Position numbers and translations under genes: made by a program. This document shows positions 1 through 64,000 of a stretch of DNA of 64,000 nucleotides, piece after piece; the stretch's first letter is position 1, and every line of letters begins with the position of its first letter. The stretch is from an uncultured Acidimicrobiia bacterium. Its GTDB lineage: Bacteria > Actinomycetota > Acidimicrobiia > Acidimicrobiales > CAIXPF01. The notes below the pieces were generated by a model. It did no database searches, was not told the origin of the DNA, and saw nothing but the letters and a program-made list of their open reading frames with translations. Location of the stretch: NCBI GenBank assembly GCA_903921205.1, contig CAIXPF010000106.1, positions 1 to 64,000 of the forward strand. Direction: 5' to 3'.

Positions 1-1400
1 CGCTTCTGCGACTCGATCTTCACCACCGTGGCCCCGAGGTCGGCCAGGTACCGGCCGATGGTCGGCCCGGCGAAGGAGATGGTGCAGTCGAGCACTTTGA
101 GGCCCTGCAACGGCTTGCCCGGCGGCGCTGCGGTGACGCCCGCGTTCGATGGGGCCCCGGCGGTGGGCGAGCGGGCCGGCAAGGGGTCGCTGCTGCCCAG
201 ACGCGGCGCCGGACCGGGATCGGCCAGCTCGAGGGCCCGACGGCCGCCGGCCTCGAGCACCCGGGCCAGCGGACCGGGCCGGTGGACCAGCCGGGACGCT
301 CCGCCTCGGCCCAGTTCGGTCGGGCGCCAGAAGCCCCGCTGGTGGAACTGCTCGGCGTCGAGCACCTCGTCGAGGGTGAGCACCGGAGCGATCAGCAGCC
401 TGCGGGACCGTGCTGCGGCGAGCAGCTCGGCCTTGGTCTTGGAGCCGGTGAAGGCGACCACCTGGCTGCACAGCCGGTCGTAGGAACCGGGCTCACCGGC
501 AGCGTCCCAGGTGGTGTAGTCGACCTCGGCGAGGTCCGCGTCGACCGCTCCCTCCTCGGCCATCCATGCCACGAGGCGGTTGGTGAACGGCCCCACCGCC
601 GAGCCGAACAGGAAGGTCAGGGTGATGAAGCCGTCGGCCGCCGGGAAGTCGAAGCGGCTCGGCACGGCACCGATGCGCACATGGGAGCCGTTGCGCGACA
701 CCTCGTCCTGGCCCCAGGCGGGGTAGAGGCAGTAGTGGAACGAGGCCGAGATCCACGACTGCTGGGCCGATACGTCGACCACCTGACCGGGCCCGCCGGC
801 TGCGCATCGGGCCAGGGCGGCCAGCACGCCGATCACCCCGTCGACACAGGCATGGGCGTACACCTGTGGGATGGCACAGCGCAGCGGGGGACGGTCGGCA
901 TTGCCGGTGATCACCAGCTGCGCGCCGGCCGCCGCGGCCACCAGGTCGCTGTCGGCCCAGTCGGCCTTCGGTCCGCTCGCCCCGAACCCGCTGACCAGCA
1001 GGCGCACCAGCGTCGGGTTGAGCGCAACGAGCTCGGCGTCGTCCGGCCTCCCGGCTGCGGCTCGTTCGGCGGGTCCGCCGGCGTCGATGAGGACATCGGC
1101 GCTGCGCACCAGGTCCTCGAAGCGCGCCCGGTCCGCGTCGGCGGTCAGGTCGAGCACCACCGAGCGCTTCCCGGCATTGAGGGCCTGGTGCACCAGCGAC
1201 TGCTCCGGGCCGCGCATGCCGTCGATGAACGGCGGGTCGTGGCGTGCCGGGTGGCCGCCCGGCGGCTCGACCAGGATCACCTCCGCCCCGAGCTCGGCGA
1301 GCAGCGCGCCGGCGAACGCGCTGCGGCGGTCGCCGAGCTCGACGACGCGGTACGCCGAGAGGAGGCGTCGTTCGGTCTGGGACGAGGTGACGTCGCTCAT
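1..1400 (-). CDS. CaiB/BaiF family CoA-transferase, tandem two-domain fusion (C-terminus outside the window)
   Basis: Class III CoA-transferases move CoA between carboxylic acids through an active-site Asp. The reading frame is open from an ATG at 1400 to the left edge, 466 codons. The first domain starts near residue 15 (YRVVELGDRRSAFAGALLAE), has the family's AELGAEVILVEPPGGHP signature, the NAGKRSVVLD segment, and the Asp region GQVVDVSAQQS. After a linker rich in Ala and Pro, a second complete start appears (GLKVLDCTISFAGPTIGRYL, then LGATVVKIES) and runs off the edge, so this is two transferase domains in one chain. It lies 23 nt downstream of the serine hydrolase gene and is probably cotranscribed. 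The substrate cannot be told from sequence. Confidence 0.9.
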   Translation of the reverse strand, partial: MSDVTSSQTERRLLSAYRVVELGDRRSAFAGALLAELGAEVILVEPPGGHPARHDPPFIDGMRGPEQSLVHQALNAGKRSVVLDLTADADRARFEDLVRSADVLIDAGGPAERAAAGRPDDAELVALNPTLVRLLVSGFGASGPKADWADSDLVAAAAGAQLVITGNADRPPLRCAIPQVYAHACVDGVIGVLAALARCAAGGPGQVVDVSAQQSWISASFHYCLYPAWGQDEVSRNGSHVRIGAVPSRFDFPAADGFITLTFLFGSAVGPFTNRLVAWMAEEGAVDADLAEVDYTTWDAAGEPGSYDRLCSQVVAFTGSKTKAELLAAARSRRLLIAPVLTLDEVLDAEQFHQRGFWRPTELGRGGASRLVHRPGPLARVLEAGGRRALELADPGPAPRLGSSDPLPARSPTAGAPSNAGVTAAPPGKPLQGLKVLDCTISFAGPTIGRYLADLGATVVKIESQK

Positions 1401-1423
1401 GGTGAGGCTGTGGAACCTTCCGT

Positions 1424-2542
1424 TCAGGCGGTGGCGCACACGCCGGCGAGGCTGGCGATGGCGCTGTCGCGGCGGGGCTGGCGGACCTCGTTGCGGTCGA
1501 GGCCGTTGGTGAGACAGGCGAAGGACAATCCCGTCGCCGGGTCGGCCCAGACGATCTGGCCCTTGGCGCCGTTGTGGCCGAACGCGCCGGGGGACAGCGT
1601 CCGGCCCATGCCCCGGAAGTTGGAGCGGCCGTCGTCGCCGGCGAGGATCATCCCCAAGCTGCGGTTGGCCGGCGTGCGGGTGAGCGGGTCAGGCAGGTGG
1701 TTGCGGACGTTCGTCTTCGCGTCGTGCAGCACCGCAGGGTCCCACAAGCCCTCGCGGTTGTGCAGCAGGGACTGGTAGAAGCGCACGATCTGGTCGGCCC
1801 GGGCGATGCCGCCACCGCCGGGCACCCCCACGGCCCGGGCGGCCGGGTCGTTGAAGCCGAGCAGCACCGCGTCGTTCACCTCGCCGGCGGGCAGCTCACG
1901 GATGCCGAAGGTGGCCTCGAGCTCGTCGGGGGTGGCCGGGTCGCCCACCACCTGCAGGGTGGCGATGTCGTGCTGGTCGGCCTCGGCGATGCCGAGCACC
2001 CGCCCGATGCCCAGCGGTGTGGTCACCCGGCGTTCGAGCTCGTCGCGGTAGTCCCCGCCGGTCACCGTGTCGATCAGCTCGGCCAGCACCCAGTGGGCGG
2101 CAGTCGGGTGGTATTCGTAGCGGGTGCCCGGCTCCCAGCTCAGCCGCCAGTTGGCCATCGCCTCACGGCGCAGCTGCCGGTCCGCCCAGCGGGGCGGCCC
2201 GAGCGGGGCGTACGGAAAGCCCGAGGTGTGCAGCATCACCTGCTCGAGGGTGATGTGGTCCTTGCCGTTGGCCCCGAACTCCGGGAAGTAGCTGACGATG
2301 CGCTCGGTCGGGTCGAGCAGCTTCTCGGCGATGAGCTGCCAGACCACCGAGGCCACGAACACCTTGGTGGCGGAGAACATGACGTAGCGGGTGTCGTTCG
2401 TGGCCTCGCCGTAGGTCTCGTGGGCGATGACCTCGCCTTCGAAGCCGAAGGCGAACTGGCAGGAGGTCAGCAAGCCCTCGTCGACCTCGCGGCGCACGCG
2501 GTCGCGGAGCTTGGCCAATGCGGTCTGGTCGATCGTTGCCAT
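1424..2542 (-). CDS. Serine hydrolase, beta-lactamase/class C esterase family
   Basis: Penicillin-binding-protein-like serine hydrolase of 372 residues. The SxxK catalytic motif is SATK at residues 57-60. A Tyr motif (YEYHPTAAHW) lies near the middle and the third-motif equivalent GHNGAKG lies near the C-terminus. No signal peptide is visible, so it should be cytoplasmic, like many EstB-type esterases of actinobacteria. It is the first gene of a minus-strand pair with the tandem CaiB gene and is divergent from the UGSC unit. Family members act as esterases, lactonases or amidases; the substrate here is unknown. The position next to CoA-transferases suggests work on acyl esters, but that is only context. 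Confidence 0.85.
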   Translation of the reverse strand: MATIDQTALAKLRDRVRREVDEGLLTSCQFAFGFEGEVIAHETYGEATNDTRYVMFSATKVFVASVVWQLIAEKLLDPTERIVSYFPEFGANGKDHITLEQVMLHTSGFPYAPLGPPRWADRQLRREAMANWRLSWEPGTRYEYHPTAAHWVLAELIDTVTGGDYRDELERRVTTPLGIGRVLGIAEADQHDIATLQVVGDPATPDELEATFGIRELPAGEVNDAVLLGFNDPAARAVGVPGGGGIARADQIVRFYQSLLHNREGLWDPAVLHDAKTNVRNHLPDPLTRTPANRSLGMILAGDDGRSNFRGMGRTLSPGAFGHNGAKGQIVWADPATGLSFACLTNGLDRNEVRQPRRDSAIASLAGVCATA

Positions 2543-2638
2543 CGGTTCGGTCCCCCTCGCCCGCCCACTTCCCTAGCGTGCGGAGAGCGGCAGCGTAGAA
2601 CCGTGCCGACCGACACGCACGCAGCGGCGAGCGGTGGA

Positions 2639-2673
2639 CCGGTAACCGGTATCCTTCGGCGTCGAGCAGGAGG
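2639..2673 (+). promoter_or_regulatory. Probable promoter region and ribosome binding site of the UGSC unit
   Basis: A -10-like TATCCT lies at 2650-2655. A small palindrome, CCGGT-A-ACCGG (2639-2649), abuts it and could be an operator. A strong Shine-Dalgarno sequence, GCAGGAGGA, ends 7 nt before the ATG at 2681. No good -35 box is visible. The region is shared with the divergent serine hydrolase. Confidence 0.4.
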
Positions 2674-2680
2674 AACCCCG

Positions 2681-3223
2681 ATGAGCATCACCATTGTCGA
2701 TCCGAGGTCTGCGCCGGGCGCGCAGATCGAGCCGTACACCTTGCATGCCGACCTCGGGGTCGACGGTCTGAGCATCGGGTTGCTGGCCAACGGGTTCCCC
2801 GACTCGGTGGCCTTCCTCGACCAGGTGCAGGTGGCGCTGGCCGAGGCCCTTCCTGGAGCCACCTTCCACCGTTGGGACAAGGGCGACGCCTCGTCCGTGG
2901 CCTCGCCGAAGATGCTCGAGGAGATGCGCGGGAGCTGCCACGCGGTCGTCGCCGCCTACGGGCATTGAGGCAGCTGCACCACCGGCACCGTGCGTGACGG
3001 CGTGAACCTGGCCCGCATCGGCGTCCCCGCCGTGGCCCTGGTCAGTACCGAGTTCTGGTCGCAGGGCAACTTCATCGCCCGCTCCGTGGGGATGCCCGAC
3101 GTCCCCCGGGTGGCCTTCCCCCACCCCGTGGCCGGTGCGGGCACCGCGAACATGATCCGCGTCGCCGGGCTCATCCGCGACGACATCATCGCCGCCCTGA
3201 GCGGCGGGAGCCGGACCTCATGA
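2681..3223 (+). CDS. UGSC-family selenoprotein: in-frame TGA read as selenocysteine 96
   Basis: Reading starts at ATG 2681, behind a strong ribosome binding site. It runs 95 codons to a TGA at 2966-2968 and continues in the same frame for 84 more codons to a real TGA at 3221-3223, giving 180 residues. The TGA is followed directly by Gly-Ser-Cys, which is the U-G-S-C motif that names the UGSC family of (seleno)proteins. The part after the TGA is ordinary coding sequence (for example GVNLARIGVPAVALVSTEF) with the same codon bias. Its stop overlaps the next ATG by 4 nt. U-x-x-C resembles a thiol/selenol redox pair, so an oxidoreductase role is likely but unproven. Standard gene callers would split it into a 95-residue ORF and a short GTG-started remnant. 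Confidence 0.87.
2966..2968 (+). other. Selenocysteine (UGA) codon
   Basis: In-frame TGA at codon 96 of the UGSC gene, preceded by Tyr-Gly-His and followed by Gly-Ser-Cys. Decoding would need SelA, SelB, SelD and tRNA-Sec; none of these is encoded in this window. Confidence 0.83.
2988..3000 (+). promoter_or_regulatory. Candidate bacterial SECIS apical stem-loop
   Basis: CCGT (2988-2991) can pair with ACGG (2997-3000) around the loop GCGTG. The stem begins 19 nt after the UGA, and the loop holds the G-U step typical of SelB-binding bacterial SECIS loops. Beyond an A-C mismatch, one C-G and one G-U pair can extend it. The stem is short, so this is only a candidate. Confidence 0.4.
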
Positions 3224-4320
3224 GCGGGGCGATCGACAGCCGGCTGCACGCTGCCGACGAGATGGCAGCCCTGGAACTGCTGCACGAGCTGGGTTGCACC
3301 GATGGCCTACCCGTCGTGGTTCCCACGCCCGAGCGGGTCGAACGGATGGTGGTCGCCACGGGTCTTCCGGCCGACGTGTCCCTCGGGGCGATGGGCCCCA
3401 ACCTCGGCGACGCGACGATCGAGAAGATCGCCGCCTGCGCGGTGATGGCCGGCTGCCTGCCCGACCATCTTCCGGTGGTCCTGGCGGCGTTGCAGGCGGC
3501 GATGGACCCCCGTTTCGACCTCACCGAGATGCAGGCGACGACGCACTGCATCGCGCCGTTCCTGATCGTCAACGGCCCGGCCCGCCATGCCTGTGGGCCC
3601 ATTGCCTCCGGGTTCGGCGCGCTGGGTCCGGGGCACCGGGCCAACGCGTCGATCGGCCGGGCGCTGCGGTTGTGCATGATCAACATCGGTGGGGGACGCG
3701 CCGGATCGTCGGACATGGCGCTGCTCGGCCATCCCGGCAAGTTCACCTTCTGCATGGCCGAGGACGAGGACTCCTCGCCGTTCGTGCCCCTGCACGTCAG
3801 CCGAGGCTTCGCCCCCGAGGATTCGGTCGTGACGCTGGTGGGCACCGAGGCTCCGCACTCGGTGATCTTCGTCGGTGACGCCGACGATCCGACTGCCTCG
3901 GACCGGCTGGTGAAGACCCTGGCCATGACCCTGGCCAATGTCGGCTCGAACAACGCCCACTTCGGACGGGGCAGCGCGGTGGTCATCCTGAACCCCGACC
4001 ACATCGGTGTGCTGGCTGCGGCGGGCTACGACCGTACGTCGCTGGCCGAGGCGCTGGCCGAGCGTGCCGCCAACCCCCGGGCCCTGATGCACGAGCTGAA
4101 CCCGTCGATGGTGCGGGCGGGCCGATCCAGCGACGCGGATGACCTGGTACGGGTGTTCCGCTCGCCGGAGGAACTGGTCATCATTGCCGGCGGCGGGTCG
4201 GGTCTGTACTCGATGGTCCTGCCGTCGTGGGGCGCCGGTCCCCATGTCAACCCGTCGGTCAGTGCCCGTATCGAGCTCGACCAGGCTTGCGAGATCCCCG
4301 GGATGAGCCCGCTTCGGTGA
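3220..4320 (+). CDS. Conserved protein of unknown function, partner of the UGSC selenoprotein
   Basis: 366 residues starting at ATG 3220, overlapping the selenoprotein stop as ATGA, so the two should be translationally coupled. I do not recognise a named domain. The protein looks soluble, with no signal peptide or clear membrane helix. It has several Cys in conserved-looking contexts: ELGCTDGLPVVVPT near residue 30, MAGCLPDHLPV, TTHCIAPFLIVNG, HACGPIASG, LCMINIGGG and FCMAEDED. There are also Gly-rich turns such as IAGGGSGLYSMV. The overlap and the Cys content suggest a redox partner or second subunit for the UGSC protein. That is inference from context. Confidence 0.8.
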   Translation: MSGAIDSRLHAADEMAALELLHELGCTDGLPVVVPTPERVERMVVATGLPADVSLGAMGPNLGDATIEKIAACAVMAGCLPDHLPVVLAALQAAMDPRFDLTEMQATTHCIAPFLIVNGPARHACGPIASGFGALGPGHRANASIGRALRLCMINIGGGRAGSSDMALLGHPGKFTFCMAEDEDSSPFVPLHVSRGFAPEDSVVTLVGTEAPHSVIFVGDADDPTASDRLVKTLAMTLANVGSNNAHFGRGSAVVILNPDHIGVLAAAGYDRTSLAEALAERAANPRALMHELNPSMVRAGRSSDADDLVRVFRSPEELVIIAGGGSGLYSMVLPSWGAGPHVNPSVSARIELDQACEIPGMSPLR

Positions 4321-4331
4321 ACGGCCGGCGA

Positions 4332-4368
4332 GACCCAGGGGCCGCGCCGGTGAGCCGACCCCCGGGTC
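4332..4368. terminator. Possible terminator hairpin between convergent genes
   Basis: Arms 4332-4341 (GACCCAGGGG) and 4359-4368 (CCCCCGGGTC) pair with one mismatch around a 17-nt loop. It sits in the 63-nt gap between the UGSC unit and the convergent isomerase gene. There is no T-run. Confidence 0.4.
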
Positions 4369-4383
4369 CCGGCCAGCTGCGGA

Positions 4384-5277
4384 TCAGTCGAAGCCGCGCC
4401 GAACAGGCAACAGGTCCGGGTAGACGGGCTCGCGCCGCTCGAGTTGGGCGGTGAACGCCTCGCTCATGTCGGCCGGGTCCAGCATCGACGCGTTCCAGGT
4501 GGCGATGTGCTCCAGGCCGTCGGCGATGCTGTGCTCGCGGGCGTACTGCATGGTCCGCTTCGTGCCCCAGACCGCCAGCGGTGACTTCGAGGCGATCTCG
4601 CGGGCCGTGGCGAGTACCGCCTCGAGCATGGTGGCCCGGTCCGGATACACCTCGTTGACCAGGCCGACGGACTTCGCCTGCGACGCCGGCATCCGCCGGC
4701 CGGTATAGGCCAGCTCGGCGGCGACGCCGGGTGGGATCAGCCGGGGGAGGCGCTGCAACGTGCCGACGTCGGCGGTCATGCCGATGTTGATCTCGTGGAT
4801 GCAGAAGAAGGCGTCCTCGGTGGCGTAGCGCAGGTCCGCCGCGGTCACCAGGTCGACGCCGCCGCCCACGCAGGCGCCCTGGATGGCGGCGATGATCGGC
4901 AGCCGGGCCCGTTCGAGTGCGGTGAAGGCCTCCTGCGCGCCCATGGCCATGTGCCGGAACGACTCGGCGCGCCGGGCCTGGCTGCGTCGCGGCCGAGGGC
5001 CGCTGCCAGGCCCTGCCTCCGGACCGTCACCGGAGCCCGCATCGGCGAGGCCGCCGGGGGCGGTGAAGACCTCGGTGTCCATGCCGGAGCAGAAATGCCG
5101 GCCCTCGGCGGACAGCACGAGGACCCGGGCCGTCGCCTCGTCGGACAGGCGGGTGACGATGGCCGGCAACTCCCGCCAGAACGCCGGGATCATCGAGTTC
5201 GCCCGCTCGGGACGGATCATGCGGAGATGGGCGACCTGGTCGGTCACCTCGAGGTCGAAGCAGGTGTAGGCGCTCAC
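4384..5277 (-). CDS. Enoyl-CoA hydratase/isomerase, delta(3,5)-delta(2,4)-dienoyl-CoA isomerase type
   Basis: Crotonase-fold protein of 297 residues. It shifts double bonds of dienoyl-CoA during oxidation of unsaturated fatty acids if it follows the ECH1 subtype. The three acidic residues of that subtype appear in order: Asp in GGGVDLVTAADLRYA, Glu in IHEINIG, and Asp in TADVGTLQRLP. The oxyanion-hole region is FCSGMDTEVF. An insertion rich in Gly, Pro and Arg near residues 80-100 is not typical of the family. The start is GTG 5277, overlapping the glycosyltransferase stop by 4 nt. Confidence 0.85.
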   Translation of the reverse strand: MSAYTCFDLEVTDQVAHLRMIRPERANSMIPAFWRELPAIVTRLSDEATARVLVLSAEGRHFCSGMDTEVFTAPGGLADAGSGDGPEAGPGSGPRPRRSQARRAESFRHMAMGAQEAFTALERARLPIIAAIQGACVGGGVDLVTAADLRYATEDAFFCIHEINIGMTADVGTLQRLPRLIPPGVAAELAYTGRRMPASQAKSVGLVNEVYPDRATMLEAVLATAREIASKSPLAVWGTKRTMQYAREHSIADGLEHIATWNASMLDPADMSEAFTAQLERREPVYPDLLPVRRGFD

Positions 5278-6323
5278 ACCTGCACGCTACCGGCCGGGTC
5301 GGGTCCGCGGTCGGTCTCGGTGGCGCTGGAGGAGTGGGCATAGGGCAGGCGGGTCTCGGGGCGGTATCCCAGAAGCACCGCCACGTACGGCATGGCGAGC
5401 TGCAAGGGCCACGACCGGCCACCGTGGCGACGGAGCAGCCGCTTGCGGTCGCCGTAGGGAAAGCCGAGGCGGTGCTCGTAGAACCGCAGCGACTCACGCA
5501 TCGAACGGGCCCGGACCGTTGGGTTGGTGGCGATCTCACCGAGGTAACCGGGAAGGACGAGGTTGCGGAAGCCGGCTGCTGCGACCCGCAAGCCGTAGTC
5601 GAAGTCCGCCGTGCCGTGGCTGAACCCGCCGTCGATCGGTCCGACCCGTTCTGCCACCACTCGGGGGATCACCACGACGTTGCCGTGGATCATCTCGACA
5701 TCGATGGGGGTATCGGTCGCGATCGCAGGCCGATGTCGCACGACGGAGCGGCCGACGCGCTCGCGTCCGCCGAACGCCCACTCGCCGGTGACGATGTCGC
5801 GCAACTGCCCCACCAACACGGCTTCGGGCTGCCGGGCATGCCACTCGTCGAGGCGGACCAGGGCATCGTCGGCGAGCAAGACGTCGTCGTTCAGCCAGAC
5901 GATGAGATCCGGTGTGCCCTGCACCGCCCGCCAGGCCTCGGCCATCGAGCGCGCCCAGAACCAGTCGCCGTGGCCTTCGACGATGCTGACCCGCAGACCC
6001 AGGGCCGCGACGGCCTGCGACGTGCCATCGGTCGAACCGTCGTCGGTGAGCACCACGCGTACCTGCCAGTGCGCCGTGGCCCGGGCGGAGGCCAGTTCGA
6101 ACAGGCGCGACACCGCAGCGACGGTGAGGTCGCGCCGGTTGTGGGCAGCGATGAGCACGGCGACGTCGAGGCGCGCTCGTCCAGGGTGGTCGCCGCTGGA
6201 TGCGGTGTCGGTCTCGGTGCGGTCAGAGTGGGCGGGTTCCACGGGGCCGGTACCGGCGGTCCCGGCGGTCCCGGCGGACTCGGCGCCGGTGGCGCCATTG
6301 CCACGCGGCGCGCTGGTGTCCAT
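5274..6323 (-). CDS. Glycosyltransferase family 2
   Basis: 349 residues. The GT-A fold starts with VAVLIAAHNRRDLTVAAV near residue 50, has DDGSTDGT for nucleotide-sugar binding and WLNDDVLL as the DxD-like metal site. The C-terminal part resembles rhamnosyl- and galactofuranosyl-transferase-like GT2 proteins. A disordered Gly/Thr/Ala-rich N-terminus of about 45 residues precedes the fold. I chose ATG 6323 because a TAGCGT -10 box (6336-6331) lies 7 nt upstream, the leaderless spacing seen at other genes here; ATG 6329 and GTG 6332 are alternatives. The acceptor sugar is unknown. Confidence 0.83.
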   Translation of the reverse strand: MDTSAPRGNGATGAESAGTAGTAGTGPVEPAHSDRTETDTASSGDHPGRARLDVAVLIAAHNRRDLTVAAVSRLFELASARATAHWQVRVVLTDDGSTDGTSQAVAALGLRVSIVEGHGDWFWARSMAEAWRAVQGTPDLIVWLNDDVLLADDALVRLDEWHARQPEAVLVGQLRDIVTGEWAFGGRERVGRSVVRHRPAIATDTPIDVEMIHGNVVVIPRVVAERVGPIDGGFSHGTADFDYGLRVAAAGFRNLVLPGYLGEIATNPTVRARSMRESLRFYEHRLGFPYGDRKRLLRRHGGRSWPLQLAMPYVAVLLGYRPETRLPYAHSSSATETDRGPDPAGSVQV

Positions 6324-6330
6324 CGGCATC

Positions 6331-6336
6331 ACGCTA
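6331..6336 (-). promoter_or_regulatory. -10 box of a leaderless promoter (glycosyltransferase)
   Basis: TAGCGT on the minus strand, 7 nt before ATG 6323. No Shine-Dalgarno sequence precedes that start. Confidence 0.5.
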
Positions 6337-6363
6337 TCGCTCGGCGTGCGGTCCGCCAGCCGC

Positions 6364-6369
6364 TAGAAC
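6364..6369 (+). promoter_or_regulatory. -10-like box upstream of the small Cys-rich gene
   Basis: TAGAAC 8 nt before ATG 6378, matching the window-wide leaderless arrangement except for the last base. Confidence 0.4.
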
Positions 6370-6377
6370 GTCGGGCG

Positions 6378-6725
6378 ATGGACCATCGCGACGCGTCGAC
6401 CACCGAGGTGCTGCGTCTGCTCGCGTCCCGGGCATCGGGCCGTCCGTCCGCCGAGCTGGTGCTGCGGTGGGTGCTGGCCATGCTCGACGACGACGACGTG
6501 GTCGATTCGCTGGAGACCGCGCACGCCCTGCGGTGCGAGGAGGAGTACATCTGTTGGTGCTGTGAGGTCGGGGTGCGCCGGGGTGATCTGCAGCGATGCA
6601 TGCCGCGACCCCGGCCGACGGGTGTGCGGCGACCCGTGGAGTCCTGGACCCGGAGCCGGCTCGATCCGTTGGCCCGCTTGGCGCTCGAGGCCGACTTCGA
6701 CGCCACGGCGGCCGGGTGGTCGTGA
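6378..6725 (+). CDS. Small Cys-rich hypothetical protein
   Basis: 115 residues; I do not recognise a family. The N-terminal half looks helical and Leu/Ala-rich (LVLRWVLAMLDDDDVVDSLE). A central cluster then has four Cys in a short span, C-E-E-E-Y-I-C-W-C-C, with a further Cys 12 residues on in LQRC, which could bind a metal. The C-terminus is basic. It is a single-gene unit between divergent and convergent neighbours. Start chosen at ATG 6378 because a -10-like box sits 8 nt upstream. The reading frame stays open far upstream (back to 5334), but that part is antisense to the glycosyltransferase. Confidence 0.6.
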   Translation: MDHRDASTTEVLRLLASRASGRPSAELVLRWVLAMLDDDDVVDSLETAHALRCEEEYICWCCEVGVRRGDLQRCMPRPRPTGVRRPVESWTRSRLDPLARLALEADFDATAAGWS

Positions 6726-6777
6726 GCGTCGTTGCCGGCGATTCGGTCGGCGGTGGGCGGGGTGGAACGAGCAGGGT

Positions 6778-7581
6778 TCAGTCGGGGTCGAGAATCCAAC
6801 GTTGCTGCATACCAACAGGTGCGTCGATGCGGATGAACCATTCGGTGCCGAAGGCAGCCGCAAAGACCTCCTCGGGCATCCGCAGCAGGAACGAGGTGTC
6901 CGTCACCTGGCTGTGATGGCAGGCAACGGCCGTCCGCTTTGCCGCGGCGAAACGGCTGACGTCCACTTCGTGGGTGAGCTCGGCCTCTGGAATACCAAGA
7001 GGTATGCCGTCGTCGGTGTCGCCCTCGAAATCGACCGGCTCCTGACCTTCCACCGGCGGCAGGCGATTGGCCAGTTCGGCCATGGCTCGGAGCCGGTCCC
7101 GGTTGAACGTCGCCTCGAACAGTGCCGGCGTACCGGCCAGTTCAGCCGCCCGGTGGCCGACCTGGTGCACCTTGATGTGATCGGGGTGCCCGTAGTTTCC
7201 GTGCCAGTCGTAGGTGACGAGAACCTCGGCCGATTCCTCGTGCAGCACGTCGGCGAGACGCCGTGCCGCGTCGTCGAGGCCGGCCTGGAGGAAGGAGTCG
7301 GGCCGGCTGTTCTGCTCCCAACCGGTCATTCCCGAGTCGGCGTAGCCCAGCCACACCACGCGGTCGACGCCGAGCACGGCAGCGCTCGCCAGGGTCTCCT
7401 GCCGGCGGCGGTCGACCAGGGTCTCGCCTGCCGCGAGGTCGTCGGGCACCTCGCCGAAGTCGCCGTTGGTGGCGACGACCAGGACGTTACGGTGCCCCTC
7501 CTCGGCCGCCCGCAGCATCGAGCCCCCGGTGAGGATCGCTTCGTCGTCGGGGTGCGCGTGGAACCACACGATGGCGCTCAT
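6778..7581 (-). CDS. PIG-L family deacetylase (LmbE/MshB-Mca type)
   Basis: Zinc-dependent N-deacetylase of 267 residues. The zinc site is HAHPDDEAI at residues 8-16, with the Asp general base in it, and HPDHIKVHQ near residue 135. In actinobacteria this family includes the mycothiol enzymes MshB (GlcNAc-Ins deacetylase) and Mca (mycothiol-conjugate amidase); the segment around NSRPDSFLQAG and the overall length suit that group, but I cannot decide which activity it has. Start chosen at ATG 7581, where homology begins and where CAGGCT lies 6 nt upstream; the open frame upstream belongs to noise antisense to nothing conserved. Confidence 0.83.
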   Translation of the reverse strand: MSAIVWFHAHPDDEAILTGGSMLRAAEEGHRNVLVVATNGDFGEVPDDLAAGETLVDRRRQETLASAAVLGVDRVVWLGYADSGMTGWEQNSRPDSFLQAGLDDAARRLADVLHEESAEVLVTYDWHGNYGHPDHIKVHQVGHRAAELAGTPALFEATFNRDRLRAMAELANRLPPVEGQEPVDFEGDTDDGIPLGIPEAELTHEVDVSRFAAAKRTAVACHHSQVTDTSFLLRMPEEVFAAAFGTEWFIRIDAPVGMQQRWILDPD

Positions 7582-7587
7582 GGCAGC

Positions 7588-7593
7588 AGCCTG
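7588..7593 (-). promoter_or_regulatory. -10-like box of a leaderless promoter (PIG-L gene)
   Basis: CAGGCT on the minus strand, 6 nt before ATG 7581. It lies in the 79-nt gap after the upstream esterase gene. Confidence 0.4.
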
Positions 7594-7660
7594 GCAGAGC
7601 CGTGGGCCCTCGGTCATCCCGGGGGTTCCCAACCCGCTGACGTCGCTGGACCGGCCCGGG

Positions 7661-8695
7661 TCATGCAGGGTCGGTGTGGGGCAGCTCGGGTCGAGACGGT
7701 TGCGCAGCCATCGGCCCGGCAGTGCGGCCGAGCAGGAATGCGGTCGCCTCGGCCACTGCCCGATCGGCCTCGGGAAGCTCGCGGTGATACTGCCAGGTAT
7801 GCCACAGGCCCTCCCACAGGTCGAGTTCGACGGGGGCGCCGGCGGAGCGGGCCCGGCGGACGAAGCGGATGGCCTGATGGCGCAGGTCGTCGGCGGTGCC
7901 GGACTGCACGAGCGTGGGCGGCAACCCGGCGAGCAGCGCCGGGTCGGCATGGCAGGGCGACAGCAGCGGGTCCCGAGGATCGGTTCCCCGCCGGTAGGCC
8001 GCAGCCAACGCACCGGGGTCAGCCCCTGTCGCGGCCGGGTCCCGATCGGTCGGATTGCGGGGTTCGGCATGGTCGAGGTGCGGGCAGAACAGCACCAGGG
8101 CCCCGGGTCGAGGTCCGCCGCCGGCGATCATGCGCAGGGCCACCCCGACGACGAGCGCCCCTCCGGCCGAGTCGCCGGCCAGCGCCACCGGTGCATCGGC
8201 GGCCCGGGCCAGCGTCCGGTAGACCGCGGTCAGGTCGTCGAGCGCGACGGGGTAGGGGTGCTCGGGGGCGAGCCGGTAGTCCACCGAGACCACCCGCACG
8301 GCCCGGGCCAAGCGGGCGGTGATCGGGGCGGCCACCCCGGCGCTGCCCAACACGTACCCGCCCCCGTGGGCGTACACCACGGTGAGCGGGGCGTCGGCAG
8401 GCCCGGCGAGGCGCACCGGGACACCGCCGAGCTCGCCGCGGACGTGGTCGGCCTCGCCGGACACGATGCCCTCGCCCCATGCCCGGTGGATGGCCTCGCG
8501 CCACACCCGCACGGCGCGGTGGTCGGCGAGGTCGGGCAGGCTCGGCAGCTGGTCGCGGACACCGCGGTCGAGCCGGCCCAGGGCCTCCGTCGACAACCGG
8601 CCGTCGCCGCGTCCCTCCGAACGGTCGGGGTCCCCGCTGTGGCCGCCACGCCTGCCACCGGCGTTGACTGCTCGGTTGGCCGGTCGGTCGCTCAT
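7661..8695 (-). CDS. Alpha/beta hydrolase fold-3 (hormone-sensitive lipase family) esterase
   Basis: 344 residues. The HSL-family oxyanion motif HGGG appears in VVYAHGGGYVLGSAG, and the nucleophile elbow is GDSAGGALV. The third catalytic His is probably in the C-terminal GLWHTWQYH. It should hydrolyse short-chain carboxylic esters in the cytoplasm. The N-terminal 40 residues are Arg/Gly-rich and variable. The start ATG 8695 has a good ribosome binding site, GGAGGT, 5 nt upstream. It precedes the PIG-L gene by 79 nt in the same direction. Confidence 0.87.
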   Translation of the reverse strand: MSDRPANRAVNAGGRRGGHSGDPDRSEGRGDGRLSTEALGRLDRGVRDQLPSLPDLADHRAVRVWREAIHRAWGEGIVSGEADHVRGELGGVPVRLAGPADAPLTVVYAHGGGYVLGSAGVAAPITARLARAVRVVSVDYRLAPEHPYPVALDDLTAVYRTLARAADAPVALAGDSAGGALVVGVALRMIAGGGPRPGALVLFCPHLDHAEPRNPTDRDPAATGADPGALAAAYRRGTDPRDPLLSPCHADPALLAGLPPTLVQSGTADDLRHQAIRFVRRARSAGAPVELDLWEGLWHTWQYHRELPEADRAVAEATAFLLGRTAGPMAAQPSRPELPHTDPA

Positions 8696-8759
8696 CGGTG
8701 ACCTCCAGTGCTCGACGGGATGGTGGGGATCGGTCGGACGCCGGGTCCACGGCGCTGAT

Positions 8760-8765
8760 TAGGGT
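8760..8765 (+). promoter_or_regulatory. -10 box of a leaderless promoter (acyl-CoA dehydrogenase operon)
   Basis: TAGGGT exactly 6 nt before ATG 8772. Confidence 0.5.
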
Positions 8766-8771
8766 GAGGCG

Positions 8772-10013
8772 ATGCCCAATAGTGCCATCGCCCTACCGGT
8801 TCCGGACGAACTCGAGGACGTGCTCGACGGGCTGGAGCGCTTCGTGAAGGCCGAGGTGATCGCCCGCAGTGATGCCCACCAGGAGCTGCTCGAGGACGTG
8901 CGCCGGCGCTTCGGGCCCACGGGTGCCTACAGCCCGGAGGTGGTCGAGCTCATCCGCGAGATCCGCATGGCCTCCGCCGAGGCGGGGTACTTCAACCTCG
9001 CGGTGCCCGAGGCCATGGGTGGCGGTGGGATGGGCTACCTGGCGTACCTCGCAGCCTGGGAGCGGATCTACCACCTGTGCGGCGGCCGACGATGGCTGGC
9101 CCAGTTCGCCATCAGCCACTGGGCGTTCGGGCCGAGCGCGGTGCTCGAGCGGGTCACCGACCGGGCGCGGGCCGAGGTGCTGCCGGGCATGATGGCGGGC
9201 GAGACGATGATGTGCTTCGGCATGTCCGAGCCCGACGCCGGCTCCGACGCCACCATGATCCGCACCCGGGCCGAACCCGACGGCGACGGTTGGCGCCTGT
9301 ACGGACGCAAGATCTGGACGACGCACGTCACCATCGCCGAGTGGATGATCGTGCTGGCGGTCACCGATCCCGAGCGGGCCAGGGCCCGACGCGGCGGTAT
9401 CTCGGCGTTCCTGGTGCCGACCTCGGCCGACGGATTCCGGCTCGACCGGGTCATCGGGATGTGGGGCGAGCCGGGCGGGTCCGAGGCCGAGTCGGTCTTC
9501 GACGGCGTGCGGGTCGAGCCGTGGCAGCTCGTCGGTGACCTGCACGAGGGCTTCCAGATCGGCATGTTGGGCGTCTCCCTCGGGCGCATCTACAACACCG
9601 CACGCTCGGTGGGGTTGTCCCGCTGGGCCATCGAGCTCGCCGTCGAGTACGCCAAGCAGCGCCAGGCGTTCGGCCATCCGATCAGCGAGTACCAGGGCGT
9701 GGCGTTCCCGCTGGCCGAAGCCGCCACCGACATCCATGCCGCGCACCTTCTGGGCTGCAATGCGGCGTTGCTGCTCGACCAGGGCCATCGGGCCATCAAG
9801 GAACTGTCCATGGCGAAGACCTTCGCCGTGCGCGCTGCGGTCCGGGCCGTCGATCGGGCCATGCAGACCCACGGGGCGATGGGCTTCACCAACGAGGTGG
9901 GCCTGGCCGAGGCGTACCACGTGCTGCGGGTCATCAACGTCGCCGACGGCACCAACGAGATCCTCAACCGCACGATCTTCCAACGGCTGGCGGGCGGGGA
10001 CACCGATCTGTGA
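8772..10013 (+). CDS. Acyl-CoA dehydrogenase, ACAD10/11-like
   Basis: FAD-dependent enzyme of 413 residues that oxidises acyl-CoA to enoyl-CoA. The FAD/substrate signature MSEPDAGSDATMIRTRAE lies near residue 155, followed by YGRKIWTTH. The C-terminal helix domain has QTHGAMGFTNE and ends with VINVADGTNEI. At the position of the usual catalytic Glu (YEGT in MCAD) this protein has Asp (ADGT), as ACAD10/11-type enzymes do. It is first in a three-gene operon: the dehydrogenase of 10051 follows after 37 nt and a second acyl-CoA dehydrogenase overlaps that, suggesting breakdown of a branched or unusual acyl-CoA. Confidence 0.9.
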   Translation: MPNSAIALPVPDELEDVLDGLERFVKAEVIARSDAHQELLEDVRRRFGPTGAYSPEVVELIREIRMASAEAGYFNLAVPEAMGGGGMGYLAYLAAWERIYHLCGGRRWLAQFAISHWAFGPSAVLERVTDRARAEVLPGMMAGETMMCFGMSEPDAGSDATMIRTRAEPDGDGWRLYGRKIWTTHVTIAEWMIVLAVTDPERARARRGGISAFLVPTSADGFRLDRVIGMWGEPGGSEAESVFDGVRVEPWQLVGDLHEGFQIGMLGVSLGRIYNTARSVGLSRWAIELAVEYAKQRQAFGHPISEYQGVAFPLAEAATDIHAAHLLGCNAALLLDQGHRAIKELSMAKTFAVRAAVRAVDRAMQTHGAMGFTNEVGLAEAYHVLRVINVADGTNEILNRTIFQRLAGGDTDL

Positions 10014-10050
10014 GCGCGCCGGCGCTCACCGGGGAGCAGGGGGAACACGG

Positions 10051-10983
10051 ATGAAGCTGGGATTCATCGGACTGGGCACGATGGGCCGCCACATGGCCCG
10101 GCACCTGGTCGAGGCCGGTCACGAGGTGACGGTGCACGACCTGCGCCCCGAGGCCGCCGAGGAGCACCTTGCGGCGGGGGCACGGTGGTCCGACACCGTC
10201 GCCGGCGCGGCAGCGGGGGCCGAGGCGGTCTTCACGTCGCTGCCCGGCCCGCCCGAGGTGCAAGCCGTGGCCCTCGGGGACGGGGGCCTGTTGGAGGCGA
10301 TGGATCCGGGCAGCGCCTGGTTCGACCTGTCCACCAACTCACCGACGGTGCTGCGCGACCTCCATGCCCGCTTTGCCGAGCGCGGCGTGTTCGTGTTCGA
10401 CGCCCCGGTGTCGGGTGGGCCCCGCGGGGCAGCGAACCGCAAGTTGGCGATCTGGCTGGGCGGCGATGCCGAGGTGTACGGCCGCTTCGAGCCGGTGCTG
10501 CGCGACTTCTCCGACCAACCGGTGCGGGTCGGCGAGATCGGGGCCGGTTCGGTGGCCAAGTTGGCCCACAACTGCGCCGGGTACGTGGTGCAGACCGCGC
10601 TGGCCGAGGTGATGACCATGGGCGTCAAGGCCGGGGTCGACCCGTTGGAACTGTTCACGGCCATCCGGCAGGGGGCCATCGGGCGACGCCGGACCTTCGA
10701 CGGTCTCGTCGAGCAGTTCCTGCCGGGCGAGTACGAGCCGCCGGCGTTCGCCCTGCGCCTGGCCCACAAGGACGTGAGCCTGGCCTGCGCACTCGGCCGG
10801 GAACAGGGCGTGCCGATGCGCTTGGCCAACCTGACCCTCGAGGAGATGACCGAGGCAATGGGACGGGGCTGGGGCGGGCTCGACTCCCGTTCGCCCATGC
10901 GACTGCAACAGGAACGGGCCGGGCTCGACATCCGGGTCGACCGCGCCGACATCCGTGCGGCGCTGGAGGCCGATCCGACATGA
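10051..10983 (+). CDS. NAD(P)-dependent 3-hydroxyisobutyrate dehydrogenase family oxidoreductase
   Basis: Beta-hydroxyacid dehydrogenase of 310 residues. The N-terminal Rossmann signature is GFIGLGTMGRHMARHL (residues 4-19). The substrate-binding motif is DAPVSGGPRGA near residue 120, and the catalytic Lys region is GAGSVAKLAHNCAGY near residue 172. It oxidises small hydroxy acids such as 3-hydroxyisobutyrate, tartronate semialdehyde precursors or related compounds. ATG 10051 follows GGGGGAAC at a sensible distance. Its stop overlaps the next ATG by 4 nt (ATGA). With flanking acyl-CoA dehydrogenases, valine-type or branched-acid catabolism is a reasonable guess. Confidence 0.88.
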   Translation: MKLGFIGLGTMGRHMARHLVEAGHEVTVHDLRPEAAEEHLAAGARWSDTVAGAAAGAEAVFTSLPGPPEVQAVALGDGGLLEAMDPGSAWFDLSTNSPTVLRDLHARFAERGVFVFDAPVSGGPRGAANRKLAIWLGGDAEVYGRFEPVLRDFSDQPVRVGEIGAGSVAKLAHNCAGYVVQTALAEVMTMGVKAGVDPLELFTAIRQGAIGRRRTFDGLVEQFLPGEYEPPAFALRLAHKDVSLACALGREQGVPMRLANLTLEEMTEAMGRGWGGLDSRSPMRLQQERAGLDIRVDRADIRAALEADPT

Positions 10984-12245
10984 GCGCAGCGACACGGCCC
11001 GAACCGGGGACGCAGACGTCGACCACGCCGGGTGTTCCGTCGATCCGGGCCGAAGCCCGGGCCTGGCTGGCCGAGAACTGGGATCCCGGCCTCGACGCCG
11101 CAACCTGGCTCGCCCGGGTCGTCGACGCCGGCTGGTCGGCACCGAGTTGGCCGGTCGAATGGTTCGGCAAGGGCGTGTCACCGGATGACGCCCGCACCGT
11201 GGACGACGAGTTCCGGGCCGTGGGTGCCGGTGGGTACGGCCAGGACGTGACCAACCTGTGGGCGAACACGGTGCTCGCCTTCGGCCAGGATGCGCTGAAG
11301 CGGCAGTTGCTGCGACCGCTGTTGCTGCAGCAGGTCGACATGTGCCTGCTCTACAGCGAGCCCGGCGCGGGATCCGACCTCGCCGCGGTCCAGACCAGGG
11401 CCGTACGCGACGGCGACGAATGGATCGTCAACGGCCAGAAGGTGTGGACGTCCGGCGGCCGCCAGGCCGAGTACGCACTGCTCATCGCCCGTACCGACTG
11501 GGATGTTCCCAAGCACCGGGGGATCACGTTCTTCTTCCTGCCGATGCGTCAGGCCGGCGTCGAGGTCCGGCCGATCCGGCAGGCCACCGGAGACTCCCGC
11601 TTCAACGAGGTGTTCCTCACCGACGCCCGGGTGCCCGACGCCAACCGGCTCGGCGAGCTCAACGGCGGCTGGTGGGTGCTGCAGACCGCCCTGATGTACG
11701 AGCGTGCGGTGATGGGTGTGGCCCAGCGGCGCGACGCCGCGAAGGAGGCGGCGAAGGTCGACCGCGACCCGACCTCGGAATGGTCGGCCCCGGTTCCCGA
11801 CCTCGAGCTGGTCGAGTTGGCCCGGCGCCAGGGCCGTACCACCGACCCGCTGGTCCGCCAGGACCTCGCCCGGCTGCATGCCATGCGCACGGTCAACGAC
11901 TGGAACGGACGCCGGGCCAAGGCCGCGATGCAGCAGGGCTCGTCGACGCCGTTGGCCTCGCTGGGCAAGCTGGCCATGTCGAACATCCTGCACTTCGCCG
12001 GCCGTCTGCAGGTGTCGCTGCTCGGCATGGAGGGCACGCTCGCCGGTGCGCAGTGGCCCGAGGCGGCTGATGCCACCTATGCCATGCTGAACGCCTACTT
12101 CACCTCGATCGGCGGCGGGACCGACCAGGTGCAGCGCAACATCATCGGTGAACGCATCCTGGGCCTGCCCCGGGAGCCGGAGGTCGACAAGCACCTCCCG
12201 TTCCGGGAGGTGCGAAAGTCGCCGGAGCGCACGCTGACGCGCTGA
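10980..12245 (+). CDS. Acyl-CoA dehydrogenase, FadE type
   Basis: 421 residues with the FAD/acyl-CoA motif YSEPGAGSDLAAVQTRA near residue 125 and NGQKVWTSGGRQAEY after it. The C-terminus has SIGGGTDQVQRNIIGERILG, the pattern of actinobacterial FadE proteins whose usual Glu position is Gly, so the base must lie elsewhere or in a partner subunit. A middle insertion (residues 255-300) differs from the first acyl-CoA dehydrogenase of the operon, so the two are not recent duplicates. They could be alpha and beta subunits of a heteromer like steroid-degrading FadE pairs, or act on different substrates. Confidence 0.88.
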   Translation: MSAATRPEPGTQTSTTPGVPSIRAEARAWLAENWDPGLDAATWLARVVDAGWSAPSWPVEWFGKGVSPDDARTVDDEFRAVGAGGYGQDVTNLWANTVLAFGQDALKRQLLRPLLLQQVDMCLLYSEPGAGSDLAAVQTRAVRDGDEWIVNGQKVWTSGGRQAEYALLIARTDWDVPKHRGITFFFLPMRQAGVEVRPIRQATGDSRFNEVFLTDARVPDANRLGELNGGWWVLQTALMYERAVMGVAQRRDAAKEAAKVDRDPTSEWSAPVPDLELVELARRQGRTTDPLVRQDLARLHAMRTVNDWNGRRAKAAMQQGSSTPLASLGKLAMSNILHFAGRLQVSLLGMEGTLAGAQWPEAADATYAMLNAYFTSIGGGTDQVQRNIIGERILGLPREPEVDKHLPFREVRKSPERTLTR

Positions 12246-12313
12246 GCGGGGAACCGGCTCGGCGAGTCCGGCGATTCCGGCCCGTCGGCCCGGGCCCGCT
12301 GACGACCGGGTCC

Positions 12314-12355
12314 GGACCGGCCGGTACGTACCCGGTGGTACGTGCCGGCCGGTCC
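12314..12355. terminator. Bidirectional terminator hairpin
   Basis: Arms 12314-12330 and 12339-12355 pair over 17 bp, with one G-U, around the 8-nt loop CCCGGTGG. It lies between the convergent acyl-CoA dehydrogenase operon and the FAH-family gene. It has no T-run. Confidence 0.7.
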
Positions 12356-12368
12356 GCGATCCAGGGGA

Positions 12369-13223
12369 TCACTGCGGGTCGGCGACCACCGGGTTGGTCA
12401 AGGTGCCCAGGCCGGTGATCTCCACCCGGACGGTGTCGCCGGCCTTCATGAACCCGGGCGGGTTCATGGCCATGCCGACGCCTTCGGGGGTCCCGGTGGC
12501 GATGACCGTGCCGGGCAGCAGCGTGCAGGCGGTGGACAGGTGCTCGATGAGCTCGGCCACCGGGAAGATCATGTTGGTGGTGTTGCCGTCCTGGCGCAGC
12601 TCGTCGTTCAGCCAGGTCTTGATCGACAGTGCCTGCGGGTCCGGGACCTCGTCCGCCGTGGTCAGCCACGGGCCGATGGGGCCGTGGGTGTCCCACGACT
12701 TGCCCATCGTCATCGTCGCCGAGCGGCGCTGCCAGTCACGTACCGACACGTCGTTGACGATGAGGTAGCCGGCCACGTAACCGAGGGCGTCGGCGGCCTT
12801 GACGCGCTTGGCGGTACGGCCGATGACCACACCGAGCTCGCCCTCGTAGTCGACCATGTCCGGCGCCGGGGAGGGGATGATCACGTCGCCACCGGGGCCG
12901 TTGACGCAGGTGGCCTGCTTGTTGAACACCACCGGGACCTTCGGGGCCTCGCGGCCGGCCTCGGCGATGTGCAGCGCGTAGTTCAGGCCGATGGCCAGGA
13001 ACTCCGGCGGGCGGACCACGGGGGCCTCGAGGGTCACCGACGCCAGCGGCAGGCGGGCCGCCCCGGCGACGAGCGCGGCAACGGCGTCGATCCCGGGGCC
13101 CTCGAGCAGCCCGCCGATGTCGGTCGGCAGGGACGCATCGGCGGAGCCGACGTCGGCGATCTCGTCGCCTTGCACGACACCGAGGCGGGTGCGGCCGTCG
13201 TGGGTGAAACGGGCGATCTTCAT
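12369..13223 (-). CDS. Fumarylacetoacetate hydrolase family protein
   Basis: 284 residues. This metal-dependent family includes acylpyruvases, 2-hydroxyhepta-dienedioate isomerases and oxaloacetate decarboxylases. The metal-binding acidic residues are in VDYEGELGVVIG near residue 125, followed by GYLIVNDVSVRDWQRR and the Lys-Ser-Trp-Asp motif GKSWDTHGPIGPW. The small N-terminal domain (MKIARFTHDGRTRLGVVQGD) is typical of the YisK/Rv2993c group. A ribosome binding site GGAGG lies about 6 nt before ATG 13223. Its promoter must lie in the gap shared with the divergent folP gene. The exact substrate is unknown. Confidence 0.88.
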   Translation of the reverse strand: MKIARFTHDGRTRLGVVQGDEIADVGSADASLPTDIGGLLEGPGIDAVAALVAGAARLPLASVTLEAPVVRPPEFLAIGLNYALHIAEAGREAPKVPVVFNKQATCVNGPGGDVIIPSPAPDMVDYEGELGVVIGRTAKRVKAADALGYVAGYLIVNDVSVRDWQRRSATMTMGKSWDTHGPIGPWLTTADEVPDPQALSIKTWLNDELRQDGNTTNMIFPVAELIEHLSTACTLLPGTVIATGTPEGVGMAMNPPGFMKAGDTVRVEITGLGTLTNPVVADPQ

Positions 13224-13357
13224 CGAAGCCTCCAGCGCCGGGGCGCGATCGGTTGCGGTGGTGGGACAAACCTGGCCGACCGGTTGGTCGATGCGGCCGG
13301 CGAGACGCTAGCGCGGCGATTCGGCGCCCGACGGCCGGCCGGTGGGAGGATGCCGGG

Positions 13358-14299
13358 GTGAGCTCCGCCGACGACCCTCGTGCTTCCTCCTCGACCGTGT
13401 CCTCCGGTGGGTGGGCCGGGTCGGTGATCCCCCCGCTGGTGCTGCCGGACCGGGTGTTCGACAGCTGGCCGGCCATCATGGGCGTGGTCAACGCCAGCCC
13501 CGAGTCCTTCTCCGACGGTGGCGACCTGGTGGGTGTCGACGCCCAGGTGGCACGCGCCGAGGCGCTGGTGGAGGCGGGTGCCACCATCATCGACGTGGGC
13601 GGCGAGTCAGGGGTCACCAACCGTCCGGCCCTCGACGCCCAGGAGGAGGTCGACCGGGTCCTGCCGTTGGTGAAACGCCTGGTGGCACTGGGCATGGTGG
13701 TGTCGGTGGACACCTGGAAGGTGCCGGTGGCCCGGGCGGTGCTCGAGGCCGGTGCGCAGATCCTCAACGACGTCAGCGGCCTGCGCGACCCCGGCCTCGC
13801 CGAGGTCTGCGCCGAGACCGGGGCCGCGCTGGTCATCATGCATACCCGGGCTGAGCCGAAGAAGAAGGAGTTCCCCGTCTACGACGACGTGGTGGCCGAC
13901 GTGGTGTCGTTCCTGCGGGAGAAGATGGCCCTCGCTCACTCGCTGGGGGTGGCCCCCGACCGCATCGTGCTGGATCCCGGCCCCGATTTCGCCAAGACCC
14001 CGGCGGAGACCATCACCGTGCTCCGCCACGTCGACCAGGTGGTGGCGCTGGGCCGGCCGGTGCTGCTGGCCATCTCCCGTAAGGACTTCATCGGTGCGTT
14101 GACCCACCGGCGCCCCCGCGCCCGCGATGCCGGCACCCTCGCTGCGGTCGGCGCCGGCCTCGATGCCGGGGGTGCGATCGTGCGGGTCCACGATGTCGCC
14201 GCGGTGCAGGACTACCTGACGGTGCGGGCCGCGTTGCGCGGTCAGCTCGTGGTGCCCGACGACCTCACGCTCGCCGAGGAACTGCGGCGCGAGCGGTAG
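13358..14299 (+). CDS. folP: Dihydropteroate synthase
   Basis: Condenses p-aminobenzoate with the pterin pyrophosphate to give dihydropteroate in folate synthesis. TIM-barrel motifs are visible in order: IMGVVNASPESFSDGG (pterin loop 1), GATIIDVGGESG, VVSVDTWKVPVA, ILNDVSGL, DPGPDFAKT, and ISRKDFIGAL. The start GTG 13358 follows the ribosome binding site GGGAGGA with 8 nt spacing, giving 313 residues with a variable N-terminus of about 40. Next to gpgS, as M. tuberculosis folP2 (Rv1207) is next to gpgS (Rv1208), so the FolP2-type paralog, whose enzyme activity is disputed, should be kept in mind. The 3' end overlaps the convergent reductase gene by 58 nt. Confidence 0.88.
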   Translation: MSSADDPRASSSTVSSGGWAGSVIPPLVLPDRVFDSWPAIMGVVNASPESFSDGGDLVGVDAQVARAEALVEAGATIIDVGGESGVTNRPALDAQEEVDRVLPLVKRLVALGMVVSVDTWKVPVARAVLEAGAQILNDVSGLRDPGLAEVCAETGAALVIMHTRAEPKKKEFPVYDDVVADVVSFLREKMALAHSLGVAPDRIVLDPGPDFAKTPAETITVLRHVDQVVALGRPVLLAISRKDFIGALTHRRPRARDAGTLAAVGAGLDAGGAIVRVHDVAAVQDYLTVRAALRGQLVVPDDLTLAEELRRER

Positions 14300-14877
14300 C
14301 GGAGGAACAGGTAACCGTCGTCGTGCAGCACATGGCGGAGCTCCCATGGCTCGCCGGTGACCACGGAGGGGCCGACGGCCACCCTGCTGCTGTCGCCGCC
14401 GAGCACCCGGGGGCTGACCGTGAGGAACAGCTCGTCGACCAGGCCCGCCGCCAGAAGCTGCCCGTTGAGCGTCGGGCCGCCCTCGCTCACCACCACCTGA
14501 CCGGCGAGTCCGTCGAGCAGGCGGGAGAGGTCGACATCCGCTTCGCCCGGCCGGGGCCGTACCAGCTCGGTCGTGTCGGCCGCAGCGAGCTCGGCGAGGT
14601 CGCCGAGGTCGCCGGTCCGGCTGACCACGTACAGCCGTTTCGGGGCCCGGATCGGCCGGTACCGCTCGGTACGCACGGTGGCCGCTCCGACGAGGATCGC
14701 ATCGGCGGCGGCCCGGGCCAGCCGCAGGATCTGCTGGTCGGTGGGGTTGCCGAGCGGGCCGCTGAGCCCGCCCATGGTCGACGCGCCGTCGACCGACGCG
14801 ATCATCGACATCACCACCCAGGCCCGCTGAGCCGGCGGAGCGTCGACCCGGTAGAAGCGGTCGAGATCCTCGATCAC
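14242..14877 (-). CDS. Pyrimidine reductase family protein (RibD C-terminal / dihydrofolate-reductase-like domain)
   Basis: 211 residues. The RibD-C fold is seen in VVMSMIASVDGAST near residue 20, ADAILVGAATVRTERY near residue 55, and VVVSEGGPTLNGQLLAAGLVDELFLTVSP in the second half (NADPH-binding Gly motif and following helix). Such stand-alone domains use NADPH to reduce pterin- or flavin-pathway intermediates. Position in a folate operon suggests a role as a non-classical dihydrofolate or pterin reductase, but riboflavin synthesis is possible. GTG 14877 overlaps the gpgS stop as GTGA. The last 19 codons are antisense to folP, an unusual convergent overlap. Confidence 0.8.
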   Translation of the reverse strand: MIEDLDRFYRVDAPPAQRAWVVMSMIASVDGASTMGGLSGPLGNPTDQQILRLARAAADAILVGAATVRTERYRPIRAPKRLYVVSRTGDLGDLAELAAADTTELVRPRPGEADVDLSRLLDGLAGQVVVSEGGPTLNGQLLAAGLVDELFLTVSPRVLGGDSSRVAVGPSVVTGEPWELRHVLHDDGYLFLRYRSRRSSSASVRSSGTTS

Positions 14878-15806
14878 GAGCCGACGCCCTGCTCGGCCGT
14901 TCGCTGCGACGGCCGGGCAGAGTCCGGGCTGCGCAGGCCGGCCATGGGCGGCCACTGCACGAGGGGCACCTCGACCGCCGAGCCATCGGCCCGCTGCAGG
15001 TCGACCTTGCCGTCCTCGGTGGGCAGGCCGATCCGGTCGAGCACGACCTGCAGGACCTCGGTGGCCTGGACCGCCAGGGCGGACAGGGGCTGGTGGCGGT
15101 GCCGCCGGACCCCGAGATCGACCTGAACCAGGCTGTCGAGCCCGAACCGGTGGCTGACGTCGATGAGCAGCCCGGTCTCCACGCCGTAGCCCTGCACGAA
15201 CGGGACGGCCTCGAGTACCTCGCGTCGCCCGGCCATCTCCCCGGCCAGCGGTTGGCGCAACGCCGCCAGTCCGGGGAAGAACCGCGACAGCAGCGGACGG
15301 GCGACCAGCTCGGTGACCCGACCTCCGCCGTGGCCGCCCTCCACGGTCGGACGGTCGTAGAAGCCCTTGACGAACCCGATCGCCGGGTCCTCGAGCAGCG
15401 GTGCGACCAGTCCGCACACGTACCCGGCCCGGAACGAGGTCACGTCGGCGTCGCACCAGACGATGACGTCACCGGTGGCGGCGGCGAGGCTGCGCCACAG
15501 CACGTTGCCCTTGCCACGTCCGGGACCGACCTCGGGCAGGACCGTGTCGACGGTGACCACCCGTGCGCCGTGCGCTGCGGCCACCGCCGCAGTGGCGTCG
15601 GTGGAGCCGTCGTCGAGGACCAGCAGCTCGTCGACCAGTGCGGCGCCGTCGGGGGCCATCAGCTCAGCGGTGATGACGTCGAGGATCGCCCCCACGGTGT
15701 TGGCCTCGTTGCGTGCCGGCAGGCACACCGAGATGGTGGTGGCGCCCTTGCGTCGGGCCAACGCGGCCGGGTCGAGCTCGGCCGGCTCGTAGAGGCGGAC
15801 GCTCAC
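14874..15806 (-). CDS. gpgS: Glucosyl-3-phosphoglycerate synthase
   Basis: Transfers glucose to 3-phosphoglycerate, the first step to glucosylglycerate, which primes mycobacterial methylglucose lipopolysaccharides and serves as an osmolyte. 310 residues of GT-A fold: CLPARNEANTVGAILDVI near residue 28, LDDGSTDAT, GPGRGKGNVLWRSL, the metal motif WCDADV, and QPLAGEMAGRRE with VQGYGVETGLLID, all characteristic of the GT81 family. GTG 15806 overlaps the FolBK stop as GTGA, and its own stop overlaps the next gene. The neighbouring folP matches the M. tuberculosis arrangement. Confidence 0.9.
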   Translation of the reverse strand: MSVRLYEPAELDPAALARRKGATTISVCLPARNEANTVGAILDVITAELMAPDGAALVDELLVLDDGSTDATAAVAAAHGARVVTVDTVLPEVGPGRGKGNVLWRSLAAATGDVIVWCDADVTSFRAGYVCGLVAPLLEDPAIGFVKGFYDRPTVEGGHGGGRVTELVARPLLSRFFPGLAALRQPLAGEMAGRREVLEAVPFVQGYGVETGLLIDVSHRFGLDSLVQVDLGVRRHRHQPLSALAVQATEVLQVVLDRIGLPTEDGKVDLQRADGSAVEVPLVQWPPMAGLRSPDSARPSQRTAEQGVGS

Positions 15807-16672
15807 CGGGCGAGGTCCTCGACCCGGCGGACACCGGCTGCGGGCAGTCGTTCGGACCAGTCCTTGGAGAGCCGTTCGGGCGCGATGTCCGACAGCGGTT
15901 CGAGCACGAATCGGCGTTCCCACATGCGCGGGTGGGGAAGGGTCAGCTCGGGCGACTCGATGCGCACGTCCCCGTACAGCAGCAGGTCCACATCGATGGT
16001 GCGCGGCCCCCACCGCACCGAGCGGTCCCGCCCGTCGGCCGCTTCGGTGGCCAGGCAGCGTTCGAGCAGCTGGAAGGGGTCGAGGGTGGTCTCGACCTCG
16101 GCGGCCATGTTCAGGTAGGCACCCTGGTCGCCCGGGCCGCCGACGGGGTCGGTCTCGTAGACCCCCGACAGGGCGGTGATGCGCAGTCCCGCCCCGGGCT
16201 GCTCGAACGGCAGGCGGGCGAGGGCCTGGCGCAGGTGGCTGCGCCGGTCGCCGAGGTTCGACCCCAGGGCCAGGTACGCCACCGACCAGCGCGGCGGCCG
16301 GCGCCGGCTGGCCAGGCGCTCGCGGCGGATGCGCACCGCGCTCGACGCGACGTCCTCGGGCACGGGGACCCGGAGCTTGCGGATCTCGACCTCGACCGCC
16401 TCCACCCCGTCGAGGGCGAGGATCTCCTCGGCGATCCGGGTGGCGACCCGCTCGAGGAGCTGGTGGCGTTCGGTCGACACGATCCGGTGGGCGATGGCGA
16501 TCGGCACCCCGTAGTCGACCGAACGGGCCAGTTCGTCGGTGGCCCCGGCGGCGGAGACGTCGACGTCGAGGACCAGGTCGACCTCGAAGGGTTGGGCCCG
16601 TTGCTGCTCCTCGGTCAGCACCCCGATGGTGCCGCTGACCCGGATGGTGTCGAGTCGGATCTGGTCGGGCAT
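15803..16672 (-). CDS. folBK: Bifunctional dihydroneopterin aldolase / HPPK (FolB-FolK fusion)
   Basis: Two successive folate steps in one 289-residue chain. Residues 1-118 are FolB: GTIGVLTEEQQRAQPFEVDL, with the substrate Glu in the second half (VEVEIRKLRVP). Residues 130-289 are FolK: AYLALGSNLGDRRSHL, YETDPVGGPGDQGAYLNMA, the Mg/ATP motif RTIDVDLLLYGD, and LPHPRMWERRFVLEPL. The fusion delivers 6-hydroxymethyl-pterin pyrophosphate to FolP, encoded convergently nearby. Start ATG 16672 has GGAGGA 8 nt upstream. It heads the operon folBK-gpgS-reductase. folE is not in the window. Confidence 0.92.
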   Translation of the reverse strand: MPDQIRLDTIRVSGTIGVLTEEQQRAQPFEVDLVLDVDVSAAGATDELARSVDYGVPIAIAHRIVSTERHQLLERVATRIAEEILALDGVEAVEVEIRKLRVPVPEDVASSAVRIRRERLASRRRPPRWSVAYLALGSNLGDRRSHLRQALARLPFEQPGAGLRITALSGVYETDPVGGPGDQGAYLNMAAEVETTLDPFQLLERCLATEAADGRDRSVRWGPRTIDVDLLLYGDVRIESPELTLPHPRMWERRFVLEPLSDIAPERLSKDWSERLPAAGVRRVEDLAR

Positions 16673-16803
16673 GGGCCGGTCCTCCGGGAGATCTCAGCGG
16701 CTCGGGGCTGTTCGCCCCTGCTGCGGCGCAGTGGTGATGTCGTTCGCGGTGGCGAGGTGGGTGTACGGCGTCGAGGATCGCCGTGTCACCCCGACCCGGC
16801 CTC

Positions 16804-16833
16804 CTACCATCTCTCCTCCTACCATCTCTCCTC
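16804..16833. repeat. Two tandem copies of a 15-nt pyrimidine-rich repeat
   Basis: CCTACCATCTCTCCT occurs at 16804-16818 and again at 16819-16833, followed by a partial third copy. It lies in the 212-nt gap between the divergent folBK and transporter genes, in or near their promoters. Confidence 0.75.
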
Positions 16834-16884
16834 CCACCTTGGTCGGCGGCCCGTGGCCCGGAGAAATCGAAGGACAGCCAGCCC

Positions 16885-17595
16885 ATGAGCACGAGCAAGT
16901 CGATCCAGCATCGCACCGAGGAGCACCGTTCGGGACGGACGAGCTGGCTACGGGCCTCGGTGCTCGGCGCCAACGACGGACTGCTGTCCACGGCCAGCCT
17001 CGTGCTGGGCGTTGCCGCCGGCGATGCCAGCCGTTCGGTGATCTGGCTGAGCGGGCTCGCGTCGATGGCCGCCGGGGCGTTCTCGATGGCGGCAGGGGAG
17101 TACACCTCGGTCAGCTCCCAGCGCGACGCCGAGGAGGCCGACCTGCGGGCCGAACGCGAGGAGCTCGCCGCGAACCCCGAGGACGAGGTGCGCGAGCTGG
17201 CGATGATCTATCGCCGCCGGGGCCTGTCACGCGATCTGGCCCGTCAGGTGGCCGACGAGCTGCACGCCGTCGATGCCCTCGGCGCTCACGCCCGTGACGA
17301 GCTCGGCCTCGATCCCGAGGCGTTGGCCGATCCACGTCAGGCCGCGTTCGTGTCCTTCCTCAGCTTCGCCATCGGGGCCCTGGTCCCGGTGCTGACGATC
17401 GGGCTGCTGCCGGCCGGCCTGCGGGCCCCGGTCACCGCGGCGGTCACCCTGGTCGCCCTGGCGGTGCTCGGGGCGCTGTCGGCCAGGCTGGGCGGTGCCG
17501 ATCCCAAGCGGGCAGCGGTCCGGTTGGTGCTGCTCGGTGCGCTGGCGATGGCGGTCACCACGGCCATCGGCCGGGTTGTGGGCGTCGCAGTCTGA
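16885..17595 (+). CDS. VIT1/CCC1-family transporter (Fe2+/Mn2+)
   Basis: 236-residue membrane protein of the vacuolar iron transporter family. It opens with WLRASVLGANDGLLSTASLVLG near residue 20, the hallmark of TM1, then AAGAFSMAAGEYTSVSSQRD for TM2 and its cytoplasmic end. A hydrophilic Glu-rich helical domain follows (residues 75-150), where VIT1 binds metals. Two to three more helices finish the protein (FVSFLSFAIGALVPVLTIGL onwards). It exports or stores Fe2+ or Mn2+. Start chosen at ATG 16885, where homology begins, with GAAGGA upstream; the in-frame extension to 16783 reads through the tandem repeat. Confidence 0.87.
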   Translation: MSTSKSIQHRTEEHRSGRTSWLRASVLGANDGLLSTASLVLGVAAGDASRSVIWLSGLASMAAGAFSMAAGEYTSVSSQRDAEEADLRAEREELAANPEDEVRELAMIYRRRGLSRDLARQVADELHAVDALGAHARDELGLDPEALADPRQAAFVSFLSFAIGALVPVLTIGLLPAGLRAPVTAAVTLVALAVLGALSARLGGADPKRAAVRLVLLGALAMAVTTAIGRVVGVAV

Positions 17596-17663
17596 TCGAC
17601 TGCGGCCAGCAGTCCGCGGTGCTCGGCCGGTCGAGCCGGTGCAGATACCGGTGGTGCCGGTGG

Positions 17664-17966
17664 TCAGCGGGCGACGAGGTCGAGATAGTCGGGGTGCTCG
17701 TCGATGAACTGGGCGACGTACCAGCACCGCGGCACGACGTGCTGCTGCCGGCTGCGGAGGTCGTCGAGCACGGCGCCGACCAGCAACGCGCCGATGCCCT
17801 GGCCCCGACGGCTCGACAGGACCTCGGTGTGGGGGACGACCGTCGTGCCGTCGCCGAGGTCCTGGAAGGTGGCCATGGCGACCGTCTCGCCGTGCAGGTC
17901 CAGGGTGTAGTACCCCCGATCTTCGTGGCGGTGCAGGCGGACGCCGTCGGCGGTTGGCTCTTCCAT
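17664..17966 (-). CDS. GNAT-family N-acetyltransferase, minimal (YidJ/Gtn type)
   Basis: 100 residues. The acetyl-CoA pyrophosphate-binding loop is SSRRGQGIGALLVGAVLDDL near the middle, after HTEVL, and the C-terminus has PRCWYVAQFIDEHPDYLDLV, characteristic of the short Gcn5-like proteins (YjdJ/NATD1 group). The substrate is unknown. The start ATG 17966 follows TAGCCT with 8 nt spacing, the leaderless pattern. It lies 11 nt downstream of the CinA-like gene but appears to have its own promoter. Confidence 0.85.
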   Translation of the reverse strand: MEEPTADGVRLHRHEDRGYYTLDLHGETVAMATFQDLGDGTTVVPHTEVLSSRRGQGIGALLVGAVLDDLRSRQQHVVPRCWYVAQFIDEHPDYLDLVAR

Positions 17967-17974
17967 CGCTGCTC

Positions 17975-17980
17975 AGGCTA
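17975..17980 (-). promoter_or_regulatory. -10 box of a leaderless promoter (GNAT gene)
   Basis: TAGCCT on the minus strand, 8 nt before ATG 17966. It overlaps the last codons of the upstream CinA-like gene. Confidence 0.45.
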
Positions 17981-18544
17981 TCGCTGCGGCTGGGGGGCGG
18001 TGAGTACGTCGCCGGGCCCGAGGCCGACGAGGGCACCGGCGGCGATGCCGCAGGCCTCGGCGAGGGCGGCCACCACGAGGTGGGACACCAGGGCATCCTC
18101 CGAGGTACGGCCGCGTCGGCCCTTGTCGAGCAGCAGGCTCCAACAGCGCACGCCATGACCGTCGGCCACCGCCACCATGGCCCGGTGCTCGCCCCGTTTG
18201 GGTCGGTCCGAGACCAGCGCTGCGGTGGCGGCGACGCCGACGAGCGGGACGCCGGCGTCGGGGTCGAGCCGTCGGGCGCGGCCCAGGGCGGCACGGGCCA
18301 TGTCCTCCGCGGTGGCGGTGGAGACCGCCTGGGACGGCTCGTGTCCGATGAGCTCGGTGAGGGCGGTTCCTGCGTAGGGGATCGTACCCTCAAGTATGGT
18401 GCGGCTGGCGCCGGGAACGCTCAGCAGCCAGGACAACGAGGCGACGCCGCCGCCCGTCACCACCAGCACGCAACGGGTGTCGGTGGCGTGGATCCGTGCG
18501 ATCAGCTCGAGTGGGGCTGCCGCCACGCCGGGGTGGTCGGTCAT
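17978..18544 (-). CDS. CinA C-terminal-domain-like protein
   Basis: 188 residues resembling the CinA C-terminal domain, known in bacteria as nicotinamide-nucleotide (NMN) amidohydrolase. The family segment VVTGGGVASLSWLLSVPGAS, with ILEGTIPYAGTALTEL, is clear, and the GVAATAALVSDRPKRGEHR stretch matches the second half of the domain. It differs from classical PncC in the TESCTGG-type motif, here TGGGVAS, so the catalytic Ser is shifted or missing and the activity is uncertain. It is upstream of the GNAT gene by 11 nt. Confidence 0.7.
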   Translation of the reverse strand: MTDHPGVAAAPLELIARIHATDTRCVLVVTGGGVASLSWLLSVPGASRTILEGTIPYAGTALTELIGHEPSQAVSTATAEDMARAALGRARRLDPDAGVPLVGVAATAALVSDRPKRGEHRAMVAVADGHGVRCWSLLLDKGRRGRTSEDALVSHLVVAALAEACGIAAGALVGLGPGDVLTAPQPQR

Positions 18545-18571
18545 GGTCGTCCCGTCATCGGGTGACCGTGT

Positions 18572-19735
18572 TCACGAGCCTGCGGTCCAGCGGGCCACGA
18601 CGTCGTCGGTGTGCTCGCCGAGCAACGGGGCACGGGTCCAGCTCCACCAGCCGGACCCGCCGCTGAAGGGGGCGCCGGGCGAACGGTGGGGGCCGATGAC
18701 CGGGTGGTCGGCGTCGAGCCAGAAGCCGGAGGCCTCGAGGTGCGGGTCACGGCCGAGGTCGGCCACCGTGTTCACCGGGGTGATCGGGATGTTGCGACGC
18801 TGGCCCTCGACGAACAGCTCCTGCTTGGACATCCCGGTGGTCAGCTGCTCGGTCATGTCGTCGATGAACTCGGCTGCTTCCCAGCGCACCGCCATGTCGT
18901 TGAAGGCGGGGTCGGCCAGCGCATCGACGCCGGTCACCTCGACCAGCCAGGCGGCCATGTTCATCCAGTGGGCCGGCTGCACGATGATGATCGAGGCATA
19001 CCCATCGGTACAGGGATAGAGGCCCCACGGCCGGCTGACCGCCCGGCGGTTGCCCGAGCGGCCGCGATGCACGGCGTCGTCGAGCACGAGCGGGACGCCG
19101 ACCTCGGGGTGCAGCGCAGCGTTGGCCTGCTGCATCGACAGGTCGACGAGCTGGCCGCGGCCGGTCTGCTTGCGGGCGAACAGGGCCATCATCGCCGCCC
19201 CGAGGGCCTGCATGGCGGTGACGTGGGAGGCGAAGTTCATCGAGGACAGCGCCACCGGGGGCCGGTCCGGGAAGCCGGTCACGTAGGACAGGCCGGCGGC
19301 GGCCCAGGCCACCAGGTCGGAGCCGCGCCAGTTGGCACGGGGCCCGTGCAGGCCGAACGGGGTGATGGCCACGTACACCTGGCGATCGTGGAGCGGGGTG
19401 GGGGTGACCACCGGCGGTGCCGGCTCGTCGAACACCACGTCGGCGGCGGCGAGCAGTGCCTGCTCGGCGTCGCTGCCGGGCTCGACCACGACCGAGCGCT
19501 TGTTCTGGGCCAGGAACGCCCACCACAACGAGCCCTCCGGTTCGCCGGTGCCGGGGGCGAAGGGGGGCAGGTGGCGGTAGGCGTGGCCGCCCGGGGGTTC
19601 GAGGACGACGACCTCGGCGCCCAGAGCGGCCCACAGCCGGGTGGCGTAGGACGAGCAGAGCCCGTCGCGTTCGACGACCTTGAGGCCGGCCCACGGCTGG
19701 GCGGCGGTGGGCGAGGGGGAGGACGGGGTGGTCAT
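18572..19735 (-). CDS. CaiB/BaiF CoA-transferase (second of an overlapping pair)
   Basis: 387 residues. The family start is GLKVVERDGLCSSYATRLWA, then LGAEVVVLEPPGGHAYRH and NKRSVVVEPG. The active-site Asp is in GQLVDLSMQQANAA near residue 210. It is close in style to the first half of the tandem protein at 1-1400. The start ATG 19735 overlaps the stop of the next CaiB gene upstream (19732), so the two are made together and may form a heteromer, one two-domain enzyme split into two chains. The substrate is unknown. Confidence 0.87.
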   Translation of the reverse strand: MTTPSSPSPTAAQPWAGLKVVERDGLCSSYATRLWAALGAEVVVLEPPGGHAYRHLPPFAPGTGEPEGSLWWAFLAQNKRSVVVEPGSDAEQALLAAADVVFDEPAPPVVTPTPLHDRQVYVAITPFGLHGPRANWRGSDLVAWAAAGLSYVTGFPDRPPVALSSMNFASHVTAMQALGAAMMALFARKQTGRGQLVDLSMQQANAALHPEVGVPLVLDDAVHRGRSGNRRAVSRPWGLYPCTDGYASIIIVQPAHWMNMAAWLVEVTGVDALADPAFNDMAVRWEAAEFIDDMTEQLTTGMSKQELFVEGQRRNIPITPVNTVADLGRDPHLEASGFWLDADHPVIGPHRSPGAPFSGGSGWWSWTRAPLLGEHTDDVVARWTAGS

Positions 19736-21087
19736 CGCGACGCTCCCTTCAGGCCGAGCAGGCCGAGCAGGTGCTGGTACGGGCGGTGCAGGCTCAGGCC
19801 GGGCTCGGCGGGTACGTAGGCCGCACCCTGCTCGACGAGCTCGGTGATCTCCGCCTCGGACAGGCCGGCCACCGAGCCCAGTACCTCGGCGGTGTGCTCT
19901 CCCATGGTCGGGAACGCCCACTCCCAGTGCCCGGGGGTGTCCTCGAGGCGCAGGGCACAGCCGCCGACCAGGTCCCCGTCGGGGAAGCGGAAACACGGCA
20001 CCGCCTGGTACCAGCGGTACTCGGCGAGCTGGGGATCCACCAGCATGGCCTCGGTGTCGTTGACCGGGTGGGCCGCCACCCCGACGGCCTGCAGTTCGAC
20101 CGCGGCCTGCGCCGCGCTGCGCGTCGAGGACCAGGCCGCCAGTGCCGTGTCGAGCCGGTCGTGCCGTTCCCGGCGTCCCTCCGCCGTGGCCAGTCCGGGG
20201 TCGGCGGCGAAGCCGGTCTCACCACCGGTCGCTGCGGGCCCGGCGCGGTCGAGCAGGCCCGCGAGGCCCTGCCAGGCGGCGTCGTCGGTGACCGACACCG
20301 CGACCCAGCGGTCCTCGCCGCGGGAGGGGTAGACGCCCTGGGGGGCGTACCAGGCGGACCGGTTGCCGCTGCGTTCGACGACGGTGCCGCTCAACTGCTC
20401 GTCGAGCAGGTACGGGCCGAGCGCGGCCACGGTGGTGCCGAACTGGGAGAGGTCGACCCAGCTGCCCTCGCCGGTCTGGTCGCGGCTCTCGAGGGCGGTG
20501 AGCACGGCCATGAGGGCGTGCAGACCGGCGAAGTAGTCGGGCGGTGCGAAGGAGGCCACGCCGGCCGGTTCCTGATCGGGGAAGCCGGTGACTGCGTCGA
20601 GCCCGACGAGGGGGGCCTGGTTGGGGCCCCACGAGATGAACGGGTAGTAGGGCAGGCTCGGGTCCGAGCCGAACGCCGGCAGGGCGGCGTAGACCAGCCG
20701 GGGGTTCAGCGCACGCAGCGTGGCGGCGTCGAGGCCGAGGTCGGTCACCGCCGGGGTGGAGTAGTTGGTGAGGAACACATCGGCGTTGGCGATGAGCTTC
20801 TTGGCCGCATCGACGGCGGCGCCGACCTTCAGGTTCAGGCCGATGGAGCGCTTGTTGGCATTCATCTCCGGCAGGTACGGGCTGGTGTCGGTGAACACCG
20901 AGGCGTACTCGGGGGTACGGGCCCATGCCGAGCCGAAGAGGCGGACGACGTCGGGGTACTGCAATGATTCGAGCTTCATGACGTCGGCCCCGAAGTAGGC
21001 CAGCATCCGTCCGCACGACGGGGCGGCGATGGCGATGGACAACTCCACCACCTTGAGCCCCTCGAGCGGCCGTGTCGACTGTTCCAC
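19732..21087 (-). CDS. CaiB/BaiF CoA-transferase (first of an overlapping pair)
   Basis: 451 residues. The start region is GLKVVELSIAIAAPSCGRML, followed by FGADVMKLESLQYPDVVRLF and NANKRSIGLNLK. The active-site Asp is in GSWVDLSQFGTTVAA. A good ribosome binding site, AGAGGGG, precedes GTG 21087 by 7 nt; the longer frame upstream lies across the divergent hydrolase gene and is not conserved. Its product pairs with the 18572 gene by 4-nt overlap. This second type (VMKLES rather than VLEPPGG) resembles the second half of the tandem protein at the left edge. Confidence 0.87.
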   Translation of the reverse strand: MEQSTRPLEGLKVVELSIAIAAPSCGRMLAYFGADVMKLESLQYPDVVRLFGSAWARTPEYASVFTDTSPYLPEMNANKRSIGLNLKVGAAVDAAKKLIANADVFLTNYSTPAVTDLGLDAATLRALNPRLVYAALPAFGSDPSLPYYPFISWGPNQAPLVGLDAVTGFPDQEPAGVASFAPPDYFAGLHALMAVLTALESRDQTGEGSWVDLSQFGTTVAALGPYLLDEQLSGTVVERSGNRSAWYAPQGVYPSRGEDRWVAVSVTDDAAWQGLAGLLDRAGPAATGGETGFAADPGLATAEGRRERHDRLDTALAAWSSTRSAAQAAVELQAVGVAAHPVNDTEAMLVDPQLAEYRWYQAVPCFRFPDGDLVGGCALRLEDTPGHWEWAFPTMGEHTAEVLGSVAGLSEAEITELVEQGAAYVPAEPGLSLHRPYQHLLGLLGLKGASR

Positions 21088-21154
21088 GCGTGATCCCCTC
21101 TGTTGGTCGGATCGGGCCCCCGGCCCTCGGTCGCCGACCCTAGCGGCCCGGCAA

Positions 21155-21160
21155 TAGGCT
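21155..21160 (+). promoter_or_regulatory. -10 box of a leaderless promoter (alpha/beta hydrolase)
   Basis: TAGGCT 6 nt before ATG 21167, with no ribosome binding site. Confidence 0.5.
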
Positions 21161-21166
21161 GGTCCG

Positions 21167-21982
21167 ATGCTGCGACTGCAGGTCGACGGTGCCGCCGTGC
21201 AGTGCGCGTGGTACCCCTTCCCGCCGCCCTCGGACGCCGACGGCGAGCTCGGCCCGGCCGGCCACCGGGGGACGCAGCCGGCGCCGGCGTCGCTGCTGTT
21301 CCTGCACGAAGGACTCGGCTCACTGACCCAATGGCAGGGCTTCCCCGCCGAAGTGTGCCGGCGCAGCGGCCGTTCGGGGTGGGCCTGGGCGAGGGCCGGG
21401 CACGGCCGTTCCCAGCCGCTGCCGAGGCCGCGTGACGAGACGTTCCTGCACCGCGAGGCCACCCGGACGGTGCCGGAGCTGGTCGCGCGGCTCGGTCTCG
21501 ACCGGCCGGTGCTGGTGGGTCACAGCGACGGCGCCTCGATCGCGCTGATCGCCGCGGCGAACGCTCCGGGGGCCTATCGCTCGTTGGTGCTGATGGCGCC
21601 GCACGTCTTCCTCGAGCCGTGCACCCGGGAGGGCATCGCAGCGGTGGGGCGTCGCTACCGCGACGGTGAGCTGGGCCGGCGGCTGGCGCGTCACCACGAC
21701 GATGCCGACCGGCTGTTCTGGTCGTGGCACGACGTGTGGCTGTCGCCGGCGTTCGCCGGATGGGACCTCACCGGGCTGCTGGCGGCGATCGACGTGCCGG
21801 TGCTGTTGGTGCAGGGCCATGACGACGAGTACGGCACGATGGCGCAGCTCGACGCCATCGAGGCTGCGGTGTGCGGCCCGGTCGAGCGTCTCGAGCTCGA
21901 GGGATGCGGCCACTCACCGCACCTCGAGGCCCGGGAGGCGACGAGCGCAGCGATCGTGGCGTTCCTCGAACGGCACGGCTGA
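21167..21982 (+). CDS. Alpha/beta hydrolase
   Basis: 271 residues with the hydrolase order strand-oxyanion-nucleophile. LLFLHEGLGSLTQWQGFP supplies the oxyanion region near residue 45, VLVGHSDGASIALIAAA is the nucleophile elbow with Ser near residue 117, VLLVQGHDDEYGT carries the Asp, and GCGHSPHLEA the His. Such proteins hydrolyse esters, lactones or C-C bonds. It is a single-gene unit, leaderless by the -10 box just upstream, and convergent with the cold-shock gene across a strong terminator. Confidence 0.85.
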   Translation: MLRLQVDGAAVQCAWYPFPPPSDADGELGPAGHRGTQPAPASLLFLHEGLGSLTQWQGFPAEVCRRSGRSGWAWARAGHGRSQPLPRPRDETFLHREATRTVPELVARLGLDRPVLVGHSDGASIALIAAANAPGAYRSLVLMAPHVFLEPCTREGIAAVGRRYRDGELGRRLARHHDDADRLFWSWHDVWLSPAFAGWDLTGLLAAIDVPVLLVQGHDDEYGTMAQLDAIEAAVCGPVERLELEGCGHSPHLEAREATSAAIVAFLERHG

Positions 21983-22017
21983 GCCGGAGCGGACCGGTGC
22001 GGGCGTCGAAAACGACG

Positions 22018-22045
22018 CAGGGCGCCGGGATGACCCGGCGCCCTG
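22018..22045. terminator. Rho-independent terminator, strong on the minus strand
   Basis: A perfect 12-bp stem, CAGGGCGCCGGG with CCCGGCGCCCTG, closes a 4-nt loop (22030-22033). On the minus strand, downstream of the cold-shock gene, it is followed shortly by GTTTTC. It also serves the convergent hydrolase gene. Confidence 0.85.
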
Positions 22046-22063
22046 CCCGACTGGTTCCGCCGA

Positions 22064-22264
22064 TCAGCGGGGGGTGACGTTGAGGGCCTCGGGGCCCTTG
22101 CGGCCCGGGCCGATCTCGAACTCGACCTGCTGGCCCTCGGTCAGGGAGCGGTAGCCGCTGCCCGAGATGTTCGAGTAGTGGACGAACACGTCGTCGCCGT
22201 CCTCACGGGAGATGAAGCCGTAGCCCTTCTCGCTGTTGAAGAACTTCACGGTGCCGAATGCCAT
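22064..22264 (-). CDS. csp: Cold-shock protein
   Basis: 66-residue single-stranded nucleic-acid chaperone with the OB fold of CspA. RNA-binding motifs RNP1 and RNP2 are visible: [19 protein letters not shown] at residues 4-22 and DVFVHYSNI after it. The C-terminus is [15 protein letters not shown], typical of actinobacterial Csp proteins. Homology begins at ATG 22264. The in-frame extension upstream to 22417 lies in what should be the mRNA leader and is not coding. It has its own promoter about 190 nt upstream and a strong terminator downstream. Confidence 0.95.
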
Positions 22265-22573
22265 CGACTTGCCTTTCCTACAGATGTCGTGCTGGTACTG
22301 CTCGGGCCGCCGGATTGCGGCGGCGATCTCCACAACGCACTGCCCGAGGAGCGGAACTTCACCAGAGTTGACGAAGACATCTCGGACGCTGCTCCTGGTG
22401 GGAGGCACCGTCCGCATTGCGTAGGCCGGACAGGACGCCCGGCGACGTCAAGCCTAGTGGAGATCGGACAGAACCGGTCAACGGTTGTTCGCCCTCGCCG
22501 GCCCGGTGGGGCAGGATCTCCGCGGACAGCAGGGGGACCGGCGCCCGCCGGGCCGAATCGAGACGAGGTAGCC
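22265..22573. other. 309-nt gap: cold-shock gene leader and shared upstream region
   Basis: The part from 22265 to about 22445 should be the untranslated leader of the cold-shock mRNA, roughly 180 nt. Long leaders are typical of cspA-type genes, where they act as RNA thermosensors. The remainder, up to 22573, must hold the promoter of the divergent enoyl-CoA hydratase gene, but I see no clear box for it. No further gene is visible. Confidence 0.6.
22451..22481 (-). promoter_or_regulatory. Promoter of the cold-shock gene
   Basis: On the minus strand, a -35 box TTGACC (22481-22476) and a -10 box TAGGCT (22456-22451) are 19 nt apart. The -10 matches the TAGNNT form common in this window. Confidence 0.55.
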
Positions 22574-23443
22574 ATGACCGACGCAGCGTCGAGCAGCAGG
22601 ACCTACGAGCGCATCCGGGTCGATCACCCGGCCGACGGCGTCGCTCGGGTGACGCTGGCCCGGCCCGAGGCAGCCAACGCCCAGGACCGCGCCATGCTCT
22701 ACGAGATCAACGACGCGCTCGACCGGGCGTCACGCAACCCCGAGGTCAAGGTGATCGTGCTCGCCGCCGACGGCGTGCACTACTCGTCGGGCCACGACCT
22801 GCGCGACCGGGCCAAGCTCAGTGAGTTCGACACGGTCCTGCCCTTCGGCGACTTCGACGCCCCCGGCCAGGAGGGCTACATGTCCCAGGAGCAGGAGATC
22901 TACCTTGGCTTCTGCTGGCGTTGGCGGAACATCCCCAAGCCGACCATCGCATCGGTCCAGGGCAAGGTCATCGCCGGTGGTCTGATGCTGGTGTGGCCCT
23001 TCGACATCGTCATCGCCGCCGACGACGCCCAGTTCTCCGACCCGGTGGTCGCCTTCGGCGCCAACGGCCACGAGTACTTCGTGCACCCCTACGAGGTCGG
23101 TGCCCGCAAGGCCAAGCAGATGCTGTTCACCGGCGAGTCGATCTCGGCGGCGGAGGCGCACCGTCTCGGCATGGTGAACGAGGTGGTGGCGCGGGCCGAC
23201 CTCGAGCGCGCCACCCTGGCCATGGCCACCAAGATCGCCGCCCAGCCCCTGATGGGCCTCAAGCTGGCCAAGCAGTCGGTGAACATGGCCATGGACAACA
23301 TGGGTCTGTGGAACACCATCCAGGCCGCGTTCGGCCTGCATCACCTGTCCCACAGCCACAATGCCCAGCGTTTCGGCATGATCGTGGACCCCGAGGGCGC
23401 CGACCGGATCCGGGCCCAGGCCCGCGCCGCCAAGCCCAGCTGA
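22574..23443 (+). CDS. Enoyl-CoA hydratase/isomerase family protein
   Basis: Crotonase-fold protein of 289 residues. It has the CoA-binding oxyanion segment YSSGHDLRDRAK near residue 75 and IAGGLMLVWPFDIVIAADDA for the second oxyanion strand. The two Glu residues of true hydratases are not both present at the usual places (IAGGLMLVW and VVAFGANGHEYFVHP), so hydratase activity is uncertain; isomerase or C-C bond chemistry is possible. A C-terminal extension (HHLSHSHNAQRFGMIVDPEG) is typical of a group of actinobacterial EchA proteins. The start ATG 22574 follows a weak GACGAGG. Confidence 0.83.
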   Translation: MTDAASSSRTYERIRVDHPADGVARVTLARPEAANAQDRAMLYEINDALDRASRNPEVKVIVLAADGVHYSSGHDLRDRAKLSEFDTVLPFGDFDAPGQEGYMSQEQEIYLGFCWRWRNIPKPTIASVQGKVIAGGLMLVWPFDIVIAADDAQFSDPVVAFGANGHEYFVHPYEVGARKAKQMLFTGESISAAEAHRLGMVNEVVARADLERATLAMATKIAAQPLMGLKLAKQSVNMAMDNMGLWNTIQAAFGLHHLSHSHNAQRFGMIVDPEGADRIRAQARAAKPS

Positions 23444-23478
23444 CCGGCCGCGGCCGGCGCGAGCGGACCGGCCCGCGC

Positions 23479-23510
23479 CGGTCGCTGCTCGGACCGGTCG
23501 CTGCTCGGAC
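23479..23510. repeat. Two tandem copies of a 16-nt repeat
   Basis: CGGTCGCTGCTCGGAC occurs at 23479-23494 and 23495-23510. It lies in the 84-nt gap before the hydrolase gene, just upstream of its -10 box. Confidence 0.75.
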
Positions 23511-23513
23511 CGG

Positions 23514-23519
23514 TACGAT
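23514..23519 (+). promoter_or_regulatory. -10 box of a leaderless promoter (nucleophile-less hydrolase)
   Basis: TACGAT 8 nt before ATG 23528. Confidence 0.45.
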
Positions 23520-23527
23520 CCGCGGCC

Positions 23528-24319
23528 ATGGCAGCAACGCACCTCGACGTCGACGGCGCCCGCATCCGGTACGTGTGTACCGGGTCGGGCAGCCGGGCCC
23601 TGGCCTTCGCGCACGGGTGGTGCTCGTGTCTCGAGCACTGGGATGCGCAGGCCGTCCACCTCGAGCGGGCGCACCGGGTGCTGCGCTGGGACCGGCGGGG
23701 TATGGGCGGCTCGCCGGCCGCACCGGCCGGCACGGCGGCGCGCCATGCCGCGGATCTCGTCGCGCTGCTCGACGCCTGCGACATCGAGCGGACCGTGGTG
23801 GTCGGCCACGCCGGGGGCGGACCGACCGCGCTGACCTTCGCCGCGGATCATCCCGATCGGACCGACGCGCTGATCCTGGTCGACACCACCGTCAACCAGC
23901 CGGCCGATCCCCGGTCACAGCGTTTCACCGACGGGGTCGCGACCACCGTCGCCCGGCTCGAGGGCCCCGATGCGATGACCTACTTCGGCGAGTTGTACGC
24001 CACGTACTTCGGCCCGCGTGCCGCCCCCGCGGTGGTGGCCGCCGCCGTTGCCGGGGCGCAGGCCACCGCCCTGGACGTGATCGTCTCCGAGTTGCTGCAG
24101 ATGCGGGAGGACACCGCAGCGGTGGCCGCCCGGGTGAGCTGTCCGGTGCTGTGGGTGTCGGCCATCCCGGCGGACACGAAGATGGTACGGGCGGCGTTCC
24201 CGTCGGCACCCCTGATGATCGGTCACGTGGTCGGCTCGGGCCATTTCGTGCAGGTCGAGGTGCCCGATCAGCTCAATGCCATGATCGACACGTTCCTCGA
24301 CACCCTGCCGGGCCGCTGA
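23528..24319 (+). CDS. Alpha/beta hydrolase-fold protein lacking the nucleophile
   Basis: 263 residues with the normal fold: an N-terminal oxyanion loop (LAFAHGWCSCLEHWDAQ near residue 40), a cap, and a C-terminal His in GSGHFVQVEVPDQL. The nucleophile elbow reads VVVGHAGGGPTAL: the residue that is Ser, Cys or Asp in G-x-S-x-G is Ala here (codon GCC). The rest of the fold is intact, so this is not a decayed gene. It might be a non-hydrolytic member, such as cofactor-free dioxygenases or a binding protein. ATG 23528 is leaderless by its -10 box. Confidence 0.82.
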   Translation: MAATHLDVDGARIRYVCTGSGSRALAFAHGWCSCLEHWDAQAVHLERAHRVLRWDRRGMGGSPAAPAGTAARHAADLVALLDACDIERTVVVGHAGGGPTALTFAADHPDRTDALILVDTTVNQPADPRSQRFTDGVATTVARLEGPDAMTYFGELYATYFGPRAAPAVVAAAVAGAQATALDVIVSELLQMREDTAAVAARVSCPVLWVSAIPADTKMVRAAFPSAPLMIGHVVGSGHFVQVEVPDQLNAMIDTFLDTLPGR

Positions 24320-24358
24320 GCCTGCGGGGCCCGGTCCCGGCAGGCGTGCCGGTCGGGT

Positions 24359-25693
24359 TCAGGCCGGCGGGACGTCGGCGATGGTGCCCGAGGCCCGCAG
24401 TGCGGCGATCGCCCCCTCGTCGTAGCCGAGCCAGCGCAGGATCTCCTCGTTGTGCTGACCGAGTGCCGGCGCCGCCCGGACCGTGGGCTGCCACCCGTCG
24501 GCGTGCACCGGGAAGCCGGGGAAGGTCAGCGGTCCGGCGTCGGTCTGATCGACGGTGACGAGGAACTCCCGCTCGATCAGGTGGGGATCGCCGATGAGGT
24601 CCTCGTTGGACATCGCCACCCCGGCCGGGATCGCCGCATCCTGCAGCCGGGCCATCAGTTCGTGGGCGTCCTGCCCGGCGGTCCACGCCGCCAGCACCGT
24701 GTCGAGCTGGTCGTGCGCGGCGCGGCGACCCTCGACGCTGCGGTAGCCGGCAGCGGTGAGGGCCGGGTCGCCGACCAGCTCGACCAGCCGGGCCCAGGCC
24801 GCATCGTCGGGGACCGACAGCGCCAGCCAACGATCCTCGCCTCGGCAGGGGTAGACGCCCTGCGGCGCGAGGTCCTCGGCGCGGTTGCCCCGCCGGGCCG
24901 GCGGGGCACCGGTGAGCGAGGTGGTCAGGCAGAGGTCGCCCGCGAACTGCAGGTACGTCTCGAGCTGCGACGCGTCGACGTGGACGGCCTCACCGGTGAC
25001 GTCGCGCTCCCACAACGCCGCCAACAACGCCACCGTGCCGTGCAGGCCGCCGACGGCATCGGGGAAGGCCAGGCCCTGTTTGAACGGGCCGGAGCCGGCA
25101 TACCCGGTGGCATGGGCCATGCCGGACGCACCCTCGAGGATGGGCCCCCACGAGACCTGGTCGTACTCGGGGCCGGTGGCGCCGAAGCCGGACAGGTCGA
25201 CGGTGACGATGCGTGGGTTGATGGCCCGTAGCGACTCGTGGTCGATGCCCAGGCTCAGCACGCCACGCGGGCTGTAGTTGTTCAGCACGACGTCGCTGCG
25301 GCGGACCAGTTCCTCGAAGATCTCCCGCCCGCCCGGTGCCTTGAGATCGAGGCACAGGCTGCGCTTGGTCCGGTTCATCTTGTTGAAGTGCCCGAGCCGG
25401 TTCCACCAGTGCTCGCCGGGGTCGTTGTCGGGGAAGATCCCGTTGCGCAGGGCAGGCCCGGGCAGCTGGCCCCGCTGCCAGTTCGGGTCGGCGGTCATCC
25501 CGCTGCCCATCGCGAGGCCGCGGGAGGTCGGGTGTTCGATCTTGATGACGTCGGCGCCGAACTCGCCGAGCCAGCGGCCGGCCATCGGCCCGGCCCAGGC
25601 CACGGTGAACTCGAGGACGCGCACGCCGTCGAGGTCGAACGCCGCCCGCCAGTCACTGCCGACGGGGGATCCGGTGTCGTCGGGCCGGCTCAT
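24359..25693 (-). CDS. CaiB/BaiF CoA-transferase (second of the second overlapping pair)
   Basis: 444 residues, longer than usual because of an insertion after LGEFGADVIKIEHPTSRGLA that describes GSGMTADPNWQRGQLPGPA and the WWNRLGHFNKMNRTKRSL segment. The active-site Asp is in VHVDASQLETYLQF near residue 245. The start ATG 25693 overlaps the stop of the 25690 gene. This insertion-bearing subtype is like class III transferases that work on larger acyl groups, but the substrate is not predictable. Confidence 0.87.
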   Translation of the reverse strand: MSRPDDTGSPVGSDWRAAFDLDGVRVLEFTVAWAGPMAGRWLGEFGADVIKIEHPTSRGLAMGSGMTADPNWQRGQLPGPALRNGIFPDNDPGEHWWNRLGHFNKMNRTKRSLCLDLKAPGGREIFEELVRRSDVVLNNYSPRGVLSLGIDHESLRAINPRIVTVDLSGFGATGPEYDQVSWGPILEGASGMAHATGYAGSGPFKQGLAFPDAVGGLHGTVALLAALWERDVTGEAVHVDASQLETYLQFAGDLCLTTSLTGAPPARRGNRAEDLAPQGVYPCRGEDRWLALSVPDDAAWARLVELVGDPALTAAGYRSVEGRRAAHDQLDTVLAAWTAGQDAHELMARLQDAAIPAGVAMSNEDLIGDPHLIEREFLVTVDQTDAGPLTFPGFPVHADGWQPTVRAAPALGQHNEEILRWLGYDEGAIAALRASGTIADVPPA

Positions 25694-26799
25694 GCGAAGA
25701 CCTCGTTCTGGTGTTGCCCCAGGGTGGGTGCGGGTCGGGTCGGGACGGTCCGTTCGCCGATTCGGAACGGTGGCCCCGGTATGCGGGCGTCAGGTCCCAT
25801 ACCCTCCGGTACGGCCCAGTAGGCCCGGGCCTCGAGTTGGGGACTGCGCAGCGCCTCGTCGAGTGCCAGGACCTGGCCGGCAGGGCAGCGGTGCTCCTGC
25901 AGGAGCTGCACCGCCTCGGCCCGGCTGTGGGTGGCGAACCACGGCGTGAGCAGGGTGTCGATCTCGTCCATGCGGTCGAATCGCTCGGCCGGCGTGTACA
26001 ACGCCTCGTCGATCAGCAGTTCGACGTTGTCGGTGGCGATGCACAGGCCTTCCCACTGGTGGCGGCTCACCGCCCCGATCACCACCCAACCATCGGTGCA
26101 GCGGTACAGCGCCAAGGGGTGGTGTGCCTCGCCGTGACGGTTGCCCCAGCGGGTCTTGCGGATGCCCTGATGGGTGTACAGGGTGATCGACCACTGGTGG
26201 CCGGCCGCTGCAGCTTCCATGTTCGATACGTCGAGCAGATCGCCTGAGCCACGGTGGCGGGCCCGGAACAGTGCCGCCTGGGACGCGAGGGTGGCGGTGG
26301 CCCCGCCGACGTAGGACGACCACGGTCCGGCCCCGGCGAGCGGCTCGCGCTGCCGTTCGCCGGTCAGCAGCAGGTAGCCGCCCATGGCCCAGTCGACCAG
26401 CGGGGTGCTGCGGTAGGCCCGGTACGGCCCGGTCAGACCGAACCCCGAGCAGATCGTCACCACCGCCGCCGGGTTTGCCCGACGGATCCGTTCGGCCCGG
26501 GCGAGCGCCACGTCCGGATCGCCGTCGGCCGACAGCACGACCAGATCGGCCCGGGCCTCGAGCGGCGCCAGGGTGGCGTCATCAGCGGCCACGACGCTGC
26601 GCTTGTTGGCGGCGAGGTAGGTCCACGCCGCGGACACCGGGCCGTCCTCGGTGATCGTCACCCACGGTGGTGCGCCGCGCAGTGGGTGGCCGCCCGGTGG
26701 CTCGGCGACGATCACCTCGGCGCCGAGGGTGGCGAACAGGCGCGTGCAGTACGCCCCGGCCAGCGACGTCGAACAGTCGAGCACGGTGAGGTTGCGCAT
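25690..26799 (-). CDS. CaiB/BaiF CoA-transferase (first of the second overlapping pair)
   Basis: 369 residues. The start is MRNLTVLDCSTSLAGAYCTR, with LGAEVIVAEPPGGHPLRG and the Asp in GDLLDVSNMEAAAA. The type is VAEPPGG, paired with the KIEHPT type encoded downstream, which is the same kind of pairing seen at 18572-21087 and inside the tandem protein at 1-1400. That repeated pairing suggests a two-chain transferase. The start is ATG 26799, where homology begins, with GGGGG and a TATGAT -10 box upstream; the extension to 26835 is not needed. Confidence 0.87.
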   Translation of the reverse strand: MRNLTVLDCSTSLAGAYCTRLFATLGAEVIVAEPPGGHPLRGAPPWVTITEDGPVSAAWTYLAANKRSVVAADDATLAPLEARADLVVLSADGDPDVALARAERIRRANPAAVVTICSGFGLTGPYRAYRSTPLVDWAMGGYLLLTGERQREPLAGAGPWSSYVGGATATLASQAALFRARHRGSGDLLDVSNMEAAAAGHQWSITLYTHQGIRKTRWGNRHGEAHHPLALYRCTDGWVVIGAVSRHQWEGLCIATDNVELLIDEALYTPAERFDRMDEIDTLLTPWFATHSRAEAVQLLQEHRCPAGQVLALDEALRSPQLEARAYWAVPEGMGPDARIPGPPFRIGERTVPTRPAPTLGQHQNEVFA

Positions 26800-26830
26800 G
26801 ATCGGTGGTGGCCCCCTGTCTGGTGGGCCG

Positions 26831-26836
26831 ATCATA
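26831..26836 (-). promoter_or_regulatory. -10 box of the CaiB/BaiF pair
   Basis: TATGAT on the minus strand, about 31 nt before ATG 26799, close to the consensus. No clear -35 box. Confidence 0.5.
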
Positions 26837-26967
26837 CGGATCCACCGGGGTCGCGTCGCTGCCGCCGGGCACCGGGTCGTGGTGCACCTGCGCTACCGTG
26901 GCCCCGACGAGGCCCGTACCGCGGCGCTGCATCGGCGTCGGTGTGGGGTGCAACACAGGGGGTGGAC

Positions 26968-27549
26968 ATGAGCGAGACCATGACCGAGACCGGCACGACC
27001 GGCACGACCCGGCCGGGTCGGTCTTCCGGGGTCAACCACCTGGTGCTCAACGTGCGCGACATCGAGGCGTCGCACCACTTCTACACGCAGATCCTGGGCT
27101 GGGAACACCACGGCACGCTCGACCCGAAGCGCCGGATCATGCGGTTCTACCGTGCCACCCCCGACAGCCATCACGACCTTGCACTGGTGCAGGTCGACCA
27201 TCCCGAGCAGGAGCCTCCGGTCGCCCGCTGGTCGATGGCGGGAACCCGGGCGGGGATCAACCACATCGCCATCACCTTCCCCACCCGCGACGAGTTCCTG
27301 GCGCAGCTCGAGCACCTGCGGGCCCACGGGGTCGAGTTCCTGGTGCGCGGCGACCACGGGATGACCCACAGCGTGTACATCGCCGATCCCGACGGCAACG
27401 GCATCGAGGTGCTCTACGAGGTGCCGCCCGAGGTGTGGGAGGCCGACGTGAACGGTGCCCTCAACTACTTCGCGCCGCTGCCGCTCGACGGGCCGGAGTC
27501 GTTGCAGGACAGCACCGAGTACCGGGTGTTCGAGCCCCCGGTCGGCTGA
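26968..27549 (+). CDS. VOC-family protein, extradiol-dioxygenase-like
   Basis: 193 residues of vicinal oxygen chelate fold in two modules. The metal-ligand pattern is present: His24 in GVNHLVLNV, a second His in GINHIAITF near residue 90, and Glu in NGIEVLYEVP near residue 150. The sequence GMTHSVYIADPDGN before the Glu is typical of catechol-2,3-dioxygenase-like and glyoxalase-like proteins, so it may cleave a ring or detoxify. Start ATG 26968 follows GGGGGTGG; the open frame upstream is antisense to the CaiB gene. The copper chaperone gene follows 4 nt later. Confidence 0.85.
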   Translation: MSETMTETGTTGTTRPGRSSGVNHLVLNVRDIEASHHFYTQILGWEHHGTLDPKRRIMRFYRATPDSHHDLALVQVDHPEQEPPVARWSMAGTRAGINHIAITFPTRDEFLAQLEHLRAHGVEFLVRGDHGMTHSVYIADPDGNGIEVLYEVPPEVWEADVNGALNYFAPLPLDGPESLQDSTEYRVFEPPVG

Positions 27550-27553
27550 GCGC

Positions 27554-28105
27554 ATGGCGAACGGGTCGCCTCCCGGCAGACGCCCGGGCGCCGCTGCGGT
27601 CGCAGTCGTACTGGCGTTGCTCACGGTCGTGCTCGCCGGCTGCGGTGGTGCAAGCGATAGCCAGGGCGACGGCGGTGGGTCTGCCCCGGTTGCCGTCTCG
27701 GCCCCGTGGGCCCGAACCAGCCCGGCAGGGGCGAGCACGGGTGCGGCCTATCTGACCCTCACCGCTGCACAGGACGACGCACTGGTCGGGGCGAGCGTCG
27801 ACGCGTCGGTGGCGGCGGCGGTGCAGATCCACGCCACGACGATGGCCGGCCACGACACGGCGGGCCACGGGAGCTCGTCGGGGTCGGGCAGCGCCACCAC
27901 CACCGGGGCCATGTCGATGAAGCCGGTCGAGCGCATCGAGTTGCCGAAGGGCAAGCCGGTGACGCTCGAGCCGGGTGGCTACCACCTGATGTTGGTCGAC
28001 CTGGCGCAGCCACTGCGGCGCGGCGGCACGGTCACGCTGACCTTGCGTTTCGCCGTCGGTGGCGAGTTGTCCGTCGGGGTGCCGGTGCGTGACAACGCCC
28101 CGTGA
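27554..28105 (+). CDS. Copper chaperone PCu(A)C lipoprotein
   Basis: Extracytoplasmic copper chaperone of 183 residues that delivers Cu(I) to cytochrome oxidase. A lipoprotein signal is present: basic start, hydrophobic core AAVAVVLALLTVVLAGC with lipobox LAGC, so it is membrane-anchored. The copper motif is spread over QIHATTM near residue 95, MSMKPVERIELP, and GGYHLMLVDL, matching H-x-M...H-x-M of the family. A His/Ser/Gly-rich insertion (residues 96-115) between the first ligands is unusual and could add metal ligands. It follows the VOC gene by 4 nt, though they have no obvious joint function. Confidence 0.88.
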   Translation: MANGSPPGRRPGAAAVAVVLALLTVVLAGCGGASDSQGDGGGSAPVAVSAPWARTSPAGASTGAAYLTLTAAQDDALVGASVDASVAAAVQIHATTMAGHDTAGHGSSSGSGSATTTGAMSMKPVERIELPKGKPVTLEPGGYHLMLVDLAQPLRRGGTVTLTLRFAVGGELSVGVPVRDNAP

Positions 28106-28114
28106 GCGGAGCGG

Positions 28115-28137
28115 TCACCCGTCGACCGGGGGGGTGA
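28115..28137. terminator. Possible weak terminator hairpin
   Basis: TCACCC (28115-28120) pairs with GGGTGA (28132-28137) around an 11-nt loop, between convergent genes. There is no T-run. Confidence 0.35.
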
Positions 28138-28161
28138 GCTGACGGTTTGGTCGTCGGCGGG

Positions 28162-28680
28162 TCAGGCCCGGGCCGGCCGTGCCCCGCTGCGGGGGCCGGG
28201 ACCGTCACCGGGGCGATGGTCGCCCCGTCGGCCGAGTGGCCGGTGGCCGGGCCCGCCGACCCGATCGAGCCGCTCGGTGACCTTCGCCGCAAGGGCGGCC
28301 TGGCGGGCGTCCGCCTCCGCCTGGGTCAGGCGACCCGTGGCGACCGCTGCGTCGAGCCGAGCGGCGAGAGCGGCCACGATGGCTTCGGCGAGAGCGTCGC
28401 GGCTCACACCGGCGTCCTCGGCAATCTGTCCGGCGGTGCGACCGGCGTGCAGTTCGGAGCGCAAGGTGTCGGTGCTCATCCCGAGGGTCGTCGCGGCGGC
28501 CTCGAGGCCGGCCTTGAACGCCTGGCGTGCCCGGTCCCGGACGTGGGCGCCACCGTCCGAGGCGGAGGGTTCCCCGACGGTTGCCGCCCCGGCGAGGATC
28601 GGGCTGGTGACGGCCACCACGCCGGTTGCGCCGCACAGGAGGCAGGAGCTGAGGGCGACGAGTGCGACGGAACGGCGCAT
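28162..28680 (-). CDS. Secreted hypothetical protein, Ala-rich helical
   Basis: 172 residues, no named family recognised. A signal peptide is clear: MRRSVALVALSSCLLCGAT, with a likely cleavage after the Ala-rich stretch near residue 31. The mature part is an Ala/Asp-rich helical module (LGMSTDTLRSELHAGRTAGQ and GRLTQAEADARQAALAAKVT) of the kind found in actinobacterial proteins with short helix repeats. The C-terminus is a Gly/Arg/Pro-rich tail. ATG 28680 has GAGGAT upstream and a possible TACACT -10 box at 28731-28726. Confidence 0.75.
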   Translation of the reverse strand: MRRSVALVALSSCLLCGATGVVAVTSPILAGAATVGEPSASDGGAHVRDRARQAFKAGLEAAATTLGMSTDTLRSELHAGRTAGQIAEDAGVSRDALAEAIVAALAARLDAAVATGRLTQAEADARQAALAAKVTERLDRVGGPGHRPLGRRGDHRPGDGPGPRSGARPARA

Positions 28681-28955
28681 GATGATCCTCTGGGGTCGAA
28701 CCGGGACAGATTGCGGTCAGCATCGAGTGTAGAGGACGTCGGCGCTGCCGGCCCGTAGACGAGACAGCACCGGAAGCGCGCAGAACCGTCATGATCGGTT
28801 GTGAACATGGTCACTCGAAGCAGGGCGGGAAGCACCGCCCCGGGCAGCAGCAGCTGCGGCATGCGACGGTGGATCAGCCAGCCAGGAAGCTCGGATCGAT
28901 CGCTCGCCGCCCGGGGATGACGAGTTCCCGCCCTGGTTCGCGCCCGGGTCGGGTC

Positions 28956-29564
28956 TCAGGGGGCGAGCAGCCTGACGAAGTCGTCCCGTGACACCGTGCC
29001 CTTGGCCAGGGTGCCGTCAGCACGCGGCACCTGCACCGCCGACCCACCGATCTCGAAGCTGATCTGACCGATGCCCGGACGGCCGGTCAGCGACAAGACC
29101 AGCTGCGCCACGGCCATCCGCTGTTCGCTGTTGGGCAGGTCGAGGAACCGGCGGTCGAGCTCGACGGCGGCCACGCCGCCTTGGACCCGGACCCCTACCA
29201 CGTCGTCGCCACCGACCGCCGAGCGGTACGGGTTCGTTCCCGACAGCGGTTCCTCGGCCAGGGCATTGACCACGTCGAGCGGCATCACCGGCACCCCGAG
29301 GTGTCGCGGGACAGCCACGAACCCGCTGCCCGAGGGGAAGTAGAGGGTGATGATCTCGGTGTCGCTGATGTAGTCGACCGGCGCGATCTGCGACGGCCCC
29401 GGTTGCTCCGCATCGGCGGCGAGGCCGAAGGGCAGTTCCTCTGCCGCGATGACCGTGGCATCGCCCTCGGTGGGCACCCCGCACGCGCCGAGCGTGGCGA
29501 CGGTGACAAGCGCTGCGGAGAGCACCCGCAGGACGTGCCCGGTACGCACTCGGGCGGGGGTCAC
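28956..29564 (-). CDS. GerMN-domain lipoprotein, LpqB-like
   Basis: 202 residues. An N-terminal lipoprotein signal has the lipobox in VATLGACG near residue 30. One GerMN domain fills the rest (residues 60-180), seen in ITLYFPSGSGFVAVPRHL, VNALAEEPLSGTNPYRS and VAAVELDRRFLDLP with QISFEIGG. GTG 29564 overlaps the sensor-kinase stop as GTGA, so the two are cotranscribed. In actinobacteria the lipoprotein LpqB, also with GerMN, is cotranscribed with MtrAB and modulates MtrB. This one is much shorter (no beta-propeller), but the context is equivalent. Confidence 0.83.
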   Translation of the reverse strand: MTPARVRTGHVLRVLSAALVTVATLGACGVPTEGDATVIAAEELPFGLAADAEQPGPSQIAPVDYISDTEIITLYFPSGSGFVAVPRHLGVPVMPLDVVNALAEEPLSGTNPYRSAVGGDDVVGVRVQGGVAAVELDRRFLDLPNSEQRMAVAQLVLSLTGRPGIGQISFEIGGSAVQVPRADGTLAKGTVSRDDFVRLLAP

Positions 29565-31105
29565 GGTTGGACCTCGGGAAAGGACAGGGTGAGCCGGGCG
29601 CCGCCCTCGGGGGAGTCGCCGATCTCCACGGCACCGCCGTGCAGCTTGGCGTGCTCGTGGACCAGTGCGAGGCCCAGCCCGGTTCCTACGGTGGTACCGG
29701 CGGTGCTGCCCCGGGTGAAGCGGTCCAGCACCAGACGGCGCTGCTCGACGGCGATACCCGGGCCGTCGTCGTCGACATGCACCGCCAGGCACGCCTCGCT
29801 CGCCTCCATGCGAACGGTGACCACCGACGCGCCGTAACGCCGCGCGTTGTCGAGCAGGTTGACCATCATGCGTTCGAAGCGCCGCCGGTCGAGCAACACC
29901 AGGCGCGTGGCCAGTTCGGGTTCGATGTCCACCCGCACCTCGGCATGGTCCGACGCCGCCACGATCTTCCCGGTGAGCCATCCCAACGCCACCGGTTGCA
30001 GGTTGAGGTCGGCCACGCCGGCATCGATCCGGCTGATCTCGAGCAGGTCGAGGACCATCGTGCGGAAACGTTCGAGTTGACGGGTGACGGTGTCGAGCGC
30101 CTGGCGTCCGGTCGGCGACAGTTCGTCGCGCCGGCGTTCGAGCACATCGGTGGCGGCGGTGAGGGCACTGAGGGGCGTGCGCAGCTCGTGGCTGACGTCG
30201 GAGGCGAAACGGGCCTCGCGCTCGATGCGGGTCTGGATGGCGTCGGCCATGTCGTTGAAGGCCTGCACGAGCCGCTGCAGATCGGGATCGCGCTCGGGGA
30301 GCAGGCGGGTGTCGAGGCCTCCCTGGGCCAGCGCCTCTGCTGCTCCGGCCACCCGGGTGACGGGGGAGAGCACCTGGCGGCTGGCCCAGTAGCCGAGGGC
30401 GGCGCCGCCCGCCACCGTGACCGCGCTGCCTGCGAGCAGCGACCACACCAACGCCGCAAGGTTGCGGCGCAGCGGATCGAGCGAGAAGACCTCGACGTAC
30501 ACGGTGTCCGCCGGTGGCAGCGCCACCGCAACGGCGCTGTAGGGCGAGCCGTGCAGGGCGAAGCGCTGCCGGGCTGACTCGCCCCGGCCGATCGCGTCCT
30601 GCAGCGAGACCGGCAGGTCCTCGACGGTGGCACCGACATTGGACCCGAACCACTCGCCCTGGCTGCGGATCAGGGCGAACGAGCCGGCGTCGGATCGCAA
30701 CGAACCGAGCAGTTGGCCGACGTCGAGAGCCGGGCTGGCCGCCACGTCGCGCACCACGCGGGCATTCGCGTACGCCTGCCGGGCCGTATAGGTCTCACGC
30801 TGGGACAGCAGGTACTGGCGGACCAGGCCGTAGGTGATCAACGAGACGAGCGCCGTCGTCAGCAGCGCCAGCAGCGCCGCGGCGACGGTGGCGCGGGCCC
30901 GCAGCCCCAGCGGCCGTGCTCGTCGGAGCGCTCGGGCCCGCTGCCGGGTTGCCGGCTGCGGCGGTCCGTCATGCGTCGCACCGGGTTCGGGGGCCAGGGC
31001 CGGGACGCGCGTGGCGGTGGCATCGGCGGGTGGGACGGGCGCACGACCTGGCCCGGATGGCGCGCCCGGCCCGGCGGACGGTGACACGGGCCGGGCAGTT
31101 CCCAC
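29561..31105 (-). CDS. Sensor histidine kinase (MtrB-like)
   Basis: 514 residues from GTG 31105. A first membrane helix (ATVAAALLALLTTALVSLIT near residue 75), an extracytoplasmic sensor of about 130 residues, and a second helix (LVWSLLAGSAVTVAGGAAL) precede a HAMP domain (RQVLSPVTRVAGAAEAL). The DHp domain has the phosphorylated His in FASDVSHELRTPLSAL. The ATPase domain has the N box MMVNLLDNARRYG, G1 DDDGPGI and G2 GTGLGLALVHEHAK. The start is decided by a TAGAAC -10 box 8 nt upstream of GTG 31105; ATG 31138 lies upstream of that box. It is divergent from a response regulator and cotranscribed with the GerMN lipoprotein. Confidence 0.88.
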   Translation of the reverse strand: MGTARPVSPSAGPGAPSGPGRAPVPPADATATRVPALAPEPGATHDGPPQPATRQRARALRRARPLGLRARATVAAALLALLTTALVSLITYGLVRQYLLSQRETYTARQAYANARVVRDVAASPALDVGQLLGSLRSDAGSFALIRSQGEWFGSNVGATVEDLPVSLQDAIGRGESARQRFALHGSPYSAVAVALPPADTVYVEVFSLDPLRRNLAALVWSLLAGSAVTVAGGAALGYWASRQVLSPVTRVAGAAEALAQGGLDTRLLPERDPDLQRLVQAFNDMADAIQTRIEREARFASDVSHELRTPLSALTAATDVLERRRDELSPTGRQALDTVTRQLERFRTMVLDLLEISRIDAGVADLNLQPVALGWLTGKIVAASDHAEVRVDIEPELATRLVLLDRRRFERMMVNLLDNARRYGASVVTVRMEASEACLAVHVDDDGPGIAVEQRRLVLDRFTRGSTAGTTVGTGLGLALVHEHAKLHGGAVEIGDSPEGGARLTLSFPEVQP

Positions 31106-31113
31106 AGCGATCC

Positions 31114-31119
31114 GTTCTA
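31114..31119 (-). promoter_or_regulatory. -10 box of a leaderless promoter (sensor kinase)
   Basis: TAGAAC on the minus strand, 8 nt before GTG 31105. The rest of the divergent gap, up to 31210, must also hold the regulator's promoter, but I see no clear box for it. Confidence 0.45.
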
Positions 31120-31210
31120 GCCTGGTCGGGGCCGGCATGGGGCCGGGAACGCTCGAAACGGCTGCGGCGGTGCACGGAACCCGGAGCCCGGCGGCCGACG
31201 AGCCCGAACG

Positions 31211-31912
31211 GTGATGGTGGACATGCTGGGCACGTTGTTGTTGATCGAGGACGACCCCGAGATCCGCACCATGCTCAAGGTGTCCCTCGAGGACGAGGGT
31301 TACGCCGTGATCGAGGCCGCCGACGGGACCGGTGGGCTGGAGGCGTTCCGTCGCCACCAGCCCGACCTGGTGCTGCTCGATCTGCGCCTGCCCGACCGCC
31401 GCGGGCTCGACGTCTGCCGTGACCTGCGTGCGGTGTCGATCGTGCCCATCATCGTGGTGACGGCCCAGACCGACACCCACGACCTGGTGGCGGGCCTCGA
31501 GGCCGGCGCCGACGACTACGTGACCAAACCGGTGGTCCCCAAGGCGTTGGCGGCGCGCATCCGCGCCCTGTTGCGCCGCGTCGGGATGAAGGACCCGGTT
31601 GCGCCGGTCAGCACCGCGCTCGGGCCGGTGGAGCTTCGCCGTGGTGAGGCCCTGGTCCTGCGCCACGGGGTGCGGGTCGAGCTGACCAAGACCGAGTTCC
31701 GCCTGCTGTGCGAGCTGGCCGACCATCCGAACCAGGTGATGAGCCGCGACCAGCTGCTCGAACGGGTCTGGGGCTACGACTACCTCGGCGACAGCCGCCT
31801 GGTCGACGCCCACGTGCACCGCCTGCGCAACAAGATCGAGGACGACCCGCAGCGGCCGCGGTTGGTGGTGACCGTCCGCGGCATCGGCTACAAGCTGGAG
31901 CGGCCTGCCTGA
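31211..31912 (+). CDS. Response regulator, OmpR/PhoB family
   Basis: 233 residues. The receiver domain has the acidic pocket LLLIEDDPEIRTM, the phospho-acceptor Asp in LVLLDLRLPD near residue 55, a Thr in VVTAQTDTH and the Lys in DYVTKPVVPK. The winged-helix DNA-binding domain occupies residues 130-233 (LTKTEFRLLCELADHPN, then RDQLLERVWGYDY). It is divergent from the sensor kinase and its lipoprotein, so it is most likely their partner. Starts possible at 31211 (GTG), 31214 or 31223 (ATG); I kept the longest because no ribosome binding site decides it. Confidence 0.9.
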   Translation: MMVDMLGTLLLIEDDPEIRTMLKVSLEDEGYAVIEAADGTGGLEAFRRHQPDLVLLDLRLPDRRGLDVCRDLRAVSIVPIIVVTAQTDTHDLVAGLEAGADDYVTKPVVPKALAARIRALLRRVGMKDPVAPVSTALGPVELRRGEALVLRHGVRVELTKTEFRLLCELADHPNQVMSRDQLLERVWGYDYLGDSRLVDAHVHRLRNKIEDDPQRPRLVVTVRGIGYKLERPA

Positions 31913-31951
31913 CGCTGCGTCGTCGACCCGCTCGGAGCCCCACAGGCGCTC

Positions 31952-31957
31952 TATCGT
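31952..31957 (+). promoter_or_regulatory. Possible -10 box of the sulfite reductase operon
   Basis: TATCGT at 31952-31957, 57 nt before the ATG at 32015, in the 102-nt gap after the response regulator. Confidence 0.35.
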
Positions 31958-32014
31958 GGGCGGGCCCCTACCGATCGGCGCGCCTCTGCGACGCCGGCTG
32001 CTCCCGGAGTGACG

Positions 32015-33850
32015 ATGGCCGTAACCAGCCCGGATCCCGACGCCCCCAAGGCTCTCACCGCGGTTGAGCACGTCAAGGCGGACAGCCGGAACCTCCGGGG
32101 AGCGCTCGAGGCCGAGTTGGGCGACGGCACCGATCACTTCAGCGCCGACAGCACCCACCTGGTGAAGTTCCACGGGTTCTACCAGCAGGACGACCGCGAC
32201 GTGCGCCGGGCCCGCACCGCCGCACGAGAGCCGTTGCTGCACTCGTTCATGGTGCGTGCCGCGGTCCCCGGTGGCACGCTCAGCGCCGCACAGTGGCAGG
32301 CGATGGATCGCCTGGCGGTGGAGGTGGCGGCCGAGGCACCACGCGGTGCCGGTCCGGTCGAGCCGAACCTGCGGATCACCGTGCGCCAGGGCATCCAGTA
32401 CCACTTCGTGGCCAAGCGCGACCTGCGTCCGCTCATCGGGGGGCTGAACCGCTCGTTGGTCACGACCCTCGCCGCCTGCGGTGACGTGGCCCGCAACGTG
32501 ATGAGCTGTCCGGCGCCACTGGCCGCACGCAACGGGGTCGACCTGTTCGCCGAAGCCGCACCGCTCGCCGCGCACGTCCGGCCGAAGACCACGGCCTACT
32601 ACGAGTTGTGGGTCGACGGGGAGAAGGCTGCGAGCGTGCTCGAGCCGTCCGGCGGCGCACCGGCTGCCGGCGCCGGGCCGGTCGAGCCGATCTACGGCGA
32701 CACCTATCTGCCCCGGAAGTTCAAGATGGTCTTCGCCTGGCCGGGCGACAACTGCGTCGATCTGTTCTCCCACGATCTCGGGTTCGTCCCGACCTTCGCC
32801 GGCGGGGTGGCGGACCCGGCCGGCATCGAGGGGTTCGTGGTGTTCGCAGGGGGTGGCATGGGTCAGAGCCACGCCCGCGAGGACGACACCTACCCCCGTC
32901 TCGCCTCGCCGATCGGCTGGGTTCCGGCCTCGGCGGTGGGGCTCGCCGCCGAGGCGGTCATCGGGTCCTTCCGCGACCACGGCGACCGCACCGACCGCGG
33001 CCGGGCCCGGCTCAAGTACCTGATCGACGACCGGGGCCTCGACTGGTTCGTGGGTGATGTCCGGGAGCGGCTCGGTGAGCGTGGGGTCACCCTCGACCGG
33101 CCGCGACCGCTGCCGGCGTGGACCGACGACGACGAGCATCTGGGCTGGCACGAGCAGGCCGACGGCCGGTTCTTCCGGGGCATCCACGTCGACTCGGGCC
33201 GGGTCGTCGACAGTGCCGACGGTGGCCCGCGGCTACGCAGCGCCCTGGCCGAGCTGGCGGGCAGCGGGCTGGTGGACGAGGTCCGGCTCACGCCCCGCCA
33301 GGACGTGCTGCTCACCGGGGTGCACGCCGATCGACGAGCCGAGCTCGATGAGGTCCTCGCCGCCCACGGCGTGGTCGACGCCGCCACCCTGAAGCCGGTC
33401 CGGCGCCTGGCCGTGGCCTGCCCGGCCCTGCCGACCTGTGGGCAGGCGCTGGGTGAGGCCGAGCGGGTCCTTCCCCGCATCGTGGCAGACGCCGAGGCCG
33501 CGCTGGGAGCGGCCGGCCTGGGCGAGCAGGACCTCCGGGTCCACGTGACCGGCTGCCCCAACGGTTGCGCCCGGCCGTACACCGCCGAGATCGGCATCGT
33601 GGGACGGACCAAGACCACCTACGACGTCTACGTCGGTGGGTCGAGCGGCGGCGAACGGCTGAACCTGCGGCTGGGGACCGATGTCCGCCTCGCCAGCCTG
33701 CGCAGCCTGTTCGACGCCCTCTTCGTGCGCTACGCCGCCGAACGCCACGATGACGAGTCCATCGGCGACTACTGCGCCCGCGCCGGTGTCGGGGCACTCG
33801 CCGACACCGTTCCCGTGGCCGCGCCACGTCGGCGGGCGTCGGCCGACTGA
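32015..33850 (+). CDS. Sulfite/nitrite reductase hemoprotein (siroheme, ferredoxin-type)
   Basis: 611 residues. Six-electron reduction of sulfite to sulfide or nitrite to ammonium, using siroheme coupled to a [4Fe-4S] cluster. The cofactor Cys motifs are the pair in ACPALPTCGQAL and, later, VTGCPNGCARP, the standard C-x5-C...C-x3-C. Two ferredoxin-like substrate domains are visible (RAAVPGGTLSAAQW...QGIQYHFVAKRDL and the second half FRGIHVDSGRVVD). The likely start is ATG 32015, with GGAG 5 nt upstream; GTG 32009 is possible. It leads the operon sirohaem synthase then Mo oxidoreductase and is followed by TGATG overlap. The substrate, sulfite or nitrite, cannot be told. Confidence 0.9.
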   Translation: MAVTSPDPDAPKALTAVEHVKADSRNLRGALEAELGDGTDHFSADSTHLVKFHGFYQQDDRDVRRARTAAREPLLHSFMVRAAVPGGTLSAAQWQAMDRLAVEVAAEAPRGAGPVEPNLRITVRQGIQYHFVAKRDLRPLIGGLNRSLVTTLAACGDVARNVMSCPAPLAARNGVDLFAEAAPLAAHVRPKTTAYYELWVDGEKAASVLEPSGGAPAAGAGPVEPIYGDTYLPRKFKMVFAWPGDNCVDLFSHDLGFVPTFAGGVADPAGIEGFVVFAGGGMGQSHAREDDTYPRLASPIGWVPASAVGLAAEAVIGSFRDHGDRTDRGRARLKYLIDDRGLDWFVGDVRERLGERGVTLDRPRPLPAWTDDDEHLGWHEQADGRFFRGIHVDSGRVVDSADGGPRLRSALAELAGSGLVDEVRLTPRQDVLLTGVHADRRAELDEVLAAHGVVDAATLKPVRRLAVACPALPTCGQALGEAERVLPRIVADAEAALGAAGLGEQDLRVHVTGCPNGCARPYTAEIGIVGRTKTTYDVYVGGSSGGERLNLRLGTDVRLASLRSLFDALFVRYAAERHDDESIGDYCARAGVGALADTVPVAAPRRRASAD

Positions 33851-35436
33851 TGGTGCCGACGTCGTCCTCGTCGTCGTCGGTGCAGCCGGTGTCGTCGCTG
33901 CCGTTGATGGTGCGCCTCGACGGCCGGTCCGTCCTGGTGGTCGGCGGTGGCGCGGTGGCGACCGCCAAGGCCCGGATGCTGCAGGGCTGCGGGGCTCGGG
34001 TCACCCTGGTGGCCCCGTGGTTCTGCGCCGAGGCCCGTGCACTCGAGGGGGTGGAGCGGCTCGAGCGGCGTTACCGGCCGGCCGATCTCGCCGGGCGTTG
34101 GCTCGTGGTCACCGCCGTCGATGACGAGACGGTGAGCGCCGCGGTGGCCGCCGACGCCGAGGCGGCGCGGATCTTCTGCAACGCCGCGGACCGTCCGGCG
34201 TTCTGTTCGGTCACCTTGATGGCCACCCACCGTGACGGCGATGTGACCGTCGCCGTGTCGACCGACGGGGCGAGCCCGGCTGCGGCGACGTGGTTGCGTG
34301 ACCGGCTGGCCGAATCGCTCGGTGGGCGCAGCGGCCGGTTGGTCCGGCTGGCGTCGCAGGCCCGACAGCGCGTGCGCCGGCACCGCAGCAGCGAGGGCCT
34401 GTCCTGGTCGGCATTGTTCGAGCAGCTGATGCAGGCCGACGACGCCCGGGCACAGCAAGCTGTTGATGCCTTCGTCGAGGCCGTCGTCGGCGGCGAATCG
34501 CCCGCAGCGAATCGACGTCGAATCGCCCCGACCGATTCGTCGAGCGATGGGCCGGCTACCGGGGATCCGCCTGCCGGCGCCGGGCCGACCGGGCGGGTGC
34601 AGGTTGGCTCGGTGCCGACCGGGCCGGAGTCGGACAGGCCGGAGTCGGACAGGCCGGAGCCAGGTGGGCCGGTGTCGGGGTCGGTGGTGCTGGTCGGGGC
34701 CGGTCCCGGCGACGCCCGGTTGTTGACCGTCGCCGCCGTCGAGGCGATCGCCACCGCTGATGTGGTGGTGCACGATGCGCTGGTCGGTGACGGTGTGCTC
34801 GCACTGGTTCCCGGGACAGCCGAACGGATCGACGTGGGCAAGCGGCCCGGCAGTCCGGTGCCGCAGGAGTTGATCGGCGCGCTGTTGGTGACCCTTGCCC
34901 GGGACGGGCGACGAGTGGTGCGGCTCAAGGGTGGCGACCCGTACCTGTTCGGACGCGGCGGCGAGGAAGCCCTGGTCCTGCAACAGGCGGGCATCGCCTT
35001 CGCCGTGATCCCCGGGGTCAGCTCTGCCCTCGCCGCACCCGCACTGGCCGGTATCCCCGTCACCCATCGCGGTGCGGCCGCTGCGGTCACGGTGGTGACC
35101 GGCCATCGCGCTGCGGAGTTCGCCGCGATCGACTGGCAGGCGTTGGCCCGCTTCGGCGGGACCATCGTGGTGCTCATGGGGGTGACCGGACGAGGAGCGA
35201 TCGCCGAGGCCCTCTGTGCCGGTGGTCTGGCTGCCGACACCCCGGTGGCGATCGTCGAACGGGCCGGACACGACGGTGAACGGGTGGTACGAACCGTGCT
35301 CGCCGAGCTCGGTGCAACCGCGGTGAGCCCGCCTGCGGTGCTGGTCATCGGTGCGGTCGCCGGGTTCGATCTGCGCAGCGTGGTCCCGGCGGGCTGGACG
35401 GCGAACCACGAGCTCAGCGCAGTCGAGCAGCCATGA
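33850..35436 (+). CDS. cysG: Siroheme synthase (CysG-like, bifunctional)
   Basis: 528 residues in two domains joined by a long linker. Residues 15-165 are precorrin-2 dehydrogenase/ferrochelatase: VLVVGGGAVATAKARML (NAD-binding) and VTAVDDETVSAAVAADAE. Residues 275-510 are uroporphyrinogen-III C-methyltransferase: VVLVGAGPGDARLLTVAAV, VVRLKGGDPYLFGRGGEE and PGVSSALAAPALAGIPVTHR. It makes the siroheme that the reductase upstream needs. The linker (residues 235-272) carries repeats of a GPESDRP-type unit. ATG 33850 overlaps the preceding stop as TGATG, and the next gene overlaps its end by 4 nt. Confidence 0.92.
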   Translation: MVPTSSSSSSVQPVSSLPLMVRLDGRSVLVVGGGAVATAKARMLQGCGARVTLVAPWFCAEARALEGVERLERRYRPADLAGRWLVVTAVDDETVSAAVAADAEAARIFCNAADRPAFCSVTLMATHRDGDVTVAVSTDGASPAAATWLRDRLAESLGGRSGRLVRLASQARQRVRRHRSSEGLSWSALFEQLMQADDARAQQAVDAFVEAVVGGESPAANRRRIAPTDSSSDGPATGDPPAGAGPTGRVQVGSVPTGPESDRPESDRPEPGGPVSGSVVLVGAGPGDARLLTVAAVEAIATADVVVHDALVGDGVLALVPGTAERIDVGKRPGSPVPQELIGALLVTLARDGRRVVRLKGGDPYLFGRGGEEALVLQQAGIAFAVIPGVSSALAAPALAGIPVTHRGAAAAVTVVTGHRAAEFAAIDWQALARFGGTIVVLMGVTGRGAIAEALCAGGLAADTPVAIVERAGHDGERVVRTVLAELGATAVSPPAVLVIGAVAGFDLRSVVPAGWTANHELSAVEQP

Positions 35437-37502
35437 GCGGTCCGGTCCGTACGGTGCTGGGCACCTGTCACCACGATTGCCCGGACTCCTGTGGCTGGGT
35501 GGTGACCGTCGAGGGGGAGCGGGCGGTTCGCCTGCGCGGCAACCCCGACCATCCCTATTCGCGCGGCGAGTTGTGCCCCAAGGTCAACCGGCTCCTCGAT
35601 CGGGTGTACAGCCCCGATCGGGTCCTGACCCCGCTCGAACGCACCGGCGCCAAGGGCGAGGGGCGCTTCCGGCCCGTCTCGTGGGACGACGCGCTCGCCC
35701 GTATCGCCGGTGAGTGGACCGAGCGCATCGCCCGCCACGGTGGCGAGACGCTGCTCGGCTACTTCGATGCCGGCACCCAGGGCCTGATCCAGATGACCTC
35801 GCTGGACCGACGTCTGTTCGCCGTGCTCGGTGCATCGCAGCACGACGCCACGATCTGCGGCTCCACCGCCCGCCACGGCGTCACCCTCACCAACGGCACC
35901 GGGCTCGGGGCGGACCCGATGGACATCGTGCACAGCCGCTTCATCGTGTTGTGGGGAACGAACACCCGGCTCACCAACCGGCATCTGTGGCCCTTCATCG
36001 AGCAGGCCCGAGCGGCCGGGGCGACGGTGGTGGTGGTCGACCCGTTGCGGACCATCACCGCAGATGGCGCGGACTGGTTCATCCAGCCGCTTCCCGGCAC
36101 CGACACCGCGTTGATGCTGGCCATGATGCACGTGCTCATCGCCGAGGACCTCGTGGACCGGGCCTGGGTCGATGCCCATACCCTGGGGTACGACGAGCTG
36201 GCCGCGCTGGTGGCGGGATGGAGCCCGCAACGGGCCTCAGCGATCTGTGGGGTGCCGGACGAGGAGATCGAGCGGTTCGCCCGGGCCTACGGCACCGCCA
36301 GGCCTGCGATGATCCGGACCCTGATCGGAGCCGAGCACCACGAGCACGGCGGCGAGCTGTTCCGCACCATGGCGGTGCTGCCGGCGCTCGTCGGGGCCTG
36401 GCGTGACCGCGGCGGCGGGCTGATCCGCTCGTCGGGCACCTGGACCGAGGAGGCGTTGATCGACACCGACCTGCCCCCCGGGGCCGGCCGATGGGAGACC
36501 CGTCACCTGAACATGGCGCAGCTCGGCCGGGTCCTGACCGACCCGGACCTGGCGCCTCCGGTGACCGCGCTGTACGTGTGGAACGCCAACCCCGCCGTCA
36601 CCGCCCCGGCGGCGGAGCTCACCCGCCGGGGCCTCGCACGCGACGATCTCTTCACCGTCGTGCACGAGCAGTTCCTGACCGATACCGCACGGTATGCCGA
36701 CTTGGTGCTGCCCGCCACCACGCAGCTGGAGCACCTCGACGTGGTGCCGGCCTGGGGTCACCTCTACCTGGGCTGGAACGAACCGGCGATCGCCCCGGTG
36801 GGCGAGGCCCGCTCCAATACCGAGGTGTTCCGCAGCCTGGCCGCAGCCCTGGGCCGCACCGAGCCGTGGCTGTACGACTCCGACGAGGAGCTGATCGCTC
36901 AACGCCTCGATCTCGGCCACGAGCGCATGCAGGGCATCACGCTGGACTCGTTGCGCGCCGCCGGCTTCCAACGTCTCGCGGTGGCCGACCCGTTGCTGCC
37001 CTACGCCGAGGGGAACTTCCCGACCCCCAGCGGGCGGGTGGAGTTCGTCTCGGCCGCGGCGGCGGCCGCCGGACTCGACCCGCTCCCGGACTACCGGCCG
37101 GCCCGGGAGGGTCCCGGGGGAGACGCCGAGCTGCTGGGCCGCTACCCGTTGCAGCTGCTGACCCCCAAGACCCATCCCGGCTTCCTCAACGGCACCTACT
37201 CGGTGTCGCCACGCCATGCCCCGCCGGGAGGTCCCTTCGTCGAGCTCGACCCGACCGACGCCGCGGCTCGCGGCATCGAGGAGGGCCGGCCGGTGGTGGT
37301 CCACAACGACCGGGCCAGCCTGCAGCTGGTGGCGCGGTTCAGCGGCCGCGTACGGCCCGGTGTGGTGGCCATACCGTTCGGTTGGTGGCAGGAGCAACAC
37401 CCCGACGGCCGTACCGCCAACGCCCTGACCAACGACGAACTGGCCGACATCGGCGGTGGCGTGGCGTTCAGCGACACGCTGGTCGAGGTGCGTCCGGCCT
37501 GA
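35433..37502 (+). CDS. Molybdopterin oxidoreductase with N-terminal [4Fe-4S] site
   Basis: 689 residues of the DMSO-reductase superfamily. The N-terminal iron-sulfur motif is C-x3-C-x3-C (CHHDCPDSCG), with the fourth Cys in GELCPKVNR. The Mo-bis-MGD regions follow: GYFDAGTQGLIQM, WGTNTRLTNRHLW, VVVDPLRTITADGADW and the C-terminal LQLLTPKTHPGFLNG with AIPFGWWQ. The Mo-ligand region reads CGSTARHGVTLTNG, so the ligand is not the Sec/Cys of formate dehydrogenases. No Tat signal is visible, so it is cytoplasmic. It overlaps the siroheme synthase gene by 4 nt, which suggests assimilatory nitrate or sulfur chemistry. The physiological substrate is unknown. Confidence 0.85.
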   Translation: MSGPVRTVLGTCHHDCPDSCGWVVTVEGERAVRLRGNPDHPYSRGELCPKVNRLLDRVYSPDRVLTPLERTGAKGEGRFRPVSWDDALARIAGEWTERIARHGGETLLGYFDAGTQGLIQMTSLDRRLFAVLGASQHDATICGSTARHGVTLTNGTGLGADPMDIVHSRFIVLWGTNTRLTNRHLWPFIEQARAAGATVVVVDPLRTITADGADWFIQPLPGTDTALMLAMMHVLIAEDLVDRAWVDAHTLGYDELAALVAGWSPQRASAICGVPDEEIERFARAYGTARPAMIRTLIGAEHHEHGGELFRTMAVLPALVGAWRDRGGGLIRSSGTWTEEALIDTDLPPGAGRWETRHLNMAQLGRVLTDPDLAPPVTALYVWNANPAVTAPAAELTRRGLARDDLFTVVHEQFLTDTARYADLVLPATTQLEHLDVVPAWGHLYLGWNEPAIAPVGEARSNTEVFRSLAAALGRTEPWLYDSDEELIAQRLDLGHERMQGITLDSLRAAGFQRLAVADPLLPYAEGNFPTPSGRVEFVSAAAAAAGLDPLPDYRPAREGPGGDAELLGRYPLQLLTPKTHPGFLNGTYSVSPRHAPPGGPFVELDPTDAAARGIEEGRPVVVHNDRASLQLVARFSGRVRPGVVAIPFGWWQEQHPDGRTANALTNDELADIGGGVAFSDTLVEVRPA

Positions 37503-37570
37503 TCGGCGTCGGGGCTCGACCGGTCGGCGTCGGGGCTCGACCGGTCGGCGTCGGGGCTCGACCGGTCGGG
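37503..37570. repeat. Three 21-nt tandem repeats, each holding a CGACCGGTCG palindrome
   Basis: The unit TCGGCGTCGGGGCTCGACCGG repeats three times. A perfect 10-nt palindrome, CGACCGGTCG, recurs at 37517-37526, 37538-37547 and 37559-37568. It fills the 69-nt gap between two convergent genes. It could be a terminator region or a protein-binding array. Confidence 0.8.
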
Positions 37571-37571
37571 G

Positions 37572-38447
37572 TCAGGGCCGCCGGGCTTTGGCGGCGAGCG
37601 GGAAGATGAGTTCGTCCGCAGCGGCGGCGCGCACGGCTGCGTCCCGTTCGGCCTCGCTCATCGGCACGAACTCCTCGGCCGCGGCGAGCACCATCGGCAG
37701 CAGCGTCGGTGAGCCCGGCGTGCACAAGCCGGTGATGCCCGGTGTCGACAGCGCGAAGCGAACGCCCCGGGCGATCAATGCCGGGTCGGTGTGCGGTTGG
37801 TACCACGGGTTGCCCGGTGGCGGTATCACCTCGCCCCACGGTCGGTGGGCCACGGCCTTGATGGCCATCGCCCCGAGGTCGTGCTCGATGCAGTGCCCGA
37901 GGAGCCGTTCGGCCTCGGCCCGATAGACCGGATCGGCCCAGACCCGCGGGTAGACCGGGAACATCACGGTGTCGAGGTCGTAGCGGCGTACCGCCTCGAG
38001 ATGCGCGGCCGGGGCGCCGAGATCGTGCCCGGTGACCCCGAGATGGCGAACCAGGCCCTCCTCCCGGGCGGTGAGCAACGTCTCCACCGCGCCGGCCCGA
38101 CGGTCGAGCTCCTCCACCGAGGTGACCCCGTGCAGCTGGTAGAGGTCGAAGTGGTCGATGCCCAGCAGCGACAGGGACTGCTCGAGGTCGGCCCGGGCCT
38201 CGTCCCGGGTGGGCTGCATGGTCTTGCAGGCCACGAACCACCGGTCGCGGCGCGCCGCCAGGCCCGGCCCGGCCACGCGCTGGGCGTTGCCGTAGCGCGG
38301 GGCGATGTCGAGGTGGTTCACCCCGTGGGCCTCGGCCAGCTCGAAGATCGACGAGGCCTCCTCGACGTCGCTGGTCCACAGGGCGGCCGCCCCGAGGATG
38401 GCGACCGAGCTGTGGTGTCCGATACGGCCGAGCCGGCGTCGTTCCAT
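37572..38447 (-). CDS. Aldo/keto reductase
   Basis: 291-residue NADPH-dependent oxidoreductase of TIM-barrel fold. The catalytic tetrad is recognisable: Asp and Tyr in HLDIAPRYGNAQ near residue 50, Lys in FVACKTMQPT, and His in YQLHGVTS. The C-terminus has NPWYQPHTDPALIARGVRFA for NADP binding. Family members reduce aldehydes, ketones or sugars. ATG 38447 is preceded by a TAGGCT -10-like box about 9 nt upstream. It lies 32 nt downstream of the dus gene. Confidence 0.87.
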   Translation of the reverse strand: MERRRLGRIGHHSSVAILGAAALWTSDVEEASSIFELAEAHGVNHLDIAPRYGNAQRVAGPGLAARRDRWFVACKTMQPTRDEARADLEQSLSLLGIDHFDLYQLHGVTSVEELDRRAGAVETLLTAREEGLVRHLGVTGHDLGAPAAHLEAVRRYDLDTVMFPVYPRVWADPVYRAEAERLLGHCIEHDLGAMAIKAVAHRPWGEVIPPPGNPWYQPHTDPALIARGVRFALSTPGITGLCTPGSPTLLPMVLAAAEEFVPMSEAERDAAVRAAAADELIFPLAAKARRP

Positions 38448-38456
38448 GAGCCCGGC

Positions 38457-38462
38457 AGCCTA
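38457..38462 (-). promoter_or_regulatory. -10-like box (aldo/keto reductase)
   Basis: TAGGCT on the minus strand, 9 nt before ATG 38447, in the 32-nt gap after the dus gene. Confidence 0.4.
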
Positions 38463-38479
38463 ACCGGCGCCCCGGCCGC

Positions 38480-39670
38480 TCAACCGCCGGAGAGGCCGGC
38501 GTGGTCGTGGTGCTCGGGCGGTCGGTCGTCGTCGAGGTGGTCGAGGTAGCCGTCGGGCAGGGCCACCCGGGCCTGGGGCGAGGACTTGCCCCGTGGCAGA
38601 CGCTCGCTGCCCGGGGTCGGCAGGGCCGCCGGGTCGAGCCCGGCGAGCAGCTCCTCGAGATCGGCCACGGAGCTCACCGCGGCCAGGCGCCGGCGCACGT
38701 CGAGACCGAGGGCGTACCCCTTGGCGTACCACGACAGGTGCTTGCGGAAATCGCGCAGGGCCACCGGCTCCGGCTTGGACTGCAGCAGCAGCGCGACGTG
38801 GCGGCGGATCACCGTCATCACCGTGCCGAACGCCGGCGGGTCACCGACCGGCTCACCGCGGTAGGCCCGGTCGAGCTCGGCGAACAGCCACGGCCGGCCC
38901 AGACAACCCCGTCCGATCACCACCCCGTCGCAGCCGGTGCGGTCCTGCAGGCGGAGCGCGTCCTCGGCGGTGAACACGTCGCCGTTGCCCAGAACAGGGA
39001 TCGAGCACGCCGCCTTGAGCTCGGCGATCGGCGCCCAGTCGGCGCTGCCGCCGTAGAGCTGCACGGCGGTGCGCCCGTGCAGTGCCACCCAGGCACAGCC
39101 CTCGTCCTCGGCCACCCGGCCGACGGTGCGGTAGGTGACCAGCTGGTCGTCGAGACCGATCCGGCACTTGACGGTGACCGGCACGTGGCCCGCGTTGGAC
39201 ACCGCGGCGCGCACGATGGCCGCCAGCAGCCGCGGCTTGAGCGGGATGGCCGCCCCTCCGCCACGCCGGGTGATCTTGGCTGCCGGGCACCCGAAGTTCA
39301 GGTCGAGGTGGTCGACCCGGTCGGCGTCGACGAGGGCCCGGACCGCCTCGGCGACGTCGTCGGGATCGGTGGCGTACAGCTGCAGGCTGCGCACCCGTTC
39401 CGAGGGGGCGAAGTCGACGTAGCTGTTCCAGGTCTTGTCGTCGCCGTGGCGCAGCGCCCGGGCGGAGACCATCTCCGACACGTACAGGCCCCCGCCGAAG
39501 GAGGCGCACAGCTGCCGGAACGCCCGGTTGGTCACCCCGGCCATCGGGGCGAGCACCACCGGCGGCCAGACCCGCGACGCGCCGAGGGGCAGGCCCCGCG
39601 CTGCGGTGACCTGCCCCGGTGCGCGCCCTGGCAGCTCGGTGCCGGGCTCGGCTCGGACGTCGGCGATCAG
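38480..39670 (-). CDS. dusB: tRNA-dihydrouridine synthase (DusB type)
   Basis: FMN enzyme that reduces uridines in the tRNA D-loop. The barrel starts with VVLAPMAGVTNRAFRQLC; then come the FMN/tRNA region LDLNFGCPAAKITRRGGG with the catalytic Cys, VTVKCRIGLDD, the HGRTAVQLYGG motif, GNGDVFTAEDAL and GVVIGRGCLGRPWLF. A tRNA-binding helical domain ends it. The start is unclear: between the stop of the upstream gene (39667) and the conserved core there is no ATG or TTG, and the only GTG codons (39559, 39556) fall at the very first barrel strand. CTG 39670 overlaps the upstream stop as CTGA and would give 396 residues. Confidence 0.87.
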   Translation of the reverse strand: MIADVRAEPGTELPGRAPGQVTAARGLPLGASRVWPPVVLAPMAGVTNRAFRQLCASFGGGLYVSEMVSARALRHGDDKTWNSYVDFAPSERVRSLQLYATDPDDVAEAVRALVDADRVDHLDLNFGCPAAKITRRGGGAAIPLKPRLLAAIVRAAVSNAGHVPVTVKCRIGLDDQLVTYRTVGRVAEDEGCAWVALHGRTAVQLYGGSADWAPIAELKAACSIPVLGNGDVFTAEDALRLQDRTGCDGVVIGRGCLGRPWLFAELDRAYRGEPVGDPPAFGTVMTVIRRHVALLLQSKPEPVALRDFRKHLSWYAKGYALGLDVRRRLAAVSSVADLEELLAGLDPAALPTPGSERLPRGKSSPQARVALPDGYLDHLDDDRPPEHHDHAGLSGG

Positions 39671-40395
39671 GACGCCAGCGCCGCTTCCATGGCGTTCACG
39701 CCGGCCATGAGGGCGTCGGCCTCGGCGCCGTCGAGCACGCGGTAGGCGGTCAGCACGATGGCGTCGGTGAGCTGCTCGGCAGCGTCGAGCTTGGCCTGGT
39801 CGCCCTCCCCGATGGCCGGTGCCTCGGCGTAGCCGAAGGTGGTCACGTCGTTGGGGCGCTTGATGGCGTGGGCCACCGCAGGGGACAGGCCCGAGGCCAC
39901 CACGGCGGTGAGGTGGGCGCTGCCGCGGTACTCGCGCAGCACCGCGGTCAGCTGCATCGCCCGGGCGGGCAGGTCCTCGGCGAGCGGCTCGGCGGCGGTG
40001 CCGGCGAACAGGGCCAGCGACGCGGGGTGGGCCGCGGCGATGACCTTCTCCGCCGCGGCGCAGTAGGCGTCGAGACCGGCGATGCCCGAGAACTTGCGGC
40101 GGCCCAGATCGGCGGCACACTCGAAGTAGAGGTGGGCGGCGTCACGCGGCGCCATCTTCTCCTTGGCGGAGTTCCACATCTTGGCCACCAGGGCTCCGTC
40201 GAAGTACCCGAAGGCGCTCTGGATGACCTTGGCGTCGACGTCGCCGAGAACCCCACCCCGGCCGAGGAAGTAGAAGCGGAACCCGTCGAGGCCGTGCTCC
40301 TTGCCCCGGCCGGTGGTCTCGGGGATGAAGTAGAAGGCGGCGCCGATGGACCCGATCTTCGGGCAGGCGTTGGAGACGAGTTCAGCGGGAGTCAT
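39667..40395 (-). CDS. SCO6745-family-like protein of unknown function
   Basis: 242 residues, resembling a family widespread in actinobacteria and known from Streptomyces SCO6745. It has no assigned function. Visible features are GAAFYFIPETTGRGKEHGLD near residue 20, YFLGRGGVLGDVDAKVIQSAFGYFDGALV and VLREYRGSAHLTAVVASGLSP; there is no signal peptide. The His/Gly context suggests a soluble helical protein, perhaps flavin- or heme-related, but this is a guess. Start at ATG 40395 because TAGATT is 7 nt upstream (leaderless). It precedes dusB. Confidence 0.75.
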   Translation of the reverse strand: MTPAELVSNACPKIGSIGAAFYFIPETTGRGKEHGLDGFRFYFLGRGGVLGDVDAKVIQSAFGYFDGALVAKMWNSAKEKMAPRDAAHLYFECAADLGRRKFSGIAGLDAYCAAAEKVIAAAHPASLALFAGTAAEPLAEDLPARAMQLTAVLREYRGSAHLTAVVASGLSPAVAHAIKRPNDVTTFGYAEAPAIGEGDQAKLDAAEQLTDAIVLTAYRVLDGAEADALMAGVNAMEAALAS

Positions 40396-40402
40396 GGGCG
40401 GC

Positions 40403-40408
40403 AATCTA
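40403..40408 (-). promoter_or_regulatory. -10 box of a leaderless promoter (SCO6745-like gene)
   Basis: TAGATT on the minus strand, 7 nt before ATG 40395. Confidence 0.5.
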
Positions 40409-40495
40409 GCCAGCCCGACCGAGGCGCTCCGCCAGCGCCGCTGCCGCTTCGTCCCGGTCGACACGTTGCCGTCGCCGTCAGCGGAACGGCTGGGG

Positions 40496-40501
40496 CAGAC
40501 T
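40496..40501 (+). promoter_or_regulatory. -10-like box of a leaderless promoter (M20 peptidase)
   Basis: CAGACT 6 nt before ATG 40508. Confidence 0.4.
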
Positions 40502-40507
40502 TGCCGG

Positions 40508-41920
40508 ATGAGCGGCGCACTGCACCACGGCTCCGACGGCGGCCAGGACGGGTTCCACCGGAGGCAGGGGGAGACGGTCGAGCTGCTGCAGGCGCTCATC
40601 CGCAATGCCTGCGTCAACGACGGCACCGCCGAGTCCGGCCAGGAGGTCCGCAACGCCGACGTGCTCGCCCAGCTGCTCGAGGGGCCGGGCGTCGACGTGG
40701 CGCGCTTCAGCGCCGGTCCGGGCCGCGACTCGCTGGTGGCCCGCATCGCCGGGACCGACCCGTCGGCCCCCAGCCTGTGCCTCATGGGTCACACCGACGT
40801 CGTCCCGGCCGATCCGTCGGGATGGAGCCGCGACCCCTTCGGCGGCGAGCTCATCGTCGCGCCGGCCCGGCGCGACCGGCCGGAGATGGCCGAGGTGTGG
40901 GGCCGTGGTGCGGTGGACATGCTGAACCTCACGGCATCGATGGCCGTGGCGCTGCGTCACGTGGCCCGCAGCGGCATCCGACCCCGGGGCGACCTGCTGT
41001 TCTTCGCAGTGGCCGACGAGGAGTCGGGCTCGGCGTACGGCGCGCGCTGGATGGCCGAGCACCATCGCGAGGCCATGGCCGCCGACTACGTGCTGACCGA
41101 GAACGGCGGGTTGCACTCCGGGCCGTCGGAGGCCCCCTGGATCGGCGTCAACGTGGCCGAGAAGGGGGTGGCGTGGCGCCGGCTGCGGGTTCGGGGCAAC
41201 CCCGGCCACGGCTCGATGCCCTTCCGCAGCGACAACGCCCTGGTCAAGGCGGCCGCGGTGATCAACCGTCTGGCGGAGTACCGGCCCCCGGCCCGGATGC
41301 ACGAGCTGTGGGGCCAGCGGGTGGAGACCCTGGGTCTCGACGAGGAGCTGCGGACGGCGTTGATGGACCCGGAGCGGATCGACGACGTGCTCGCCGGTAT
41401 GGGCAACGCGGGCGCCGCGGCCCACCTGCATGCCTGCACCCACACCACGTTCTCTCCGAACACCAGCGGTGCGCCGGTGATGAAGACCAACGTCATCCCC
41501 GGTGTGGTGGAGCTCGGCGTCGACATCCGGACCCTGCCGGGCGAGCACACCGCCGAGGTCGACGAGCACCTGCGCACGGCACTCGGTGACCTCTACGAGC
41601 AGGTCGAGGTCGAGGTCCTCATGAACGACCCGGCGTCGATCAGCCGGACCGACACGCCGCTGTGGGACGTGCTGCAGCGAGCGGTGCAGGGGCCGTTCCC
41701 CACCGCGCGGCTCACCCCGCAGATGGTCGTCGGGTTCACCGACTCACGGGTGTACCGCCAGATGGGCGCAGTCGCCTACGGGGCAGGGCTGTTCAGCCCG
41801 AACCTCGACGGCGGCGACTTCTCACGGCGATTCCACGGTGACGACGAGCGCATCGACGTCGAATCGCTGGGGCTGACCACCCAACTGTGGCTCGACGTCG
41901 TGCAGGGTCTCTGGGGCTGA
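40508..41920 (+). CDS. M20-family metallopeptidase
   Basis: 470 residues of a zinc-dependent amidohydrolase (dipeptidase, carboxypeptidase or acyl-amino-acid deacylase). Metal ligands and catalytic residues are in order: CLMGHTDVVPADP (His and the following Asp) near residue 95, WGRGAVDMLNLTAS (bridging Asp), VADEESGSAYGARW (Glu pair) and TENGG. The dimerisation domain lies in between, and the last His is in HTTFSPNTSG. The residues expected for two zinc ions are present. Start at ATG 40508, after a CAGACT -10-like box; the frame upstream is antisense to the SCO6745-like gene. Confidence 0.88.
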   Translation: MSGALHHGSDGGQDGFHRRQGETVELLQALIRNACVNDGTAESGQEVRNADVLAQLLEGPGVDVARFSAGPGRDSLVARIAGTDPSAPSLCLMGHTDVVPADPSGWSRDPFGGELIVAPARRDRPEMAEVWGRGAVDMLNLTASMAVALRHVARSGIRPRGDLLFFAVADEESGSAYGARWMAEHHREAMAADYVLTENGGLHSGPSEAPWIGVNVAEKGVAWRRLRVRGNPGHGSMPFRSDNALVKAAAVINRLAEYRPPARMHELWGQRVETLGLDEELRTALMDPERIDDVLAGMGNAGAAAHLHACTHTTFSPNTSGAPVMKTNVIPGVVELGVDIRTLPGEHTAEVDEHLRTALGDLYEQVEVEVLMNDPASISRTDTPLWDVLQRAVQGPFPTARLTPQMVVGFTDSRVYRQMGAVAYGAGLFSPNLDGGDFSRRFHGDDERIDVESLGLTTQLWLDVVQGLWG

Positions 41921-42065
41921 CCCGGGCGGAGCCCGCTCTGGCCGGGTGCGGGCGGTCCTCCGCTAGCGTGCGGCGCCGTTGCCGTCGGCGGCCGGGCATC
42001 CCGTCACGCCAGCTGTCCCAACCCACCAACCATCCCATCAGTCACCCGAGCGAGGCCGAGCCGTC

Positions 42066-42818
42066 ATGACCGATTACCGCGAGATCCGCTGCGAGCTGAA
42101 CGGTGCGACCGCCACGGTGACCCTGGCCCGCCCGGAGGCGCTCAACGCCATCACCCCCACGATGCTGGCCGAGCTCAACGACGCCTTCGCGGGCTTGGCG
42201 GCGATGCGCGAGCTGACCGTGGTGGTGCTCACCGGTGAGGGCCGGGCGTTCAGCGCCGGGGTCGACCTCAAGTCGCTCGGGGCCCGGGTGCTCGAGCACG
42301 GCAAGGTGGGCGACATCCTCGACGTGCCGGCGCGGGCGCTGACCGAGCGGATCAGCACGATGGACCAGATCGTGGTGGCCAAGGTCAACGGCCATTGCTT
42401 CACCGGCGCCCTGGAGATCGCCCTGTCGTGCGACCTGATGGCCGTGGCGGCCGAGGCGACCCTGGGCGATACCCATGCCAAGTTCGGGCTGCGACCCACC
42501 TGGGCGATGAGCGCCCGGCTGCCCCGGGCGGTGGGCAACCAGAGCGCGAAGCTGCTGTCCTACACCGCACGGTCGTTCAAGGGTGAGGACGCCCTCCGGC
42601 TCGGTATGGCTGCGCTGTGCGCGCCCCGGGCCGAGCTCGACGGCGCCGTCGATGCGCTCGTGGCCGAGATCGCCGCCAACAGTCCCGAGTCGCTCGCCGC
42701 CTACAAGGACCTCTACCGCCGCACCGCCGGCCTGCCGCTCGATGAGGCGATCGCTTATGAGTACGGCACCGACTACCCCTTCACCGACACCGCCGAGCGT
42801 CTCGCCCCCTGGCGCTGA
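42066..42818 (+). CDS. Enoyl-CoA hydratase/isomerase family protein
   Basis: Crotonase-fold protein of 250 residues. The oxyanion-hole segments are FSAGVDLKSLGARV near residue 63 and FTGALEIALSCDLMAVAAEA near residue 115. One Glu of the catalytic pair is present (ALEIAL), while the second region, THAKFGLRPTWAMSARLPR, has no Glu at the usual place. It may be an isomerase or a divergent hydratase. A TAGCGT -10-like box at 41964-41969 implies an untranslated leader of about 90 nt. It is unrelated in sequence style to the other two crotonases in the window. Confidence 0.83.
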   Translation: MTDYREIRCELNGATATVTLARPEALNAITPTMLAELNDAFAGLAAMRELTVVVLTGEGRAFSAGVDLKSLGARVLEHGKVGDILDVPARALTERISTMDQIVVAKVNGHCFTGALEIALSCDLMAVAAEATLGDTHAKFGLRPTWAMSARLPRAVGNQSAKLLSYTARSFKGEDALRLGMAALCAPRAELDGAVDALVAEIAANSPESLAAYKDLYRRTAGLPLDEAIAYEYGTDYPFTDTAERLAPWR

Positions 42819-42883
42819 ACACGTGATGCCGGCCGGGCCACGGCGCTCGACCGGTCGGGTCGGGGCGCTGCCGGGCGGTGGCG

Positions 42884-42889
42884 TACGCT
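42884..42889 (+). promoter_or_regulatory. -10 box of the BNR-repeat protein gene
   Basis: TACGCT, which places the start of transcription near 42897, upstream of ATG 42936 but downstream of an in-frame GTG at 42891. Confidence 0.45.
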
Positions 42890-42935
42890 CGTGCCGCAGC
42901 CGGTCGGGGGTACCGGCGCCAGGGGGGTTGCAGCC

Positions 42936-43937
42936 ATGCTCGAGGGAGCGACGATCGGGGTCGGCACGGTGGGTGCCGGCGCGTGGTTCAGTTTCGACGG
43001 TGGCGACCGCTTCCGTCACGTGTACAAGCACATCAACCCCGAGGGCAACGTCCGGGCGATGACGGTCAGCCCGCACGATCCCAACCGCGTCTACGCGGTG
43101 TCCGACCGCGCCGGCCTGTTCACCAGCGCGGACCGCGGCTACCGCTGGGAGCCGGTCAACGTCGACCTGCCGGCCCAGGAGCTCTGGTCGGTTGCGGTCG
43201 ACCCGGTCGACCCGCAGCGGCTCTTCGTCGGTGGTCGTCCCGGGCTGTTCCGCTCCGAGGACGGCGGTGCCACCTTCGCCGAGCTGCCCACCGGCCTGCT
43301 GCCCGAGTGCCCCATCGGTACGCCGCGGCTGACCAACATCGTCATCGACCCCACCGACAACAGCCGGATCTGGCTCGGTGTCGAGGTCGACGGGGTGTAC
43401 CACTCGGCCGACGGCGGTGACAGCTGGACCCACCTCGGCCCGTTGGGCGAGACGCCGTTCCACGACGACATCCACGGCCTGACCCTGCGACCCGCGGCGG
43501 ACGGCACCAGCCAGCTGCTGGCGGGTACGCCCTACGGTCTGGCCACCAGCGACGACCAGGGCGGCAGCTGGAGCTGGCGCAGCTTCGACGGGTTCGACAA
43601 GGGGTCGGGCAACCCCTACGCCTACTGCCGTGGGGTCTTCGTGTGGCCGGGCCGGCCCGACACGATGCTGGTCGGATGCGGCGACTACATCCCCGGACGG
43701 GTGGGCGCCATCGAGATCACCCGCGACGGCGGTGCCAGCTGGGAGCGCGCCGAGCTGCCGGTTGAGCCCAACTCGACGGTGTACTGGATGGCCACCCACG
43801 CCGAGCTGCCCGAGATGGTCGTGGCGGCCACGGTGTTCGGCCAGGTGTTCACCTCGGCCGACAGCGGTCGCACCTGGGACAAGCTCGACCGTGAGTTCGG
43901 GGAGATCCGGACCGTCACGCTGACCCCCGCCGGGTAG
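42936..43937 (+). CDS. BNR/VPS10-like beta-propeller protein
   Basis: 333 residues built from sialidase-type Asp-box repeats. At least five copies of S-x-D-x-G-x-x-W/F are visible: SFDGGDRFRHV, TSADRGYRWEPV, RSEDGGATFAEL, HSADGGDSWTHL, TSADSGRTWDKL. That points to a 6- or 7-bladed propeller. There is no signal peptide, so it is cytoplasmic. Family members bind or process sugars or act as scaffolds (YCF48/HCF136-like), but no catalytic residues can be named. Start ATG 42936 has GGGGGG 9 nt upstream. Confidence 0.8.
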   Translation: MLEGATIGVGTVGAGAWFSFDGGDRFRHVYKHINPEGNVRAMTVSPHDPNRVYAVSDRAGLFTSADRGYRWEPVNVDLPAQELWSVAVDPVDPQRLFVGGRPGLFRSEDGGATFAELPTGLLPECPIGTPRLTNIVIDPTDNSRIWLGVEVDGVYHSADGGDSWTHLGPLGETPFHDDIHGLTLRPAADGTSQLLAGTPYGLATSDDQGGSWSWRSFDGFDKGSGNPYAYCRGVFVWPGRPDTMLVGCGDYIPGRVGAIEITRDGGASWERAELPVEPNSTVYWMATHAELPEMVVAATVFGQVFTSADSGRTWDKLDREFGEIRTVTLTPAG

Positions 43938-43940
43938 CTT
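43935..43940 (+). promoter_or_regulatory. -10 box of a leaderless promoter (PLP decarboxylase)
   Basis: TAGCTT 8 nt before ATG 43949; it begins at the stop codon of the upstream gene. Confidence 0.5.
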
Positions 43941-43948
43941 CACGGCGC

Positions 43949-45394
43949 ATGACGCCCGAGGAGTTCCGCGCTGCCGGTCACGCGCTCGTCGACTGGATCG
44001 CCGACTACCGCACCCGCCTCCCCGACCTGCCGGTCGGGTCCCTCGCTCGGCCGGGTGAGGTGCGGTCGGCGGTCGGTGCCGAGCCGCCCGAGGTGGACGG
44101 GATCGAGGCGATCCTCGCCGACCTCGACCGCGTCGTCGTCCCCGGCCTGACCCTGACCCAGCATCCGCGCTTCTTCGGCTGGTTCCCGGCCAACGCCTCG
44201 CTGAGCTCGGTGCTGGGCGACCTGGCGTCATCGGGTCTCGGCGCCCTGGGCATCACCTGGCAATCGGCCCCGGCATTGACCGAGCTCGAGGAAGCCTGCT
44301 GCGACTGGATGCGGCAGCTGTGCGGCCTCTCGCCCGAATGGCGTGGCGCCATCCACGACACCGCCTCCACCGCAGCGCTGGTGGCGATGCTCTGCGCCCG
44401 GGAACGAGCGAGCGACCATGCCCAGACCCGTAGCGGTCTCGCCGGTGTCGGGCGGCCGTTGACGGTGTACGCCTCGCCCCAGGCCCATTCGTCGGTCACC
44501 AAGGCCGCGCTGCTCGCCGGCTTCGGTCTGGACAACGTGCGCTTCGTCGAGGTCGATCCGATCACCTACGCGCTGTCTCCCGCCGCGCTCGAGGAGGCGC
44601 TGGCCGCCGATGTGGCCGCAGGTTGCCGGCCCGCGATGGTGGTGGCCAGCGCCGGGACCACCGGGACCACTGCCTTCGACCCGATCGCCGCCATCGTGGA
44701 GATCGCCCGCCGCCACGGGGCGTGGGTACACGTCGACGCCGCGATGGCCGGTGCTGCGCTGCTGCTCGAGGAGCAGCGGTGGCGCTTCGCCGGCCTCGAG
44801 GGGGCCGACTCGTTGTCGTGGAACCCGCACAAGTGGATGGGCACGATCCTGGACTGTTCGCTGCTGTACGTGCGAGACCCGCAGCACCTGATCCGGGTGA
44901 TGTCGACCAACCCCAGCTACCTGCGCTCACCGGTCGACGACGAGGTCACCCAGCTCAAGGATTGGGGCATCCCGCTCGGCCGGCGGTTCCGGGCACTGAA
45001 GATCTGGTTCCAGCTGCGCATCGACGGGGTCGAGGAGATCCGGGCCCGGATGCGGCGCGACCTGCGCAACGCCCGGTGGTTGGCCGAGCAGGTGGAGGCC
45101 ACACCCGGCTGGACCGTGGTCGCCCCGGTGACGTTGCAGACGGTCTGCGTGCGTCACGAGCCGGTCGGGGTCGACGGGGCGCCGCTCGACACCGCGGCGC
45201 TCGATGCCCACACCCAACGCTGGGCCGCGGCACTCAATGCCTCCGGTCGGGCGTTCGTGACCCCGGCGCAGCTCGACGGGCGGTGGATGGTGCGGATCTC
45301 GATCGGCGCAGCCGCCACCGAGCAGGCCGACGTGGCCGCCGGCTGGGCGGCGGTCCAGGACGCCGCGGCCGCTGCGGCGTCGGCTGCGATCTGA
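43949..45394 (+). CDS. Pyridoxal-phosphate-dependent decarboxylase (group II, aromatic-amino-acid type)
   Basis: 481 residues. The PLP Lys is in SLSWNPHKWMGTILDCSLLY near residue 295. Upstream are HPRFFGWFPANASLSSVLGD, SAGTTGTTAFDPI and HVDAAMAGAALL (PLP-binding Asp). That set is characteristic of aromatic-L-amino-acid decarboxylases (tyrosine, tryptophan or DOPA). Substrate specificity cannot be read from the sequence. The gene directly after it, menB, does not overlap. Leaderless by the TAGCTT box upstream of ATG 43949. Confidence 0.88.
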   Translation: MTPEEFRAAGHALVDWIADYRTRLPDLPVGSLARPGEVRSAVGAEPPEVDGIEAILADLDRVVVPGLTLTQHPRFFGWFPANASLSSVLGDLASSGLGALGITWQSAPALTELEEACCDWMRQLCGLSPEWRGAIHDTASTAALVAMLCARERASDHAQTRSGLAGVGRPLTVYASPQAHSSVTKAALLAGFGLDNVRFVEVDPITYALSPAALEEALAADVAAGCRPAMVVASAGTTGTTAFDPIAAIVEIARRHGAWVHVDAAMAGAALLLEEQRWRFAGLEGADSLSWNPHKWMGTILDCSLLYVRDPQHLIRVMSTNPSYLRSPVDDEVTQLKDWGIPLGRRFRALKIWFQLRIDGVEEIRARMRRDLRNARWLAEQVEATPGWTVVAPVTLQTVCVRHEPVGVDGAPLDTAALDAHTQRWAAALNASGRAFVTPAQLDGRWMVRISIGAAATEQADVAAGWAAVQDAAAAAASAAI

Positions 45395-45415
45395 CCCCGG
45401 GGGTGTCCGAGCTGC

Positions 45416-45421
45416 TAAGCC
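45416..45421 (+). promoter_or_regulatory. -10-like box upstream of menB
   Basis: TAAGCC 6 nt before ATG 45428; two bases differ from TAGNNT, so this is weak. Confidence 0.3.
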
Positions 45422-45427
45422 ACGTGG

Positions 45428-46327
45428 ATGGTCTCTGACATCTTCGACCCTTCGGCCTGGGATGAGATCGACGGCTTCGACTTCGTCGACATCACCTACC
45501 ACCGGGCCAAGGCCCACGGCACCGTCCGCATCGCCTTCAATCGCCCGGAGATCCGCAATGCCTTCCGGCCGCAGACCGTGGACGAGCTGTTCCGGGCGCT
45601 CGACCATGCCCGGATGAGCATCGACGTCGGCTGTGTGCTGCTCACCGGCAACGGCCCGTCGCCCCGTGACGGGGTGTGGGCGTTCTGCTCGGGCGGCGAT
45701 CAGCGCATCCGGGGCCGCGACGGCTACAAGTACGCGGAGGGCGAGACGGCCGACACCATCGATCCCGGCAAGGTCGGACGGCTGCACATCCTGGAATGCC
45801 AGCGGCTGATCCGCTTCATGCCGAAGGTGGTCATCTGCGTGGTCCCCGGGTGGGCGGCCGGTGGCGGGCACAGCCTGCATGTGACCGCCGATCTCACCCT
45901 GGCCAGCCGCGAGCACGCCCGGTTCAAACAGACCGACGCCGACGTGGCCAGCTTCGACGGCGGGTTCGGCTCGGCGTACCTCGCCCGCCAGGTGGGCCAG
46001 AAGTTCGCCCGCGAGATCTTCTTCCTGGGCGAGGAGTACTCGGCCGAGGACGGCCAGCGCATGGGCGTGGTCAACCGGGCCGTGCCGCACGCCGAGCTCG
46101 AGGCGACCGCGCTCGAGTGGGGCCGGATCATCAACGCCAAGAGCCCGACGGCGCAGCGGATGCTGAAGTACTCGTTCAACCTGATCGACGACGGCCTGGT
46201 CGGCCAGCAGATCTTCGCCGGCGAGGCCACACGCCTCGCCTACATGACCGACGAGGCCGCCGAGGGTCGCGACGCCTTCCTGGAGAAGCGGCCGCCGAAC
46301 TGGGCCGGCTACCCCTGGCACTACTGA
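45428..46327 (+). CDS. menB: 1,4-dihydroxy-2-naphthoyl-CoA synthase
   Basis: Closes the naphthoquinone ring from o-succinylbenzoyl-CoA in menaquinone synthesis. 299 residues. The crotonase core shows FCSGGDQRIRG with GRDGYKYAEGE, typical of MenB, then GWAAGGGHSLHVTADL and VASFDGGFGSAYLARQVGQK. The C-terminus has DAFLEKRPPNWAGYPWHY, the MenB signature tail. The N-terminus has the extra Asp/Trp-rich segment of the longer (class II) MenB. Menaquinone is the respiratory quinone of actinobacteria. Start ATG 45428, 34 nt after the decarboxylase. Confidence 0.92.
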   Translation: MVSDIFDPSAWDEIDGFDFVDITYHRAKAHGTVRIAFNRPEIRNAFRPQTVDELFRALDHARMSIDVGCVLLTGNGPSPRDGVWAFCSGGDQRIRGRDGYKYAEGETADTIDPGKVGRLHILECQRLIRFMPKVVICVVPGWAAGGGHSLHVTADLTLASREHARFKQTDADVASFDGGFGSAYLARQVGQKFAREIFFLGEEYSAEDGQRMGVVNRAVPHAELEATALEWGRIINAKSPTAQRMLKYSFNLIDDGLVGQQIFAGEATRLAYMTDEAAEGRDAFLEKRPPNWAGYPWHY

Positions 46328-46418
46328 GCGGCATCGACCGTTCGCCGCGGTCGCTGCGGCTCGCCCTGCCCGAGGTGGGTGCCCCCGGGTGGTTGGTCCC
46401 CTCCGCGCTGCCGCTGGA

Positions 46419-47300
<882 letters not shown>

Positions 47301-47306
47301 GGCCCC

Positions 47307-47312
47307 ATGCTG
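47307..47312 (-). promoter_or_regulatory. -10-like box of a leaderless promoter (DUF72 gene)
   Basis: CAGCAT on the minus strand, 6 nt before ATG 47300. Confidence 0.35.
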
Positions 47313-47350
47313 GCGCGGCCGGCCACCCGAGCGGCAACCGGCCGCGCCGG

Positions 47351-47731
47351 TCAGGCCACCTGATCGGCCGGGCTGAGCCGGCTGGTGCGCTCGATGACGG
47401 CGGTGGCCCAGCGCAGGGACGGCCCGACGTCGTCCGCCACGACCTCGACGGTGGAGCGCCGGTCGCCGGCGTCGGTCTGCCAGCTGCGCTGCTCGGGCCG
47501 GCCCACCACCAGCACCAGGTCGCCCTTGTGCAGGGTGGCGGCGCAGTGCTCGGCCAGGGCCCGCCAGGCGACGACCGAGAAGTAGCTGGTGTGCTCCTTG
47601 GGCTCGCCGTCGTGGTCCCGCCAGCGGCGGTTGACGGCTACGCCGAGTTCGGCCACGGCGAGGCCGCCGGCGGTGACCCGTAGCACCGGGTCGCGGGTGA
47701 GGTTGCCCACCAGGGTGATCGTGCTGTCCAT
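47351..47731 (-). CDS. ssb: Single-stranded-DNA-binding protein, short form
   Basis: 126 residues of OB fold. It begins MDSTITLVGNLTRDPVLRVT and has the ssDNA-contact segments VAVNRRWRDHDGEPKEHTSYF and VVAWRALAEHCAATLHKGDLV of bacterial SSB. The disordered linker and acidic C-terminal tip (DDDIPF-type) that recruits partners in main SSBs are missing; the protein ends SRLSPADQVA. It is therefore probably a second, specialised SSB. Start ATG 47731, with AAGGAA upstream. The longer frame to 49180 is antisense to the CoxL gene and is not coding. Confidence 0.87.
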   Translation of the reverse strand: MDSTITLVGNLTRDPVLRVTAGGLAVAELGVAVNRRWRDHDGEPKEHTSYFSVVAWRALAEHCAATLHKGDLVLVVGRPEQRSWQTDAGDRRSTVEVVADDVGPSLRWATAVIERTSRLSPADQVA

Positions 47732-47799
47732 CGTGTCGTTCCTTGCTCGTCGCCGCGGGTCCGCAGCGGCTGGGCGTCGCAAGGGGGAAGTCACCGATG

Positions 47800-47805
47800 A
47801 CCCTA
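47800..47805 (-). promoter_or_regulatory. Possible -10 box of ssb
   Basis: TAGGGT on the minus strand, about 68 nt before ATG 47731, in the divergent gap. Confidence 0.35.
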
Positions 47806-47881
47806 CGCCGGGGGTAGGACAGTGAAGCCGGGGCCCGGCGTTCATCGTGGCGAAGGCGACCACGGCACGGCCCGCGAACGC

Positions 47882-47887
47882 TAGGTT
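47882..47887 (+). promoter_or_regulatory. -10 box of a leaderless promoter (CoxL-like gene)
   Basis: TAGGTT exactly 6 nt before ATG 47894. Confidence 0.5.
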
Positions 47888-47893
47888 CGGCTC

Positions 47894-50257
47894 ATGGCTG
47901 GATCGATTCTGGGTAATGCCGTTCGTCGCGTCGAGGACCCTGCCCTGCTGCAGGGCGCCGCCACCTACATCGACAACCTGGCGTTGGCCGACAAGGCGCA
48001 CGTGGTGTTCGTCCGCTCCTCCGTCGCCCACGCCCGGCTTGCCTCGGTCGACACGAGCGCAGCGCTGGCCATGGACGGGGTCCTGGCCGCCTACACCGCC
48101 GCCGATCTGGGCCTGGCGCCGTTCCACACCTTCGTGGCGGTGGCCGAGCACTTCGCCCGTCCGCCGCTCGCGGTGGAGCGGGTCCGCTTCGTGGGCGAGG
48201 CCATCGTGGCGATCGTCGCGACCGACAAGCGCATCGGGGCCGATGCCGCCGAGGCGGTGGTGGTCGACTACGAGCCGTTGCCGGTGGTGGTGGACCCCGA
48301 GCGTGCCTTCGACCCGGGCCGCACGATCCTGTTCGACGCCGTGGGCTCGAACGTGGCGTTCTCCCATCTCGATCCCTACGACGACGACTTCTTCGCCGAC
48401 GCCGATGTGGTGGTTCGCGGCCGTTACGAGAACCAGCGGATGGCCGTGGTCCCCATGGAGCCGAACAGCTTCGCCGCCGTCCCCGGGGCCGACGGGCGAC
48501 TGACGGTGTACGCCTCCACCCAGATGCCGCACCTCATCACCCCGGCGCTGAGCGGCCTGTTGGGCCTGCCGGTCGAGCGGATCCGGGTCATCGCCCCCCA
48601 CGTCGGCGGAGGCTTCGGTGGCAAGGCCGGTACCAGCCCCGAGTACGCGGTCGTCGCCGCCGCAGCGTTGAAGCTCGGCCGGGCGTTGACGTGGACCGAG
48701 ACCCGCAGCGAGGACATGCTCGCCCTGCCCCACGCCCGGGCGCAGGTGCAGTACGTCGAGCTCGGTTGCAGGACCGACGGCACCTTCACCGGCATGCGGG
48801 CCCGTATCGTCGGCGATGCCGGCGCGTACCCCGGGGTCGGCACCATGCTGCCGGGCGGGACACGGCGCATGTCCGAGGGCAACTACCGCATGCCCAAGCT
48901 CAGCGTCGACATCGCCTGCGCCACCACCAACACCACGCCCACCGGCGCCTACCGCGGCGCGGGCCGGCCCGAGGCGGCGTCCATGGTCGAGCGCATGGTC
49001 GACCAGGCCGCCCGCCAGCTCGGTATCGACCCGGCGGAGCTGCGTCGGCGGAACTTCCTGCAGCCCGAGGACTTCCCCCACCCGACCTTCACCGGCGTCA
49101 CCTACGACTGCGGCGATTACGAGACCCCGCTCGACCGGGTGCTCGAGCTGGCCGGCTACGAGGAGCTGCGGGCCGAACAAGCCCGACGTCGCGCCGCGGG
49201 CGACGTGCGCCAGCTGGGCATCGGCCTGTGCAGCTACGTCGAGATCACCGCCGGCGGCAACGCCAACGAGTTCGGCGCGGTCGCCATCGGTGCCGACGGT
49301 GGTGCCACCATACGGGTCGGTACGTCAGCGCACGGTCAGGGTCACCACACCACGTTCGGCATGATCGTGTCGGACCGGCTGGGCATTCCGCTCGACAAGA
49401 TCTCCTTCGTGCAGTCCGACACCGACCTGGTGCCCCGCGGTGGTGGCACGGGCGGCTCGCGGTCGCTGCAGGTCGGGGGCAGCGCGGTGTTCGAGGCCAC
49501 CGAAGCGGTGTGGAACCTCGCACGCAACCTTGCCGCGGACCTGCTCGAGTGCGCGGTCGACGACGTGGTGGTGCACGACGACGGTCGCGTCGGGGTGGCG
49601 GGCGTGCCCGCCACCGCACTGGCGTGGGAGGAACTCGCCCGTCGCAGCGCCGAACCGCTCGCTGCCGAGGTCGACTTCTCCCAGCCCGGGGCGACCTTCC
49701 CCTTCGGGGCCCACATCGCGGTGGTGGAGGTCGACACCGAGACCGGCCGGGTGGTCCCGGTACGCCACATCGCCGTCGACGACGCCGGCACCGTGATCAA
49801 CCCGCTGCTGCTCGCCGGCCAGCAGCACGGCGGGGTGGCCTCCGGCATCGGCCAGGCGCTCTACGAGCAGTTCCACTACGACGCCGACGGCAACCCGCTC
49901 ACCACCACCCTGGCCGACTACCTGTTGCCCTCCGCCGCGGAGTTCAGCTCCTTCGAGGTGTTCTCCACCGAGACCCCCACCCCGCTCAACCCGCTCGGGG
50001 CCAAGGGGATCGGTGAGGCGGGCACCATCGGTGCCACCCCGTCGGTCCAGAACGCGGTCATCGACGCGTTGGCCCACCTCGGGGTACGTCATCTCGACAT
50101 GCCGGCCACCCCGCAACGGGTGTGGCAGGCCATCGAGGACGCCCGTCAGGGCCGTCTGGCCGACCCGTGGCGCGAGCCGCCGGCGATCTTCGACGAGCTG
50201 CGGGCCCGCGGCGGCACCTCGGCCAACGCCCCGGTGCCCGACGAGGCCGACGTGTGA
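47894..50257 (+). CDS. Xanthine dehydrogenase-family molybdenum subunit, form II CoxL-like
   Basis: 787 residues, the large molybdopterin-cytosine-dinucleotide subunit of the family. Motifs: [18 protein letters not shown] (Moco), [51 protein letters not shown] and [16 protein letters not shown] with the catalytic Glu. The AYRGAGR sequence is the form II CODH signature (form I has AYxCSFR), so this is an uncharacterised form II CoxL-like or aldehyde-oxidase-like enzyme. The FeS and FAD subunit genes (CoxS, CoxM) are not nearby, so it is an orphan here. It is leaderless, and its stop overlaps the ung start. Confidence 0.88.
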
Positions 50258-50952
50258 GCACGACCGACTGGAACCCGGTGTTGCGTGGCGAGTTCGCCAA
50301 GCCGTACTGGGAGCCGCTGCAACGTTTCGTCGCCGAGGAGCGGGCCCGGACCGAGGTGTTCCCGGCGGCGGCCGACACGTTCGCCGCGCTGCACCTGACC
50401 CCCCACGCCGAGGTGAAGGTGCTGATCCTCGGCCAGGACCCCTACCACGGGCCCGGACAGGCCCACGGCCTGTGCTTCTCGGTGCGTGACGGGGTGGCGA
50501 ACCCACCGTCGCTGCAGAACATCTTCAAGGAACTGCAGGCCGATCTGGGCTGTGCCCCGCCCGCCCGGGGCGATCTGAGCGCATGGGCCCGCCAGGGGGT
50601 GCTGCTGCTCAACGCCGTGCTGACGGTTCGGGCCCGCAGTGCCGGGTCCCATGCCGGTAAGGGCTGGGAGCAGTTCACCGATGAGGTGATCCGGGCGGTG
50701 TCGGCCAAGTCCGACCGGGTGGTGTTCATCCTGTGGGGCGCCTACGCCCGCCGCAAGAAGGCTCTGATCGACCTCGATCGCCACGTCGTGATCGAGTCGG
50801 CGCACCCCTCGCCGCTGTCGGCGCACAACGGCTTCTTCGGGTCGAGGCCGTTCTCGCGGGCCAATGCGGCGCTCGCCGATGCGGGCCGACCGACCGTCCG
50901 GTGGTGTCTCGACGAGGGTCCGTCGGGGTCGGGAAATCATCGCCCTGGATGA
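50254..50952 (+). CDS. ung: Uracil-DNA glycosylase (family 1)
   Basis: Removes uracil from DNA at the first step of base-excision repair. 232 residues. The catalytic motif is VLILGQDPYHGPGQAHGLCF near residue 57, with the catalytic Asp. The second motif is ESAHPSPLSAHNGFFG near residue 185, including the His and the loop that enters the DNA. LLLNAVLTVRA and ILWGAYARRKK complete the family pattern. GTG 50254 overlaps the CoxL-like stop as GTGA, so it is cotranscribed with an unrelated enzyme gene. The C-terminus is slightly longer than usual. Confidence 0.92.
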   Translation: MSTTDWNPVLRGEFAKPYWEPLQRFVAEERARTEVFPAAADTFAALHLTPHAEVKVLILGQDPYHGPGQAHGLCFSVRDGVANPPSLQNIFKELQADLGCAPPARGDLSAWARQGVLLLNAVLTVRARSAGSHAGKGWEQFTDEVIRAVSAKSDRVVFILWGAYARRKKALIDLDRHVVIESAHPSPLSAHNGFFGSRPFSRANAALADAGRPTVRWCLDEGPSGSGNHRPG

Positions 50953-51019
50953 TCCAGCGATGGGTCGTCGGTGTCGAAGGCCTTAGGCCGCCACGACGCG
51001 AACGGCGGCTCGGAGCACG

Positions 51020-53293
51020 ATGCCACCCAACCCGACAGCCTCGCGGTGCGCCTTCCTGGGGAGGCTCTGCGGACCCATGCGGCACCGCTGTGCCTCCGTG
51101 TTGGTGGTCGTCGCCGTCGCGGTGTCGCTGACGGGAGCTGCGGTGGTGTCCGCCTCGCTGCAACGGGCCCACGTCGCGGGATCGCTCGCCGCCGACCTCG
51201 ACAGGATCGGGACGACGGCGGCGCGGCTGCACCAGCAGCAGGACCGTCTGGCGCTCGGCGCCGAGGTCGCGCCCGACGAGGTGATGGGCCTGAACCGGGA
51301 GCTGTCCGACGAGCTGGCCGAGGTGACCCCCGAGGTGGGCGACCTCGACCCGGCGCTGCAGGCGCTGTTGCGGACGAGCGCTGCGCCGGTGGTGGCACCG
51401 TCGTCACCGGGCGATCCGGGCGTTCGGTCCACCGAGGAGTTCCGTGGCGCGCTCGACGCCGCCAAGGCCCGCGCCCGGAGCGAGGCCGATGCGGCGTTCC
51501 GCCGGGCCCAGGTGCTGCTGTGGGTCATGACCGTGGTGGTGCTGGCCATCGTGCTGGTGCTCGGCGTGCGGGTGAACGGCCTCGTCCGGGTCGCCGTGCG
51601 TCGTCCGTCCCGCACCGCCGACGGGCACCTGTGGGCCAGGGTCGCCCACGACGACGAGCTGCTGCTGGTCTACCACGCCGACCTTCGTGGTCTTCGCTAC
51701 GTGTCACCGTCGATCGAACGGGTGCTGGGCTTCCCCCTGGCCGACTTCGCGATCGATCCGGACCCGAGGCGCTTCCTGGTCGAGGAGGACCTGCAGGCGT
51801 GGAACGACGCGGTCGCCGCCACGACCTCCGAGCCCGGCGGCCACCGACGGGTCACGGTACGGGCCCGTCGTCTCGACGGCAGCGAGCTGCACCTCGAGGC
51901 CGATGTGACCAACCTCCTCGACGAGCCCGGGGTGGCGGGGGTGGCGATCAACGCCCGCGACATCTCCTCGCGCGTGCATCTCGAGGCCGACCTCGCCCAT
52001 CAGGCGACCCACGACGCGCTGACCGGTCTCACCAACCGGCTGCAGTTCACCCACGAGGTCAACGCCGTGCTCGCGGACACCGAGGACCATGCCGAGGTGG
52101 CGATCGTGCTGCTCGACCTCGACGGGTTCAAGGAGATCAACGACAGCCTCGGCCACGGTGCCGGCGACGATGTCCTGGTGACGGTGGCGGCCCGGTTGGC
52201 GACCCTCAGCCGCCGTCGTGACTGCGTGGCACGGCTCGGTGGCGACGAGTTCGCCGTGCTGCTCGTCGGCGATCACGCCGAGGCGGTCGCCCAACGCATC
52301 GTCGAGGCCCTCGCCGAGCCCATCGAGCTGGTCGAGGGCCCGGTCACGGTGGGCGCCTCGGCCGGTGTGGTGGTGGCGGACGCCGGATCCACCGTGGCGT
52401 CGCTGCTCCGCGACGCCGATGCTGCGATGTACGACGCCAAGCGGCGCGGCCGCAACCGGGTGAGCGTGTTCGAACCGGCCATGCACGACGAGCTCGTCGA
52501 GCGGATGCAGCTGCGCTCGGAGCTCGACGCGGCCATTGCGTCCGAGGCGTTCACCCTGGTCTACCAGCCGAAGCTCGGCCTGGAGGACGGTTCGGTCGAG
52601 GGCTTCGAGGCGTTGATCCGCTGGCCTCGCCGGGACGGCTCGGTGACCGCGCCGAATGACTTCATCCCCATCGCCGAGCGCACCGGCCAGATCGTGCCGA
52701 TCGGTTCGTGGGTGTTGCGCACCGCCGTGGCCCAGCTCGCGGCGTGGCAGCGACAACTCCCCGACGGGGCGTCGCTGACGATGGCGATCAACGTCTCCAC
52801 GCGGCAGTTGAGTGCGCCCGGTTTCGTGGACGAGGTCCGTCGGGTCCTCGTCGGCAACCGGGTCGAACCCACGGCCGTGACCCTCGAGATCACCGAGACG
52901 GCGCTCATCGGCGACACCGACGAGGCCGTGGCCGTGCTGAGCGCCCTGCGCGGTCTCGGTGTACGGATCGCCGTGGACGACTACGGGTCGGGCCACGCCT
53001 CGATCGCCTATCTGCGGCGGTTGCCGGTGGACGTGCTGAAGATCGACCGTTCGTTCGTGGCGGCTCTCGACGAGCGGACCGACGAGGCGGAGGGGTATCT
53101 GCGTTCGATCACCGAGCTGGCGCGGACCCTTCGTCTCGACACGGTGGCCGAGGGCATCGAGCACGAGCACCAGCTCGACCAGTTGCGCGCGCTCGGTTGC
53201 AGCAGCGGCCAGGGATTCCACCTCGCCCGCCCGCTCAGCCCCGAGGCGGCCGAACGGTTCCTGTCGGGCCGTCGGCGGCTCGACGCCGCCTGA
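51020..53293 (+). CDS. Membrane-bound GGDEF-EAL protein with PAS domain
   Basis: Synthesis and breakdown of cyclic di-GMP. 757 residues. Two helices (VLVVVAVAVSLTGAAVV near residue 28 and LLWVMTVVVLAIVLVLGVRV near residue 170) flank an extracytoplasmic segment. A PAS domain follows (residues 215-325, YHADLRGLRYVSPSIERVLG). The GGDEF domain has an intact A-site, RLGGDEFAVLL, and an RRRD I-site 5 residues before it. The EAL domain has EALIRW, NVSTRQL, EITETALI, DDYGSGHAS and VLKIDRSFV, so both catalytic sites look active. The start may be ATG 51020 or the ATG at 51077 (MRHRCASV). Confidence 0.9.
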   Translation: MPPNPTASRCAFLGRLCGPMRHRCASVLVVVAVAVSLTGAAVVSASLQRAHVAGSLAADLDRIGTTAARLHQQQDRLALGAEVAPDEVMGLNRELSDELAEVTPEVGDLDPALQALLRTSAAPVVAPSSPGDPGVRSTEEFRGALDAAKARARSEADAAFRRAQVLLWVMTVVVLAIVLVLGVRVNGLVRVAVRRPSRTADGHLWARVAHDDELLLVYHADLRGLRYVSPSIERVLGFPLADFAIDPDPRRFLVEEDLQAWNDAVAATTSEPGGHRRVTVRARRLDGSELHLEADVTNLLDEPGVAGVAINARDISSRVHLEADLAHQATHDALTGLTNRLQFTHEVNAVLADTEDHAEVAIVLLDLDGFKEINDSLGHGAGDDVLVTVAARLATLSRRRDCVARLGGDEFAVLLVGDHAEAVAQRIVEALAEPIELVEGPVTVGASAGVVVADAGSTVASLLRDADAAMYDAKRRGRNRVSVFEPAMHDELVERMQLRSELDAAIASEAFTLVYQPKLGLEDGSVEGFEALIRWPRRDGSVTAPNDFIPIAERTGQIVPIGSWVLRTAVAQLAAWQRQLPDGASLTMAINVSTRQLSAPGFVDEVRRVLVGNRVEPTAVTLEITETALIGDTDEAVAVLSALRGLGVRIAVDDYGSGHASIAYLRRLPVDVLKIDRSFVAALDERTDEAEGYLRSITELARTLRLDTVAEGIEHEHQLDQLRALGCSSGQGFHLARPLSPEAAERFLSGRRRLDAA

Positions 53294-53298
53294 CCGGT

Positions 53299-53317
53299 CG
53301 GCCGGACCCGCCGGCCG
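53299..53317 (+). terminator. Possible terminator hairpin after the GGDEF-EAL gene
   Basis: CGGCCGG (53299-53305) pairs with CCGGCCG (53311-53317) around the loop ACCCG. It starts 5 nt after the stop codon. No T-run. Confidence 0.4.
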
Positions 53318-53361
53318 GATCGAAGGTCGGAGCAGCCGGTCACCAAGGTCGTCGGGTCGGG

Positions 53362-53367
53362 TAGGTT
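53362..53367 (+). promoter_or_regulatory. -10 box of a leaderless promoter (MoxR operon)
   Basis: TAGGTT exactly 6 nt before ATG 53374. Confidence 0.5.
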
Positions 53368-53373
53368 GGCGGC

Positions 53374-54468
53374 ATGAGCAGGGTGGCGGCGACGACGGAG
53401 GCACTCTCGGTGGCGGTGGCCGCCCAGGTCCCGGTGCTGTTGTGGGGTGCTCCCGGTACCGGCAAGACGTCAGCCCTGCGGGCTCTGGCCGATGCCGCCG
53501 GCCTGCCCTGCGAGGTGGTGATCGCCTCGATCCGTGAGCCGAGCGACTTCGCCGGCCTGCCGGTGGTGATCGACGGGCAGGTGAGCTTCGCGCCGCCGTC
53601 ATGGGCCCGCCGGCTCGCCGCCGAGGGCCGCGGCCTGTTGTTCCTCGACGAGCTGTCGACGGCTCCGCCTGCGGTGCAGGCCGCACTCCTGCGTGTGGTG
53701 CTTGAACGCGTCGTGGGCGACCTGACGCTCCCGGAGGACATCGTCGTGGTGGCGGCGGCCAACCCGCCCGAACAGGCTGCCGACGGCTGGGATCTGTCGG
53801 CGCCGTTGGCCAACCGGTTCTGCCACCTCGACTGGGCGGTCGACGCCCGCAGCTTCGCCGAGGGCATGGCCGCCGGCTTCCCGGCACCGGCCACGGTGAC
53901 CCTGCCCGAGGGCTGGGAACGCCAGCTGGTGGCCACCCGGGCCCTGGTCTCGGCGTTCGCGCTGGTCCGTCCGGCGCTGGTGGTGGCACCTCCGGGCGAC
54001 GCCACCGAAGCGGGCCGTGGCTGGCCCAGCCCCCGGACCTGGGAGATGACGGCTCGGCTCCTGGCTGCGGCGCGTGCTTGTGCCGCCGGCGAGGAGACGG
54101 TCTCGGCGCTGGTGCGCGGGGCGATCGGTGACGGTGCCGGTGCCGAGTTCCTGGCCTGGTCGAGCGAGCTCGACCTGCCCGACCCCGAGGCCGTGCTGGC
54201 GGACCCGTCGAGCTTCGTGCTGCCCGAACGCGGCGACCGGGCCTACGCCGCCCTTTCCTCGGTGGCCGCCGCCGTGCTGGCCGACACCACGGTCGAACGG
54301 TGGATGGCCGGCTGGAAGGTGCTCGGTTCCGCCGGTGAGCGTGCCCCCGATGTCGCCGCGGTCGCCGCTCGGCTCCTGGCCCGCTGCCGCCCGGCCGGTG
54401 CCCCGGCCCCGCCGGAGATCAAGGCGTTCCTGCCGTTGCTGCGCGACGCCGGGATGCTCGAGCGGTGA
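53374..54468 (+). CDS. MoxR-family AAA ATPase
   Basis: 364 residues. Walker A is GAPGTGKTSALRAL near residue 27, Walker B is LLFLDELSTAPPAVQ near residue 90, and sensor 1 is VVVAAANPPEQAADGWDLS. The last part is a helical lid. MoxR proteins remodel or activate partner complexes and are usually encoded with a VWA-domain protein. Here the VWA gene overlaps by 4 nt (GTGA), and an unknown third gene follows, a typical chaperone-like module. The target may be a metalloenzyme or cell-surface assembly. Confidence 0.88.
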   Translation: MSRVAATTEALSVAVAAQVPVLLWGAPGTGKTSALRALADAAGLPCEVVIASIREPSDFAGLPVVIDGQVSFAPPSWARRLAAEGRGLLFLDELSTAPPAVQAALLRVVLERVVGDLTLPEDIVVVAAANPPEQAADGWDLSAPLANRFCHLDWAVDARSFAEGMAAGFPAPATVTLPEGWERQLVATRALVSAFALVRPALVVAPPGDATEAGRGWPSPRTWEMTARLLAAARACAAGEETVSALVRGAIGDGAGAEFLAWSSELDLPDPEAVLADPSSFVLPERGDRAYAALSSVAAAVLADTTVERWMAGWKVLGSAGERAPDVAAVAARLLARCRPAGAPAPPEIKAFLPLLRDAGMLER

Positions 54469-55676
54469 GCGACGCGCCCTCGGCCGAGCTGCGCCACAAG
54501 ACGGCGGCGGCGCGGCTGTGGGCCGCGCAACGCTTCCCCTACCTCGCCTCGGTGCTGTTCGCCTCGCCGGTGGTGTGGCGGCCGGGTCTGGGTACGGTCA
54601 GCGCCGACCGCCATTGGCGGCTCTACGTCGATCCCGAGCGGGCCACGGCGTGGCCGGTGGAGATCCTCGGCAGCCTGTTCGTGGTGCAGGCGAACCACTT
54701 GCTCCGCGAGCACGCCGAACGGGCCGATGCCCTCGGACTCGCCGACGCCGACATCGGCTACTGGACCGACGCCGCCGACGCCGAGATCAACGACGACCTC
54801 GTCGAGCTGCTCCGGCTGCCCGAGGACGACAAGGTGGTCCTGCCCGACGATTTCGGCATGGAGCGCGGTCGCCTCGCCGAGGAGTACTTCGAACAGGTCC
54901 GGGTCGAGGCCCGCGAGCGGACCTCGCCCGAGCGGGGCAGTGGCACCCATGGTCGCCCTCAGCCGGGCGAGGAGCCCAGCCCTGCGGAGGGGCAGGGCGA
55001 GCCGCCGCCGGCGGTGTCGCCCACGCAGGCCGATCTGATCCGCCGTCAGGCTGCATCGGAGATCGCCGCCGAGCACAAACGGGCCGGTACGGTACCGGCC
55101 GGTCTGTTGCGTTGGGCCAACGCCCGGCTGCGTCCCAAGGTGGACTGGCGGCGTGCCCTCGCCGCCGAGATCCGACGGTGCATCAGCGACGTGCGGGGCC
55201 AGGTCGACTATTCGTACCGCAAGCCGTCGCGCCGGGCCGGTGCCACGCCCGGGGTGGTGCTGCCGGCGTTGCGGCGCCCTCAACCCGAGGTGGTCGTGGT
55301 GTGCGACACCTCGGCATCGATGGGCGAGGACCGGCTCGAGCAGGTGCTCGCGGAGGTCGAGGGGTTGCTCCGCTCGGTCGGGGTGGGCGGGTTGGCGGTG
55401 CTCTCGGTGGACACCGAGGTGCATCGGTCCCGCCGGGTGCAGCAGGCCGCCCAGGTGGAACTGGTCGGTGGCGGTGGTACCGACATGGGCGCCGGCATCG
55501 CGGCGGCACTGGCCCGCCGGCCCCGGCCCGACGTCATCGTGGTGCTCACCGACGGGGAGACGCCCTGGCCGCACGCTGCGCCCCGCGGGGTACGGGTGGT
55601 GGTCGGCCTGCTCGGTGAACGCGCCCCGTCGGCACCGGGCTGGGCCCGCTCGGTCCGCATCGACGAGGCCGGCTGA
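54465..55676 (+). CDS. VWA-domain protein with N-terminal metallopeptidase-like domain (DUF2201 family)
   Basis: 403 residues. The N-terminal part (residues 1-170) has an H-L-L-R-E-H motif in VQANHLLREHAERAD, like the zinc site of DUF2201 proteins. A Pro/Gly/Gln-rich linker (residues 155-185) leads to a von Willebrand A domain (residues 265-395) with an intact MIDAS metal site: VVVCDTSASMGED, GGGGTDMGAG, and VVLTDGETPW. It is the natural partner of the MoxR ATPase, as in RavA-ViaA and related pairs. GTG 54465 overlaps the ATPase stop by 4 nt. Confidence 0.85.
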   Translation: MSDAPSAELRHKTAAARLWAAQRFPYLASVLFASPVVWRPGLGTVSADRHWRLYVDPERATAWPVEILGSLFVVQANHLLREHAERADALGLADADIGYWTDAADAEINDDLVELLRLPEDDKVVLPDDFGMERGRLAEEYFEQVRVEARERTSPERGSGTHGRPQPGEEPSPAEGQGEPPPAVSPTQADLIRRQAASEIAAEHKRAGTVPAGLLRWANARLRPKVDWRRALAAEIRRCISDVRGQVDYSYRKPSRRAGATPGVVLPALRRPQPEVVVVCDTSASMGEDRLEQVLAEVEGLLRSVGVGGLAVLSVDTEVHRSRRVQQAAQVELVGGGGTDMGAGIAAALARRPRPDVIVVLTDGETPWPHAAPRGVRVVVGLLGERAPSAPGWARSVRIDEAG

Positions 55677-55693
55677 GCCGGGGAACGGACGCA

Positions 55694-56653
55694 GTGGTGA
55701 CGACGGGGGACCCGGGCTTCGACGATCGGCCGGCGACGGCGACGGCGTCGGGTGCTGCCGCCGATGCTGCGGCCGCGTTCGGCTCGGCAGGTCGCGCCCG
55801 GCCCCGTGAGCCGAAGCCCCGGTGGTACCGCCGGGTCGCGCCGGCGGTGTTGCAGCTCGATTGTGGCGGTGCCCGTCACACGGTGCGTTGGCACCGGGGC
55901 CGCCTGGTGCTGCTCGATCATGACGTGGCGGCCGAGATCGGGCTGATGGCGCTCGGCGGGGAGCGGCCGGCGTGTCTGGCCCTGCTCGAGCGTTGGCGGG
56001 TGACCCTCGGAACGACCGGTGGCGCCCCGGGCGCGTCGCACCGCCCGACGGTGATGCGCTCCGCCCGGACGCCGCTGGTCTCGGCGATGTCGGCCGGCCA
56101 GGACCTGCGCTCCTTCGGTGCCGAGCTGGGACGGGTCGTGGAGCTGTCGTGGCTGGTCCGGGCCGAGCGTCGTTGGGCCGACCCCGACCTCGCCGCCCAC
56201 GACCGGCAGCGGCTGGTGGACACCTTCCTGGAGCGTTTGCGGGGATCCTTCGTGGCGTCGCTGGCGCCGTCGGCTGCGGTGCGCGGCCGCCAGCAGCTGG
56301 CGCTGCACGCCCGTCCCCTGCCCTCCGGTGAGGAGGCCTCGGCCGAGGTGACCATCGGTGTGACGCGCATCGAGGCCGAGCTGCAGCTCCCGTTGAGCTG
56401 GGTGCTCGACGTGGCCGGACGGGGGCTCGACGAGGTGCCGGGCCGGATGGTGCTGGCCGTGATCGACACCGACCCGCAGCGGGCCCTGCTCGGCGTGAGC
56501 GGGATCGTGTGGGACGCAACCGGTCCGGGGCAGGTCGCCGCCCGGTTGGAGCGGTGGTGGATGCAGCGCGGCGAGGGTGGCTGGTCGGTGACCGAGCACG
56601 AGCGGCCGGTTCGGCGGGGCAGCTCGCTGTGGTGGTCCACGAGCCGTCGTTGA
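55694..56653 (+). CDS. Hypothetical protein, third gene of the MoxR-VWA unit
   Basis: 319 residues, no family recognised. The N-terminal 40 residues are Ala-rich and low-complexity. The core (residues 45-305) mixes helices and strands, with VLQLDCGGARHTVRWHRGRLV, LDHDVAAEIGLMALGG, LRSFGAELGRVVELSWLVRAERRW, a Arg/Glu-rich helix, and IDTDPQRALLGVSGIVWD. There is no signal peptide or obvious membrane segment, so it should be soluble. It follows the VWA gene by 17 nt and has the same base composition. It could be a target or adaptor of the ATPase, but nothing in the sequence proves it. Start: GTG 55694 or GTG 55697. Confidence 0.65.
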   Translation: MVTTGDPGFDDRPATATASGAAADAAAAFGSAGRARPREPKPRWYRRVAPAVLQLDCGGARHTVRWHRGRLVLLDHDVAAEIGLMALGGERPACLALLERWRVTLGTTGGAPGASHRPTVMRSARTPLVSAMSAGQDLRSFGAELGRVVELSWLVRAERRWADPDLAAHDRQRLVDTFLERLRGSFVASLAPSAAVRGRQQLALHARPLPSGEEASAEVTIGVTRIEAELQLPLSWVLDVAGRGLDEVPGRMVLAVIDTDPQRALLGVSGIVWDATGPGQVAARLERWWMQRGEGGWSVTEHERPVRRGSSLWWSTSRR

Positions 56654-56682
56654 GCCGGTCCGGGCGGTTCGGGGGCCGCTGC

Positions 56683-56688
56683 TAGCTT
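56683..56688 (+). promoter_or_regulatory. -10 box of a leaderless promoter (YbaK gene)
   Basis: TAGCTT 8 nt before GTG 56697. Confidence 0.45.
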
Positions 56689-56696
56689 CACCCGTC

Positions 56697-57308
56697 GTGG
56701 GCGACGAGCAGGACCTCCGGGGTGCAGCGGACCGCAGTGGCTTCGCGGGGACCGAGCCGACCGACAGCGTGGGCGCCGAGGACACGTCGCTTCGGGGCAG
56801 CGCAGCGTGGGCCGATGCCCATCTGGCCGCGGCCCTTGCGGCGTGGGGCATCGCCCATGAGCTGATGGCGTGCGATCCGGCGCTGGCGGACACCGCGACG
56901 TTCTGCGAGGCCTACGGCATCGACCCGGCGGACTCGGCCAACACCATCGTCGTCGCCGCCAAGGAGGATCCGCCCCGCTACGTCGCCTGCGTGGCGCTCG
57001 CCACAACTCGGCTCGACGTCAACCGGACCGTGCGGACGCGGCTGGGGGCCCGCAAGGCCTCCTTCGCCACCGCCGAGGAGACCCGGGCCCTCACCGGCAT
57101 GGAGATCGGCGGGGTGACCGCGGTCGGCCTTCCCGAGGGTCTCGCGGTGTGGGTCGACGCTGCGGTGATGACCCGGGGGCGCATCGTGCTCGGTGGGGGC
57201 AGCCGCCGGGCGAAGTTGGTGGTCGAGCCGGCCGAGTTGCTGAAGGTCCCGGGCGTGGTGGTGGTCGACGGGCTGGCGAGGGTCGTGACGGCAGAGGGGG
57301 AGCGATGA
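56697..57308 (+). CDS. YbaK/aminoacyl-tRNA deacylase-like protein
   Basis: 203 residues. The YbaK/ProX domain fills residues 45-200: SANTIVVAAKEDPPRYVACVAL, RKASFATAEETRALTGMEIGGV and AVWVDAAVMTRGRIVLGGGSR. These proteins hydrolyse mischarged aminoacyl-tRNAs (typically Cys-tRNA-Pro). The N-terminal 40 residues are a variable acidic extension. GTG 56697 is leaderless; its stop overlaps the ATG of the HAD gene, so both are cotranscribed. Confidence 0.82.
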   Translation: MGDEQDLRGAADRSGFAGTEPTDSVGAEDTSLRGSAAWADAHLAAALAAWGIAHELMACDPALADTATFCEAYGIDPADSANTIVVAAKEDPPRYVACVALATTRLDVNRTVRTRLGARKASFATAEETRALTGMEIGGVTAVGLPEGLAVWVDAAVMTRGRIVLGGGSRRAKLVVEPAELLKVPGVVVVDGLARVVTAEGER

Positions 57309-58051
57309 GCGTCTGGGCGTTGGATCTCGACGGGGTGGTGTGGCTGGCGGGCGAGGCCATCGCCGGGTCGGCGCAGGCCGTGGCGCGGCTCGACGCCGCC
57401 GGTATCCCGGTGTGTTTCGCCACGAACTTCTCCTATGCGCCGGTGGCCGAGGCCGAGGCCAAGCTCGCCCGGATCGGCATCGACGGACGGGGCCGGGTCA
57501 TCACGTCGGCGATGGCGGCGGCCACGCTGGTGCAGCCCGACGACACGGTCCTGGTGTGCGGCGGCCCCGGCATCGTGGAGGCCGTGCTGGCCCGCGGGGC
57601 CACGGTGGTGCGCGAGGGCACCGCCGACGTGGTGGTGGTCGGCTACGACCCCGAATTCGACTACCACAAGCTCACGGTGGCGGTGCAGGCGGTGCGTGAG
57701 GGCGCACGATTCGTCGCCACCAACGAGGACCCGACCTTCCCGACCCCGCAGGGCCTGCTCCCCGGCGGTGGCTCGCTGGTGGCGGCAGTGGCCTATGCCG
57801 CGCAGAGCCGGCCGGTGGTGGCGGGCAAGCCCCATCAGCCCTTCGCCGACCTGGTGCTGGACCGGTACGGCCCGCAGGGCGTGATGGTGGGTGACCAGGC
57901 CATGACCGACGGCAACCTGGCCCGCCGTCTGGGCTACCGCTTCGGTCTGGTGCTGTCGGGGGTGACGGCGGCTGCGGACCTGCCGACCGATCCGCCCGCC
58001 GACATGGTGGCCGCCGATCTCGCCGGGATGGTCCGCGCCGAGCTCGGCTGA
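57305..58051 (+). CDS. HAD-IIA phosphatase (NagD-like)
   Basis: 248 residues. Motif I is LDLDGVVWLAG at residues 6-16, with both catalytic Asp residues; motif II is CFATNFSYAP; the type IIA cap follows (DDTVLVCGGPGIVEAVLA); motif III Lys is in VVAGKPHQPF, and motif IV is MVGDQAMTDGNLA. M. tuberculosis Rv1692, at the same place before tlyA, is a glycerol-3-phosphate phosphatase of this group; the same role is plausible here. ATG 57305 overlaps the YbaK stop as ATGA. Confidence 0.88.
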   Translation: MSVWALDLDGVVWLAGEAIAGSAQAVARLDAAGIPVCFATNFSYAPVAEAEAKLARIGIDGRGRVITSAMAAATLVQPDDTVLVCGGPGIVEAVLARGATVVREGTADVVVVGYDPEFDYHKLTVAVQAVREGARFVATNEDPTFPTPQGLLPGGGSLVAAVAYAAQSRPVVAGKPHQPFADLVLDRYGPQGVMVGDQAMTDGNLARRLGYRFGLVLSGVTAAADLPTDPPADMVAADLAGMVRAELG

Positions 58052-58116
58052 GCCCGTCGGTCGACGCGTCGGTCGACGCGCCGGCCGGTCGAGCTTTCGT
58101 TGTCAGACCGGCTCGG

Positions 58117-58122
58117 TACCAT
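58117..58122 (+). promoter_or_regulatory. -10 box of the sORF-tlyA transcript
   Basis: TACCAT lies 7 nt before an ATG at 58130, the leaderless spacing. No ribosome binding site precedes that ATG. Confidence 0.45.
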
Positions 58123-58129
58123 GCTGTCG

Positions 58130-58225
58130 ATGCCGTTCCGTCGCCTCCGTCCGTGCCGCACTGCGGTGCTGTGTCGCCCGCGCACGGCCGGCTCGCCGGG
58201 CACCGCGGCCTCGGGGAGGCCGTGA
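58130..58225 (+). CDS. Small leaderless ORF overlapping the tlyA start
   Basis: 31 residues (MPFRRLRPCRTAVLCRPRTA, then an Ala/Gly/Ser/Pro tail). No family recognised. Its TGA stop shares one base with the tlyA ATG (TGATG), so reading it would couple translation of tlyA. A TACCAT -10 box stands 7 nt before its ATG, which makes it the first ORF on the mRNA. In M. tuberculosis a short ORF (Rv1693) also sits immediately before tlyA (Rv1694). It is basic, with two Cys; whether the peptide has a role or is only a coupling leader is unknown. ATG 58121 in the same frame is an alternative. Confidence 0.45.
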   Translation: MPFRRLRPCRTAVLCRPRTAGSPGTAASGRP

Positions 58226-59139
58226 TGGCTGCGTCGGCGCGACGCCGGCTCGACGTCGAGCTGGTCCGCCGCGGTCTGGTCCCGACCCGCAGCCAGGCCC
58301 AGGAGCTGGTGGCCGCCGGCCGGGTGACGGTCGGGGGTGCCCCGGCCGACAAGACAGGCCGTCTGGTCGCGCCCGGTGAGGCGGTGGTGGTCCTCGGCCC
58401 GCCCTCGCGGTACGTCGGGCGGGGCGGGTTCAAGCTCGAGGCCGCGCTCGACCGGTTCGCGGTCGAGGTCCGGGGCCTGCGCTGCCTCGACGCCGGGGCC
58501 TCGACCGGGGGGTTCAGCGATTGTCTGCTGCAGCGCGGCGGAGCCGAGGTCTGGGCTGTCGATGTCGGCCACGGACAGCTCCATCCCCGGATCCGGAACC
58601 ATGAACGGGTCGAGGTCCGTGAGCGGTTCAACATCCGCGACGCCGATCCTGCCCGGCTCGGTGGTTGCTTCGACGTGGTCGTGGCTGACCTGTCGTTCAT
58701 CTCGTTGACTACCGTGGCGGCGGCGCTGGTGCGCTGCACCCGGGAACGAGGCGACGTGATCGTGCTGGTGAAACCCCAATTCGAGGCCGGTCGGCGCGAG
58801 GTCAGCGCCGGTCGCGGCGTGATCACCGATCCTGCGGTGTGGGACCGGGCCCTGCGCGGGGTGATCGACGCCTTCGCTGCGTGTGGCGCCCCTGCCGTGG
58901 GGCTCACCCGCTCGCCACTCACCGGCGGCGACGGGAACGTCGAGTTCCTGTTGCACGCCCGTCCCGGCGACGACGGAGCCGGCGGGTTCGACCTCGAATC
59001 CTCCATCACCGATGTCGTCGGCCCACTCGGCCCACTCGGCCCACTCGGCGCGGACGCGGCGGACGGGCCGGCCGATGCGGACGGTTCCGTCGGCGGGGCG
59101 GCCGGTGGCGACGGAGCAGACCGGGCGGAGGTCGGCTGA
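58225..59139 (+). CDS. tlyA: TlyA family rRNA 2'-O-methyltransferase/hemolysin-like
   Basis: Methylates 16S and 23S rRNA at cytidine 2'-OH in mycobacteria, the target of capreomycin susceptibility. 304 residues. The S4 RNA-binding domain is residues 5-65 (RLDVELVRRGLVPTRSQAQE). The FtsJ-like methyltransferase follows: SAM motif CLDAGASTGGFSDCLLQRGG near residue 92, VVVADLSFISL, and VLVKPQFEAGRREVS. The C-terminus is an unstructured Gly/Ala-rich tail with a three-copy GPL repeat. ATG 58225 follows GGGGAGG, 5 nt upstream, and overlaps the small ORF stop; GTG 58222 is possible. Confidence 0.9.
   Translation: MAASARRRLDVELVRRGLVPTRSQAQELVAAGRVTVGGAPADKTGRLVAPGEAVVVLGPPSRYVGRGGFKLEAALDRFAVEVRGLRCLDAGASTGGFSDCLLQRGGAEVWAVDVGHGQLHPRIRNHERVEVRERFNIRDADPARLGGCFDVVVADLSFISLTTVAAALVRCTRERGDVIVLVKPQFEAGRREVSAGRGVITDPAVWDRALRGVIDAFAACGAPAVGLTRSPLTGGDGNVEFLLHARPGDDGAGGFDLESSITDVVGPLGPLGPLGADAADGPADADGSVGGAAGGDGADRAEVG
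59020..59046. repeat. Three tandem copies of a 9-nt repeat in tlyA
   Basis: GGCCCACTC occurs three times in a row and encodes Gly-Pro-Leu repeats in the TlyA C-terminal tail. Confidence 0.8.
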
Positions 59140-59982
59140 GTGGCCAAGATCCTGGTGGCGGTGCACCAACACCGTGAGGAGGCTGCGGTGCTGGCCGCCG
59201 ATGCGGTCGACTGGTTGCGGTCCTGCGGCCACGACGTCGAGCTGCCCTCGGCCGATGCCGTCATGGTGGGACGCGCCGCGTTCGGCCGCGACGACGTGGC
59301 CGCGCAGGGCTACGACCTGGCCCTGTCCATCGGGGGCGACGGCACCATGCTGCGCACGGTGGAGTTGGTCTCCGCCGATGACGTGCCGGTGCTCGGGGTC
59401 AACGTCGGCCAACTCGGCTATCTCGTCGAGGTCGAACCGGACGGGTTGCGGACTGCCGTCACCCGGTTCCTCGACGGGGAGCACCACATCGAACCCCGCA
59501 TGCGGCTCGAGGTGCGTCGCGAGGGGGTCGACGGCTCGGTGAGCGCGCTCAACGAGATGGTCCTCGAGAAGACCCCGTCCGGTCACACCGTTCGTCTGGC
59601 CGTCAGCGTCGACGGTGCCTACTTCATGACCTTCATCGCCGACGGGCTGATCGTCGCCACCGCCACCGGCTCGACCGCCTACGCCCTGTCGGCCCGGGCC
59701 CCGATCGTGGCGCCCACCCACCGGTTGATGGTGCTCACGCCGGTGGCGCCGCACATGCTCTTCGACCGCAGCCTGGTGTTCGAACCGGCTTCGCAGCTGC
59801 GACTCGAGGTGTGCAGCTGGCGTCCGGCCGAGCTGTTCGTCGACGGCCGGAGCGAAGCGATGCTCGAGGAGGGCGATGCGGTACTGGTGTCGGCCTCGCC
59901 GCACCCGGCCCGGCTCGTCACCTTCGAGCGTCGCAACTTCCTCGGCATCCTCAAGAGCAAGTTCGGCCTCAACGACCGCTGA
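59140..59982 (+). CDS. nadK: NAD kinase
   Basis: Phosphorylates NAD to NADP. 280 residues. The Gly-rich NAD kinase motif is SIGGDGTMLRT near residue 65, followed by LGVNVGQLGYLVEVEPD, SALNEMVLEKTP, and TATGSTAYALSARAPIVAPT near residue 178. GTG 59140 follows the tlyA TGA directly. It matches Rv1695 (ppnK) in M. tuberculosis, between tlyA and recN. Confidence 0.93.
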   Translation: MAKILVAVHQHREEAAVLAADAVDWLRSCGHDVELPSADAVMVGRAAFGRDDVAAQGYDLALSIGGDGTMLRTVELVSADDVPVLGVNVGQLGYLVEVEPDGLRTAVTRFLDGEHHIEPRMRLEVRREGVDGSVSALNEMVLEKTPSGHTVRLAVSVDGAYFMTFIADGLIVATATGSTAYALSARAPIVAPTHRLMVLTPVAPHMLFDRSLVFEPASQLRLEVCSWRPAELFVDGRSEAMLEEGDAVLVSASPHPARLVTFERRNFLGILKSKFGLNDR

Positions 59983-60007
59983 TGGCCTGGCTGCGGAGAC
60001 CACGCTG

Positions 60008-61774
60008 ATGCTGGACGAACTGCACGTGAGCGACCTCGGGGTCATCGAACGCCTCGGGCTCACCTTCGGGCCCGGCATGACCGCGCTCACCGGCGAGACC
60101 GGTGCCGGCAAGACGCTCGTGGTCGAGGCCATCGACCTGCTGCTCGGCGGCAAGGCAGACCCGTCCTTCGTACGTCCCGGCGCATCGGAGGCGGTGGTCG
60201 AGGGCCGCTTCAGCGAGGCCGACGCCGAGTGGGTGGTACGGCGGGTCGTCCCGCGTGAGGGCCGGTCGCGGGCCTACGTGAACGGGGCCATGGCCTCGGT
60301 GGCCGAGCTGGCCGAGCTCGGCGCCCGCCTGGTCGATCTGCATGGTCAGCATGCCCACCAGTCGCTGTTGCACCCGTCCACCCAGCGCGCCGCGCTCGAC
60401 CTGTTCGGGCAGGTGGACGTCGAGCCGTTGCGACGGGTCGTCGCCGAGCTCGCCGCGGTCGAACGGGCCCTCGGCGATCTCGGGGGCGACGACCGGGCCA
60501 GGGCCCGCGAGCTCGACCTGCTGCGCTTCCAGCTCGACGAGATCGCCGCCGCGAGCCTCGACGATCCCGACGAGGACGCTCGGCTCGACGCCGAGGAGGA
60601 TCTGCTCGCCGACGCGTTGGCCCACCAGGAGGCCGCAGTCGTGGCCCACGATGCGCTGACCGAGGAGTCCGGGGCGGTCGAGGCGCTGGCCACGGCAATC
60701 TCGGCGCTGCGCGACCGGGCCCCTTTCCGCGAGCTCGAGGCTCGGGCCCGGTCCCTCGCGGCCGAGCTGAGCGACCTCGGTCGCGAGATCCGCGCCGTCG
60801 GCGAAGGCATCGAACCCGACCCGGAACGGCTCACCGAAATCCGTGTCCGCCGCAAGCTGCTGCGTGATCTGTGCCGCAAGTACGGCGAGACAGTGTCCGA
60901 CGTGCTCGAGGAGGCCGGCCGTCTGCAGTCGCGTCACGACGAACTCGCCGGTCGAGAGGGGCGGGCCGAGCAGCTCGAACAGCAACGCCGGGAGCTGCAT
61001 GCGACGGCCCTGACCGAGGCCCGCCGGGTCGGCGATGCCCGCCGCCGGGCCGCGCCGCAGCTCGCTGCGGCCGTGCAGGCCCATCTTGCCGACCTGGCCC
61101 TGGCCAAGGCCCGCATCGGTGTGGAGGTGCCCGGTCCGTCCTCGGCGCCACGCCGGGGCGCATCCGCCGGTGGCCCCGCCGGTGGCCCCGCCGGTGGCCC
61201 CGCCGGTGGCCCCGCCGGTCGCCAAGCCGGTCGCCAAGCCGAGGCGGCCGAGCCCGACGGGAGCGACCCCTCCGGCTCAGGTCGTGACCAGGCCGATCTG
61301 GCGGGGGAGCGCGTGCAGTTCCTGCTGGCGGCCAACCCTGGTTCGCCGCTGTTGCCCTTGGCCAAGGTGGCTTCGGGCGGTGAGTTGGCGCGGGCGATGT
61401 TGGCGTTGCGGCTGGTGCTGTCCAAAGTCGGCTACACCAGCCCACCCACCCAGATCTTCGACGAGGTCGACGCCGGTATCGGTGGTGCTGCGGCCACCGC
61501 GGTGGGCGAGGCGCTTGCCCGCCTCGCCGGCCGGGATCGGCAGATCCTCGTCGTCACCCACCTACCCCAGGTGGCCGCATGGGCGACGACCCAGGTCACG
61601 GTGCACAAGCTGCAGGACGACGATTCCACGGCCTCGATCGCCCAGGTCCTGCGGGGCAAGGAACGCACCGTGGAGCTCGCCCGCATGCTGTCGGGGTCGC
61701 CGGAGTCGCGCTCGGCCCGCAAACACGCCGCTGAGCTGCTCGACTCCGCCGCTGCGGCTCGTGCCACCTGGTGA
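60008..61774 (+). CDS. recN: DNA repair protein RecN
   Basis: SMC-like ATPase for double-strand-break repair. 588 residues. Walker A GETGAGKTLVVEAIDLLLGG is at residues 26-45. The signature motif AKVASGGELARAMLALRLVL and Walker B TQIFDEVDAGIGGAAATAV are in the C-terminal third, with VVTHLPQVAAWA. Two long coiled coils lie between. The second coil carries a low-complexity insert (residues 385-420) from six copies of a 12-nt repeat, GGPA-type, which is unusual for RecN. ATG 60008 is the first conserved start; upstream frames are noise. It matches Rv1696. Confidence 0.92.
   Translation: MLDELHVSDLGVIERLGLTFGPGMTALTGETGAGKTLVVEAIDLLLGGKADPSFVRPGASEAVVEGRFSEADAEWVVRRVVPREGRSRAYVNGAMASVAELAELGARLVDLHGQHAHQSLLHPSTQRAALDLFGQVDVEPLRRVVAELAAVERALGDLGGDDRARARELDLLRFQLDEIAAASLDDPDEDARLDAEEDLLADALAHQEAAVVAHDALTEESGAVEALATAISALRDRAPFRELEARARSLAAELSDLGREIRAVGEGIEPDPERLTEIRVRRKLLRDLCRKYGETVSDVLEEAGRLQSRHDELAGREGRAEQLEQQRRELHATALTEARRVGDARRRAAPQLAAAVQAHLADLALAKARIGVEVPGPSSAPRRGASAGGPAGGPAGGPAGGPAGRQAGRQAEAAEPDGSDPSGSGRDQADLAGERVQFLLAANPGSPLLPLAKVASGGELARAMLALRLVLSKVGYTSPPTQIFDEVDAGIGGAAATAVGEALARLAGRDRQILVVTHLPQVAAWATTQVTVHKLQDDDSTASIAQVLRGKERTVELARMLSGSPESRSARKHAAELLDSAAAARATW
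61166..61237. repeat. Six 12-nt tandem repeats inside recN
   Basis: Four copies of GCCGGTGGCCCC followed by two copies of GCCGGTCGCCAA, all in frame. They encode a Gly-Pro-Ala-rich insert (GGPA x4, then GRQA x2) between the second coiled coil and the C-terminal ATPase part. Confidence 0.9.
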
Positions 61775-63688
<1,914 letters not shown>

Positions 63689-63692
63689 ACCC

Positions 63693-64000
63693 GTGGACGA
63701 ACCGCTGCCCGGCTTCCGTCCCCTGGCGGAGGAGACGATCCACCAGGGCCACGTGATCCGTCTCGTCCGGGCCGAGTTCTCCGGCCCGGCGGGCGAGCGG
63801 TTCCGGCGTGACGTGGTGCGCTCGCCCGGTGCGGTGGCCGTGGTCCCCGTGCTCCCGGGCCCTGACGGTCCCGAGACCCTGTTGGTCCGCCAGTACCGAC
63901 CGGCCATCGACCGGTGGCTGACCGAGATCCCGGCCGGCCTGCGCGACAGGCCGGGGGAGGACCCGGCTGCCACAGCGGTGCGGGAACTGATCGAGGAGAC
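63693..64000 (+). CDS. NUDIX hydrolase, ADP-ribose pyrophosphatase type (C-terminus outside the window)
   Basis: The first 102 codons are visible. The sequence after GTG 63693 runs DEPLPGFRPLAEETIHQGHV and then shows VVPVLPGPDGPETLLVRQYR, the pattern of ADP-ribose pyrophosphatases. The start of the Nudix box, AGLRDRPGEDPAATAVRELI, lies at the edge (G-x5-E-x7-REL-x-E). In M. tuberculosis the same position after pyrG holds Rv1700, an ADP-ribose diphosphatase, so the same role is likely. It starts 4 nt after the pyrG stop codon. Confidence 0.85.
   Translation, partial: MDEPLPGFRPLAEETIHQGHVIRLVRAEFSGPAGERFRRDVVRSPGAVAVVPVLPGPDGPETLLVRQYRPAIDRWLTEIPAGLRDRPGEDPAATAVRELIEE

Follow-up and report, generated by a model that had tools for sequence, protein, structure and literature searches.

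The analysed stretch of DNA (the window, 64,000 nucleotides) corresponds to contig 106 of the source assembly, which comprises 4.36 Mb in 208 contigs, and its forward strand carries a predicted UGSC family selenoprotein gene at 2681..3223, with 180 residues plus stop and selenocysteine (Sec) at residue 96. The ATG at 2681 lies 6 nt behind a Shine-Dalgarno-like AGGAGGA (2668..2674, forward strand) and opens 95 codons (2681-2965) that run up to an in-frame TGA (2966-2968, forward strand). Directly 3' of it stands GGC AGC TGC for Gly-Ser-Cys, which completes the U-G-S-C motif (2966-2977), and the 84 sense codons behind the TGA (Gly-Ser-Cys and 81 more) end at the stop TGA 3221-3223, overlapping by ATGA (3220-3223) the ATG of the next gene. 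This layout, from which the initial annotation had proposed a selenoprotein, was confirmed from the sequence. The next gene (3220..4320, forward strand) encodes a 366-aa protein of an unnamed family, hereafter the partner, which is homologous at all four UGSC loci of the source genome. The pair is flanked by genes for a beta-lactamase-like protein, a CoA-transferase and an enoyl-CoA hydratase. A 464-codon ORF (window 1574-2968, forward strand), antisense to the beta-lactamase-like gene and in the same frame as UGSC, passes through the UGSC start and ends at the TGA, offering a false start that a gene caller may choose.

The read-through product matches the Pfam UGSC family PF24696 over residues 5-174 with 138.8 bits (cut-off 25) and an E-value of 2.6e-40, i.e., the profile of the joined protein extends over 170 residues and spans the TGA. 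With 101.6 bits (E 3.8e-29) it missed the equivalog cut-off of 125 bits of NCBIfam NF041046, and we therefore file it under PF24696, outside that equivalog; a pipeline relying on that cut-off would leave the window gene unnamed. Motif and PF24696 match agree with the earlier assignment to the UGSC family, which is already known and functionally uncharacterised. The subfamily of the window member has the motif GHUGSCT[TS]GTVRDG, and UGAC and UGGC also occur among family copies.

Amino acid identity to three orthologs (L203, L091 and L088) is 75, 65 and 60% after the TGA vs 56, 50 and 46% before it. The second half, whose intactness had been held against a nonsense mutation, is thus conserved at least as well as the first; simple pN/pS ratios, which are crude and saturated for distant pairs, were kept out of the evidence. 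Homologs exchange Sec and Cys, as the family motif U/C-G-S-C expresses, and the ortholog L092 has TGC at codon 96, while the two halves were not found as separate genes in any ortholog. The existence of Cys copies in the family could suggest that 2966-2968 should read TGC or TGT and that the TGA is a nonsense mutation, a sequencing error or the mark of a recent pseudogene. This explanation is hardly credible, since an independent congeneric genome has this TGA in its ortholog (L202), and it recurs in seven further orthologs from other genera and phyla (L203, L087-L091 and L140), in the three paralogs of the source genome, whose four UGSC genes have one TGA each, and in 129 of the 137 copies of the family whose motif can be read; in addition, the codons of the hairpin described below are frozen.

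The initial annotation implied a Sec machinery in the genome, and tRNA-Sec (66 bits, anticodon TCA), selA, selB and selD were all found there, on other contigs than the window. The selD gene (L204:2128-3081, G000:C67) itself encodes a selenoprotein, with GAGUACK and an in-frame TGA. The genome also encodes one or more PrdB-like proteins with U-P-V-C; at L173 (G000:C139, around 69361-69732) a PrdB-like selenoprotein with an in-frame TGA reads VPVUPVCHQS, and two more PF07355-like matches are located on C126 and C115. Among the matches listed for genomes of the class, SelB, taken at E < 1e-70, accompanies TGA-type UGSC in 79/84 genomes vs 2/11 with the Cys type only (Fisher p 8e-8). An in-frame TGA alone would also permit a genome-wide reassignment of UGA to another amino acid or read-through by a near-cognate tRNA, but the UGSC and partner genes both end in TGA and the Sec machinery is complete, so that we give such recoding practically no weight. 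The PF24696 match, the Sec machinery, the Cys ortholog and the unsplit orthologs support the proposal that the TGA encodes Sec, and on this comparative sequence evidence the window gene is one for a UGSC-family selenoprotein in which UGA 96 specifies Sec.

Directly behind the UGA the window gene has a hairpin with a G(U) apical loop, the feature by which a bacterial SECIS is recognized. Its core CCG g CAC [CGUGC] GUG a CGG (2982..3000, forward strand; loop 2989-2993 with GU) begins 13 nt behind the UGA. The hairpin is short and imperfect, Rfam, run to an E-value of 10 around the TGA, returned no SECIS and nothing else relevant, and the 55-nt segment beginning at the UGA folds less stably than its shuffled versions (z +2.1); as energy alone is not significant, the argument rests on codon conservation. 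Codons 102-106 (GGC ACC GTG CGT GAC) are identical in 8/8 Sec orthologs, whereas codon identity is seen in 0/17 of the other columns with a fixed residue and 4-6-fold degeneracy (p 7e-4), and the Cys ortholog has GTT CGC in place of the GTG CGT of the Sec orthologs. Plain GU-loop hairpins are found in the paralogs of the source genome and in most of the UGSC family. In the Cys/Trp-type Sec copies the loop starts with G-U in 104/104, all 104 form the five inner pairs, and 95 form the sixth as well. At pair 21-27, 59 copies have C-G and 45 have G-C, a family-wide covariation in which a Val/Leu codon adjusts its silent third position to the Cys/Trp codon opposite. Seven comparable Cys copies (L027, L028, L037, L050, L094, L104 and L105) have C throughout in place of the loop U (T in the gene), a position at the end of a Ser or Cys codon, and pair 21-27 is lost in 4/7. 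Together these seven genes illustrate, as a natural series, the loss of the SECIS that follows a change from Sec to Cys.

The UGSC gene is closely tied to the partner gene. At the UGSC loci of the source genome the partner lies downstream (window), upstream (L018 and L019) or is fused (L021). The fusion gene (L021:1489-3216, G000:C204) encodes a single 576-residue protein with the partner behind UGSC in frame, and an extra partner copy after it (C204:17950-18906) brings the genome total to five partner and four UGSC genes. In the class, UGSC occurs in 106 of 296 genomes, the partner in 105 and both together in 103 (p about 1e-73), leaving UGSC alone in three and the partner alone in two. A scan of named genomes yielded 80 partner loci, nearly all with UGSC adjoining, from Actinomycetota, Chloroflexota, Pseudomonadota, Rokuibacteriota, a Natrialba and others. 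UGSC lies on the same strand for 145/151 partner genes, 94% of these at most 300 nt apart, and four of the six partner genes without a same-strand UGSC are near contig ends. Twelve fused UGSC-partner proteins of two sequence types were found, and among distant relatives of the window subfamily only UGSC and the partner are common, the other neighbours being variable. By these patterns UGSC and partner lie in one operon here and belong together as a conserved unit in bacteria and haloarchaea alike, and the fact that almost every UGSC gene adjoins or is fused to the partner points to an undescribed two-part enzyme. The partner, labelled 'hypothetical protein' in public plasmid records, matched no family in Pfam, NCBIfam or the PDB, singly or as an 80-member set, and profile comparison revealed no relation between UGSC and partner. 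A resemblance of the partner to LarA (13.7 bits in a single-sequence search) was gone with the 80-member profile and was rejected.

In 44 cases, all paired with the U-G-S-C-x-x-C subfamily of UGSC, the partner has an N-terminal C-x-T-C domain, whose PDB matches are thioredoxins (E 1e-7) and which is unrelated to UGSC by profile comparison. A trxB gene lies near the UGSC/partner pair on plasmids of Variovorax and Roseovarius, and an Arthrobacter plasmid has the order trxB-trxA-partner-UGSC; the partner of the window has neither a thioredoxin domain nor a trx gene beside it. The proposed two-part enzyme would probably be driven by thioredoxin. Adjacency and fusion alone cannot separate a subunit from a helper, and the partner could accordingly be a chaperone, a maturation factor or a regulatory factor for UGSC instead of a catalytic or substrate-binding subunit. 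We regard such a role as improbable in view of the strong conservation of the partner (invariant Asp, Glu and Arg, near-invariant Cys and Asn-Gly-Pro positions), its frequent fusion with UGSC in one chain and the thioredoxin domain that it bears itself in one subfamily.

The recurrent neighbours of the pair are CaiB CoA-transferase, TctC receptors (uptake), enoyl-CoA hydratase, SDR and acyl-CoA dehydrogenase. Some other neighbours were noted as well. A phosphosulfolactate-synthase-like gene is located near Cys-type pairs in the archaeon Natrinema zhouii (L207) and the actinobacterium Arthrobacter ERGS1:01 (L210), and genes of the PEP mutase/isocitrate lyase family recur near UGSC at L206 and L207. 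In a Henriciella MAG (L157:7687-9855) the gene after the pair encodes a protein combining pyridine nucleotide-disulphide oxidoreductase and AIRS domains, an arrangement that resembles selD fusions.

The structure model of UGSC (pLDDT 96, pTM 0.90) predicts a doubly wound alpha/beta topology in which Sec96 follows strand 88-94 and precedes helix 97-112; a fused UGSC-partner protein was modelled with pLDDT 95 and pTM 0.94. The fold search gave Rossmann/flavodoxin-like matches, which with the fused model were filled by the UGSC domain. The PDB entries so retrieved (YsxC, azoreductase, a flavodiiron protein, PurE and a chain of the MCR activation complex, Z about 9-11) share a common arrangement, and no family was inferred from them. 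By hhalign, UGSC aligned with GrdB and PrdB-like proteins with a score of 59.0, Sec over Sec, vs at most 20.9 in 60 column-shuffled controls. Since the E-value applies to one template and the match covers about 60-70 residues (about 61 columns), this indicates remote homology of the Sec segment and not family membership; hmmscan found no match to PF07355 (GrdB/PrdB) at E up to 10. The partner proved unrelated to GrdB by profile and matched neither the GrdE/PrdA family nor any other in Pfam; a pyruvoyl mechanism like that of those enzymes is therefore not implied.

The thioredoxin link, the kinship with GrdB/PrdB, the structure and the gene context together suggest a Sec reductase that is driven by thioredoxin and has a small acid or its thioester as substrate. 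With Sec at UGA 96, as the SECIS and the host machinery indicate, we think it rather probable, on the whole, that UGSC and partner constitute a two-part Sec reductase fed by thioredoxin. The two would be subunits, sometimes domains, of one enzyme, in which UGSC would provide the doubly wound alpha/beta domain with Sec where the third strand ends and the helix starts, in a segment related to GrdB/PrdB, and the partner would bind and present a small substrate, with a carboxylate or an acyl-CoA pathway intermediate as the probable kind. The selenolate would attack the substrate and the selenium would be left oxidised or as an adduct, to be restored by thioredoxin in cis if the partner has a thioredoxin domain and otherwise in trans. 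The U-x-x-C redox pair proposed by the initial annotation stands only in part: the second Cys is usual, but three of the 137 copies with a readable motif (L098, L116 and L118) are UGSS with Sec kept and Cys replaced by Ser, and the Sec-Cys pair therefore cannot be essential everywhere. A role of Sec as the nucleophile, regenerated by thioredoxin, fits all copies including these.

The same selenoprotein and partner could instead form an oxidoreductase that acts on peroxides or disulfides or detoxifies xenobiotics, without reductive cleavage of a metabolite. Thioredoxin coupling fits such an enzyme equally, and U-x-x-C selenoproteins are for the most part regarded as redox proteins. We consider it unlikely, although a serious competitor, as catabolic genes recur beside the pair (CoA-transferases, acyl-CoA dehydrogenases, TctC uptake proteins), the modelled UGSC fold does not look thioredoxin-like and the nearest characterised relatives by profile are GrdB and PrdB. 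Returning to the Sec reductase, we advance more tentatively, as a possibility that we would not yet favour, that UGSC and its uncharacterised partner make up a widespread and so far undescribed class of two-part selenoenzymes, a third branch of the GrdB/PrdB-type Sec reductases, fed by thioredoxin and serving the breakdown of small acids in bacteria and haloarchaea.

The UGSC family has been known since 2007-08. UGSC selenoproteins were described from ocean and freshwater metagenomes, in which the family ranks among the more abundant selenoprotein families (PMC2398784), and reviews list the family without a function (PMC9312934, PMC13188914); the parts of these papers and of PMC5029168 that we consulted do not mention the partner. 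In the literature searched, with most subscription journals excluded, we found no report of the pairing, the thioredoxin fusion or the GrdB/PrdB link. As far as can be judged from sequence comparison, what is new is thus not the selenoprotein family but its near-obligate unnamed partner, the fusion with thioredoxin and the link to GrdB/PrdB. The expectation that standard annotation misses the gene or divides it was borne out elsewhere in the family: the Paracoccus ferrooxidans copy is recorded as two 'hypothetical proteins' and the Acidovorax T1 copy as its first half only. Both are Sec-type genes on plasmids (L206 on p2-T1 of Acidovorax T1, L208 on pFER4 of Paracoccus ferrooxidans) split at the TGA, and selB lies near the pFER4 copy. 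The pairing provides annotators with a rule for finding copies that are now split or missed by pipelines, and the partner, the thioredoxin link and the remote kinship with GrdB/PrdB make the function of UGSC testable.

Two known systems invite comparison. GrdB and PrdB, the Sec subunits of glycine/betaine/sarcosine and proline reductases, have a remote profile similarity to UGSC with Sec on Sec, and thioredoxin reductase genes lie in grd operons, as they do nearby at some UGSC loci; unlike GrdB/PrdB, the UGSC pair is found in Acidimicrobiia-like actinobacteria, proteobacteria and haloarchaea. The thioredoxin-like U-x-x-C selenoproteins (Prx-like, Trx-like, DsbA-like) resemble UGSC in the U-x-x-C of most of its copies and in the thioredoxin link, whereas UGSC is predicted to be a doubly wound alpha/beta protein with Sec behind the third core strand.
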